Shown: in pieces, positions 1 to 42,907 of the stretch
How positions within the stretch are numbered: position 1 is the first letter of the stretch
Layout: each line of letters begins with the position of its first letter
Source of the DNA: Myxococcaceae bacterium
Lineage (GTDB): Bacteria > Myxococcota > Myxococcia > Myxococcales > Myxococcaceae
Direction of reading: 5' to 3'
DNA length: 42,907 nucleotides
NCBI GenBank assembly: GCA_017881265.1
Contig: JADGRA010000025.1
Span: 1 to 42,907 of the forward strand
Notes under the pieces: model-generated
Databases searched by the model: none
What the model was told of the DNA's origin: nothing
The model's input: only the letters and a program-made list of their open reading frames with translations
Position numbers and translations under genes: made by a program

Positions 1-9
1 GCGGGCCTC

Positions 10-789
10 TCACAGCGTCCACCTCGGCGCGAAGGCGCGCGCCCCGCCCGGGGCCACGGCTTCCACCATGGGCAGGCCGTACAGGGACTCCAGCCGCCCG
101 GCCGACAGCCACTCGGCCGCCGGGCCGTGACCCAGCACGCCCCCGTCCCGCAGCAAAAGGACGTGGTCCGCCACGCTGGCGGCGAGGTTGGCGTCGTGCA
201 GCACCGCCACCACGGCGAGTCCCGCGTCCACCCGCGCACGCACCCGCTGCAGGACGTGCACCTGGTGGCGCAAGTCCAGGAAGGCCGTCGGCTCGTCGAG
301 GAGCAACAGTTCCGGGCCCTGGGCCAGCGCCCGGGCAAGCAGCAACAGCCGCCGCTCCCCGCCGGACAGCTCGCCGGTGCGCCGGCTGGCCAGGTGGGCA
401 ATGTCCAACTCCTCCAGGGCGGCGCGGGCGAGGCTGAGGTCTCGCTCGGACGGCAGGCCCCAGGCCCCAAGGTGGGGTGCCCGTCCCATGAGGACGAGTT
501 CCAGCCCGGTGAAGCCCCCGTCCGCCTCAAACGTCTGCGGCACCCAGGCCACCCGGCGCGCCAGCTGCTGGCGTTCCCAGCGCGCTGCGGCCTGCCCGAA
601 GAGGAGGACGTCGCCGGACAGCGGCGGAAGCCACCCCAGCGCAGTGCGCAACAGGGTGCTTTTGCCCGAGCCGTTGGGGCCCAGCACCGCCCACAGCGAG
701 CCTTTGGCCACCTCGAAGCTGACGCCCGAGGCCACCTGGACGCGGCCGTACCCCACCGCGAGAGCGCGCGCGGACAACAGGGCACTCAC
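10..789 (-). CDS. btuD: Vitamin B12 ABC importer, ATP-binding protein
   Basis: Cytoplasmic ATPase predicted to power cobalamin import through BtuC. The 259-residue product has a Walker A motif GPNGSGKS (about residues 37-44), an ABC signature LSGGE (about 141-145) and a Walker B LLLLDEP (about 161-167). It also has an H-loop histidine in VLHDAN, so it looks catalytically intact. The length fits BtuD/FecE-type ATPases. I chose the GTG start because it overlaps the btuC stop in a GTGA junction, the pattern used throughout this operon. It is the last gene seen of the riboswitch-controlled B12 operon; the window ends 9 bases after its stop, so further downstream genes cannot be excluded. Sequence alone cannot fully separate B12 from siderophore ATPases. 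The specificity call comes from the riboswitch and the neighbours. Confidence 0.9.
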   Translation of the reverse strand: MSALLSARALAVGYGRVQVASGVSFEVAKGSLWAVLGPNGSGKSTLLRTALGWLPPLSGDVLLFGQAAARWERQQLARRVAWVPQTFEADGGFTGLELVLMGRAPHLGAWGLPSERDLSLARAALEELDIAHLASRRTGELSGGERRLLLLARALAQGPELLLLDEPTAFLDLRHQVHVLQRVRARVDAGLAVVAVLHDANLAASVADHVLLLRDGGVLGHGPAAEWLSAGRLESLYGLPMVEAVAPGGARAFAPRWTL

Positions 790-1817
790 GGCGGCACCTG
801 CCCGCGCTGCAGGAGGAAGAGGAAGAGCGGACCACCCAGCACCGCCGTCACCACGCCCACCGGCAGCTCGGCATGAAACACGGGAAACAAGAGCCGCGTG
901 AGGAGGTCCGACAGCACCAGGAAGCCGGCGCCGGCCAGCGCACTCGCCGGGACGAGGAGCCGCTGGTCCGGCCCCAGCAGCAGCCGCAGCAGGTGCGGGA
1001 CGATGAGGCCGACAAAGCCCACCAGCCCGGAGAGCGCCACCGCCCCGGCCACGCTGAGGGAGGCGGCGAGCAGGACGATGGTGCGCGTGCGCTGTACCGG
1101 CACGCCCAAGGACGCCGCATCCTCGTCGCCCAGGGACAGGAGATTCAGGCGGCCAGACTGCCGCCACAGCACCGCCAGGCAGGCCAGCTGCAGCCCCGCC
1201 GCCCCGGCCAGCGTCCGGGGCGCCTCGTAGCCGAGGCTTCCCGCCAGCCAGTAGAGGATTTCCCCCACCCGGTCCGGCGAGACCAGGGTCTTGATGCAGG
1301 TGATGGCGGCCGCGGCGAAGGCGTTGAAGACGACGCCCGTCAGCAACGCCGCGTAGGGGGAGCGGCGGCTTCGGCCCACCGCCAGCACCAGCGCCATGGC
1401 GGCCACCGAGCCGAGGAAGGCGAAGAGGGACGGGCCCACCAGCGCCGTCAGCCCCACCGCCAGCGCCACCGTCGCCCCGAGGGCCGCCCCGCCGGACACG
1501 CCGAGGATGAAGGGGTCCGCCAGCGGGTTCTTCAGAAGCCCCTGCAGCGCGCTGCCGCTGGCCGCCAACGCCGCGCCCACCAGCGCGCCCAGCACCGCGC
1601 GGGGCACGCGCAGCCGCCACAGCACGGTGGCGTCCACCGAGGCGGGAAGGCGCAGCGCCCGGCCGAGGGCCAGGGGGTACTCGCCGACGACGGCCGACAG
1701 AAGCATCGCCGCCAGGGCGCCACCAGCCAACAGCGCGAGGATGGCGGTGGCCCGGCCCGCCGAGAAGCGCAGCTCGGCTGCGGCAGCTCGCCGCGGGGCG
1801 AGGGCGACGGCATTCAC
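786..1817 (-). CDS. btuC: Vitamin B12 ABC importer, permease
   Basis: Inner-membrane permease of the FecCD/BtuC family, 343 residues, close to the usual 320-350. Many hydrophobic segments are visible, starting with ATAILALLAGGALAAMLL near the N terminus. Family signatures include RVPRAVLGALVGAALA, GSALQGLLKNPLADPFILGVSGGA and GLVGFVGLIVPH, the last being the region that contacts the ATPase. The GTG start overlaps the btuF stop (GTGA at 1814-1817), and the stop overlaps the btuD start the same way, so translation is probably coupled. A longer in-frame opening upstream reads as proline/glycine-rich low-complexity sequence inside btuF and is rejected as the start. It should form a BtuC2D2 complex with BtuF as periplasmic donor. 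Confidence 0.92.
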   Translation of the reverse strand: MNAVALAPRRAAAAELRFSAGRATAILALLAGGALAAMLLSAVVGEYPLALGRALRLPASVDATVLWRLRVPRAVLGALVGAALAASGSALQGLLKNPLADPFILGVSGGAALGATVALAVGLTALVGPSLFAFLGSVAAMALVLAVGRSRRSPYAALLTGVVFNAFAAAAITCIKTLVSPDRVGEILYWLAGSLGYEAPRTLAGAAGLQLACLAVLWRQSGRLNLLSLGDEDAASLGVPVQRTRTIVLLAASLSVAGAVALSGLVGFVGLIVPHLLRLLLGPDQRLLVPASALAGAGFLVLSDLLTRLLFPVFHAELPVGVVTAVLGGPLFLFLLQRGQVPP

Positions 1818-2668
1818 CGGCCCGCCTCCGGGGCCAGGGTGGGGTGCAGCACGAGGAAGAGTTCCTCCAGCCCCTGGCCCAGGGCCGGGCCCGGGTGCAG
1901 CAGGGCCGCCGAGGGAAGGCGAACCCAACGCGCCTCGCGCAGCCCGGGCAGGGACTGCAGCGCCTCCCGCCCGGCCGCCCCCTCGGAGGCGTCCAGCACC
2001 ACGTCCGGGCGGGCGCCCAGGGCGCGCTCCACCGACCAGACCGGGTAGGCCCGGCCGGCGTCGGCCGCCACGTTGGTGCCCCCGGCGTCCGAGAGCAATT
2101 CATCGGCGAAGCTTCCCGGCCCCGCCACCACCAGCGGCTCCAAGCCGTACGCAAACAGCACGCGCACCGGCCGGAGCCCGCGGGCCCGCGCCCGTACCCG
2201 GGCGCGCGTCGCCTCCAGGCCCTGCGCCAACTCCTCCCCCCGTCTGGTCCGCCCGAGCGCCATTGCGGTGGCCCGCAGCGCGGCCAGCACGTCCTCCACC
2301 GAGGAAAGCCGCAGCGCGAGGATGCTGATGCGGAGGCCGGCCAGGGCTTCCACCGGCGCACGGTTGCCGGGGCCCGGCTGTACCAGCACCAGGTCCGGCT
2401 TCAGCGCCGCCACCGCCTCGACGCTTGGGTCCACGAAGCCGCCCACGCGTGGTAGCGCCCCCACCTCGGGCCGCTCGTCGAAGCGCGAGACGCCCACCAG
2501 GACGTCCCCCGCCCCGAGCGCCAGCACGGTGTCCGTCAGTGACGGCGCGAGCGTCACCACGCGGTGCACCACCGACGGGGCCGGTGGCCCGAGCCGCTGC
2601 ACCGAGGCGGACTCCGGGCCGGCCGCGGCAAGGGCGCCCAGCGTCAGCAGTGCAGCCAGGGCACTCAC
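1814..2668 (-). CDS. btuF: Cobalamin-binding periplasmic protein
   Basis: Helical-backbone substrate-binding protein of the BtuF/FhuD type, 284 residues. It should capture cobalamin in the periplasm and hand it to BtuCD. A hydrophobic N terminus (SALAALLTLGALAAAG) acts as a signal peptide with no lipobox. The mature part shows the family pattern: RVVTLAPSLTDTVLALGAGDVLVGVS, then GGFVDPSVEAVAALKPDLVL, and later AGGTNVAAD and RPDVVLDAS. The GTG start lies in a GTGA overlap with the stop of the upstream lipoprotein gene. FhuD-like iron carriers share this fold. The B12 assignment rests on the riboswitch and the adjacent btuC, btuD and btuB. Confidence 0.9.
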   Translation of the reverse strand: MSALAALLTLGALAAAGPESASVQRLGPPAPSVVHRVVTLAPSLTDTVLALGAGDVLVGVSRFDERPEVGALPRVGGFVDPSVEAVAALKPDLVLVQPGPGNRAPVEALAGLRISILALRLSSVEDVLAALRATAMALGRTRRGEELAQGLEATRARVRARARGLRPVRVLFAYGLEPLVVAGPGSFADELLSDAGGTNVAADAGRAYPVWSVERALGARPDVVLDASEGAAGREALQSLPGLREARWVRLPSAALLHPGPALGQGLEELFLVLHPTLAPEAGR

Positions 2669-4392
2669 GGCACGCTGAGGATGTCCGAGACGCTGGAAAG
2701 CCCGGGGGGACACGGCTGCAACGGCACGCCCCCGTCCGCCCCGTAGCCCACGACTTGGGTGAGCTGCGTTTGGCCGATGTCGAGGACGAAGAGGCGCCCC
2801 GAGCTCTGGTCGCCGACATAGGCCCGGCCGTCGACGACGGCCAGCGTGCCGGCAATGGGCGGCGTGCAGGCGGGGCCAGCGTCCGGGCACTGGGGAGACC
2901 AGGCCGACAAAAGGGCATCGTTGGTGTCGAGCAGCAGCACCCCGGAGTGGTCCACCGACAGCGTGGCGAAGGTGCTTGGGTCGTACTGCACCTGCCCGAA
3001 GCACCCCACCAGCAGCCGTCCGCCGGCCTCCGCCACGGAGACGGCGTCGAGACAGACGCCGGCGTCGAGGGTGACGACCTGGGAGATGCTGCCGACACCC
3101 GCGTCACTGAGCGGCTGCGCGGGGTCGATTTTCACCAGGACGGACGGGCCCGCCGGCTGGTAGCTGGGGGTGAGGTTGTTGAGGACGACGTAGACGTACC
3201 CGCCGTGGAAGAGGGCCTGGCTCGGCCGCGGGTCCGAGGCGCCGCCGTCAAAGGTTGGAAGCAGCACGCCCTTCAAGTCGTAAGTGCCCACCAGCACCGG
3301 GGCATAGGGCTGGTTGAGGTTGAGACGCACCACGGTGCCGCCGGCCGCCTGGGTCGGTGGGAGGCCACCGTAGAGGGGCACGAAGATGTCATTGCCCACG
3401 CGCGCGTACGGCTCTGGCACGCTGTTGGGCCCAAACGCGTAGCCGCCATTCACGGCGAGGCCGAGGCCCTGCAGGCCGCCGTCCGGCATGAAGACGGTGG
3501 CGGCGGCGGCGGGCGGACCGCTGAAGATGCTGAGGGTGTTGGAGTTGCCGTCGACGACGTACACGTAGGACACGTTTTGGGAACGGCTGTCGACCTCGAC
3601 GAAATCCGGCCCACCTCCCAATGGAAGCGTCTCCGGCGCCACCAGGGCGAGGTTGCGCAGTGCCAGCTCGCCGAGGGCGCCCTCTGCGCCGACGAGAAGC
3701 GCATCCCCGAGGAGGCCCAACCCTCCGGGAACGTTGCCCCCCGGGACGGCCGGGCCGGCCAGGGGCTGGACCGGGCTGTCGAAGATGGGAGCCACCTTCC
3801 CCGGGGTGGCGATGCACGCCACCACGGCGTCCGGGAGGCAGGCCCCTTGCGTCGGGCCATTCGGCGTGGGGTGACAGCCGTAGCCTTGCGCGCAGGCGTT
3901 TCCGCAGGCGCCGCAGTTGTTCGGGTCGGTGCTCAGCGTTACGCAGGCGCCATTGCAATCGACGGCCGTTCCGCAACTGGTTTGGCACACGCCCCCACCG
4001 GCGTCATTCGGCGCGCACACCTGTCCGGAGCCGCACACCGCGCCGCCACCGCCGGCGCACCCGCCGCAATTCTTGGGGTCCGTCGTGATGTCGGTGCACG
4101 TGCCATTGCACTGCAGGATGGTGGTGCCGCCGTCCGGCAGCGCCTCCCCCTTCTGGCATTCGCACTGTCCGGAGCCACCATCTTCGATGGGGACGCACAC
4201 CGCCCGGGGCTGGCAGGCATTGCCGCAGGCACCGCAGTTGGCCGGGTCCGAATTCAGGTAGACGCACGTGACGTTGCACTCGACCGTGCCCCCCACGCAC
4301 ACGAGCGAGCTCGTCTGCAGGCAACCCGTCAGCGCGACCCCGGCCAACAGCCCCAGCACCCCCAACGTCAGCAACCACCCTCGCTTGTCCAT
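2665..4392 (-). CDS. Cys-rich beta-propeller-like lipoprotein of B12 operon
   Basis: A 575-residue predicted lipoprotein with a charged start (MDKRG), a hydrophobic stretch and the lipobox LTGC (Cys24). Residues about 30-190 contain three cysteine-rich units built on CNGxC...DPxNCGxCG...C, a pattern common in Myxococcota surface proteins. The rest resembles repeat-propeller proteins, with recurring strands such as YVYVVDGNSNTLSIF, YVVLNNL, GVLLLDTND and GRLFVLDIG. It sits between btuB and btuF and is coupled on both sides. Its ATG overlaps the btuB stop (TGATG); a GTG one codon earlier is possible. A GGGGAGG stretch lies about 10 bases upstream of the ATG. Its role is not known to me. By context it may bind cobalamin at the cell surface and deliver it to BtuB, as BtuG does in Bacteroides. 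That is inference. Confidence 0.75.
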   Translation of the reverse strand: MDKRGWLLTLGVLGLLAGVALTGCLQTSSLVCVGGTVECNVTCVYLNSDPANCGACGNACQPRAVCVPIEDGGSGQCECQKGEALPDGGTTILQCNGTCTDITTDPKNCGGCAGGGGAVCGSGQVCAPNDAGGGVCQTSCGTAVDCNGACVTLSTDPNNCGACGNACAQGYGCHPTPNGPTQGACLPDAVVACIATPGKVAPIFDSPVQPLAGPAVPGGNVPGGLGLLGDALLVGAEGALGELALRNLALVAPETLPLGGGPDFVEVDSRSQNVSYVYVVDGNSNTLSIFSGPPAAAATVFMPDGGLQGLGLAVNGGYAFGPNSVPEPYARVGNDIFVPLYGGLPPTQAAGGTVVRLNLNQPYAPVLVGTYDLKGVLLPTFDGGASDPRPSQALFHGGYVYVVLNNLTPSYQPAGPSVLVKIDPAQPLSDAGVGSISQVVTLDAGVCLDAVSVAEAGGRLLVGCFGQVQYDPSTFATLSVDHSGVLLLDTNDALLSAWSPQCPDAGPACTPPIAGTLAVVDGRAYVGDQSSGRLFVLDIGQTQLTQVVGYGADGGVPLQPCPPGLSSVSDILSVP

Positions 4393-6338
4393 CACCGCGG
4401 TGCCTCCCCTTCATGTGCTGTGGTCGGTGCTGCCTCGCCCAGCGCCAGCGCGAGTGTCGCGAACACCGCGCGACCCGGAAGTGGGTAACCGTCCAGGTCC
4501 TGTCCCTGGACGTTGAAGATGTTGTTCACCTGCAGCGAGGCGGTGAGGCGCTTCCACAGCACCACGTCCACCCCGGCCCCGACGAAGACGTGTCCGGGTA
4601 GCATGAGGATGCCGGCCCGGTTGACGGTGACCGAGGAACGGCCCTGCACCTGCACCCGGGCCTGCAGCCAGTCCGGGCCTGCCGCAATCCGCGCCGAGCC
4701 CAGCTGGGCCGGGCGGTACGGCAGTGGCTTGCCGAAGTACGGCGCCACGTCGCGCACGTTCTCGGTTTGCTGCAGCGTGTAGCTGCCTTGCGCATCCAGC
4801 CAGGGCCAGGGCCGCACGCGGGCCTCGGCCTCCATTCCCCAGGCGTCGGCGACGCTGATGTTGTTGGGCCGGGCGAAGAAGGGCGGGTAGTACTCGTAGG
4901 TGATGAGGTCCTGGTAGCGCGTCCAGAAGCCGCCCACGCTGCCGGTGGCCCAGCGGCTGGCGTAGACGAGCGCGCCGTCTACCGAGAAGCTGCGCTCGGG
5001 CTGCAGGTTTGGGTTCACCCCCAGCGTCCCGGTCGGGAGGTACAATTCATAGAAGGAAGGCGGCCGAAAGCCATAGCCGGCGTTGGCCCGCACCGAGAAG
5101 CCCAACGGCAGCCCCACCGACACGCCCAGCTTGGGAGAGGCAGCAACGTAGGGGCCGACCTGGTCCAGGCCAAGCGCCCCCACCAGCGAGGCGCGCCCCT
5201 GAAACAGAAGCCACTCGTCGCGCAGGCTGAGCGAGGTAAGCGCCCAGGTGGGGGAACCCCCGGTGGCGTGCACGGAGGCGACGCCCACCGACGCCGTGGC
5301 CGCCAGGGCGTGCGGCCCCAGCGGCCAGGCGGCGTCCGCGGTGGCGCCCGCCTGCCACAGCCGGTCGTATTCGCCGGCGCCAAAGCTGCCCCCGGTCAGG
5401 TTGTCCGTCGTCCGACGGCTGTCCAGGCGCAGCGAAAGAGAGAGTCCGCTGGCGAAGGTGTGCTGCGTGCGGACGGAGGCCAGCACCCGGGAGGCACTCT
5501 GCTCGCTGTTGGGCGTCGGGTGCTCCTCGGTCCCGGCGAGGCCGCGCGACAGCACGTCCGCCTCGAGCAGCGCGTCGAGGGCCCAGCCCGAAATGTCCCA
5601 GCCCTGCTTGAGAAGCCCGCCGCCGGAGGCGGACTGGTTGTTGACGCGCTGGACCGGCATCCCGACCGCACCGGGTACGCCCACGTCCACCAGGGGCTGG
5701 TAGCTGTAGGTGAAGTCGCCCTGGCTGTAGGCCCCATGCACCAGCAAAAGGCCCGTCCCGCCAAGGACGTGTCCGGAGGCGCCGAGGCTTCCTCGGAAGG
5801 TGCCGAAGCTTCCGGCGGTGAAGTCCCCGAAGGCAGAAGGCGTGTCGGTGGCCTTGCGCGTGACGAGATTGACGACGCCGCCGAGCGCCAGGGGTCCATA
5901 GCTGGCACTTGCGCTGCCGCGCAGCACCTCCGCCCGCTCGAGAATCGCCGGCGGGATGAGGCTGATGTCCGCGATGTCGCCGGGGCCGTTGAGCGGCATG
6001 CCATCCAGAAGGACCAGCACGCCGGTGTTGGGGGCACCGCGCAGCGAGATGCTCTCGCTCTGCCCCACGCCGCCGGTGCTGTTGACGACGGCGCCGGGCA
6101 CCTCGGACAGGAGGGCCCCGGTGGACAGCACTTCGGAGCGACGCCCGGCCATGTCCACCACCGACGTCTGGCCGGTAGGGTCACGCTGGGAAGGCGACTC
6201 GGGGGATGGGGGGGCGGGCGGCAAGGGCACCGTCACCGGGGCAAGCAACACAGGGCCGGAGGACGACTGTCCCCAGGCCAGCGAGGCCATCCCCAACGCC
6301 GGTCCCAGCCCACATCGGGCCCACCGCCAAAACGCCAT
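4392..6338 (-). CDS. btuB: TonB-dependent vitamin B12 receptor
   Basis: Outer-membrane TonB-dependent transporter, 648 residues, close to E. coli BtuB in length. A signal peptide ends near residue 24 (ASLAWGQ), and a proline-rich linker follows. The plug domain has SESISLRGAPNTGVLVLLDGMPLNG, VLRGSASASYGPLALGGVVNLVTRK and related motifs. The barrel includes GYGFRPPSFYELY and NPNLQPERS, typical of this superfamily. The true start is the ATG at 6338, preceded by AGGAAGG at 8-base spacing. Reading further upstream would run through the riboswitch. After the final strand (VFATLALAL) there is a tail of about 15 residues, whereas most such barrels end at an aromatic residue. First gene of the riboswitch-controlled operon; the stop overlaps the next ATG. 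Confidence 0.92.
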   Translation of the reverse strand: MAFWRWARCGLGPALGMASLAWGQSSSGPVLLAPVTVPLPPAPPSPESPSQRDPTGQTSVVDMAGRRSEVLSTGALLSEVPGAVVNSTGGVGQSESISLRGAPNTGVLVLLDGMPLNGPGDIADISLIPPAILERAEVLRGSASASYGPLALGGVVNLVTRKATDTPSAFGDFTAGSFGTFRGSLGASGHVLGGTGLLLVHGAYSQGDFTYSYQPLVDVGVPGAVGMPVQRVNNQSASGGGLLKQGWDISGWALDALLEADVLSRGLAGTEEHPTPNSEQSASRVLASVRTQHTFASGLSLSLRLDSRRTTDNLTGGSFGAGEYDRLWQAGATADAAWPLGPHALAATASVGVASVHATGGSPTWALTSLSLRDEWLLFQGRASLVGALGLDQVGPYVAASPKLGVSVGLPLGFSVRANAGYGFRPPSFYELYLPTGTLGVNPNLQPERSFSVDGALVYASRWATGSVGGFWTRYQDLITYEYYPPFFARPNNISVADAWGMEAEARVRPWPWLDAQGSYTLQQTENVRDVAPYFGKPLPYRPAQLGSARIAAGPDWLQARVQVQGRSSVTVNRAGILMLPGHVFVGAGVDVVLWKRLTASLQVNNIFNVQGQDLDGYPLPGRAVFATLALALGEAAPTTAHEGEAPR

Positions 6339-6345
6339 GCCACAC

Positions 6346-6377
6346 GCCTTCCTCTCTCTCCGACGAAGAGAGAAGGC
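6346..6377 (-). promoter_or_regulatory. Hairpin sequestering the btuB ribosome-binding site
   Basis: On the transcript the arm GCCUUCUCUCU can pair with AGAGAGGAAGGC, giving 11 base pairs with one bulged G and a loop of about 9 bases. The 3' arm contains the entire Shine-Dalgarno sequence AGGAAGG, and the ATG follows 8 bases later. This is the expected architecture of a translational off-state downstream of a cobalamin aptamer, which ends 33 bases upstream. The pairing is seen directly; its role as the expression platform is inference. Confidence 0.65.
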
Positions 6378-6409
6378 CACCCAGGCGACCCTCCAGGGAG
6401 TCGTCCGTA

Positions 6410-6641
6410 CCTCGGGCAGGTCTCCTGGCTTCCGGAACCCGGACGCTGCTGCACCCCACTGGTGCGTTTGCGCCCGACGCCAGCGTCCTCCCACCTTCCC
6501 GCGGGCCCCGAGTGAGGTCCGCAGTGGTGACTGCCGGAGGCTATGGCGGGCCCTGTTCCTCAGGGCCGTCCGGTCACAGTGGCGGGACCGCGCCGGATTC
6601 TCACCGGCTTCCCTCTTCGCCCAACGTGGGCACCCGAAGGC
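6410..6641 (-). promoter_or_regulatory. Cobalamin (B12) riboswitch aptamer
   Basis: The minus strand carries the conserved B12 box AGCCAGGAGACCUGCC (6416-6431). It also carries the upstream core GGGAAGCCGGUGAGAAUCC (about 6594-6614) followed by GCGGUCCCGCCACUGU, all hallmarks of the AdoCbl aptamer. The closing P1 helix can form between CCUUCGGG (6633-6640) and CCCGAGG (6410-6416), which sets the limits. Between the core and the B12 box lies a long GC-rich peripheral domain. The aptamer is followed by an RBS-hiding hairpin before btuB, so B12 is predicted to repress translation of the uptake operon. Confidence 0.93.
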
Positions 6642-6804
6642 AGGGCGAGGTCTCGCACGGGGCGCCTCGGTGCGCAAGTCAGACTGATGGTGAAACGGGG
6701 CGTCCACGTCGCAGCCTGTGACGCCGAGGCGGGCGCTCGCTCCAAGGGCGAGGTTGGGGACTGGCGCGGCACGTTGCCAGGTCCTGGGGGCGGCGGTGGG
6801 CGGA

Positions 6805-6826
6805 CGTATTGACTTGCTAATCAACC
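6805..6826. other. AT-rich island upstream of B12 riboswitch
   Basis: A short AT-rich stretch (about 6805-6825) stands out in a very GC-rich leader. It lies between the riboswitch (minus) and the lipoprotein gene at 6938 (plus). It contains TTGACT and TTGCTAATC on the plus strand and TTGATTAGC on the minus strand. It is the most likely promoter zone for one or both divergent transcripts, but no well-spaced -35/-10 pair is clear. The rest of 6642-6937 shows nothing I can name. Confidence 0.3.
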
Positions 6827-6937
6827 GCAGTGGGTAGGGTGCTGACACAGCCTCACCCGGAAGCAGCCAGGGCGGCCCACTGCTGCCGACTGGTTAGCTT
6901 TGCTCTGCAGGTCCCGTCGTTCTTCCGTGGGGGGTTT

Positions 6938-7282
6938 ATGCGCCGCCGCATCCTTAGTGTCCTGTGTCTGTCGGCTCTCCTCGTCGGCTGCGGAAGCAGC
7001 AGCCCCAGCGACACCAGTACGCTGGCCGCCACCTGCGAGTCCGCATCCAACGCGCTCTGTACCCGAGCGTCCAACTGCGGCTTGCTCTCTAGCCTGGGCT
7101 TCTCCTCGGTGGCGGCGTGCGTCACCGCGGCCGAGAATCTAGCCGGGTGCTCCACCAAGGTTTGCCCCAGCGGGACGACCTACGACAGCAGTGTGGCGAG
7201 CAACTGCCTCAGCGACATCCAGAAGGGCGCGTGTGGCAGCGGCGAGCCGGGCAGTTGTGCCAGCGGGTACCTGTGCCGGTGA
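6938..7282 (+). CDS. Small cysteine-rich lipoprotein
   Basis: 114-residue predicted lipoprotein with an N terminus MRRR, a hydrophobic core and the lipobox LVGC (Cys18), then a Gly/Ser-rich linker. The mature part has about ten cysteines, beginning with a C-x7-C-x5-C pattern. The ATG at 6938 was chosen because it gives a proper signal peptide; a G-rich run lies just upstream. The reading continues further upstream but has no signal sequence there. It is a tandem paralogue of the protein at 7533-7880, sharing cysteine order and spacing. I do not recognise a named family. The cysteine pattern suggests a disulfide-stabilised extracytoplasmic protein. Confidence 0.75.
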   Translation: MRRRILSVLCLSALLVGCGSSSPSDTSTLAATCESASNALCTRASNCGLLSSLGFSSVAACVTAAENLAGCSTKVCPSGTTYDSSVASNCLSDIQKGACGSGEPGSCASGYLCR

Positions 7283-7404
7283 GGCTTACCCCTGCGGTTG
7301 CGCGCACCGCCTCCCCGACCGCCGTCTGCAGCTGAGGTCTCCCTTGGGCACAGCCCGTGGCCGCGGCGGTCAACGCGTTGGGCCTGTCGGCGTGTCGGGC
7401 TGCC

Positions 7405-7414
7405 GGGGGGGGGG
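7405..7414 (+). repeat. G10 homopolymer tract
   Basis: Ten consecutive G in the 250-bp gap between the two small lipoprotein genes. The gap otherwise holds only a weak hairpin (GGGGA/TCCCC at 7486-7500). Such tracts are prone to slippage but this one lies outside any coding region. Confidence 0.5.
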
Positions 7415-7532
7415 CGCCTGTGGGCGCCTCCTCAGGGCTTGCGAAGCAGCGCCTGCTTTGGGAAGACAGCATGCCCCTGGGCGGCGGGGACTGTTTCCCC
7501 TGTGGCCGTCATTCCAACCGAGGAGTCCCCGA

Positions 7533-7880
7533 GTGCGTCTTGTCGGTCTCGCCATCTGTCTTTGCATCGCGGCCACGGGCTGCGGAGCCACCATCGTCAA
7601 GAATGACGTGAGTGGCCCCGTCGCAGCGTGCGACTCGTTTGCCTACGCAAGCTGCAACCGGCTGAGTCAGTGCCAGGCCGGCGTCGGCGTCGACAACTGC
7701 GCGCAGCTGCTGAGCAACAAGTTGAATTGTTCCAAGGCCAACTGCGGCACCGGGGTCTACAGCCCCAGCGGAGCCCAGGCCTGCCTGGACGCGTACAACA
7801 ACCAGGTCTGCGCGGATTCCATCGGCAACGTCATCCCCGCCGCCTGCTCCTCGAGCAACACCATCTGCGCGGGGCCGTAA
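7533..7880 (+). CDS. Small cysteine-rich lipoprotein, paralogue of upstream gene
   Basis: 115-residue predicted lipoprotein. The GTG start at 7533 has a good Shine-Dalgarno AGGAG seven bases upstream and opens a hydrophobic signal ending in the lipobox ATGC (Cys17). The mature region repeats the C-x7-C-x5-C pattern of its neighbour at 6938-7282 and the later C-x4-C and paired cysteines, so the two look like a tandem duplication that has since diverged. The function is unknown. The gene ends 34 bases before the convergent cardiolipin synthase gene. Confidence 0.78.
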   Translation: MRLVGLAICLCIAATGCGATIVKNDVSGPVAACDSFAYASCNRLSQCQAGVGVDNCAQLLSNKLNCSKANCGTGVYSPSGAQACLDAYNNQVCADSIGNVIPAACSSSNTICAGP

Positions 7881-7914
7881 GCCTGCTTCGGGCGGGCCCC
7901 GGGCAGCTCCCCCC

Positions 7915-9339
7915 TCACAACAGCGAGTCCGCCAGCCGCGCGGTGTTCTGCGCCACCCGCCGCAGCAGCGGCCTGCGGCTCCACGCCTCGCGGCTGACCT
8001 CGCGGCTGTGGGCGATGTAGCGCGTCTGGACCACCTCGAAGGCCGCGACGACCTGTGGGTCGTAGACGAGCAAGCTGACCTCCGAATCCAGCGCGAAGGA
8101 GCGGATGTCCATGTTCACCGAGCCGACCACCGCGAGCCAGCGGTCCACGGTGACGTGCTTGGCGTGGAGCAGGTACGGGGCGTACAGGTGGATGTGGATG
8201 CCCGCCTCGAGGAGACGCGCGTAGTTGGATTCCTGGGCCCAGTTGGCAATCCGCTTGTTGCTGTGCTCGGGCACCACCAGGCGCACCTCCACCCCGCGCA
8301 GGGCGGCGGTCACCATGGCCTGCAGGAAGGGCTCGTCCGGGACGAAGTACGGGGTGGTCATCACCACCCGTTCGCTGGCGGCGTGCAGCAAGTCCACCAG
8401 CAACGTCTGGTGGTTCTCGTGGGGGAAACCGGGCCCGCTGGGGAGCACCTGGGCCGTCGAGTTGCCCGCCAGCTCGCGGGGCGGCAGCAGCTCCGAGACT
8501 TCGAGGCGGTGCTCGGTCTCCTGGTAGCGGTCGGCGAGAAAGACCGCCTGCAGCTGCACCACCACCGGCCCCAGCACGCGGACCAGCATCTCCTCGTTGG
8601 GGTAGGCGGGGATGAAACCCGGGTCGACGATGTTCTGTGAGCCGACGTACCCAATCTTCCCGTCGATGACGGCAATCTTCCGGTGGTTGCGCAAGTCCAG
8701 CCGGGCGGCGTTGCGCCGGAGGAAATTCACCGGCAACGCGGCCAGCACTTCGACGCCGGAGCGGCGAAGTCCGGGGCCCAGGCGGCGAAGCCCACCGGAG
8801 GAGCCCACCGCATCCATCAGCACCCGGCAGCTCACCCCCCGGGCCTGGGCGCGCTCCAGCGCCGCCGCCACCTTCTGGCCGGTCGCGTCGGCGGCAAAGA
8901 TGTAGAACAACAGGTGCACGTGGTGCTGCGCCCCGTCGATGTCCCGCACCAGCCGGTCGATGGCCGGCTGGTACTCGGGCAAAAGTTCCACCTGGTTCCC
9001 GGCGAGCGGCCCGAAGTTGCCGAGCCGCTCCACCAGCCGGGCGCTGCGCTCGGCGGGGCCGGCCAGCTCTGGCAAGCGGAAGGCGGCCAGCGAGCGCATC
9101 TCCGACTGGACGCTGCGAATGCGCGAGACGGCCATGGCCTCCGCCTCCAGCCGCTCGCGCGGGTAACGGATGCGGCCGATGAGCGCGAACAGGACGAGCC
9201 CGACCCACGGCACCAGGAAGATGAGGACCAGCCAGGCCCGGGCAGCGGCGGCGCTCCGCCGGTTCGGGACGTACACCAGCATCACCAGGCGAATGGCCCA
9301 CTCGCTCAGCACGTACACCAGTCCCCAGCTGAAGCTCAT
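7915..9339 (-). CDS. cls: Cardiolipin synthase-type phospholipase D enzyme
   Basis: 474-residue membrane enzyme predicted to join two phosphatidylglycerol molecules into cardiolipin at the inner membrane. Two N-terminal membrane segments (about residues 5-24 and 35-55, the second WLVLIFLVPWVGLVLFALIG) are followed by two HKD motifs. These are HRKIAVIDG with His219 and HAKHVTVD with His392, each followed by the GS-N element (GSQN, GSVN). The ATG at 9339 has a strong GGGGAGGTGG upstream. A longer reading past it lacks a signal or membrane start and is rejected. A second Cls-like enzyme lies at 24193-25632. The family also includes other phosphatidyltransferases, so the substrate is inferred. 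Confidence 0.87.
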   Translation of the reverse strand: MSFSWGLVYVLSEWAIRLVMLVYVPNRRSAAAARAWLVLIFLVPWVGLVLFALIGRIRYPRERLEAEAMAVSRIRSVQSEMRSLAAFRLPELAGPAERSARLVERLGNFGPLAGNQVELLPEYQPAIDRLVRDIDGAQHHVHLLFYIFAADATGQKVAAALERAQARGVSCRVLMDAVGSSGGLRRLGPGLRRSGVEVLAALPVNFLRRNAARLDLRNHRKIAVIDGKIGYVGSQNIVDPGFIPAYPNEEMLVRVLGPVVVQLQAVFLADRYQETEHRLEVSELLPPRELAGNSTAQVLPSGPGFPHENHQTLLVDLLHAASERVVMTTPYFVPDEPFLQAMVTAALRGVEVRLVVPEHSNKRIANWAQESNYARLLEAGIHIHLYAPYLLHAKHVTVDRWLAVVGSVNMDIRSFALDSEVSLLVYDPQVVAAFEVVQTRYIAHSREVSREAWSRRPLLRRVAQNTARLADSLL

Positions 9340-9398
9340 GTCCACCTCCCCGCCGCCTTGCGGCCCGGCAACCTTAGTGCCATTCGCCACCCTGGCCC

Positions 9399-9416
9399 TC
9401 GGCTGTCGACAGCCGA
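9399..9416. promoter_or_regulatory. 18-bp perfect palindrome, candidate operator
   Basis: TCGGCTGTCGACAGCCGA is a perfect inverted repeat with no spacer. It lies in the 147-bp gap between the divergent cardiolipin synthase and acyl-CoA dehydrogenase genes, about 60 bp from the former start and 70 bp from the latter. A dimeric repressor (for example TetR type) is a plausible ligand, but none is encoded nearby. Confidence 0.45.
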
Positions 9417-9486
9417 CTTGCATCGCCGCGCCTGACAGACGGAAGAAGGAAAAAAACACGCCCTGTAAGCCCCGGAGGCCGACACC

Positions 9487-11232
9487 ATGGTCGACAAACA
9501 GAGCACGAGCTTCATGCGTTCGCTGTGCATGGGGGACATCGAGGAGGACGTCCTCCTCCCCTTCCCGGAAATGCCGGCCAAGGACGCCGAGACGCTACGG
9601 CAGGTGGTCGCCTCACTCGCCCAGTTGCTCGGTCCGAAGGAGAAGGACTTCCGGGCCTGGGACGTCGCCGGCGAGCTGCCGGCGCCCTTCCTCGAGGAAC
9701 TCAAGCAGTTTGGCCTCTTCGGGTTGGTGGTGCCGGAGGAATTCGGTGGCTTCGGCTTCGGGAGCACTGCGTACTCCCGCGCCCTGCAGGAGGTGTCTCG
9801 CTACGACGGCTCGGTGGCCGCCACCATCGGCGCCCACCAGTCCATCGGTATGCGGGGGCTGCTCCTTTTCGGCACCCCAGAGCAGAAGCGCCGCTGGCTC
9901 CCCAAGCTGGCCACCGGGGAAATGGTGGCCGCCTTCTGCCTCACCGAGCCTGGAGCCGGCTCCGACGCCGCGGCGGTGAAGACGAGCGCGGTGCGGGATG
10001 GGGACAGTTACGTCCTCAACGGCAACAAGCTGTGGATTACCAACGGCGGGCTGGCCAGCTTCTTCACCGTCTTCGCCAAGACGGGCAAGCCCGAGGAGCG
10101 CGGCAAGCTCACTGCCTTCATCGTCACCCGCGACATGCCCGGAGTCAGCACGGGGCCGCACGAGGACAAGATGGGGCTCCGGGCGAGCTCCACCGCCGCC
10201 GTCTTCCTGGACAACGTCCGCGTCGGCGTGGACCACCTCCTCGGCGAGGAGGGCAAGGGCTTCAAGGTGGGGATGCGCATCCTCAACAATGGCCGCACTG
10301 GCCTTGGGGGCGGGTGCATCGGGGGGATGAAGCGGATGGTGGAACTGGCCACCCGCCAGGCCAAGGGGCGGGTGCAGTTCGGCCAGCCCATCAGCGACTT
10401 CGGCCTCATCAAGCAGAAGGTGGGGCACATGGTGGTGGAAACCTACGCCGCCGAGTCGGTGGTGGACCTGGTGGCCGGGCTGATTGACCAGGGGTACGAG
10501 GACTACGCCGTGGAGGCGGCCATCTCCAAGGTGTTCGCCACCGAAGCGCTGTGGCGCACCACCGACGAGGCGCTCCAGGTGGCCGGCGGCAATGGCTACA
10601 TGCGCGAGTTTCCCTATGAGAGGGCGCTGCGCGACTGCCGCATCTTTCGCATCTGGGAAGGCACCAACGACATTCTCCGCCTCTTCATCGCACTGACCGC
10701 CATGAACGACGTGGGGGCGCAGCTGGCAGACCTGGCCAGCAGCCTCAAGGGCGTGCTGGCCGACCCCATCAAGGGCTTCGGGGTCCTCAGCGACTACGCC
10801 CGCCGCCGCGCGTCGCTGGCCACCAACGTGGGGCGGGGCAAGGGCGCCTTCACCCGGCTGCACCCGGCACTGCGGGACTCGGCAGAGGTCTTCGAGGACG
10901 CCACCCGGGACCTGGCCACCGCAGCCGACCGGACCCTGCGCAAGCACGGCAAGCGCATTGTCGAGTTTCAGTTCGCCACCCGCCGGCTGGCCGACATCAT
11001 GATTGACCTCTTTGTGCTGGCCGCGGTGCTGTCCCGGGTGGACAGCGCGGTGAAGCGCCTGGGCGTCGAGAAGTCGGTGCGCGAGCGGGAGATTCTCGAC
11101 GTCTTCGCTGGCCAGGTGAGCCGGCCGGTGAAGAGTAACTTCGGGAAAATCGACGACAACGACGACGAGCTCATCAAGCACCTCGCCGACGACGCCTTCG
11201 AGCAGGAGCGCTTCGACTGGGACAACCTTTAG
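9487..11232 (+). CDS. Acyl-CoA dehydrogenase, VLCAD/ACAD9-like
   Basis: Flavin enzyme catalysing the first step of fatty acid beta-oxidation (acyl-CoA to trans-2-enoyl-CoA). The 581-residue length, with about 180 residues beyond the catalytic core, matches very-long-chain type dehydrogenases rather than the 380-residue short-chain type. Visible motifs are FCLTEPGAGSDA, the FAD-contacting LWITNGG, ALQVAGGNGYM and the catalytic WEGTNDI, with Glu391. The ATG is preceded by CCGGAGG at about 8 bases. It is divergent from cls and converges with the outer-membrane protein gene, whose stop lies two bases away. Chain-length preference cannot be read from sequence. Confidence 0.9.
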   Translation: MVDKQSTSFMRSLCMGDIEEDVLLPFPEMPAKDAETLRQVVASLAQLLGPKEKDFRAWDVAGELPAPFLEELKQFGLFGLVVPEEFGGFGFGSTAYSRALQEVSRYDGSVAATIGAHQSIGMRGLLLFGTPEQKRRWLPKLATGEMVAAFCLTEPGAGSDAAAVKTSAVRDGDSYVLNGNKLWITNGGLASFFTVFAKTGKPEERGKLTAFIVTRDMPGVSTGPHEDKMGLRASSTAAVFLDNVRVGVDHLLGEEGKGFKVGMRILNNGRTGLGGGCIGGMKRMVELATRQAKGRVQFGQPISDFGLIKQKVGHMVVETYAAESVVDLVAGLIDQGYEDYAVEAAISKVFATEALWRTTDEALQVAGGNGYMREFPYERALRDCRIFRIWEGTNDILRLFIALTAMNDVGAQLADLASSLKGVLADPIKGFGVLSDYARRRASLATNVGRGKGAFTRLHPALRDSAEVFEDATRDLATAADRTLRKHGKRIVEFQFATRRLADIMIDLFVLAAVLSRVDSAVKRLGVEKSVREREILDVFAGQVSRPVKSNFGKIDDNDDELIKHLADDAFEQERFDWDNL

Positions 11233-11234
11233 CG

Positions 11235-11933
11235 TCAGGGAGTCACGGTGAAGCGCAAGCCGACGTTGAGCCACCAGTGGGGTTCCCCCTCGCCGGGAAG
11301 GGCGCGGCCAGCGTCGGAGAGGTAGGTGCCGTAACTCGCCGCGAAGTACGGGCCGAGGCTCATTCGGCCAAACACCAGGGCCAAGCCCACCTGGCCGTTG
11401 AAGTACTGCGGGCCTTGCAGTGCACCGGTGTGCGGCGTGCGGCAGCCATTATCGGGGAGCCCGAATCCACAGTCGTAGTCATAGTCGTAGCGCTGCTGCT
11501 GGACCTCGTATCCCGTTCCCACGCCTAGCCAAGGGTCGAGTGCGACGCCCCCGCCGAGGCTCACACTGAGCGGGTGCAGCTGGACTTGGATGCCGAAGGA
11601 GTAAACGCGGGCATTGCAGTTGACGTCACAAGGGCCCACTCGGCTGATGGGGAGGTTGGGGGCCGCCGACGCCGGGGCGAAGCTGAAATAGGCGCCGACG
11701 AAGACCAGCGGTCCGATTCGGACTCCCGCGTCGAGCCAGATGGGGTACGCCGTCACGGCCAGGACGGGGTCAAAACCGCCGACATACGTCGGGAACGCCA
11801 CCCCGAAGCGCGCCGCCGCTTCGAAATGGACGCCTGACAGCGCCTCCTCGCCGGTGGCTGGCAGCGGCCCCAGAAAACAAATGCCGGTAGCGGCCAGGGC
11901 GCACAGTTGCCGCGTCTTCCTGCGCTGTTCCAC
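11235..11933 (-). CDS. Small outer-membrane beta-barrel-like protein
   Basis: 232-residue predicted exported protein with a basic N region (EQRRKTR), a hydrophobic signal (LCALAATGICFLGPLPA) and then alternating amphipathic segments. Examples are FEAAARFGVAFPTY, LDAGVRIGPLVFVGAYFSF, YSFGIQVQLHPLSVSLGGG, FNGQVGLALVFGRMSLGPYFAASYG and the final WWLNVGLRFTVTP. This looks like an eight-stranded-type barrel. A DYDYDCGFGLPDNGC loop and a few cysteines stand out. The start is uncertain: the GTG at 11933 fits the signal peptide best, and another GTG at 11960 is in frame but lies inside a hairpin. No specific family is recognised. Confidence 0.65.
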   Translation of the reverse strand: MEQRRKTRQLCALAATGICFLGPLPATGEEALSGVHFEAAARFGVAFPTYVGGFDPVLAVTAYPIWLDAGVRIGPLVFVGAYFSFAPASAAPNLPISRVGPCDVNCNARVYSFGIQVQLHPLSVSLGGGVALDPWLGVGTGYEVQQQRYDYDYDCGFGLPDNGCRTPHTGALQGPQYFNGQVGLALVFGRMSLGPYFAASYGTYLSDAGRALPGEGEPHWWLNVGLRFTVTP

Positions 11934-11954
11934 GTGCCCCCCCGGCGTCGTGCG

Positions 11955-11973
11955 CGCCACCCCCAGGGTGGCG
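11955..11973 (-). other. 8-bp stem hairpin upstream of outer-membrane protein gene
   Basis: CGCCACCC and GGGTGGCG form a perfect 8-bp stem with a 3-base loop, 22 bases upstream of the chosen start. The alternative start GTG at 11960 would be buried in this stem. It may be an operator or leader structure; this is only a structural observation. Confidence 0.4.
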
Positions 11974-12038
11974 TTCCTCCATTTTGCCAAACCCGGCCCC
12001 GGAAGGGCAGCTCGGCCGCAGGTGGCGACGCGCCGGCG

Positions 12039-12046
12039 TGCTAAGC
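12039..12046 (+). promoter_or_regulatory. Candidate -10 box of SDR gene (TGCTAAGC)
   Basis: TGCTAAGC ends 9 bases before the ATG of a gene without a Shine-Dalgarno sequence. Transcription starting about 7 bases after such a box would give a leaderless mRNA. Similar boxes precede nagZ and the beta-lactamase-like gene. Confidence 0.35.
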
Positions 12047-12055
12047 ACACGCCCC

Positions 12056-12880
<825 letters not shown>

Positions 12881-12952
12881 CAGCGGCGCGGGGCAACCCC
12901 GGGGGCCGCCCGGCGGGCCACGCCAGTCTGCCCGGGCGCTCGCCCCGCTGCT

Positions 12953-12964
12953 CGCTTGCAAGCG
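12953..12964. other. 12-bp palindrome upstream of MoxR operon
   Basis: CGCTTGCAAGCG is a perfect palindrome in the 197-bp gap before the DUF4175 gene. A short hairpin, CGGGG-CAA-CCCCG (12889-12901), lies just after the SDR stop. No clear promoter is seen in this gap. Confidence 0.3.
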
Positions 12965-13077
12965 CCCCGGTCCGAAGACACCCCCAAGGGGCTTCCGCCT
13001 GGCGCGGCCGCCAGTCATGCTGGAGGAAGCGTCCTGGTGGATGCCTCGGCGCCCGTGGCCCCGAACCCTACACGCCC

Positions 13078-16000
13078 GTGAACCTGTCCGACGCCTCACC
13101 CCATCCCCCCGCGCCGTTGCCCCCGCCCCCGTCGGGGGCTGCGTCGCGACCGCCGGGGAGTGCGGTGGAGCGCTTCGTCGACGCCGTCCGCCGGCGCCAG
13201 CGACGGGCCTTTCTGCTGCAGGGGGCACTGCACGCCCTGGCGGCGCTCGCCTTCGCCACGCTGGGGGCGACGCTGCTGGCCCGGGCTGCTCCGCTGGCGG
13301 CACGCGCAGTGCTCATCGCAGGCGCATGCGTGGCGCTCGGGCTGTTTGTCCTGCGCGGGCTGGTCCAAGCGCGAAGGCGGGCGGGCGATGAATTTCGCAC
13401 CGCGCGGCTGGTGGCGGCGCGCCTTCCGGGGGTCAGCCTGGACTTGCTCGCCGCGCTGGAGCTGCGTGCCGCGCTCGGCAGCCCGGACAGCTTTTCCCAG
13501 GAGCTCGCCCGGGCCTACCTCTCGGGCACCGACGCGCGGGCGGCCGCCCTGGACGCCCGGCACGTGGTGGATGGACGGCCCACCCGGGTGGCGCTCCTCC
13601 TCGCCGTGGGCGCTCTGGTGCTGCTCGGCCTTCTGGCGCTGCTGTCGCCCCAGGGGTTGCGGCCCCTGTGGGGCCTGCTGCTGCCCGCCGAGGCCGGGCG
13701 CGCCTCAGTGCGCGAGCCCATCACCGGCGACGTGGAACTCACCTACCGCTACCCGGCCTACATGGGCCTTGTGCCCAGGACGGTGTCCGGCAGCGGGGGC
13801 GAGATTGCAGCCCCGGTGGGGACGGTGGTGGAGCTGCGGACCCGCTCGGACCGGCCGGTGGTGCAGGCCGGGCTGCTGGTGAATGGCGAGCCGGTGCCGT
13901 TGCGGGTGGACAACGGGCGCGATTTGTCCGGCACCCTGGTGGTGCGCAAGTCGGGGACGTACGCGGTGGCCTTCTACAACAAAAGCGGGCGAGAGCTGGT
14001 GCGTGGGCCCGAGGTGACGCTGACCGCCGAACCGGACGCCCCGCCCCAGGTCTCGCTGCTGCTGCCGGCCTCGGACCTGGAAGTGGACCCCAGCGGGGAG
14101 GTGGTGCTGCGCTGGGAGGCTACCGACGACCACGGCCTGTCCGCCCTGGAACTGGTCTTCCAACCCCCCTCGGGCACCGAGACGCGGCTGCCGCTTCCGC
14201 TGGAGGAAGGCCGGCGAAGCCAGGGGACGTGGCGGTGGGGGCTGGCCAGCCTGAAGCTGGCGCCAGGGGACCGCGTCAGCTACTTCCTCGAGGCCAGGGA
14301 CAACGACGCCGTGGACGGGCCGCAGAAGGGCACCAGCCGCTCGCAAAGCTTCCACGTCTACAGCGCCGCGGAGCACCGCCAGGAGGCGGTGCGCAAGCTG
14401 CAAGCCCTCTGGGAACGCATGGTGACGCACCTGGCCGACCGGATGGAGGGGCCGGACCGCGCGCACACCCGGGACCTCGCTGCCGTCACCAGCCAGACGC
14501 GCGTCGACGAGTCGGGGCACGCGCTCGCCTCGGACCTGGTGGCCACCAGCCACCAGCTCAGCCGGGAACGGGACCGGCAGGAGGCCCTGGTCGCCGCGGC
14601 TGCCAACATCGGCGAGCGGCTCGGCCGCTCGGTCCGCACCACCTCGGAAGCCCGCCGCTTCTACCTGCGCTTCGGCAGCCGTCCCGGCGAGAACGACCCG
14701 GCGACGCGCCTGTCTCGCGCGGCCTTCGAGGAGATTGCCCAGGTGGAGCGGGACGTGCTGTACCTCGAGTCGTTGCTCGACCGGCAGCGTGTCGAGGAAA
14801 TCCGCGAGCTCACCCAGGCCCTCTCCCGCGACCAGCGCGAGCTGGCCCAGCTCATCGAGCGCTTCCAGCAGACGAAAGACCCGGCCTTGCGCGAGCAGAT
14901 GCTGCGCCAGGTGGCCGGCCTCCGCCAGCGCATGAATGAACTCATGCGGCGCAGCCTGGAACTGGCACGCACCGTCCATGACGAGCACTTCAATGCCGAG
15001 AGCCTCGGCCAGAGCATGCCCAGCACGCTCGATGAGATTGAGAAGCTGCTGCACGAGGGAAAGACGCAGGAGGCGCTGGCCAAGCTGCAGCAGCTGCAGG
15101 CGCAAACCGAGGGCCAGCTGCGCTCGGCCGACGAGCAGTTGGAGCGCGTGGACCCGGAGCTGGTGAAGCGCTTTCGCGACTTCGCCGACGCCCTCAAGGA
15201 CACCCACGACGAGCAGGCGCGGGTGGCCTCGGAGACGAAGCGCCTGCGGGACCGCTACCGCGACCAGATGCGTGAGCGGCTGCGGGACAAGGGCGCCGCG
15301 GTGAAGGAGCAAATCCGTCGCGACCTGGAAGCGGTGGCCCAGGACTACAAGAAAATCCACCCCGGTGAGCTCGGACCGAGGAGCGACCGGGCACTGGAGA
15401 ATGCGCAGTCGGAGCTGGACAACCTGCGGAGCGCGCTGCGCTCTGACGACTTCGACCTGGCCAGCGAGTCGGCCCGGGCCGCCGGGCAGGCCGCGGATGA
15501 GATTGCCCGCGACGCCGAGCAGCAGCGGGCCTTGCAGGAGGCCTACCGCAACCCAGGCGAGGTGCGCGACCAGTCCAAGCGCGTGGCGCAGCGCATGGAG
15601 CAGGACGCGCAGAAGATGCACGACATCCAGCGCAGCCTGCAGCAGCTCTTCCCGCCGGCGGGCGCCCAGCTGTCGGCGCAGGACCGCCAGCGCGTCCAGC
15701 AGCTGGGACAGGAGCAGCGCGCGCTGGAGCACCGGGCGCGGGACCTCATGCAGAAGATGGAACAGCTGAACAAGCTGGCGCCGCTGTTCGGCGAGCAGGG
15801 CGCCGAGAAGCTGCAGCAGGTCTCCGAGCGAATGGCGAGCGCGCGCGACCGCCTGGAGGGCCGCGACCCGAGCCGGGGCTACGGCGACCAGAAGTCAGCG
15901 CTGGACGGGCTGGAGCAGCTCCAGCAGCAGCTACAGCAGGCCCAGCGCGCAGGCGGCCACGGCGGCCAAGGGTTTCCCCTGCCCATGCTGGCCGGCAGCC

Positions 16001-16170
16001 AGGGCGAGGGCGGCAACGAGGTCTCGCCGCAGAAGGTGGAGATTCCGGATGCCGACCCCGGTGCCGCCTTCCGGGATTTCCGAAAGGACCTGCTGGAGGC
16101 CATGAAGCAGGGCACCCCGGAGCGTTACCGTGAGCAGGTGAAGAGCTACTACGAGGAACTGGTGAAGTGA
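13078..16170 (+). CDS. DUF4175-family membrane and coiled-coil protein
   Basis: 1030-residue protein, first gene of the MoxR operon. After a proline-rich N terminus there are two hydrophobic segments (about residues 47-70 and 73-95) and a third near 175-197 (VALLLAVGALVLLGLLALL). Ig-like strands follow (VELTYRYPAYMGL, GTVVELRTRSDRPV, VVLRWEATDDHGLSALELVF). The rest is a very long Q/E/R-rich coiled coil, ending in FRKDLLEAMKQGTPERYREQVKSYYEELVK-type sequence as in DUF4175 relatives. It is probably anchored in the inner membrane with the large part in the periplasm. The start is uncertain: GTG 13078 has no Shine-Dalgarno, while GTG 13165 has GGGGAG close by and removes the proline-rich tail. 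The stop overlaps the next start (GTGA). Confidence 0.75.
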   Translation: MNLSDASPHPPAPLPPPPSGAASRPPGSAVERFVDAVRRRQRRAFLLQGALHALAALAFATLGATLLARAAPLAARAVLIAGACVALGLFVLRGLVQARRRAGDEFRTARLVAARLPGVSLDLLAALELRAALGSPDSFSQELARAYLSGTDARAAALDARHVVDGRPTRVALLLAVGALVLLGLLALLSPQGLRPLWGLLLPAEAGRASVREPITGDVELTYRYPAYMGLVPRTVSGSGGEIAAPVGTVVELRTRSDRPVVQAGLLVNGEPVPLRVDNGRDLSGTLVVRKSGTYAVAFYNKSGRELVRGPEVTLTAEPDAPPQVSLLLPASDLEVDPSGEVVLRWEATDDHGLSALELVFQPPSGTETRLPLPLEEGRRSQGTWRWGLASLKLAPGDRVSYFLEARDNDAVDGPQKGTSRSQSFHVYSAAEHRQEAVRKLQALWERMVTHLADRMEGPDRAHTRDLAAVTSQTRVDESGHALASDLVATSHQLSRERDRQEALVAAAANIGERLGRSVRTTSEARRFYLRFGSRPGENDPATRLSRAAFEEIAQVERDVLYLESLLDRQRVEEIRELTQALSRDQRELAQLIERFQQTKDPALREQMLRQVAGLRQRMNELMRRSLELARTVHDEHFNAESLGQSMPSTLDEIEKLLHEGKTQEALAKLQQLQAQTEGQLRSADEQLERVDPELVKRFRDFADALKDTHDEQARVASETKRLRDRYRDQMRERLRDKGAAVKEQIRRDLEAVAQDYKKIHPGELGPRSDRALENAQSELDNLRSALRSDDFDLASESARAAGQAADEIARDAEQQRALQEAYRNPGEVRDQSKRVAQRMEQDAQKMHDIQRSLQQLFPPAGAQLSAQDRQRVQQLGQEQRALEHRARDLMQKMEQLNKLAPLFGEQGAEKLQQVSERMASARDRLEGRDPSRGYGDQKSALDGLEQLQQQLQQAQRAGGHGGQGFPLPMLAGSQGEGGNEVSPQKVEIPDADPGAAFRDFRKDLLEAMKQGTPERYREQVKSYYEELVK

Positions 16171-17900
16171 CGCACGCCCTCCTCGTCCTCCTCCTCAGCG
16201 TGGGGCTGACCCGTCCTTCGGATGCGGCGCCCAGCGGCGAGGTCCGCGCCCGGCTGCGTGCCCTGGAAGGACTCCTCGACGAGGAGGACTACGCGGGCGC
16301 CCGCATCGCCTGGGAGGAACTGCACGCCCAGCATCCGGAGGCCAGTGAGGCGCTCGAATTCCTCGGCGGCCGCATCGCCTTCGGCGAGGGCCGCTACGGC
16401 CAGGCGGTGGAGCTGCTCGAAGCGGCGGGCGGAGACGAGCGCCCCGGCTCCTACCTGCGGCTGGCCCGCGACACGCTGGCCGTCACGAAGGATGACCACC
16501 GCGCCGAGAGCGAGCACTTCGTCTTCTTGTACCCACCGGGCAAGGACGCGGTGCTGGCGCCCTGGGCCCTGGAGGCGTTGGAAGCCCAACGGGCGGCGCT
16601 GCTGGACGACCTCGGCTTCGCGCCCCCGGGAAAAGTCCGGGTGGAAGTGGTCAACGACGCCGCAGAGCTGGCACGTGCCTCCACCCTCTCCAAGAAGGAA
16701 ATCGACGCCACCGGCACCATCGCCATCTGCAAATTCAACAAGCTCATCGTCACCAGCCCCAAGGCGGTGCTGAAGGGGTACGACTGGCTGGACACCCTGG
16801 CGCACGAGTACACGCACCTGGTGGTGACGCAGAAGGGCCACAACAGCGTCCCCATCTGGCTGCAGGAGGCGCTGGCCAAGTACCTCGAGTCGCGCTGGCG
16901 CGGGCCGGCCGGCCGGGCGCTTCCCCCCTCCTCGCGGGCGCTGCTCGCCGAACGGGTGAAGCACAACACCCTCATCCCCTTTGCCAAGATGCACCCCTCC
17001 ATGGCCAAGCTGCCCTCCTGGCAGGACGCCGCCACGGCCTTCGCGGAAGTCTTCTTCGCCGCCGAGTACCTGGACCGTGAGCACGGGCGGAAGGCCCTGC
17101 GCGGCATTGTGGAGGCGATGGGGACGGGGGCCTCGGACCAGCAGGCGGTGGAGGGGGTGACCGGCCACGGCTTTGCGGCTTTTGAACGAGGCTGGATGGC
17201 CTACCTGCGCGCGCAGCCCGTCCCGCGAACCCCGGCGGCCGGCGCAGAGAAGCTGGTGCTGCGGGACCCCAAGGCGGTCGCCGCCGCCCCCCAGCCCAAG
17301 GGGCGAGAGATTGGTTTTCAGGACTTTGCCGACGTGGAGGAGCCGGCCGTCCGGCGCTACGCGCACCTGGGGGAAGTCTTCCGCGAGCGCGGGCGCTTCG
17401 GCGCAGCCGCCGAGGAATTCGGCCACGCCCATGGCCTGGTGGGCAGCAAATACGAGTCGGTGGCGAACAAGTACGCGCTCGCCCTGTTTGCCATCCGGCG
17501 GGTGGACGAGGCCGAGAAGGTGCTGCAGGCGACCCTCGAGGCGCACCCCAGCAGCGCCGCCACCCAGGTGCACCTGGGGCGCATCTACTTGTCCCGCGGC
17601 GACTGGCGTCGCGCCCGGGACGCCTACCGGGCGGCCATCGCCCAGGACCCCTTCGACCCGGAAATCCACCTCGCCCTGTTGCGGGCCGCCGAGGCGCTGC
17701 AGGACGCCCCGTTGAGCGAGCGCGTCCGCAGCGCGGCCAGCGTCCTCACCGGGCTGCCGTCGGAGCGCCTCGAGGCGCTGGTGCGGCGCTTTCCTGGGCC
17801 CGAGGCGGACCTCTCCAACGTCGAGCTTCCAGCGGCGCAACCGGACCCGACGAAGTCGGCGCCGGCCCCCACCCACCGCACGGCGCCGCCCACCAACTGA
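16167..17900 (+). CDS. Gluzincin (peptidase MA-like) metalloprotease with TPRs
   Basis: 577-residue exported or membrane-anchored zinc peptidase. A short signal (ALLVLLLSVGLTRPSDAA) is followed by TPR-like helices (about residues 28-110). The catalytic domain has HEYTH at residues 213-217 and the third ligand in WLQEALAKYLE, probably Glu234. A second TPR block follows from about residue 390 (HLGEVFRERGRFGAAAEEFG and HLGRIYLSRGDWRRARDAYRAAI-type units). The GTG start overlaps the DUF4175 stop, and the next gene starts 2 bases after its stop, so it belongs to this operon. The substrate is unknown. It may process an envelope protein handled by the neighbouring MoxR/VWA proteins. Confidence 0.8.
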   Translation: MTHALLVLLLSVGLTRPSDAAPSGEVRARLRALEGLLDEEDYAGARIAWEELHAQHPEASEALEFLGGRIAFGEGRYGQAVELLEAAGGDERPGSYLRLARDTLAVTKDDHRAESEHFVFLYPPGKDAVLAPWALEALEAQRAALLDDLGFAPPGKVRVEVVNDAAELARASTLSKKEIDATGTIAICKFNKLIVTSPKAVLKGYDWLDTLAHEYTHLVVTQKGHNSVPIWLQEALAKYLESRWRGPAGRALPPSSRALLAERVKHNTLIPFAKMHPSMAKLPSWQDAATAFAEVFFAAEYLDREHGRKALRGIVEAMGTGASDQQAVEGVTGHGFAAFERGWMAYLRAQPVPRTPAAGAEKLVLRDPKAVAAAPQPKGREIGFQDFADVEEPAVRRYAHLGEVFRERGRFGAAAEEFGHAHGLVGSKYESVANKYALALFAIRRVDEAEKVLQATLEAHPSSAATQVHLGRIYLSRGDWRRARDAYRAAIAQDPFDPEIHLALLRAAEALQDAPLSERVRSAASVLTGLPSERLEALVRRFPGPEADLSNVELPAAQPDPTKSAPAPTHRTAPPTN

Positions 17901-17902
17901 CC

Positions 17903-18925
17903 ATGACCCTCCCCCTCGCCTCCCCTCTGTCCCTCGAACCGAGTGAAGACCTCCGCAACGTCGAGGCGCTGGCCGACGCCAAGCGCCAAATCGTCGAGCA
18001 AATCGGCAAGCGCATCATCGGCCACGACGCCGTCGTCGAGCACTTGCTGGTCGCACTGTTTGCCCGCGGGCACTGTCTCTTCGTCGGCGTACCCGGACTG
18101 GCCAAGACGCTGCTCATCTCCACCCTGGCCGAGGTCCTCAACCTCGACTTCAACCGCATCCAGTTCACCCCGGACCTGATGCCCTCGGACATCACCGGCA
18201 CCGACATCCTCGAGGAGGACCGGGCCACCGGCCGGCGGGACTTTCGCTTCGTCCCGGGGCCGCTCTTCGCCAACATTGTGTTGGCCGACGAGATCAACCG
18301 GACGCCGCCCAAGACGCAGGCCGCGCTGCTGCAGGCCATGCAGGAGTACCGGGTGACCGCCGGGGGGCGCACCTACGGGCTCGAGCTGCCCTTCTGTGTC
18401 TTCGCCACCCAGAACCCCATTGAGCAGGAGGGCACCTACCCCCTGCCGGAGGCGCAGCTCGACCGCTTCATGTTCTTCGTGGACGTCGGCTACCCCTCCG
18501 CCGAGGAGGAGGCGGAGATTGTGCGGACCACCACCGGCACCGGGGCCCCGAGGCTGCAGAAGGTGCTTTCCCCGGAGCGGATTCTGGCGCTGCAGGACCT
18601 GGTGCGGCGGGTGCCGGTGCCGGACCACGTGGTGCGCCACGCCGTGGAACTGGTGCGCCACACCCGGCCCAAGGAGCCCGGGGCCCCGGACTTCATCCGC
18701 CGCAGCGTCGCCTGGGGGGCGGGCCCCCGGGCCAGCCAGTACCTCGTCCTCGGCGCCAAGGCGCGCGCCGTGCTGCAGGGCCGGTACGCGGCCAGCGTGG
18801 AGGACGTGCGCGCCCTGGCCCAGCCGGTGCTGCGCCACCGGGTGCTGCCCAACTTCACCGCCGAGTCCGAGGGCGTGACGGCCGAGCGGCTGGTGGAGCA
18901 GGTCCTCGAGCTGGTGAAGCCGTAA
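17903..18925 (+). CDS. MoxR-family AAA+ ATPase
   Basis: 340-residue cytoplasmic AAA+ protein. MoxR proteins act as chaperones for maturation of secreted or metal-containing complexes, usually with VWA partners. It shows Walker A GVPGLAKT (62-69), Walker B VLADEINR (about 127-134), the family motif AALLQAMQEYRVT, sensor region ATQNPIEQEGTYPLPEAQLDRF (Asn171, Arg188) and a C-terminal lid region. The ATG follows the peptidase stop by two bases. The next two genes encode DUF58 and BatA-type VWA proteins, the usual MoxR partners. The client protein is not evident. Confidence 0.92.
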   Translation: MTLPLASPLSLEPSEDLRNVEALADAKRQIVEQIGKRIIGHDAVVEHLLVALFARGHCLFVGVPGLAKTLLISTLAEVLNLDFNRIQFTPDLMPSDITGTDILEEDRATGRRDFRFVPGPLFANIVLADEINRTPPKTQAALLQAMQEYRVTAGGRTYGLELPFCVFATQNPIEQEGTYPLPEAQLDRFMFFVDVGYPSAEEEAEIVRTTTGTGAPRLQKVLSPERILALQDLVRRVPVPDHVVRHAVELVRHTRPKEPGAPDFIRRSVAWGAGPRASQYLVLGAKARAVLQGRYAASVEDVRALAQPVLRHRVLPNFTAESEGVTAERLVEQVLELVKP

Positions 18926-18942
18926 CCGGGGCCTGAGCGCGC

Positions 18943-19827
18943 GTGCCCCTCCTCGACGCCGCCACCATCGCCAAGCTGGCCGGGGTGAAGGTGCGGGCGC
19001 GCGCCGTCATGGAGGGAGTCCTCTCCGGGCTGCACAAGAGTCCGCACCAGGGCCAAAGCGTGGAGTTCTCCGAGCACAAGGAGTACGCGCCCGGGGACGA
19101 ATTGCGTCACCTGGACTGGAAGGCCTACGCCAAGTTCGACCGCTTCTACGTGAAGCGTTTCGAGCACGAGACCGACCTCCGGGCGGTGCTGGTGGTGGAC
19201 GCGAGCGGCTCCATGGGCTACCGGTCGGCGGCCCTGTCCAAGCTGGAGGTGGCCACCACCCTGGCCGGCGCCCTCAGCTACCTGTTGGTGCGCCAGCAGG
19301 ACGCGGCCGGGCTGTCGGTGCTGAGCGGCGGACGCTTCGCCGACGTCCCACCCCGGGCGGCCGCGGGACACTTGATGACGCTGCTCTCCACCCTCGAGGC
19401 GGTGGTGCCCGCCGGGCCGACCAACCTCCCCGCGGCCGCCGACCATCTGGCCGAGGGCCTGCCGCGCCGGGCGATGGTGGTGCTCTTCTCGGACCTCTTC
19501 GACGAGACGCCGGATGCGCTCCGCCGCATCCTCCAGCTCCGCTCGCGCAAGCACGACGTGGCCGTCTTCCAGATTCTCGACCCGGCCGAGCTGGAATTCC
19601 CCTTTGACGACCCGACGCTGTTCCTGTCGATGGAGGACGAGCGGCGCCTGGAAGTCAACGCGAGAGAGATTCGCGAGAGCTATCTGGAGGAGCTGGGGGC
19701 CTTCTTGGCGCAAACCCGCGCGCTGTGCGCGGAGATGGACGTCGACTACCAGCTGGTGCGGACCGACGACTCCCTGGACGCCGCGCTGCTGCAATTCCTC
19801 GCCAAGCGCCAGGGGCGACGCCGGTGA
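18943..19827 (+). CDS. DUF58 protein with VWA-like domain
   Basis: 294-residue soluble protein, the standard partner of MoxR ATPases. The DUF58 signature EYAPGDELRHLDWKAYAK spans about residues 48-63, followed by RFEHETDLRAVLVVDASGSMG. That contains an intact MIDAS motif DxSxS (Asp86, Ser88, Ser90), so metal-dependent protein binding is likely. It starts with GTG 17 bases after the MoxR stop, and its stop overlaps the next start (GTGA at 19824-19827). It probably links MoxR to the membrane VWA protein encoded next. Confidence 0.9.
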   Translation: MPLLDAATIAKLAGVKVRARAVMEGVLSGLHKSPHQGQSVEFSEHKEYAPGDELRHLDWKAYAKFDRFYVKRFEHETDLRAVLVVDASGSMGYRSAALSKLEVATTLAGALSYLLVRQQDAAGLSVLSGGRFADVPPRAAAGHLMTLLSTLEAVVPAGPTNLPAAADHLAEGLPRRAMVVLFSDLFDETPDALRRILQLRSRKHDVAVFQILDPAELEFPFDDPTLFLSMEDERRLEVNAREIRESYLEELGAFLAQTRALCAEMDVDYQLVRTDDSLDAALLQFLAKRQGRRR

Positions 19828-21905
19828 CGTTTGTCCACCCCTGGCTCCTCCTCGGGGCACTCGGTGCGCTGCTGCCGCTCTTGGTCCATCTCTTCGACCG
19901 CCGGCGGCCCAAGCCCCGTCCCTTCGCGGCCATCGCCTTCGTCCTGCGCAGCCACCGCCGCACCGCGTCTCGGCTGCGGCTGAAGCGACTGCTGCTGTAC
20001 ACGCTGCGCACCCTGTTGCTGCTGGCGGTACCAGTGGCCCTGGCCCGGCCGCAGCTGGTGCGGCCCGGCGCGGCCGCGCTGCGCGCCTCCGGCCCGGCCG
20101 CCACGGCCCTGGTGGTCGACCGCTCGCTCAGCATGCGCTTCCGGGACGGCGACACCCTGTTTGAGAAGGCCCGGGAGGAGGCCCGCGACGCCCTGGCCGG
20201 GCTATTGCCGGAGGAGCCCGTCACCCTCGTCCCTTGCGGTCCAGACGTCGAGGTCCCGGCGGCGCCCAGCTTTGAGCGGGCACGCCTGCGGGAGACCCTG
20301 GACACTCTGCAGCCCTCCTACGGCGGGGCGGACCTCAACCGCTGCCTGGCGCTCGCCGCCCGGGCGCTGGAGGACAACCCCCTGCCCGGAAAGCGCCTGG
20401 TGGTGGTGTCCGCCTTCACCGCCGTCTCGCTGCAGCTGGACGTGCCGGCGCCCCGGGTGAAGGTGGCGGACAAGCTGGTGCAGCCCGAGGTGGTGCTGCG
20501 GGACGTCGCCCGCGGACGGGCGCTGCCCAACCACTTCCTGCTGGACGTGAAGGCGGAGGCGGCGCCCCAGCTTGGTCCGCGCATGGTGGAAGTCACCTTC
20601 ACCGTACGCAACGTCAGCCCGGGGGAGGCGCAGGAGGTGCCGGCCGCGCTCGAACTCGGTGGCCGTCCGGTGGCCAAGGCCTTCCTCGCCCTGGCCCCAG
20701 GAAGCACCACCCAGAAGACGCTTAGCGCGCGCGCGGAGGCCGGCGGTGCGGTCACCGGTTCCATCACGCTGCAGCCAGACGCCCTGGGGGAAGACGACCG
20801 CCGGGACTTCGTCGTGCAAGTCCCGCGGGACCTCCGGGTGCTGGTGGTGGACGGCGCGCCGAATGCCGTGCGCTACCGCGACGAGGCCTTCTTCTACGAG
20901 GCAGCGCTCAGCGCGCCGGGCTCCCCGGCGCGCCCCACCCTGAGGGACGCGGAGGCCGCCGGGCGCGAGAAGCTGTCCGACTACGACGTGGTGGCGCTCC
21001 TCAACGTCCCGGCGCCATCCAGCGAGGCGGCGGCCCGGCTGAAGGCCTTCGTCGAGGCAGGGGGAGGGCTCCTTCTGTCCATGGGAGACCAGGTGGAGGC
21101 GGACAGCTGGAACCAGCGCCTCGCGGCGCTGCTTCCCCGTCCGCTGCGGCTGGTGAAAAGCGCCGGGGCCACCGGGGAGACGGCGCTTCGCCCGGCGCGC
21201 CTTGGCGACGTGGCCTGGGAGCACCCGCTCTTCCTCCCCTTCACAGACAAGGCCCGGGAGGGGCTGCTGGCCGCTCGCTTCTCCCGGTACATGCTGGTGG
21301 AGGCGGGGCAGCATGCCGGAGACAGCGCCGAGGTCCTGGCCGCCTTCGACGACGGCGCCCCGGCCCTGCTGCTGGCGCGGCGGGGCAAGGGCCGGGTGCT
21401 TTTATTCACCTCGACAGTGGACCGCGACTGGTCCGACTTCGCCATCCGGACAAGCTTCCTCCCCCTCGTCCAGCGCTCGGCGGCCTACCTGTCCGGTGGG
21501 CTGGAAGAGCGTGAGCGGGTGGAGGGCCACATCGGCCAGACGCTGGTGCTGCGGCCCGAGACGGCCGGCGCTGTCGCCGAAGTCCGCGCCCCGTCCGGAG
21601 GCAAGGTGCCGCTGCGCCCGGACGCCGACGGTGGCCTGCGCGTCGGCCCCTTCCTGGAGCCCGGCATTTACCGTGCCCTGGACGCTGCCGGCGCGCCGGC
21701 CCTGCCCCCCTTCGCGGTGGTGCTGGACGCCGCGCAGAGCGACCTCACCCGGGTGAAGCCGGAGGCGCTGGCGGCCTACTTCGGCGAGGAAGCGGTGAAG
21801 GGGCCCGCCGGGGCCAGCCAGGCCAAGGCGCCCTTCTGGACGTGGCTGCTGGTAGCCGCCGCGCTCGTCTTCTTCCTGGAGGGGACGCTGTTGCGGACGC
21901 CGTAA
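19824..21905 (+). CDS. BatA-type VWA membrane protein
   Basis: 693-residue inner-membrane protein. It starts with the aerotolerance-regulator BatA N-terminal signature (HPWLLLGALGALLPLLVHLFDRRRP) and a second membrane helix (YTLRTLLLLAVPVAL). A VWA domain has the DxSxS motif in VVDRSLSMRF. Next comes a class I glutamine amidotransferase-like fold (LVVDGAPNAV, DYDVVALLNVPAP, GGGLLLSMGD) without an obvious catalytic cysteine. A C-terminal membrane helix (LLVAAALVFFLEGTLL) closes the protein. The GTG start overlaps the DUF58 stop. Last gene of the MoxR operon; its stop faces the gshB stop 14 bases away. Confidence 0.85.
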   Translation: MTFVHPWLLLGALGALLPLLVHLFDRRRPKPRPFAAIAFVLRSHRRTASRLRLKRLLLYTLRTLLLLAVPVALARPQLVRPGAAALRASGPAATALVVDRSLSMRFRDGDTLFEKAREEARDALAGLLPEEPVTLVPCGPDVEVPAAPSFERARLRETLDTLQPSYGGADLNRCLALAARALEDNPLPGKRLVVVSAFTAVSLQLDVPAPRVKVADKLVQPEVVLRDVARGRALPNHFLLDVKAEAAPQLGPRMVEVTFTVRNVSPGEAQEVPAALELGGRPVAKAFLALAPGSTTQKTLSARAEAGGAVTGSITLQPDALGEDDRRDFVVQVPRDLRVLVVDGAPNAVRYRDEAFFYEAALSAPGSPARPTLRDAEAAGREKLSDYDVVALLNVPAPSSEAAARLKAFVEAGGGLLLSMGDQVEADSWNQRLAALLPRPLRLVKSAGATGETALRPARLGDVAWEHPLFLPFTDKAREGLLAARFSRYMLVEAGQHAGDSAEVLAAFDDGAPALLLARRGKGRVLLFTSTVDRDWSDFAIRTSFLPLVQRSAAYLSGGLEERERVEGHIGQTLVLRPETAGAVAEVRAPSGGKVPLRPDADGGLRVGPFLEPGIYRALDAAGAPALPPFAVVLDAAQSDLTRVKPEALAAYFGEEAVKGPAGASQAKAPFWTWLLVAAALVFFLEGTLLRTP

Positions 21906-21919
21906 CCCAACGGCCGCCC

Positions 21920-22912
21920 TCAGCGGGCCTTGGATGCAGCGCGCCCCGGGCGGTCCCGGGCGAGTCGCTCGACGCTGGCCACCACGCGTTCCGCCAGCGG
22001 CGTGCCGTCCAGCTTGGCCACTTCCACCAGCCCAGTGGGACTCGTCACATTCACCTCGGTGAGCCAGTCGCCAATGACGTCCAGCCCGACGAAGTGCAGG
22101 CCCTCGGTCCGCAGGTGGGGCGCCAGGCGCTCGCACAAGGCCCTGTCCCTGGCGGTGAGTGACGCCCGTACCGGCGTCCCGCCCGCGGCGAGGTTGCCGC
22201 GGTGGTCGTCGTCTCGCGGGACGCGCAGCACCGCGCCCAGGGGCTCCCCTTCCAGCACCAGGATGCGCTTGTCGCCCACGCGTGCCTCGCTCAGGTAGTG
22301 CTGCAGCATGGCCCACTCGGTGCCGGCGCGCGTGTACAGCTCGAGCAGCGCGGTGGTGTTGCGGTCCCCGCGGTGCAGCAGCACCACCCCCTCGCCGCCG
22401 TGCCCTTCGATGGGCTTGAGGACCGCCCCGTCCGGCGCCGCCTCGACGAAGGCCTTGAGCTCGCCGACGTGGCAGCTCACCAGCGTCGGAGGGGAGAGGT
22501 CCGGGAAGCGCAGCGCCCACAGGTGCTCGCTCGCGCCCCGCAGCCCGGCAGGCGAGTTGACGAAGAGCGGCGAGCGGCCCGGGGAGGCCTCCACCAGGTG
22601 GGTGGCGTGCAGGAAGGCCGCGTCGACGGGCGGGTCCTTGCGCAGCCACAGCACGTCCAGTTCCTCCAGCGCCAGCGTGCGGCTCCCCACCACCCGGAAG
22701 TGGGCGCCCTGGATGGGCTGCACCTCCACTTCCCGGGCATGCACCGCGGGCCGACCCTGGGCGTGGATGAGCTGGCGCTGCTCGAAACACAGCAGCCGGT
22801 GCCCGGCGGCCTGGGTGGCCAGCATGAGCGCGAAGGTGGTGTCGTGGTGCACCAGCACCCGCTCGAGCGGGTCCATGAGGAAGCCAACGTCCAGGCGCTC
22901 GCGGGAAGCCAA
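21920..22912 (-). CDS. gshB: Glutathione synthetase
   Basis: ATP-grasp ligase joining gamma-glutamylcysteine and glycine to give glutathione. The 330-residue protein follows E. coli GshB closely: FLMDPLERV...DTTFALMLATQAAGH, WLRKDPPVDAAF, LFVNSPAGLRGASEHLWAL, KPIEGHGGEGV, NLAAGG, GLHFVGLDVIGD and EVNVTSPTG. The start is a TTG at 22912 with GGTGGAGGG six bases upstream. The next methionine lies 12 codons in and would remove the first strand of the fold. A CAGTG/CACTG inverted repeat lies just upstream of the Shine-Dalgarno. gshA is not in the window. It is divergent from nagZ. Confidence 0.93.
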   Translation of the reverse strand: MASRERLDVGFLMDPLERVLVHHDTTFALMLATQAAGHRLLCFEQRQLIHAQGRPAVHAREVEVQPIQGAHFRVVGSRTLALEELDVLWLRKDPPVDAAFLHATHLVEASPGRSPLFVNSPAGLRGASEHLWALRFPDLSPPTLVSCHVGELKAFVEAAPDGAVLKPIEGHGGEGVVLLHRGDRNTTALLELYTRAGTEWAMLQHYLSEARVGDKRILVLEGEPLGAVLRVPRDDDHRGNLAAGGTPVRASLTARDRALCERLAPHLRTEGLHFVGLDVIGDWLTEVNVTSPTGLVEVAKLDGTPLAERVVASVERLARDRPGRAASKAR

Positions 22913-22926
22913 GGGGGACCCTCCAC

Positions 22927-22968
22927 CAGTGTCGCCACTGCGCAATAGCCACGGCGCCGCTGCGGCGC
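22927..22968. promoter_or_regulatory. Inverted repeats between gshB and nagZ
   Basis: Two inverted repeats lie in the 162-bp divergent gap. CAGTG-N4-CACTG (22927-22940) sits directly upstream of the gshB Shine-Dalgarno. GCGCCGC-T-GCGGCGC (22954-22968) follows. They could be an operator or leader hairpins; no regulator is encoded nearby. Confidence 0.3.
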
Positions 22969-23053
22969 AGCCAAAGAATGGCCTGCCGCGGGGGCAGCGG
23001 TCACTCCTGCCCCACGGGGGGGCCGAAGTCCGGCCCAGGCCCCGCGGCGCAGC

Positions 23054-23061
23054 TGCTACAG
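23054..23061 (+). promoter_or_regulatory. Candidate -10 box of nagZ (TGCTACAG)
   Basis: TGCTACAG, containing the -10-like TACAGT, ends 13 bases before the GTG of nagZ, which has no Shine-Dalgarno. The predicted transcript would have a leader of only a few bases. No matching -35 hexamer is clear. Confidence 0.35.
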
Positions 23062-23074
23062 TGCCGTCCTGCAC

Positions 23075-24175
23075 GTGGCTTCCCCCCTCGAACGGGACTG
23101 CGCCCGACTCTTCGTCGTCGGCTTTGCAGGCACTTCTGTCGACCCGGACTTGGGCGCGCTGGTTCGCGACGGGTTGCTCGGCGCCGTCCTCTTCTCCCGC
23201 AACCTGGGCCAGCCGGCCGAGTCGGCCGCCCTGGTGGAGGAGCTCAAGCGGACGGCCGGCCGTCCCTTCCTTTTGGCCGTGGACCAGGAGGGTGGGCGGG
23301 TGGCGCGGCTGCGGGGCGCGCCCTTCACCGCCCTGCCGCCCATGCGGGCGCTCGGCCGGAGAAAGGACGCGGGCCTGGCGCGTCGGGCGGGACGGCTGTT
23401 GGCGTATGAATTGGGGGCGCTGGGCATCGACTGGGACTTCGCCCCGGTGCTGGACGTGGACACCAACCCGGACAATCCCGTCATTGCCGACCGCGCGCTC
23501 TCCGCCGACGCCGAGCAGGTGGCCACCCTGGGGGTGGCCCTGGCCCAGGGCCGGGAGGAGGGAGGCGTGGCTTCCTGCGCCAAGCACTTCCCGGGCCATG
23601 GCGACACGCGCCAGGACAGCCACTGGACGCTGCCCGTGCTGACCCACTCCCTGGAACGGCTGCGCGCCGTGGAGTTGTTGCCATTTCGCCGCTATGCGGA
23701 GGCAGGACTGGCCTCGGTGATGACGGCCCACGTGCGCTTCCCTGCCCTCGGGGAAGACCTCCCGGCTACCATGAGTCGCCGCGCACTGGGCGAGCTGCTT
23801 CGGGGAGAGCTCCACTTCCGAGGCGTGTGCGTCTCGGACGACCTCGAGATGAAGGCCATCTCGGAGCACATGGGCGTGGAGGAGGCCACCGTGGAAGGAG
23901 CGCGCGCCGGGGTGGACGTCTTCCTGGTGTGCCAGCACGTGGACGTGCAGCGCCGGTGCCTGGAAGCCCTGGTGCGGGCGGTGGAGGCCGGCCACGTCAG
24001 CCGGGCCCGAATCGCCGAGGCCCACCAGCGCATCGACACCCTGGTGGCGCGCTTTGCCCACCCACCCGGCTCCCGGCTGGAACGGCTGGGAAGTGCCGAG
24101 CACCAGCGGCTGGCCGAGGGACTCTCCGCCGACGGCCCCGGCGGAGGTGACCCCACCGAGCGCGGCGTGGTCTGA
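23075..24175 (+). CDS. nagZ: Beta-N-acetylhexosaminidase (GH3), NagZ-like
   Basis: 366-residue glycoside hydrolase family 3 enzyme that removes N-acetylglucosamine from muropeptides during cell-wall recycling. The GH3 NagZ signature KHFPGHGD spans residues 170-177, with the Asp/His dyad on the following DTRQDSHWTLP loop. The nucleophile aspartate lies in VSDDLEM (253-259). AVDQEGGRVARL and FAPVLDVDTNP are also conserved. There is no signal peptide, as expected for cytoplasmic NagZ. The GTG start at 23075 lacks a Shine-Dalgarno. A Cls-like gene follows 17 bases after its stop. In bacteria with inducible AmpC, NagZ makes the signalling muropeptide; nothing here shows that role. Confidence 0.9.
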   Translation: MASPLERDCARLFVVGFAGTSVDPDLGALVRDGLLGAVLFSRNLGQPAESAALVEELKRTAGRPFLLAVDQEGGRVARLRGAPFTALPPMRALGRRKDAGLARRAGRLLAYELGALGIDWDFAPVLDVDTNPDNPVIADRALSADAEQVATLGVALAQGREEGGVASCAKHFPGHGDTRQDSHWTLPVLTHSLERLRAVELLPFRRYAEAGLASVMTAHVRFPALGEDLPATMSRRALGELLRGELHFRGVCVSDDLEMKAISEHMGVEEATVEGARAGVDVFLVCQHVDVQRRCLEALVRAVEAGHVSRARIAEAHQRIDTLVARFAHPPGSRLERLGSAEHQRLAEGLSADGPGGGDPTERGVV

Positions 24176-24192
24176 CGCGAGGGCGAGAACGA

Positions 24193-25632
24193 GTGTCCGA
24201 CCAAATCTTCCACGTCGCCTGGTACGTCGTCTTCGGCTCGCTCGAGATGCTCGGGCTGCTGCTCGCCATCCGCGCGGTGTTGAGGACGCGGACGGCCCAG
24301 GGCGCCATCGCCTGGGCGGTGGGCCTGCTCACCGTCCCGGTGCTGGCCGTCCCGCTCTACCTGGTGTTCGGCCGGAGCCGCTTCCAGGGCTACCTGGAGG
24401 CCATCCGTTCGCAGTCGGTGGAGCACCTGGGCGAGGTACAGGCCAACCTCGAGCGCATCAGCGCCTTCTCTCGCCCCCTTCCCGGACGCTGGGAGGCGGC
24501 CCTGACGGTGCTCAACCGGCTCACCCGCGCGCCGTGCACCAGCGGCAACCACGTCGAGCTGCTGGTGGACGGCGAGGCCACCTTCGGTGCCATTTTCGCC
24601 GCCATCGCCGAGGCCCGCTCCTACGTGCTGGCGCAGTTCTACATCCTCCGCGACGACGTGATTGGCCGGGCCTTTCAGGCCGCCCTGATGCAGAAGGCGC
24701 GCGCCGGGGTGCGTGTCTTTCTCTTGTACGACGAGATTGGCTGCCTCTCGCTCCCCAACCGCTACCTTGAGCGGCTGCGCTCGGCCGGGGTGGAGGTGGC
24801 GGCCTTCCAGACGACGCGCGGGCGGCAAAACCGCTTCCAAATCAACTTCCGCAACCACCGCAAAATCGTGGTCGTCGACGGACGTCTGGCCTTCACCGGC
24901 GGCAGCAACGTCGGTGACGAGTACATGGGGCGCAGCCACCGCTTTGGCCACTGGCGCGACACGCAGATTGCCCTGGAGGGGCCGGCGGTGCAGGCGGTGC
25001 AGCTGGCCTGGACGTCGGACTGGTACTGGGCCACCCGGACGCTGCCCGGGCTGGCCTGGGAGCCGGTGCCCTCGCTGCGCGGCAACGTCCCGGCCTTCGT
25101 CCTGGCGAGCGGGCCAGCCGACGCGGAGTCCCGACTTCAGCTCTTCTTCATGCACTGCCTCAGCGTCGCGAAGAAGCGGGCCTGGTTCGCCACCCCCTAC
25201 TTCGTGCCGGACGGCCCGGTCTTCGAGACGATGCGCCTGGCGGCGCTGCGCGGCGTCGACGTCCGGCTGCTGCTTCCGGAGAAGAATGACTCGAAAACCA
25301 TTGAACTGGCCGCCTTCTCCTTTCTGGAGGCGGCCGAGCGCGCGGGCATCCAGACGCTGCTCTACCGGGATGGCTTTTTGCACCAGAAGGTCATGCTGGT
25401 GGACGACGCGCTGAGCTCGGTCGGTTCGGCCAACCTGGACAACCGCTCGATGCGGCTCAACTTCGAGCTGACCACCCTGGTCGTCGACGAGGCGTTCGCC
25501 TCGCAGGTGGAGGCCATGCTGCTGCGAGACTTTCAGCGCGCGCGCCCGGTGACCGCGGCGCAGGTGCAGTCCCGGGGCTGGCCCTACCGCTTCTCGGTGA
25601 GGGCGGCCCGCCTGCTCTCGCCCATCCTCTAG
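24193..25632 (+). CDS. cls: Second cardiolipin synthase-type PLD enzyme
   Basis: 479-residue enzyme with the same plan as the protein at 7915-9339: two N-terminal membrane helices (about residues 8-29 and 36-60) and two HKD motifs. These are HRKIVVVDG (His222) with GGSN after it, and HQKVMLVDD (His397) with GSAN after it. FYILRDDVIGRAFQAAL and ATPYFVPDGPVFE are typical of bacterial ClsA. The two enzymes are clearly diverged, so this is not a recent duplication. The GTG start lies 17 bases after nagZ and the two are probably cotranscribed. Its TAG stop shares the CTAG palindrome with the stop of the convergent beta-lactamase-like gene. Confidence 0.9.
   Translation: MSDQIFHVAWYVVFGSLEMLGLLLAIRAVLRTRTAQGAIAWAVGLLTVPVLAVPLYLVFGRSRFQGYLEAIRSQSVEHLGEVQANLERISAFSRPLPGRWEAALTVLNRLTRAPCTSGNHVELLVDGEATFGAIFAAIAEARSYVLAQFYILRDDVIGRAFQAALMQKARAGVRVFLLYDEIGCLSLPNRYLERLRSAGVEVAAFQTTRGRQNRFQINFRNHRKIVVVDGRLAFTGGSNVGDEYMGRSHRFGHWRDTQIALEGPAVQAVQLAWTSDWYWATRTLPGLAWEPVPSLRGNVPAFVLASGPADAESRLQLFFMHCLSVAKKRAWFATPYFVPDGPVFETMRLAALRGVDVRLLLPEKNDSKTIELAAFSFLEAAERAGIQTLLYRDGFLHQKVMLVDDALSSVGSANLDNRSMRLNFELTTLVVDEAFASQVEAMLLRDFQRARPVTAAQVQSRGWPYRFSVRAARLLSPIL
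25629..25632. other. Shared CTAG: overlapping stop codons of convergent genes
   Basis: The palindrome CTAG gives TAG on both strands, so cls (plus) and the beta-lactamase-like gene (minus) end within the same four bases. There is no room for terminators between them. Confidence 0.95.
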
Positions 25633-27494
25633 GGCGCCTCGAGTTCCTTGGACTTGCGCTCGGCGGACGCGCGAAGCATCGCCCGGATGTCCTGTGGCAG
25701 GTGGGTGTCGTGGTCCAGCGTCAGCAGCACCCGGTGGTAGCAGCGGAGGGCCTCCTCGCGCTTGCCGGCGCCGAGGTACGCCTCGGCCAGGCTGTCCCAG
25801 GCGTTGGCGGAGTCGGGGTACAGCTCCGCGTTCAGCTTGAAGATGGCCAGGGCCTTGTCCGGCGCGCGCTGGGCGATTTCATAGCCGAGGTCGTTGAGTC
25901 GCAACTCGGCAATGGCTGGGTCGGATGCCTCCAGCTGCTTCAGCTTCCGGTAGCCGTCGAGCGCAAGCTCCACCTTGCCAGCGAGGAGCAACTGCAGCGG
26001 CACCTGTTCGGCCGGCGTCACCCGGACGCCAGTTTGGTCGGAAAACAGCGTCTTGGCCGTGACGCCGGCCGCATCGAAGGCGAAGCGCGTGGTCGGGTCG
26101 AGCCGGACGAAGTCCCCGGACTCGACGGGATAGAGGTCAAACGCCTCCCCGAGGAGAGGTTGGGCCTTGAGGACGCCCCGGCCGGCGGTGACCACCAGCA
26201 GCGCGTCGGTGCCGAAGCGGTAGCGCCCGGCCAGCTTGTGGAGCTGCTCCTCGGACGGGTGACCGCGCCTGGTGTGGGGGGCGGCCACCTCCGTCCAGCC
26301 GTAGAGTTCCGCGGCGCCCCGGACAATCTCGTCAGCAAGCTTGCCGCCGCCGTCGCCGTTCGTCATCACCACCACCCCGTACCCATGCTCCTCGCTCGCC
26401 ACCAGAAGGGCCCGGAAGCCGTCGGTGCCGTTGGGCTGCTCGAGCGTGATGTGGGCGAAGGTTCCCTTGCCCCGCTGGTCCACGAAGAGGCCCAAGGCGT
26501 TGCCAGAGGACAGGCCCAGGCCGCCGCCATCCGTGGACGCCGCGGTGAGCATCCGCTTGGCCGTCGCTTGGGAGAGCAACGCGCCCTTGGCCCCGGTGTA
26601 GGACTGCTGCATGGCCAGGGTGAAGCGGGCCAGGTCCGAGGGAGTCGTCCACAACCCCACCGCGGCGAGCTCCGGGTAGACGTGCCACTTCCCCGGCAAG
26701 GCCGCGCCGTCGGCGTCGTGCCCGGTGGCCGCGCGGGCCTGAAGCTCCGCGCTGGGCGGCTGCTCGAAGAAGCTGTCCTGCATGCCGGCGGGGCCGAGGA
26801 CGGTGGCGCTCAGCAGGGCGGGGAACGGCTGGCCGGTGACGTCCTGGAGGAGCTGCTGGACAATTTCATAGCCGCCCCCGGAATAGCGAAAGCTGCTCCC
26901 GGGCTCGACGTCCACGCGGACGGGCTTGTTGTTGGCCGGCGGCCGCCCGTCGAGGATGTCCTGCAGCGTCGGCAGCGACGCCCCCGGCCGGTAGCCCTGG
27001 AAGCCCCCCACCGTCACCCCGGCGGTGTGGGCGAGCAGCCGCTGCAGGGTGACCCCAGCGGTGAAGGGCCCGTTCGGCAGCTTCCAGCCCTTCAGCATGG
27101 AGTTCACCGGGGCCTGCAGCGACAGCTGGCCCTGGTCGACCAGCCGGAGGGCCGCCAGGGCCGTCACCGGCTTGCTCAAGGAGGAGGCCTGAAACAGCGT
27201 CTTCGGCGTCACCGGCACCTTGGAGGTGAGGTCCAGCACGCCGTAGCCCCGCGCCCAGGCAATTCGCCCGTCGAGGATGACCGCGATGCTGACGCCCGGG
27301 ACGTGGTGGTGGCGCATGCGCTCCTCCAGCGTCCAGGCAGGGACCCCCTCGACCACCAGGCTCGGCAACAGACTGTGCTCGAGCGCGGCGGGCGAGGGGG
27401 CAGCGGCTGGGGAGGGAGCGGCGACGACAGGCCCGCCTACCGCCACGGCGACGAGGAGTGTGGGGAGGAGTGACTGCAGTCGTGGGAGCGTCAT
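25629..27494 (-). CDS. Serine beta-lactamase-like hydrolase with C-terminal TPRs
   Basis: 621-residue exported protein of the class C beta-lactamase / esterase superfamily (PF00144 type). A signal peptide (LLPTLLVAVAVGGPVVAA) precedes the catalytic domain. That domain has the nucleophile motif SLSK (Ser105-Lys108), Y204-S-G in place of the YxN motif, and LLAHTAG. Residues about 500-621 hold TPR-like helices (GYRKLKQLEA, AIFKLNAELYPDSANAWDSLAEAYLGAGKREEAL). The usual enzymes of this architecture are peptidases or esterases rather than antibiotic-resistance enzymes. The ATG at 27494 has no Shine-Dalgarno but has a TGCTAGAC box 15 bases upstream. A longer reading upstream has no signal peptide and is rejected. 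Confidence 0.85.
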   Translation of the reverse strand: MTLPRLQSLLPTLLVAVAVGGPVVAAPSPAAAPSPAALEHSLLPSLVVEGVPAWTLEERMRHHHVPGVSIAVILDGRIAWARGYGVLDLTSKVPVTPKTLFQASSLSKPVTALAALRLVDQGQLSLQAPVNSMLKGWKLPNGPFTAGVTLQRLLAHTAGVTVGGFQGYRPGASLPTLQDILDGRPPANNKPVRVDVEPGSSFRYSGGGYEIVQQLLQDVTGQPFPALLSATVLGPAGMQDSFFEQPPSAELQARAATGHDADGAALPGKWHVYPELAAVGLWTTPSDLARFTLAMQQSYTGAKGALLSQATAKRMLTAASTDGGGLGLSSGNALGLFVDQRGKGTFAHITLEQPNGTDGFRALLVASEEHGYGVVVMTNGDGGGKLADEIVRGAAELYGWTEVAAPHTRRGHPSEEQLHKLAGRYRFGTDALLVVTAGRGVLKAQPLLGEAFDLYPVESGDFVRLDPTTRFAFDAAGVTAKTLFSDQTGVRVTPAEQVPLQLLLAGKVELALDGYRKLKQLEASDPAIAELRLNDLGYEIAQRAPDKALAIFKLNAELYPDSANAWDSLAEAYLGAGKREEALRCYHRVLLTLDHDTHLPQDIRAMLRASAERKSKELEAP

Positions 27495-27509
27495 TGGCGC
27501 GACCGTGCC

Positions 27510-27517
27510 GTCTAGCA
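27510..27517 (-). promoter_or_regulatory. Candidate -10 box (TGCTAGAC) of beta-lactamase-like gene
   Basis: On the minus strand TGCTAGAC lies 15 bases before the ATG of a gene lacking a Shine-Dalgarno sequence. The same octamer occurs upstream of the small lipoprotein gene at the right end of the window (42843-42850). Confidence 0.35.
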
Positions 27518-27642
27518 GGTTCTCCTCTTCGGAGGTTGCATCCGCGTCGCAAAGATGGCTCCGATGGCGCCCCGGGCCAGCGGCCCCAAGCTTTCGGGCA
27601 AGCAAGGGGACGCGCGGGCCCACCATCCCTGGGGAGGACGTC

Positions 27643-28224
27643 ATGACAAGCGAAGCGAAGACCGTGGCTCAAGAAGTCCGGAGTGGTGCCGGCTGGACCG
27701 CAGCTTCCGGCGTGCTGCTCATCCTCGCCGGCATCGCCGCGCTGTCGGCGCCGTTCCTGGCCGCCGCTATTCTCAGCATCTTCATCGGCTGGGCGATGGT
27801 GTTCGGCGGTGTGGCGCAAGCCATCTACGCCTTCACCACCAAGGACAGCGCGGGCCACATCATCTGGAAGGTGCTCCTGGCCATCCTCTACGTGGCGACG
27901 GGCATCTACGTGCTGCTCAATCCGGCCGCGGGCGCCGTGGCCCTGGCCTTCGTGCTGGGCTGGATGCTTCTCATCGAGGCTGCCCTGCTCGCCGTGCTCG
28001 CCTTCCAGGTTCGGCCGCGGCAGGGGTGGGGACTGTGGCTGTTCGACGCCATCGTCACCCTGGTGCTGGCCATCTTCATCCTCGTCAACTGGCCGGGCAA
28101 TTCCTTCGTCATCCTCGCCGCCTTCGTCGGGGTGAGCATGATTTTCAGCGGCGTGAGCCGGCTGATTCTGGGGGCGACGGTGCGCTCGGCGGTCCCCCCG
28201 CCGCAGGCTGTGGCCAAGGCCTAG
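27643..28224 (+). CDS. HdeD-like (DUF308) membrane protein
   Basis: 193-residue inner-membrane protein with six predicted helices, beginning GVLLILAGIAALSAPFLAAAI and continuing through IFIGWAMVFGGVAQAIYAF, LLAILYVATGIYVLLNP and FVILAAFVGVSMIFSGVSRLIL. This repeated three-helix pattern and length are typical of HdeD/DUF308 proteins. In enterobacteria HdeD is linked to acid resistance at high cell density; whether that holds here is unknown. The ATG at 27643 has GGGGAGG seven bases upstream. It is divergent from the beta-lactamase-like gene. Its TAG stop shares a CTAG with the stop of the convergent regulator gene. Confidence 0.88.
   Translation: MTSEAKTVAQEVRSGAGWTAASGVLLILAGIAALSAPFLAAAILSIFIGWAMVFGGVAQAIYAFTTKDSAGHIIWKVLLAILYVATGIYVLLNPAAGAVALAFVLGWMLLIEAALLAVLAFQVRPRQGWGLWLFDAIVTLVLAIFILVNWPGNSFVILAAFVGVSMIFSGVSRLILGATVRSAVPPPQAVAKA
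28221..28224. other. Second shared CTAG: overlapping convergent stops
   Basis: The HdeD-like gene (plus) and the receiver-DUF4388 gene (minus) both end with TAG inside the same palindrome CTAG, as at 25629-25632. Confidence 0.95.
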
Positions 28225-29519
28225 CGCTTCTCGAGCAGCTGCAGCGCGAGCAGCACCGCCAGGGACAGCTGGACCGAGGCCTCCGGTCGCTTCGCCGCGG
28301 CGATGAGCTCGGCGACGGTGCGGCTGCCGTCGGCGTGGGAGAGCAGCTCGCTCTCCCACTTCTCCAGCCCGACGTCGCGCACCGGGTAAATGGGCTGGCG
28401 CGAGGGGCCGAGCCGGTCCTCGAGGGCCAACAGACGGCGCACCCGCTCCGGCTTGTACAGCTTCTTCATGCCCCGGAGGGTGAGGGTGGCCGGGTGCACG
28501 TCCAGCTTGAGGACTTCCTGGCGCGCCGGCTGCCCGAAGCTCATCACGTAGCTGCCGTCCTCCCAGGCGAAGAGGGAGTAGATGATGGCCTTCACCTGCT
28601 GGCCCAGGTAGTACAGCCGGTCGTCGTCGGTGAGCAGGCCGCGCTCCACCAGGACGTCGCCGGTGCGTCGCCCGGAGCTCTGCGCCACCTGGGCCGCGTC
28701 GGCCAGCTGGTCCGGACGCACGCGCCCGGTGCGGACCAAGAACTGGCCGAAGCGGTCGGCCAGCAGGTTGGAGAGGGCGAACACCGGCTGCCCTCTCTCG
28801 AAGAAGACCACCTTCTTCACCGCGCCCTTCTGGACGCCCAGCTCGCCCGTCTCCCCCGACAGGAAGAAGGCGGAGATTAGGGACGGCAGGTTGTCGTGCA
28901 GCTCGCCCCGCCTCAGCTTCAGTCCCGGTGGCGTCGGGCGCTGTGGAACGGGGGGAGGGCGCGCGCCCGGGTCCGAGCCCTTGCGCATGGAGGAGGCCCG
29001 CAGCGGCCGTCCGGTCAGCTCCATCGGCCCGGAGGCACCACTCACCAGCACGCGACCGCTCAGCTCCATGGTGTCGGCCGGCTCGTCCTCCTCGATGTCG
29101 ATGTCCAGCTCGACTTCGAACTCCTCCTCGGCCGGCTGGCGGGGGGGGCCTGGCGGAACCAGCTGGGTGACCGCTTCGAGGAGCTTCTTGGCTTCGAAGG
29201 GCTTCTCGAAGTACGCGGCCGCTCCGTGCTTCTGCCGGCCCTCCAGGGCGTGCTTGCCTCCCTTGAAGACGCCGGTGACGAAAATGTAGGGGACGCCGGG
29301 GTGAGCGCGCCGCAGCGCCTCGGCGATGGTGTAGCCCATGACGTCCGGTAGCAGCACGTCCAGCAATGCCAGCGCCGGCGTCTGCACGCGCAACAACTCC
29401 AGCGCCTGCTTGCCCTTGGTGGCCCCCAGCACTTCGTAGCCGGCGTCTTCGAAGAGATGCGTCAGCAGCGACAGCAGCTCGACGTTGTCGTCGACCACGA
29501 GGATGCGGGGACGCGCCAT
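28221..29519 (-). CDS. Response regulator with DUF4388 (PatA-like) domain
   Basis: 432-residue cytoplasmic regulator. The N-terminal receiver domain is complete: acidic pair Asp10-Asp11, phosphoacceptor Asp54 in ALLDVLLPD, Thr82 and Lys106 in EKPFEA. An acidic linker (EEEFEVELDIDIEEDEP) follows. Next is a DUF4388/PATAN-type domain (LPSLISAFFLSGETGELGV, KKVVFFERGQPVFALSN) and a helical C-terminal region. There is no DNA-binding domain, so output is probably through protein contacts, as suggested for PatA-type regulators of gliding and development. No histidine kinase is adjacent. The ATG at 29519 has no obvious Shine-Dalgarno. Confidence 0.85.
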   Translation of the reverse strand: MARPRILVVDDNVELLSLLTHLFEDAGYEVLGATKGKQALELLRVQTPALALLDVLLPDVMGYTIAEALRRAHPGVPYIFVTGVFKGGKHALEGRQKHGAAAYFEKPFEAKKLLEAVTQLVPPGPPRQPAEEEFEVELDIDIEEDEPADTMELSGRVLVSGASGPMELTGRPLRASSMRKGSDPGARPPPVPQRPTPPGLKLRRGELHDNLPSLISAFFLSGETGELGVQKGAVKKVVFFERGQPVFALSNLLADRFGQFLVRTGRVRPDQLADAAQVAQSSGRRTGDVLVERGLLTDDDRLYYLGQQVKAIIYSLFAWEDGSYVMSFGQPARQEVLKLDVHPATLTLRGMKKLYKPERVRRLLALEDRLGPSRQPIYPVRDVGLEKWESELLSHADGSRTVAELIAAAKRPEASVQLSLAVLLALQLLEKR

Positions 29520-29843
29520 GTGTCGGGTGCAGGTTAATCGGCTGCTCGCCTGCCGTCCCCTCCTCCGTTGAGTGGGGGAAGAGCCCACCGGCACCCACTA
29601 AAGGCCGCGCGAGGCCCTGGGCCGCCCGTCCTAAACACGGACGGCACTGGCCCGGGGGGGGGGCTCCACCGGCCTGGGACGGGCACGCCGCCCCCCGCAC
29701 CCCCTGGGGCCGGCTTCGCGTCCCCGGCCTCGCCTGGCACCTATGGGCCCAGCCTCGCGCCGGTTGCATTCCCGCCTCCGGCTCGCTAGGGACCGCGGTT
29801 CGCCGCTGTTGTCTGTACAACTCAGAAGGGACAAGTCGAGCCG
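29520..29843. other. Divergent intergenic region (324 bp)
   Basis: Gap between the divergent regulator and proS genes. It contains a CCGTCC/GGACGG hairpin with a 7-base loop (29626-29644), a G10 run (29654-29663) and a less GC-rich stretch near 29805-29835 (TTGTCTGTACAACT) that may hold the proS promoter. No T-box leader motif, RNA gene or small coding region could be supported. Confidence 0.5.
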
Positions 29844-31271
29844 ATGGCCGAGAAGCTGGCACCGCGGGAGAAGGGCTTCTCCGAGTGGTACGTGGACGTG
29901 GTCCTGAAGGCCAAGCTCGCCGACTACTCGGACGTCAAGGGCTGCATGGTGATTCGGCCCAACGGCTACGCGCTGTGGGAGAACATGCAGCGGGTGCTGG
30001 ACCGGATGTTCAAGGAAACCGGGCACCGCAACGCCTACTTCCCGCTCCTCATCCCGGAGAGCTTCCTGCGCAAGGAGGCCGAGCACGTCGAGGGCTTCGC
30101 GCCCCAGCTGGCGGTGGTGACGCACGCCGGGGGCAAGAAGCTGGAGGAGCCCTACGTCATCCGGCCCACCTCCGAGACCATCATCAACTCCATGTTCTCC
30201 CGGTGGATTCAGAGCTACCGCGACCTGCCGATGCTGCTGAACCAGTGGGCCAACGTCATTCGCTGGGAGATGCGCACCCGCCTCTTCCTGCGCACCACCG
30301 AGTTCCTCTGGCAGGAGGGCCACACCTGCCACGAGACGGACGGCGAGGCCGAGGCCGAGACGCTGCGGATGCTCGAGGTGTACCGCACCTTCGCCGAGGA
30401 CTACATGGCAATGCCGGTGCTCGCCGGCCGCAAGTCGGAGTCGGAGAAGTTCGCCGGCGCGGTGCGGACCTACTCCATCGAGGCGATGATGCAGGACAAG
30501 AAGGCCCTGCAGGCTGGCACCAGCCACAACCTTGGACAGAACTTCGCCCGGGCCTTCAACACCGCCTTCCAGGGGCGCGACGGACAGCAGCACCACGTCT
30601 GGCAGACGTCCTGGGGCGTCTCCACCCGCCTCATCGGCGGCCTCATCCTCACCCACTCCGACGACGCCGGGCTGGTGGTACCGCCCAAGCTGGCCGCCAC
30701 CCACGTCGCCATCGTCGTCATCGGCAAGGGGGAGGAGCGCGGGCCGGTGCTGGAGCGCGCCCAGGCCGTGGCGGCGGACCTTCGGCGGACGGGCCTGTCC
30801 GTCCTGGTGGACGACGACGACACGAAAAGTCCGGGCTTCAAGTACTACGAACATGAGTTGACCGGCGTCTGCCTGCGCATGGAGCTCGGTCCCAAGGACT
30901 TGGCCAAGGACCAGGCGGTCCTGGTGCGACGGGACGACCGGGCGAAGGTCACCGTCCCCCTCGACGCGGTGGTGACGCAGGCCCAGGCCATGCTGGACGC
31001 CATGCAGGCCTCCCTCTTCGCCCGCGCCAAGCAGTTCCGCACCGACCACACCTTCGAAGTCAACAGCATGGAGGAGATGAAGGCCCGCGCCGACGACGGC
31101 TTCCTGCTGGCCCACTGGTGCGAGAGCCCGGCCTGCGAGGCCCAGGTGAAGGAGCAGACCTCCGGGGTGACGACGCGAAACCGGCCATTCGACCTTCCCC
31201 AGAAGCCGGGAACGTGCGTCGTCTGCGGCCAGCCTTCGCCTGGCCGAATGGTGTTCTCCAAGGCCTACTGA
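29844..31271 (+). CDS. proS: Prolyl-tRNA synthetase, archaeal/eukaryal type
   Basis: 475-residue class II aminoacyl-tRNA synthetase that charges tRNA-Pro. The protein lacks the editing insertion of E. coli-type ProRS and has the eukaryal/archaeal plan: [17 protein letters not shown] start, motif 2 [33 protein letters not shown], motif 3 [17 protein letters not shown], an anticodon-binding domain and a C-terminal zinc-binding-like domain ([14 protein letters not shown]). The chain ends with tyrosine, as is usual for this type. This form is found in several bacterial groups including myxobacteria. The ATG has AGAAGGGA about 13 bases upstream. The antiporter gene follows 34 bases after its stop. 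Confidence 0.95.
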
Positions 31272-31305
31272 AGGCGCGGCACCGAAAGGGAGGGGGCCGT
31301 CCGGC

Positions 31306-32505
31306 GTGCTCGAGCCCAACGCGACGGCGCTGCTTCTGGTGACGGCCGGGGCGCTCCTCGGTGCGAGCGCCCTCCTCAGCCGCCTCGGCACCCGCACCGG
31401 GCTTCCGGTGGCCTTCCTCTTCCTGGCCGTCGGCATGCTGGCCGGCTCGGACGGCCTCGGGGGCATCGCCTTCGAGGACTACCCGCTGGCCTTCCGCCTG
31501 GGCACCTGCGCGCTGGTGCTGATTCTCTTCGACGGTGGCCTCAACACGCCGCTGGCGCGAGTGCGGCCGGTGCTGGGGCCAGCCACCGTCCTGGCGACGC
31601 TGGGCGTCGCGGGGACGGCCGGGCTGGCCGCCACCGCGGCCCGCTTCCTCTTCCACGTGCCGTGGACGTACGCGCTGCTGCTTGGCGCCATCGTCTCCTC
31701 GACGGACGCGGCCGCCGTCTTCTCGGTGCTTCGTGGCAGCGGCACCCAGCTCCGCGAGCACGTGGGCACCACGCTGGAGCTGGAGTCGGGCCTGAATGAC
31801 CCGATGGCCGTCATCCTCACGCTGGCCCTCACCGAGTCGCTCGTCACCGGGCAGCCGCCCGGGCTGCGGCTGCTGGCGGAGGTGGGCCTGCAGCTTCTGT
31901 TGGGCACGCTGCTGGGCGCGCTTCTGGGGACGGCGGCGGCGTGGCTGCTCAGCCGCGTGTCCCTCCCCGCCCCGGGCCTAGTTCCGGTGGTGACGGTGGC
32001 CGTCGCCCTCGTCACCTTCGGCCTCACCACGCTGCTGCACGGCAGCGGCTTCCTCGCCGTGTACCTGGCCGGGATGGCCCTGGGGCGCACGACGCTGAAG
32101 GACCGCGCGGGCTTGCTGCGGGTGCACGACGGCCTCGCCTGGCTGGCCCAGGTGGGCATGTTCCTGCTGCTGGGCCTCCTCGTCTTCCCCTCCCGCCTGG
32201 GGGCGGTGGCACTGCCCGGCACCATCCTCGCCCTGGTGCTGGCCTTCGTCGCGCGGCCGCTAGTGGTAGCGCTGTGCCTTCTGCCCTTCCGCTACACGTG
32301 GAGGGAGCGCCTCTACATTGGCTGGGTGGGCCTGCGGGGTGCCGTCCCCATCATCCTCGCCACCTTTCCGGTGCTGGCGGAGGTGCCGGGCAGCGCCCTC
32401 CTCTTCAACGTCGTCTTCTACAGCGTGGTGGTGAGTGGTGTGCTGCCGGGGGCGACGGTGGCCAGAGTCAGCCGGTGGCTGTCCGTGCAGGCCAGCGCCA
32501 GCTGA
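31306..32505 (+). CDS. Cation/proton antiporter, CPA1 (NhaP-like)
   Basis: 399-residue inner-membrane antiporter with about 12 hydrophobic segments. Family motifs are LILFDGGLNT, GAIVSSTDAAAVFSVLRG, ELESGLNDPMAV (the acidic ion-binding pair) and WVGLRGAVPIILATFP. These match NhaP/NhaP2-type Na+/H+ or K+/H+ antiporters. The soluble C-terminal TrkA-type domain of full NhaP2 is absent, so this is a short form. The GTG start at 31306 has GGGAGGGGG nine bases upstream. It may be cotranscribed with proS. The transported ion cannot be told from sequence. Confidence 0.88.
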   Translation: MLEPNATALLLVTAGALLGASALLSRLGTRTGLPVAFLFLAVGMLAGSDGLGGIAFEDYPLAFRLGTCALVLILFDGGLNTPLARVRPVLGPATVLATLGVAGTAGLAATAARFLFHVPWTYALLLGAIVSSTDAAAVFSVLRGSGTQLREHVGTTLELESGLNDPMAVILTLALTESLVTGQPPGLRLLAEVGLQLLLGTLLGALLGTAAAWLLSRVSLPAPGLVPVVTVAVALVTFGLTTLLHGSGFLAVYLAGMALGRTTLKDRAGLLRVHDGLAWLAQVGMFLLLGLLVFPSRLGAVALPGTILALVLAFVARPLVVALCLLPFRYTWRERLYIGWVGLRGAVPIILATFPVLAEVPGSALLFNVVFYSVVVSGVLPGATVARVSRWLSVQASAS

Positions 32506-32526
32506 CGGCCTGGCAGCGGGCCGGCA

Positions 32527-34044
32527 CTACCAGGGGCCGACGTTGCGCAGCAGCACCACCTCGCCCCGGTGGCCCTTCGTCGCCGGGTAGTACAACAGCA
32601 TGTCGCTGCGGCCCTTTTTTTCGAGGTCCACCGACGTGAGGCGCCCCACCGCCCGCACCGGGATGCGCGTCGCGGGGTTGTCGGCGAACAGGGTTCCCTG
32701 CCCTCCAAGGAAGATGGACAGTTCCTCATCCCCCGTGCCGAACGCCAGGTCGACGCGCTTGTCCCCGTTGTAGTCGCCCAGCATGTCGATGGCCTGGATG
32801 TCGGCGACACCGGACAGGTTGAGGGTGAAGCTGAGCTCGCGCTCGGCGGCCGGCGTCTCGGCGAAGCGCCGCTTGGCCGGCAGGAATGGGAAGACCTGGA
32901 AGTTGATGCTCAGCGTCCGGTTGAGGAGGATTTTCACAATCGCGAAAATCCCGATGTTGACGGACGGCACCACCAAGTCCGGCCGCCCGTCGCCGGTCAG
33001 GTCGAACAACTCCACGTCCGTCCCGGTGGCACCCTCGCCCTTGAGGACCTGGTCCGGCGCCTGCGCGTATTCCCCGCCCTTGCGGCCGAAGAAGACATAG
33101 GTGGTGGTGGTGACGGAGGCGAGACCCCGGGCCACCAGCTTTCGCACCACCAGGTCCGCGATGCCGTCCCCGTCGATGTCCGCCACGGTGAGCGAGGCCT
33201 GGGTGCCAGACTCCTTCAGTTCCTCCAAGGTGCGGATGGCGAAGTCCCGCCGGTAGCTGGGGGCGCTGGCGAAGGTGAAGCCCGGACCTTGCCGGTAGAC
33301 GGCGAGGCGGTCCTCCAGCGTCGCCACGACGTCCAGAAGTCCGTCGCCGTCCACGTCGGCGACGTAGACGGACGGGTGGGCGAAGGTGAGGCGGAAGTAC
33401 GGCACTGAACCGGTCCGCGGGTGGTCCACCCGCCGCATCTGGTCGCCTGCGTTGAAGCCCGCCTGTACGTCCAGGGCCAGCTCGGCCGCGCGGACGTAGT
33501 GGCCATGGCCTTCGCTCTTGTAGAGGCCCAGCTTGGTGGGACCCGGGACGAGGAGTTCGCGGCCCCCGGGGCCACTGACGTCCTCCACGATGCGAAGCCG
33601 CGGCATGACGCCGGGGGCGGGGCGGGTGAAGGCGGTGACTTGCTCCACCAGCTTCACCGGCGGGCCGGCCACCCGGCCGCGGAAGCTGCGGGAGAGGACC
33701 CCCTCGGGGGTGACCAGCAGCAACTCGTCTCCCGGCTCGCCGTCGACCTCGGCCAGGTCGAAGCCAAAGGCCTCCACCTCGTCCATGGCCAGGGCCAAGT
33801 CGGGCGCCGTCGTGAAGGCGCCGTCGCGGTTCCAGAAGATGGCCAGCGAGCGCTTGGTGCCCGGGCCGACCCCGCTGGTGTAGCCGACGAGGATGTCCAG
33901 CTTGCCGTCGCCGTCCAGGTCCGCCGCCGTCACCGTGACGACGTCGCCCAGCACCTGAAGCTTCTTCATCTCGAAGCGCTGCGGCTCCGCCCAAGCAGAC
34001 GGGGCGGCTAGCAGCACACACAGCACAGAAAGCGTCCGCCTCAC
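32527..34044 (-). CDS. Exported FG-GAP/VCBS repeat protein
   Basis: 505-residue secreted protein with an N-terminal signal (RRTLSVLCVLLAAPSAWA). At least five calcium-binding-like FG-GAP blades are visible: ADLDGDGKLDILVGY, ADVDGDGLLDVVA, ADIDGDGIADLVV, DLTGDGRPDLVV and DYNGDKRVDLAF. Together they should make a beta-propeller. The GTG start overlaps the ABC permease stop (GTGA at 34041-34044), so it is the third gene of the exporter operon. That coupling is unusual for this family and suggests a functional link, perhaps as a periplasmic or surface partner of the exporter. No lipobox is present. Confidence 0.82.
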   Translation of the reverse strand: MRRTLSVLCVLLAAPSAWAEPQRFEMKKLQVLGDVVTVTAADLDGDGKLDILVGYTSGVGPGTKRSLAIFWNRDGAFTTAPDLALAMDEVEAFGFDLAEVDGEPGDELLLVTPEGVLSRSFRGRVAGPPVKLVEQVTAFTRPAPGVMPRLRIVEDVSGPGGRELLVPGPTKLGLYKSEGHGHYVRAAELALDVQAGFNAGDQMRRVDHPRTGSVPYFRLTFAHPSVYVADVDGDGLLDVVATLEDRLAVYRQGPGFTFASAPSYRRDFAIRTLEELKESGTQASLTVADIDGDGIADLVVRKLVARGLASVTTTTYVFFGRKGGEYAQAPDQVLKGEGATGTDVELFDLTGDGRPDLVVPSVNIGIFAIVKILLNRTLSINFQVFPFLPAKRRFAETPAAERELSFTLNLSGVADIQAIDMLGDYNGDKRVDLAFGTGDEELSIFLGGQGTLFADNPATRIPVRAVGRLTSVDLEKKGRSDMLLYYPATKGHRGEVVLLRNVGPW

Positions 34045-34841
34045 GAAGCAATGTCCTTTCGCGAAAGCAGAAGCCCACCCGTGGCGCCCACGGCCAGTAG
34101 CCACACCGCAAACACCAGCACCGCGCGCGGCGCGACGTCGGTGGCGTGCATGCTGGCCAGCCCCTGGGCCAGCTGCGCCACGCGGTCCAGGCCGGCGATG
34201 AGGAACGTGGTGGGCAACAGCGGTTCCAGCTTGGGCCAGCGGCCGAGCGCGAGGAGGCCCGCGCCGAGGAAGGCCGTCGAGGCCACCGCCGGGCCGGGGC
34301 GGCCAAAGGCCATGCCCAGAAGGCCACCGGTGGCCACCGCCACCCCCTGCCCCAGAAGGCAGGTGGCCACCGCCACGGCCAATTCGCGCAGCAGCAGCCC
34401 CCGCCCGGCCAGCACGTAGCTACCTTCGGTCGCCGCCTCCAAGCCGAAGCGGACGTAACCGGCCAGCAGCGCGCCGAGACAAGCCGCCAGCAGCGCCAGG
34501 CTGAGGGCGCTAAACAGCGCCAGAAGGCGCGCCGACCACCAGGCCGTCCGCCCCACCGGACGGCAAAGGGCGGTGCGGGCCACGCCGGAGGCGAAGTCCG
34601 TGCCCACCGCGCTGGCGGCCAACAGCGCACCCACCGCCGCCGCGGTGATGGCCGCGCCGGTGGCCCCCGCCGCCCCCAGGTAGAAGCCATTCGGCGCACC
34701 GAAGAGGCCGCGCTCGGCGGCCACGCCGAGAGACGTCGCGTAGGCGGCCGCCAGCACCGCCGCCAGCGGCAGCAGCCACACGCTGCGACCGGTGGCGAGT
34801 CGCAGCCATTCGGCGCGGTAAGCGCCTACCAGGCCCCTCAC
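34041..34841 (-). CDS. ABC-2 type exporter permease
   Basis: 266-residue membrane protein with about six hydrophobic segments. It starts with the ABC-2 pattern YRAEWLRLATGRSVWLLPLAAVLAAAYA, followed by GTDFASGVARTALCRPVGR and ending LLAVGATGGLLLSRKD. The GTG start overlaps the ATPase stop and its own stop overlaps the FG-GAP gene. It pairs with the ATPase at 34838-35551. The substrate is unknown; relatives export lipids, lantibiotics or mediate gliding-related functions. Confidence 0.82.
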   Translation of the reverse strand: MRGLVGAYRAEWLRLATGRSVWLLPLAAVLAAAYATSLGVAAERGLFGAPNGFYLGAAGATGAAITAAAVGALLAASAVGTDFASGVARTALCRPVGRTAWWSARLLALFSALSLALLAACLGALLAGYVRFGLEAATEGSYVLAGRGLLLRELAVAVATCLLGQGVAVATGGLLGMAFGRPGPAVASTAFLGAGLLALGRWPKLEPLLPTTFLIAGLDRVAQLAQGLASMHATDVAPRAVLVFAVWLLAVGATGGLLLSRKDIAS

Positions 34842-35551
34842 GGCCCCCCCGGCTGGGTGACGGAAAAGAAGAGCTCTCGGAGCACGCCGGTGTGGGCGGC
34901 GTCCACCGGCTCCTCCGCAACCAGGCGGCCCCGGGCCATCACCAGGACACGGCTTGCGGTGCGCTCCACCTCGTCGAGGAGGTGGCTACTGACGAGCAGC
35001 GCCGTGCCGCCCTGGGCCAGCTCCCGCAGCAGCGTCCCCATGTCGCGGACCCCTGGGGGGTCCAGCCCGTTGAGCGGCTCATCCAGCACCAGCAGGGAGG
35101 GGCGGCCCAAAAGCGCTGCGGCGATGGCCAGCCGCTGCTTCATGCCGAATGACAGTTGCCGGACGCGGCGCTGGGCCACCTCGGCGAGGCCCACCTGCGC
35201 CAGCACCTCGCGCTGCCGCGCCGCCTGCACCGGCTCCCCGCCGAGCCACGCCACCCAGGCCAGCGCCCCCGACGCCGTCAACTCCCCGGGGAGGGCCGGG
35301 GACTCGATGAGGAAGCCGGCCGCGGCCAGGGCGGCCTGGCGGCCGCGCTGCACGTCGTGTCCCGCAAGGCGCACCGTGCCGGCATCCGGGTGTACCAGCC
35401 CGGCGATGAGGCGCAGCGTCGTGCTTTTGCCTGCGCCGTTGGGGCCGAGAAGGCCCACCACTTCGCCCGCGTGCACCTGGAAGGAGATGGAGTCGACGGC
35501 CTGGACGGGCCCGTAGCGCTTGGCGATGCGAGAGACGTCGAGGGCAACCAC
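34838..35551 (-). CDS. ABC exporter ATP-binding protein
   Basis: 237-residue ATPase of the ABC-2/DrrA-CcmA type. Walker A GPNGAGKST lies at about residues 36-44. The signature is LSFGMKQR, the Walker B LLVLDEPLNGLDPPG, and the switch SSHLLDEVE. The LSFGMKQR variant and PLNGLDPPG are characteristic of exporters of the lantibiotic-immunity and antibiotic type. The GTG start at 35551 is the first of the three-gene operon. No clear Shine-Dalgarno was seen. It is divergent from thpR, 97 bases away. Confidence 0.88.
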   Translation of the reverse strand: MVALDVSRIAKRYGPVQAVDSISFQVHAGEVVGLLGPNGAGKSTTLRLIAGLVHPDAGTVRLAGHDVQRGRQAALAAAGFLIESPALPGELTASGALAWVAWLGGEPVQAARQREVLAQVGLAEVAQRRVRQLSFGMKQRLAIAAALLGRPSLLVLDEPLNGLDPPGVRDMGTLLRELAQGGTALLVSSHLLDEVERTASRVLVMARGRLVAEEPVDAAHTGVLRELFFSVTQPGGP

Positions 35552-35648
35552 GGGCGTGCCACCCTACCCCGCGCCCGCCGGCGCGCTCTACCCCTGGAGC
35601 GGTGAAGAAGGCGGTGCTTAGCTTGGCCGCAGGAGGACCACCCAGCTT

Positions 35649-36236
35649 TTGCGCCTCTTTGTCGCCGGACCTCTGCCGGACGCGCTGCAGGCCCACGTCT
35701 TCGAGGCGCTGTCGGCCGCACGGCGTGCCGCCTCCCAGGCGCGCTGGGTGAAGCCTGGCGCGCTGCACCTGACGTTGGCCTTCCTGGGCGAGCACGACGC
35801 GGCCGTCGTCCCCGCCCTGGGGCAGGCACTGCAGGCGGTGGCGCCCCGGCACCCGGCGGTCCAGCTGTGGCTGCAGGGTGCGGGCTGCTTCGGCCGCCCG
35901 CACCACCCGGAGGTGCTGTTTGCAGAAGTGTCCGGGGACACGGCGCCGCTTCAGGCGCTGCAGGCCGACGTCCAAGCGGCGCTCCAGCCCTGGCTGCCCG
36001 GGCCCGGGACGGCCGGCCAGGCCTTTCACCCCCACCTCACCCTGGCGCGCGCACGGGGCCGGACGGGGGATGCGGCGTTGGCGCGCTGCCAGCGGGCCCT
36101 GCGCGGGCAACTCCTCGGCGGCTTCCTCCTCGAGCGGCTGGCGCTGGTCCAGAGCGAGTTGACGGCCACCGGCGCCCGGCACACCGGGCTGGCCGAGTTT
36201 CCCTTGGGCGCCACGGCCGCCTCCGCCCACCCCTGA
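35649..36236 (+). CDS. thpR: RNA 2',3'-cyclic phosphodiesterase (LigT family)
   Basis: 195-residue 2H phosphoesterase that opens 2',3'-cyclic phosphate ends of RNA. Both catalytic HxTx motifs are present, HLTL in GALHLTLAFLGEH (about residue 40) and HLTL in FHPHLTLARARG (about residue 129). The start MRLFVAGPLP, from a TTG codon at 35649, matches the family N terminus and no other start codon fits. AGGAGG lies 12 bases upstream, a rather long spacing. A TGCTTAGC box at 35615-35622 may be the -10 element. Confidence 0.88.
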   Translation: MRLFVAGPLPDALQAHVFEALSAARRAASQARWVKPGALHLTLAFLGEHDAAVVPALGQALQAVAPRHPAVQLWLQGAGCFGRPHHPEVLFAEVSGDTAPLQALQADVQAALQPWLPGPGTAGQAFHPHLTLARARGRTGDAALARCQRALRGQLLGGFLLERLALVQSELTATGARHTGLAEFPLGATAASAHP

Positions 36237-36272
36237 AATTCCTGCGTCGTACCGGGCGTCTTTTCGCACCGG

Positions 36273-36295
36273 GGGCCGCTGACGTTGGACGGCCC
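36273..36295. other. Hairpin upstream of hsp20 promoter
   Basis: GGGCCG (36273-36278) and CGGCCC (36290-36295) can pair around an 11-base loop, 37 bases after the thpR stop and just before the hsp20 -35 element. It could end thpR transcription or act as an operator. There is no T-run after it. Confidence 0.35.
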
Positions 36296-36298
36296 GCC

Positions 36299-36326
36299 TT
36301 GACGCGCGACAGACGCTGCTTAGGTT
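36299..36326 (+). promoter_or_regulatory. Candidate hsp20 promoter
   Basis: TTGACG (36299-36304) and TAGGTT (36321-36326) are separated by 16 bases and lie 22 bases upstream of the hsp20 ATG. This fits a housekeeping-type promoter. A classical CIRCE element is not seen. Confidence 0.5.
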
Positions 36327-36348
36327 GGTGTGGAAGGAGGAAGTAACC

Positions 36349-36789
36349 ATGACCACCATTACCCGCTGGGAGCCCTTTCCCGGCATGAGCAGACTGCAGA
36401 GTGATTTGAACCGTTTGTTTGAAACCAACCTCGGTGCAAACCGCGGGACCGAGTCCTTTGGCTGGGCGCCCCCGGTGGACGTCTTCGAGGACACGGAAGG
36501 CTTGACCTTCAAGTTCGAGCTTCCCGAAGTCGACTCCAAGGACGTCAGCGTGAACCTGGAGGACGGTGTCCTCACGGTGCGCGGCGAGCGGAAACTGGAG
36601 CGCGAGGAGAAGAGGGAGAATTACCACCGGATTGAGCGCGAGTACGGGACATTTGCCCGTAGCTTCACGCTTCCGGCCACCTTCGATGCCAACAAGGTGA
36701 CGGCCGAGAGCAAGAATGGCGTGCTTCGCATCTACGTGCCGAAGCGGGCCGAGGCCAAGCCGAAGAGCATCCAGGTGAAGGTGAATTAA
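36349..36789 (+). CDS. Small heat-shock protein, Hsp20/alpha-crystallin
   Basis: 146-residue ATP-independent chaperone that binds unfolding proteins. After an N-terminal arm (ITRWEPFPGMSRLQSDLNRLF) the alpha-crystallin domain runs from PPVDVFEDTEGLTFKFELP to NGVLRIYVPKR. It includes KDVSVNLEDGVLTVRGER and the YGTFARSFTLP strand. A C-terminal extension follows. The ATG at 36349 has a strong GGAGG eight bases upstream. Reading nine codons further upstream is possible but has no better ribosome site. A promoter and a terminator flank the gene, so it is probably monocistronic. Confidence 0.93.
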   Translation: MTTITRWEPFPGMSRLQSDLNRLFETNLGANRGTESFGWAPPVDVFEDTEGLTFKFELPEVDSKDVSVNLEDGVLTVRGERKLEREEKRENYHRIEREYGTFARSFTLPATFDANKVTAESKNGVLRIYVPKRAEAKPKSIQVKVN

Positions 36790-36803
36790 GTCGCCGTCCC
36801 TTT

Positions 36804-36822
36804 TCCGGGGGCAACCCCCGGA
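36804..36822. terminator. GC-rich hairpin after hsp20
   Basis: TCCGGGGG (36804-36811) and CCCCCGGA (36815-36822) form a perfect 8-bp stem with a CAA loop. It lies 15 bases after the hsp20 stop. It has no following T-run on either strand, so its termination strength is uncertain. Confidence 0.45.
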
Positions 36823-36863
36823 GAGGTGGAGCGCCCGAGCTTTCCCCCTCCAAGAGGCGCTCC

Positions 36864-36916
36864 GCGGGCCCGTTCGCCCTGCTTCGTGCAGGCGCTGACG
36901 GGCCCGTCTTTGTTGT
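36864..36916 (+). terminator. Candidate intrinsic terminator of hsp20
   Basis: CGGGCCCGT (36865-36873) pairs with ACGGGCCCG (36898-36906), and an inner CCTGC/GCAGG stem closes a short loop. TCTTTGTTGT follows directly. This is the best stem-plus-T-run in the window and ends at the stop codon of the convergent livF. Confidence 0.6.
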
Positions 36917-37668
36917 CACTCGCCGAGGTAGGCGCGCCGGATTTCCGGGCTGGCCAGCAGCGTCCGCCCCGCGCCCTGCATCGCCACCTCGCCCGTCTCC
37001 AGCACGTAGCCGTGGTCGGCCAGACTGAGGGCCAGGTGCGCATTCTGCTCGACGAGGAGGATGGAGACGCCGCGGGCATTCACCTCCCGCAGAATCCGGA
37101 AGATGGTCTCCACCACCTGGGGGGCCAGTCCGAGCGACGGCTCGTCGAGGAGGAGAAGCTTGGGGCGGCTCATCAGCGCGCGGCTGATGGCCAGCATCTG
37201 CTGCTCTCCGCCGGAGAGCGTGCCGCCGACCTGCCTTTGCCGCTCCTTCAATCGCGGGAAGAGTCCGAAGACGTAGTCCCGGTCCTCGGCCACCTGGGCG
37301 CGGTCGCGGCGCAGGTAGGCGCCGAGGTCGAGGTTCTCGCCCACGGTGAGGTTGAGGAAAATCCCCCGCCCTTCGGGCGCGTGCGCCATGCCCCGGGGCA
37401 CCAGAAGGTGGGACTTCATCCCCTGCACCGGCTGCCCCTCCAGCAGGATGCGTCCCGTCTTCGGCCGCAGCATCCCCGACACCGCCCGCAGCGTTGTCGT
37501 CTTGCCCGCCCCGTTAGCGCCAATCAGCGCCACCACCTCGCCCTTGCCCACCTTCAGTGAGATGCCCCGGAGCGCGGTGATGGCCCCGTAGCTGACGTGC
37601 AGGTTCTCCACCTCGAGGATGGACTCGCGCGCCTGCCGTTCCTCGGAGGACACCGCCGGGGCAATCAT
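36916..37668 (-). CDS. livF: Branched-chain amino-acid ABC importer ATPase LivF
   Basis: 250-residue ATPase with Walker A GANGAGKTT, signature LSGGEQQMLAISRAL, Walker B LLLLDEPSLGLAP and the LivF-specific AHAPEGRGIFLNLTVGENL stretch. The length fits the family. ATG overlaps the livG stop (ATGA at 37665-37668). Last gene of the livJHMGF operon. A hairpin with T-run from the opposite strand lies directly after it. Related systems also carry amides, urea or short-chain carboxylates, so the substrate range is inferred from the family. Confidence 0.92.
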   Translation of the reverse strand: MIAPAVSSEERQARESILEVENLHVSYGAITALRGISLKVGKGEVVALIGANGAGKTTTLRAVSGMLRPKTGRILLEGQPVQGMKSHLLVPRGMAHAPEGRGIFLNLTVGENLDLGAYLRRDRAQVAEDRDYVFGLFPRLKERQRQVGGTLSGGEQQMLAISRALMSRPKLLLLDEPSLGLAPQVVETIFRILREVNARGVSILLVEQNAHLALSLADHGYVLETGEVAMQGAGRTLLASPEIRRAYLGE

Positions 37669-38567
37669 GGGCTGCCTCCGGGGACGCTCATCCCCTGGGC
37701 CGCCAGGTAGCTGTCGCCGAGGTAGGCCTCGATGACCTTGGGGTCGGTGCGGACGCGCTCCGGGTTTCCACGGGCGATGGTCTCGCCGTAGTCGAGCACC
37801 GTGATTTCCTCGCAGATGCCCATCACCAGCTTCATGTCGTGCTCGATGACCAGGATGCCCAAGTTGAAGCGGGTGCGCAGCTCGCGGATGAGCACCATCA
37901 AGTCCGCCTTCTCGCGCGTATTCATCCCCGCCGCCGGCTCATCGAGCAGCAGCACCCGGGGCCCGGTGGCCAGCGCGCGCGCAATTTCGAGTCGCCGCTG
38001 CTCGCCGTAGGGCAGGTTCCGGGCCTCCTCGCTGCGCCTTGGAAGCAGCCCCATCACGTCCAGGAGGGCGTCGGCCTTGACGGTGAGGGCGCGCTCCTCG
38101 CGCTGGAAGCCGGGGGTGAGCAGCATCGCCCGCCACCAGTCGACGTAGTTGTTGAGGGCGGCCATGGCCGCCGCGGCCCCACTGCGCTTGGAGGACCTGC
38201 GACGGGCCGCTTCGATGCGCGCCCGGGAGAAGAAGGGGTAGGTGTCCGCCAGGCAGGCCACCCGCACGTTGTCGAGCGCGGTCAGGGTCTTGAAGAGGCG
38301 GATGTTCTGGAAGGTGCGCGCCAGCCCCAGGCGGTTGATTTGGTGCGGCTTCAGCCCGTTGACGACTTCCCCGGCGACACGCACGGTGCCCGCGGTGGGC
38401 AGGTAGACGCCGGTGAGGACATTGAAGGCCGTGGTCTTACCGGCGCCGTTGGGGCCGATGAGGCCCTTGAGGTCGCCCTGGTGGATGTCCAGCTCGAAGC
38501 CGGAGAGGGCCTTCAAGCCGCCGAAGTGGATGGCCACCCCTTGGGCCTGCAAGAGCGACGTGCTCAC
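37665..38567 (-). CDS. livG: Branched-chain amino-acid ABC importer ATPase LivG
   Basis: 300-residue ATPase with Walker A GPNGAGKTT, the LivG motif GLARTFQNIRLF, signature LPYGEQRRLEIARAL and Walker B VLLLDEPAAGMN. It has the C-terminal extension (VIEHDMKLVMGICEEITVLDYGE, IEAYLG) of this family. Between the Q-loop and the signature is an insertion of about 60 residues rich in Arg/Ala (RRRSSKRSGAAAAMAALNNYVDWW), larger than in E. coli LivG. The GTG start overlaps the livM stop (GTGA). It should pair with LivF in the ATPase heterodimer. Confidence 0.92.
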   Translation of the reverse strand: MSTSLLQAQGVAIHFGGLKALSGFELDIHQGDLKGLIGPNGAGKTTAFNVLTGVYLPTAGTVRVAGEVVNGLKPHQINRLGLARTFQNIRLFKTLTALDNVRVACLADTYPFFSRARIEAARRRSSKRSGAAAAMAALNNYVDWWRAMLLTPGFQREERALTVKADALLDVMGLLPRRSEEARNLPYGEQRRLEIARALATGPRVLLLDEPAAGMNTREKADLMVLIRELRTRFNLGILVIEHDMKLVMGICEEITVLDYGETIARGNPERVRTDPKVIEAYLGDSYLAAQGMSVPGGSP

Positions 38568-39616
38568 TCCTCCGCCCTCCGGCCGCGGCCCCACCAGCGC
38601 GGGAAGGCATCCCACAGCTCGCGGCTGCCGAAGACACCCTGCGGCCGCGACAGCATGAGGATGACGAGGAGGATGCCGTAGACGGGCATCCGGATTTGGT
38701 CCACCTTCTGGGCCAGCGCCGCCCCGCCCTCCAGCCCGCCCACCTGGAGGAAGAGGCTGCGCAGCACCTCCGGCAGCAGCGTGAGGACGACCGCGGCGAC
38801 GATGGAGCCGCTGATGCTACCCAGGCCACCGGCCACCACCATCGTCACCACCTCGATGCTCTTCACGAAGGTGAAGGAGCCGGGGTTGATGATGGGGACG
38901 AAGTGCGCGAAGAGCGCCCCTGCGACGCCGGCGAAGAAGGAGGAGATGACGAAGGCCCGAACTTTGTAGGCGGTGGTGTCCACGCCCATCGCCTCGGCCG
39001 CCACCTCGTCCTCCCGGATGGCGAGCAGCGAGCGGCCGTGGGCGCTGTCCTGGATGCGACGCGCCACCAGCACCACCACGAAGACGCACATCCAAATCAT
39101 CATGAAGCTGCTGGTCTGCGGGATGCCCGACAGGCCGAGGGCCCGGCCAAACACCTCGAGGTTGGAGACGATGACGCGAATCATCTCCCCGAAGCCCAGG
39201 GTGACAATGGCCAGGTAGTCCCCCCGCAGGCGCAAGGAGGGCAGCCCCACCAGGAAGCCGGCCACCCCGGCGGCGGCTCCCCCCACCGCCAGCGACGCGA
39301 GCAGCTGCAGCTGGTCGGACACCCCGTGGGGGATGCCACTGATGGCCAGGTCCTTCATCTCCAGCGCCAGCTTCCCCCCGACGTATGCCCCCACGGCCAT
39401 GAAGCCGGCGTGGCCGATGGAGAACTGGCCCGTCATCCCATTTACGATGTTGAGGGACACGGCGAGGATGACATTCACCCCCACCACCGAGGACAGGTAG
39501 ACGAAGAAGGGCAACTGCCCCACCACCACCTGCAGGGCGCCCAGCAGCAGAAGAGCCAGGAGCACCGGGAAGACGCCGCGCAGCGGTGCAGGCAGGGAGG
39601 CCATCCGCGCGGTCAA
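38564..39616 (-). CDS. livM: Branched-chain amino-acid ABC importer permease LivM
   Basis: 350-residue permease with about nine membrane helices. Typical LivM sequence includes SLNIVNGMTGQFSIGHAGFMAVGAYVGG, LPSLRLRGDYLAIVTLGFGEMIR, DEVAAEAMGVDTTAYKVRAFVISSFFAGVAGAL and VVAGGLGSISGSIVAA. I chose the TTG at 39616, whose TTGA overlaps the livH stop and which has GGAG five bases upstream. An ATG four codons later has a poorer ribosome site. It forms the membrane channel with LivH. Confidence 0.92.
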   Translation of the reverse strand: MTARMASLPAPLRGVFPVLLALLLLGALQVVVGQLPFFVYLSSVVGVNVILAVSLNIVNGMTGQFSIGHAGFMAVGAYVGGKLALEMKDLAISGIPHGVSDQLQLLASLAVGGAAAGVAGFLVGLPSLRLRGDYLAIVTLGFGEMIRVIVSNLEVFGRALGLSGIPQTSSFMMIWMCVFVVVLVARRIQDSAHGRSLLAIREDEVAAEAMGVDTTAYKVRAFVISSFFAGVAGALFAHFVPIINPGSFTFVKSIEVVTMVVAGGLGSISGSIVAAVVLTLLPEVLRSLFLQVGGLEGGAALAQKVDQIRMPVYGILLVILMLSRPQGVFGSRELWDAFPRWWGRGRRAEE

Positions 39617-40533
39617 ACCTTCTCCGCGGTCACGGTCCCGAATAGCCCGGAGGGTCGCACCAGCAGGACCAGGATGAGAAAGCTGAAGGCCACCGCGTCC
39701 CGCCAGCTACTGGAGGAGTAGCCGACCACGAATTCCTCCACCAGGCCGAGCAGCAGCCCCCCCACCACCGCCCCGGGCACGTTGCCGATGCCGCCGATGA
39801 CGGCGGCAACGAAGGCCTTCAGCCCGACGTACAGCCCCATCAGCGGCTGGACGACGGTGTCCTTGATTGCGAAGAGGATGCCCGCGCCGGCCGCCAGAGC
39901 GCTGCCCAGCATGAAGGTGAGCGCGATGACGCGGTCCACCGGGATGCCCATCAGGGCGGCCGTGCGGTGGTCGAAGGACACCGCACGCATCGCCCGTCCG
40001 AACCGGCTCCGGTACACCAGCGCCTGCAGCGCCACCATCAGCAGCAATGCAATCAGCAGCGAGATGACCTGCCAGTTCCAGATGACCACCGTCCGGTCGC
40101 CGAAGACGAGCCATTCGCGCGGAGGAATAATCTCCGGAAACGCCCGCGGCGCAGCGCCCGGCAGCGGCCCGAAGTCCAGCTGGAAGCCGTAGGAGAGGGT
40201 GAAGGAGATGCCGATGGCGGTGATGAGGGCGGTGAGACGCGGCTTCTCGCGCAGCGGGCGGTAGGCAAACCGCTCGATGAAGAGCCCGAGCAGCGCGCAG
40301 CCCCCCATCGCCACCAGGAAGATGGCGGCGACGCCGAGCAGCGACGACTGGGCGGGCCGGCCCAGGCCAACGGCCACCGCGTAGGCGCCGAAGGTGCCCA
40401 CCATCATCACGTCGCCGTGGGCGAAGTTGATGAGCTTCAGCACGCCGTACACCATGGTGTAGCCGAGGGCTACCAGGGCATAGATGGTGCCTGCCGCGAG
40501 CCCGTTGATGAGGTGCTGGACCAGGTCGCCCAT
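39613..40533 (-). CDS. livH: Branched-chain amino-acid ABC importer permease LivH
   Basis: 306-residue permease, the usual length. Family motifs are GTIYALVALGYTMVYGVLKLINFAHGDVMMVG near the N terminus, SRFGRAMRAVSFDHRTAALMGIPVDRVI and LKAFVAAVIGGIGNVPGAVVGGLLLG. The ATG shares one base with the livJ stop (TGATG at 40531-40535), so translation is coupled to the binding protein. Its stop overlaps the livM start. Confidence 0.93.
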   Translation of the reverse strand: MGDLVQHLINGLAAGTIYALVALGYTMVYGVLKLINFAHGDVMMVGTFGAYAVAVGLGRPAQSSLLGVAAIFLVAMGGCALLGLFIERFAYRPLREKPRLTALITAIGISFTLSYGFQLDFGPLPGAAPRAFPEIIPPREWLVFGDRTVVIWNWQVISLLIALLLMVALQALVYRSRFGRAMRAVSFDHRTAALMGIPVDRVIALTFMLGSALAAGAGILFAIKDTVVQPLMGLYVGLKAFVAAVIGGIGNVPGAVVGGLLLGLVEEFVVGYSSSSWRDAVAFSFLILVLLVRPSGLFGTVTAEKV

Positions 40534-41711
40534 CAGGGATTGATTGTCGTCACGTACTCGTAGTTCTTGTCCTTGCCCACCTTGAGGACCACCGCGGGCT
40601 TCACCGCGTTGCGCCGGTCGTCGAGGGTGATGACGCCGGCCACGCCCGGGTAGTCCTTGGTCTGCGCGATGGCGTCGCGGAGCGACTTCCCGGAGAGGTC
40701 GGGAGCCCGCCGCATCGCATCGATGGCCACTCCGGCCGCGTCGTAGGCCAGCGTCGCCAGCGCATCCGGCACCCTGCCGTAGGCGGCCTTGTAGGCAGCG
40801 ACGAATTTCTGCACCCGCGGAGCTGGGTCATCGGAGCTGTAGTGGTTGCTAAAGTAGTGGCCCTCCACCGCGCTGCCGCCCAGTTCAAACAGTTTATCGC
40901 TGTCCCACCCGTCGCCGCCCATGAGGGGCACGGTGAGCCCGAGCTCCCGGGCCTGGCGCGCGATGACGCCCACCTCGCTGTAGTAGCCCGGCACGTAGAT
41001 GCCGTCCGGGTTGGCCCGCTTGATGGCAGTCAGCTGGCCGCGGAAGTCGCTGTCCCCCAAGTTGTAGGTCTCCACCGCCACAATCTTCCCGCCCATCTCG
41101 GTGAATTTCCGGGTGAAGACGTCGGTGAGGCCGGTGGAGTAGTCGCTCTTCAAATCGCGCAGCACCGCCACCTTGTTGAGCTTCAAGTTGTCCCGCGCGA
41201 AGCGGGCCATGACGAAACCCTGGAAGGGGTCGATGAAGCAGACGCGGAAGATGTAGTCGCCAATCTCCGTCACCTTGGGGTTGGTGGAGGTGGGCGTAAT
41301 CATCGGCACCCGCGCCGGCTGGGCGACGTTGGCCATGGCGATGGAGTTGGTGCTGGCCACCTCGCCGAGGATGACGGCCACGTGGTCCTGGTTGACCAGC
41401 CGGGTGGCGGCGTTGGCCGCCTCTTCGGGCTTGCCCTGGTCGTCGTACACGCGCGTCTCGAGCTTCTTGCCCTTCACGCCGCCCGCAGCATTCGCCTCCT
41501 TGACCGCCATCTCGATGCCGTTGCGACTGGAGATGCCGAAGGTGGCCTGGCCCCCGGTGAGGGAGAAAATCTCGCCCACCAGGATGGAGTCACCGCCGGG
41601 GGCCACCGAAGCCGGGGCCGCCGGGGCCGGGGCCGCCGGGGTGGCGGACTTCTTCTCGCAGCCAGTGGCGAGCAGCACGAGGGCCGCGGTGACGGCCGGT
41701 AGCGTTCGCAT
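40533..41711 (-). CDS. livJ: Branched-chain amino-acid binding lipoprotein LivJ
   Basis: 392-residue substrate-binding protein. The signal ends in the lipobox LATGC (Cys18), followed by a repetitive Pro/Ala linker. The binding domain follows the Leu/Ile/Val-binding pattern: LVGEIFSLTGGQATFGISSRNGIEMAVKEANAAGG, KLETRVYDDQGKPEEAANAATRLV, GEVASTNSIAMA, MITPTSTNPKVT and DSDFRGQLTAIKRANPDGIYVPGYY. Lipid anchoring is unusual next to the soluble E. coli protein. The ATG at 41711 has GGAG eight bases upstream. First gene of the livJHMGF operon, with a recognisable promoter at 41754-41782. Confidence 0.93.
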   Translation of the reverse strand: MRTLPAVTAALVLLATGCEKKSATPAAPAPAAPASVAPGGDSILVGEIFSLTGGQATFGISSRNGIEMAVKEANAAGGVKGKKLETRVYDDQGKPEEAANAATRLVNQDHVAVILGEVASTNSIAMANVAQPARVPMITPTSTNPKVTEIGDYIFRVCFIDPFQGFVMARFARDNLKLNKVAVLRDLKSDYSTGLTDVFTRKFTEMGGKIVAVETYNLGDSDFRGQLTAIKRANPDGIYVPGYYSEVGVIARQARELGLTVPLMGGDGWDSDKLFELGGSAVEGHYFSNHYSSDDPAPRVQKFVAAYKAAYGRVPDALATLAYDAAGVAIDAMRRAPDLSGKSLRDAIAQTKDYPGVAGVITLDDRRNAVKPAVVLKVGKDKNYEYVTTINP

Positions 41712-41753
41712 GGGGGAAGCTCCTGTTGGGCACGGCGAAGGAAGGCCGGGCAC

Positions 41754-41782
41754 TTGTAGGGGGAGGGCGCGGCAGGGGTCAA
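41754..41782 (-). promoter_or_regulatory. Promoter of the liv operon
   Basis: On the minus strand TTGACC (41782-41777) and CTACAA (41759-41754) are 17 bases apart, followed by GT. This is close to a housekeeping -35/-10 pair and gives a leader of about 35 bases before the livJ ATG. Confidence 0.6.
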
Positions 41783-41816
41783 GGCAACGCTGCAGCGGCC
41801 TGCCACCCTGGCCCTG

Positions 41817-42422
41817 TCACCTTCGCCCCAGCGCCCAGTCCAGCGCTTCTTCCAGCCGGTCATCGCCCCAGAAGAGCTCCCCGTCCACCCGGAAGCTGGG
41901 CGCCCCGAAAATCCCCGCCGCCTGGGCAGCCTCCACCTCGGCCCGCAGCGCCGCCTTCACCTCGGGCACCTGCGCCGCCTGCAGCACGCGCTCGGGCGTC
42001 TGGCCTTCGGCCCGCACCAGGGCCCCCACCACCTCGGGGGAGGCGATGTCCTCGTCCCGTTGAAACTCAGCTCGGAACACCGCCTCGCTGAAGGCCTCGC
42101 CCCAGCCCTCCCGGAGGGCCACCAAGGCCACCCGGGCCGCCAGCACGCTGAGCCGGGGAAAACCGGAGGGGAAGCGGACGGAAAAACCGTGCCGGGCGGC
42201 CCGTCGCGCCACGTCCCGCCGGGCATAAGCCCCGCGCACGGGGAAGACGTTGAGGGGACTGTCCTTGAGGCCCTCGGCCTGGAAGATGGGGCCGAGCAGG
42301 AAGGGCCGCCAGCGGATGGGGACGCCCGTCTTCTGTGCCAACGCACGGATGCGCAGCGCCGACAGGCAGGCATAGGGGCTGGCAAAGTCGAAGAAGAAGT
42401 CGAGGGTGGCCGAGGGCTTCAT
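41817..42422 (-). CDS. 2-hydroxychromene-2-carboxylate isomerase / DsbA-like protein
   Basis: 201-residue thioredoxin-fold protein of the DsbA-like GST-kappa family. The N terminus LDFFFDFASPYACLSALRI carries the SPY motif, where serine replaces the redox cysteine, as in 2-hydroxychromene-2-carboxylate isomerase. The helical insert follows, and IFGAPSFRVDGELFWGDDRLE at the C terminus contains the cis-proline of the fold. NahD needs glutathione; a glutathione synthetase gene is present in this window. The physiological substrate is probably not naphthalene-derived. The ATG at 42422 fits the family start. It stands alone, 105 bases before the livJ start. Confidence 0.87.
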   Translation of the reverse strand: MKPSATLDFFFDFASPYACLSALRIRALAQKTGVPIRWRPFLLGPIFQAEGLKDSPLNVFPVRGAYARRDVARRAARHGFSVRFPSGFPRLSVLAARVALVALREGWGEAFSEAVFRAEFQRDEDIASPEVVGALVRAEGQTPERVLQAAQVPEVKAALRAEVEAAQAAGIFGAPSFRVDGELFWGDDRLEEALDWALGRR

Positions 42423-42516
42423 CCGCCGTCACTCCCGTTCTGCCTGCCCTGGGGGGGCTTGGCCTTCCCCCCGCGGGGGCCGTCCAGCGCCACCCCAGTT
42501 TTCGACTGCTTTTTAC

Positions 42517-42753
42517 CTACTGCTGGAGGTAGCAGTTGCAATTCGCTTCGAAGCCCGCGTCGCAGTCCAGCTTGCCCAGGCATCCGTGAGTGGCGTCCGC
42601 CAAGCTCTGCGCAGCGATGACGCCCTCGAAGTCGCCGTTGCCGACCGTCGTGCCGCAGATGCCGACGCAATTGTAATTCAAGTCCTGGCATCCCGCGGCG
42701 GCGGCGAAGCCCAGCGCGGCCAGCAGCACCGCCAGCAGACGTCGTTTCCCCAT
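42517..42753 (-). CDS. Small cysteine-rich lipoprotein
   Basis: 78-residue predicted lipoprotein with MGKRR, a hydrophobic segment and the lipobox AAGC (Cys22). The short mature chain has six further cysteines (positions about 29, 33, 58, 64, 71, 73) in NYNCVGIC and CLGKLDCDAGFEANCNC. The ATG at 42753 was chosen over an earlier start because it gives a correct signal peptide. AGGACAGGACC lies just before it. It resembles the two small lipoproteins at 6938-7880 in style, but the cysteine spacing differs. The function is unknown. Confidence 0.7.
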   Translation of the reverse strand: MGKRRLLAVLLAALGFAAAAGCQDLNYNCVGICGTTVGNGDFEGVIAAQSLADATHGCLGKLDCDAGFEANCNCYLQQ

Positions 42754-42842
42754 GGTCCTGTCCTGCGCAGGGGCCGTCAGGGACGGACGCATCCGTCCTG
42801 CCGGCCCCGGGTAAAGGGTGCACCGCTACCGAAGGGCCCGCT

Positions 42843-42850
42843 GTCTAGCA
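42843..42850 (-). promoter_or_regulatory. TGCTAGAC box upstream of the small lipoprotein gene
   Basis: The same octamer as before the beta-lactamase-like gene (27510-27517). Here it lies 89 bases before the start, which allows a normal leader. The rest of 42754-42907 contains nothing else I can identify. Confidence 0.3.
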
Positions 42851-42907
42851 GGGAAGTGGGCTGGGCGCGCCCTAGAGAAGACGGCTGGCCACTCCCCCGC
42901 CAGGCGA

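Follow-up and report, generated by a model that had tools for sequence, protein, structure and literature searches.

A btuB-linked lipoprotein family of Myxococcota with a probable beta-propeller domain and a possible BtuG-like role

The window analyzed here, a stretch of 42,907 nucleotides from a Myxococcaceae bacterium (contig JADGRA010000025.1), carries a cobalamin riboswitch followed on the same strand by genes for a TonB-dependent receptor, a lipoprotein, a periplasmic binding protein, a permease and an ABC ATPase (Table 1). The top matches of BtuF, BtuC and BtuD are B12 or corrinoid transport models, although equivalog cut-offs are not reached, and the best named family of the receptor is TonB-B12 (1.8e-36), likewise under its cut-off. 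The stop codon of btuB and the start codon of the lipoprotein gene have one base in common (TGATG), and the lipoprotein stop overlaps the GTG start of btuF by four bases (GTGA). An earlier note on this DNA had given the lipoprotein gene its correct coordinates, strand and frame, and its account of a gene that shares codon letters with btuB on one side and btuF on the other, in an operon under a cobalamin riboswitch, is borne out. Divergent from the riboswitch, a short ORF at 6938-7282 (+) contains a lipobox-like stretch and several Cys and gave no Pfam match; a second short Cys-containing ORF at about 7532-7880 (+) resembles it by eye.

Table 1. Features of the B12 operon in the window, with the evidence for each.
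Feature	Position	Strand	Evidence and remarks
btuD, ABC ATPase	10..789	-	ABC_tran; best match corrinoid ABC transporter ATPase, under cut-off
btuC, permease	786..1817	-	FecCD 9e-81; BtuC best match 4.4e-69, under cut-off
btuF, periplasmic binding protein, GTG start	1814..2668	-	PF01497 2.9e-26; BtuF best match, under cut-off
Lipoprotein gene	2665..4392	-	575 aa; ATG at 4392, stop 2667-2665; translation and overlaps with btuB and btuF
C-terminal domain, residues 187-575 (~390 aa), inferred closed beta-propeller	2668..3834	-	Conservation, PDB profile matches, circular permutation
Cys-rich module, three NCGxCG-type repeats, about residues 29-186	3835..4308	-	NF041328, Stig1, repeat pattern
Signal peptide and lipobox LTGC, Cys24, Leu at +2	4321..4392	-	Read from translation
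btuB, TonB-dependent outer-membrane receptor, probable B12 receptor	4392..6338	-	Plug and TonB_dep_Rec domains; riboswitch and operon context
Cobalamin riboswitch (RF00174), 5' of btuB	6398..6652	-	72.4 bits (cut-off 31.5 bits), E 4.4e-16, full-length model match

The lipobox and the cysteine-rich N-terminal module that had been read from the window sequence are both confirmed. A lipobox is also found in most members of the family by pattern search, where the +2 residue is mostly Pro or Ser and is Lys in two members only. Inner-membrane lipoproteins of M. xanthus tend toward Lys at this position (PMC3222651). Because a lipobox is present and Lys is absent at +2, we infer that the window lipoprotein is located at the outer membrane, on either face. 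The lipoprotein export signal of Bacteroidota has been described as exclusive to Bacteroidetes (PMC6143338).

The Cys-rich module matches NF041328 (C_rich_MXAN6577; E 4.3e-24, 85 bits, under the cut-off of 100 bits) and Pfam Stig1 (E 3.7e-8). NF041328, the family of MXAN_6577-like cysteine-rich proteins, has no assigned function; its model is 145 positions long, is confined to the Cys-rich part and covers the N-terminal module of the window protein. All 30 aligned family members match this model (best 1.3e-49), and the module recurs in numerous Myxococcota proteins that are otherwise unrelated; a whole-protein search of the genome contigs gave 76 loci matched through it, in which the C-terminal-domain profile finds nothing. 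The number of NCGxCG-type repeats ranges from zero to six per member by pattern count, and the 15 members without any are either permuted or among the most divergent. The stalk described in the earlier note does exist, in Myxococcaceae-like genomes and in some relatives, but it is not a family-wide trait and is thus a lineage-specific addition. The Cys-rich family is named after MXAN_6577 of M. xanthus; a TonB-dependent receptor of that species, MXAN6579 (PMC3222651), is only two gene numbers away.

The C-terminal domain contains four Cys that are invariant in the family alignment (Cys193, Cys447, Cys464 and Cys561) and strongly conserved motifs that include GPG, CLN and SCxG. When the family profile was compared with the PDB, solved propellers ranked first, the best being the YVTN propeller 1l0q (3.6e-7) and the next-ranked also propellers; a single-sequence AlphaFold2 model of the domain was of low confidence (pLDDT 37). 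The halves of the domain occur in swapped order in several Myxococcota families, that is, the domain is circularly permuted, and a doubled profile raises the match in the permuted groups (g1 from 190 to 223, g2 from 231 to 348, g4 from 168 to 245) but leaves the score of g3, which is not permuted, at 386. Given this gain across the junction, the strands at the two ends of the window protein are neighbors, as in a propeller closed at its ends; in the permuted families they run on as a single stretch. The domain is thus a probable closed beta-propeller, probably seven-bladed judging from its size and from BtuG. The repeated propeller-like strands noticed at first reading were only an impression, which the family profiles and the circular permutation now support indirectly. 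The residues that seem to correspond to Cys561 and Cys193 fall in one contiguous stretch in two loci (L228 and L229), and a disulphide between these residues is therefore plausible.

A sequence search matched the C-terminal domain in 40 of 60 relatives, and its profile is present in 147 of the 193 Myxococcota genomes sampled, usually in one copy per genome, so that the domain is no generic propeller. We took 79 stretches around matches, 78 of which carry the domain, and tested the neighboring genes with the Btu proteins of the window itself. The gene btuB lies directly upstream on the same strand in 75 of these 78 loci, frequently with a 4-nt overlap, and most of the loci scanned have a cobalamin riboswitch ahead of btuB. 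Of the three remaining loci, two (L142 and L231) begin at a contig end, and one is a real exception: the copy at L119:6963-8744, the second in genome G010, stands directly before btuC with btuD further on and without btuB. Downstream, btuF or btuC follows within 1.2 kb in 53 of 78 loci, a count that includes some loci cut by contig ends. The loci span many families of Myxococcota; as they are related by descent, they do not represent 78 independent events. No relative was found in the viral contigs searched. The co-occurrence with btuB and the riboswitch that the earlier note proposed to look for in Myxococcota is clearly present, and the homologues do not lie mostly outside B12 loci. Literature searches for a Myxococcota counterpart of BtuG found none described, and this phylum-wide family of BtuB-partner propeller lipoproteins is apparently undescribed.

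The BtuG family of Bacteroidota corresponds to DUF5074/PF16819, and the structure of BtuG2 is PDB 3DSM. The window protein gave no match to this model at E 10, and among the 30 aligned members two are matched (best E 0.14). The divergent member L227 reaches 8.7e-4 and 18.9 bits against a cut-off of 27.2, and a direct search with DUF5074 in Myxococcota gave weak matches only, in 5 of 58 genomes. Since the curated cut-off was reached by no member tested, the family is not filed as a member of BtuG. In profile comparisons, for which the BtuG side was built from 23 Bacteroidota DUF5074 proteins and was deeper than the control sets, BtuG/DUF5074 was the best of three propeller families for every Myxococcota group. 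The window group scored 107, g1 172, g3 162, g2 115 and g4 100, compared with 22-37 for lactonase and 53-85 for YncE-like propellers. With the BtuG set cut to five sequences, the window group dropped to 53-78, g1 to 78-131 and g3 to 103-122, and at this matched depth the window group stands at 52.7 against YncE-like propellers. BtuG is accordingly the closest of the families compared, by a margin that is too small to settle descent versus convergence. The YncE-like/YVTN propellers (PF21783; 1l0q) belong to the same repeat class and include the best solved relative by profile, but they have no known link with btuB and score below BtuG for the groups compared. All 30 members have a C-terminal domain of negative net charge; this was not taken as evidence because BtuG-like proteins vary widely in charge.

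BtuG of Bacteroides is reported to be a seven-bladed propeller that forms a lid on BtuB and binds B12 with femtomolar affinity (PMC6143338, PMC10404256). Trp194, Trp272 and Tyr316 are among the residues of BtuG2 that contact the ligand (PMC10404256). The Myxococcota family resembles it in the lipoprotein signal (LTGC in the window protein), in the position beside btuB under a cobalamin riboswitch and in the probable propeller fold, and differs in the Cys-rich stalk of many members, the four invariant Cys of the propeller domain, the circularly permuted variants and the DUF5074 scores below cut-off. A lipobox, a probable propeller and, throughout Myxococcota, an association with btuB and the B12 riboswitch are best explained by a BtuG-like role, as the earlier note had proposed. 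We consider it probable that the product is an outer-membrane lipoprotein dedicated to BtuB, with a closed propeller that captures B12 in the manner of the BtuG lid. The propeller would bind cobamides outside the cell and pass them to BtuB, on which it would act as BtuG does in Bacteroides, and in Myxococcaceae-like members it would be held on a disulphide-rich spacer. That the protein is exposed on the cell surface, that it contacts BtuB and that it binds B12 are all predictions, and tight linkage to btuB is not by itself a demonstration of B12 binding. The genome of the bacterium (95.7% complete) encodes the B12-dependent class II ribonucleotide reductase NrdJ and the B12 domain of MetH, and no CobQ was found above cut-off; the organism therefore probably scavenges B12, although the absence of CobQ from an incomplete genome is not proof. 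If the favored reading is true, lipoprotein-assisted B12 capture by BtuB is no speciality of gut Bacteroides, and the btuB-tied propeller across Myxococcota offers a testable case of shared descent versus convergence.

As to origin, the earlier note considered the protein probably independent of BtuG, which the profile comparison does not support, BtuG/DUF5074 being the closest match with a small margin over YncE-like propellers for the window group; the comparison establishes neither a separate origin nor a BtuG ancestry. The family may be a divergent BtuG homologue, a reading to which we give slightly less than an even chance and in which the mechanism is as above and only the history differs: the lid would have been inherited by, or transferred between, Bacteroidota and Myxococcota, with the Cys-rich stalk a later addition and permutation in some lineages. 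Both families are lipoprotein propellers encoded beside btuB, and the alignment of g1, which has no stalk, to the BtuG/DUF5074 profile is nearly end-to-end (99.6%, over 322 columns). Its score of 172 compares with 69 for YncE-like propellers and 22 for lactonase. This signal is partly generic, however, since a comparison of DUF5074 with YncE-like propellers already gives 116, and the five-sequence BtuG set lowers the window group as given above. BtuG has also been reported as exclusive to Bacteroidetes, a BlastP search of 2018 having found no homologues elsewhere (PMC6143338).

Independent recruitment of a propeller as a BtuB partner seems to us rather unlikely. The scores below the DUF5074 cut-off in every tested member and the weak distinction of the window group from YncE-like propellers are in its favor, but BtuG is still the best match for each group among the families compared. 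The fuller version of this history, that Myxococcota independently adopted a B12-capturing propeller and kept it with btuB, while its blades were permuted in several lineages and a Cys-rich spacer was gained in others, is a shade less probable again.

It can also be speculated that the protein is a BtuB partner without B12 binding, namely an assembly, stability or docking subunit on either face of the outer membrane. BamB is a propeller lipoprotein with a role of this kind, and it is found among the weak matches of the full-length profile; moreover, the linkage is to btuB and not to all B12 genes, as btuF or btuC adjoin in 53 of 78 loci only. Riboswitch control and the BtuG precedent nevertheless favor ligand handling, and the conserved GPG, CLN and SCxG motifs fit a binding face, if only suggestively, so that we regard this alternative as improbable. 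A generic Cys-rich lipoprotein of Myxococcota that entered the operon by chance would agree with the 76 loci in which the module is unconnected with B12, yet it is contradicted by the C-terminal domain, which is specific to btuB loci across many families, and is very improbable indeed.

Accessory B12-binding lipoproteins of the Bacteroidota btu loci also include BtuJ (DUF4465) and BtuH. These belong to other families than the window protein, in which a domain search gave no match to DUF4465. DUF4465 has been reported in some Myxococcota (PMC13398666).

Some of the loci show further arrangements. In one genome from a genus with small genomes (g21), two copies of the family flank one btuB (L142:235-1252 and 3711-4778). 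Further cobalamin riboswitches are located 3' of the lipoprotein gene at L128:4515-4732, L130:11730-11925, L133:4907-5119, L136:5403-5614, L138:7429-7656 and L139:7001-7221, which suggests more B12-controlled genes at these loci.
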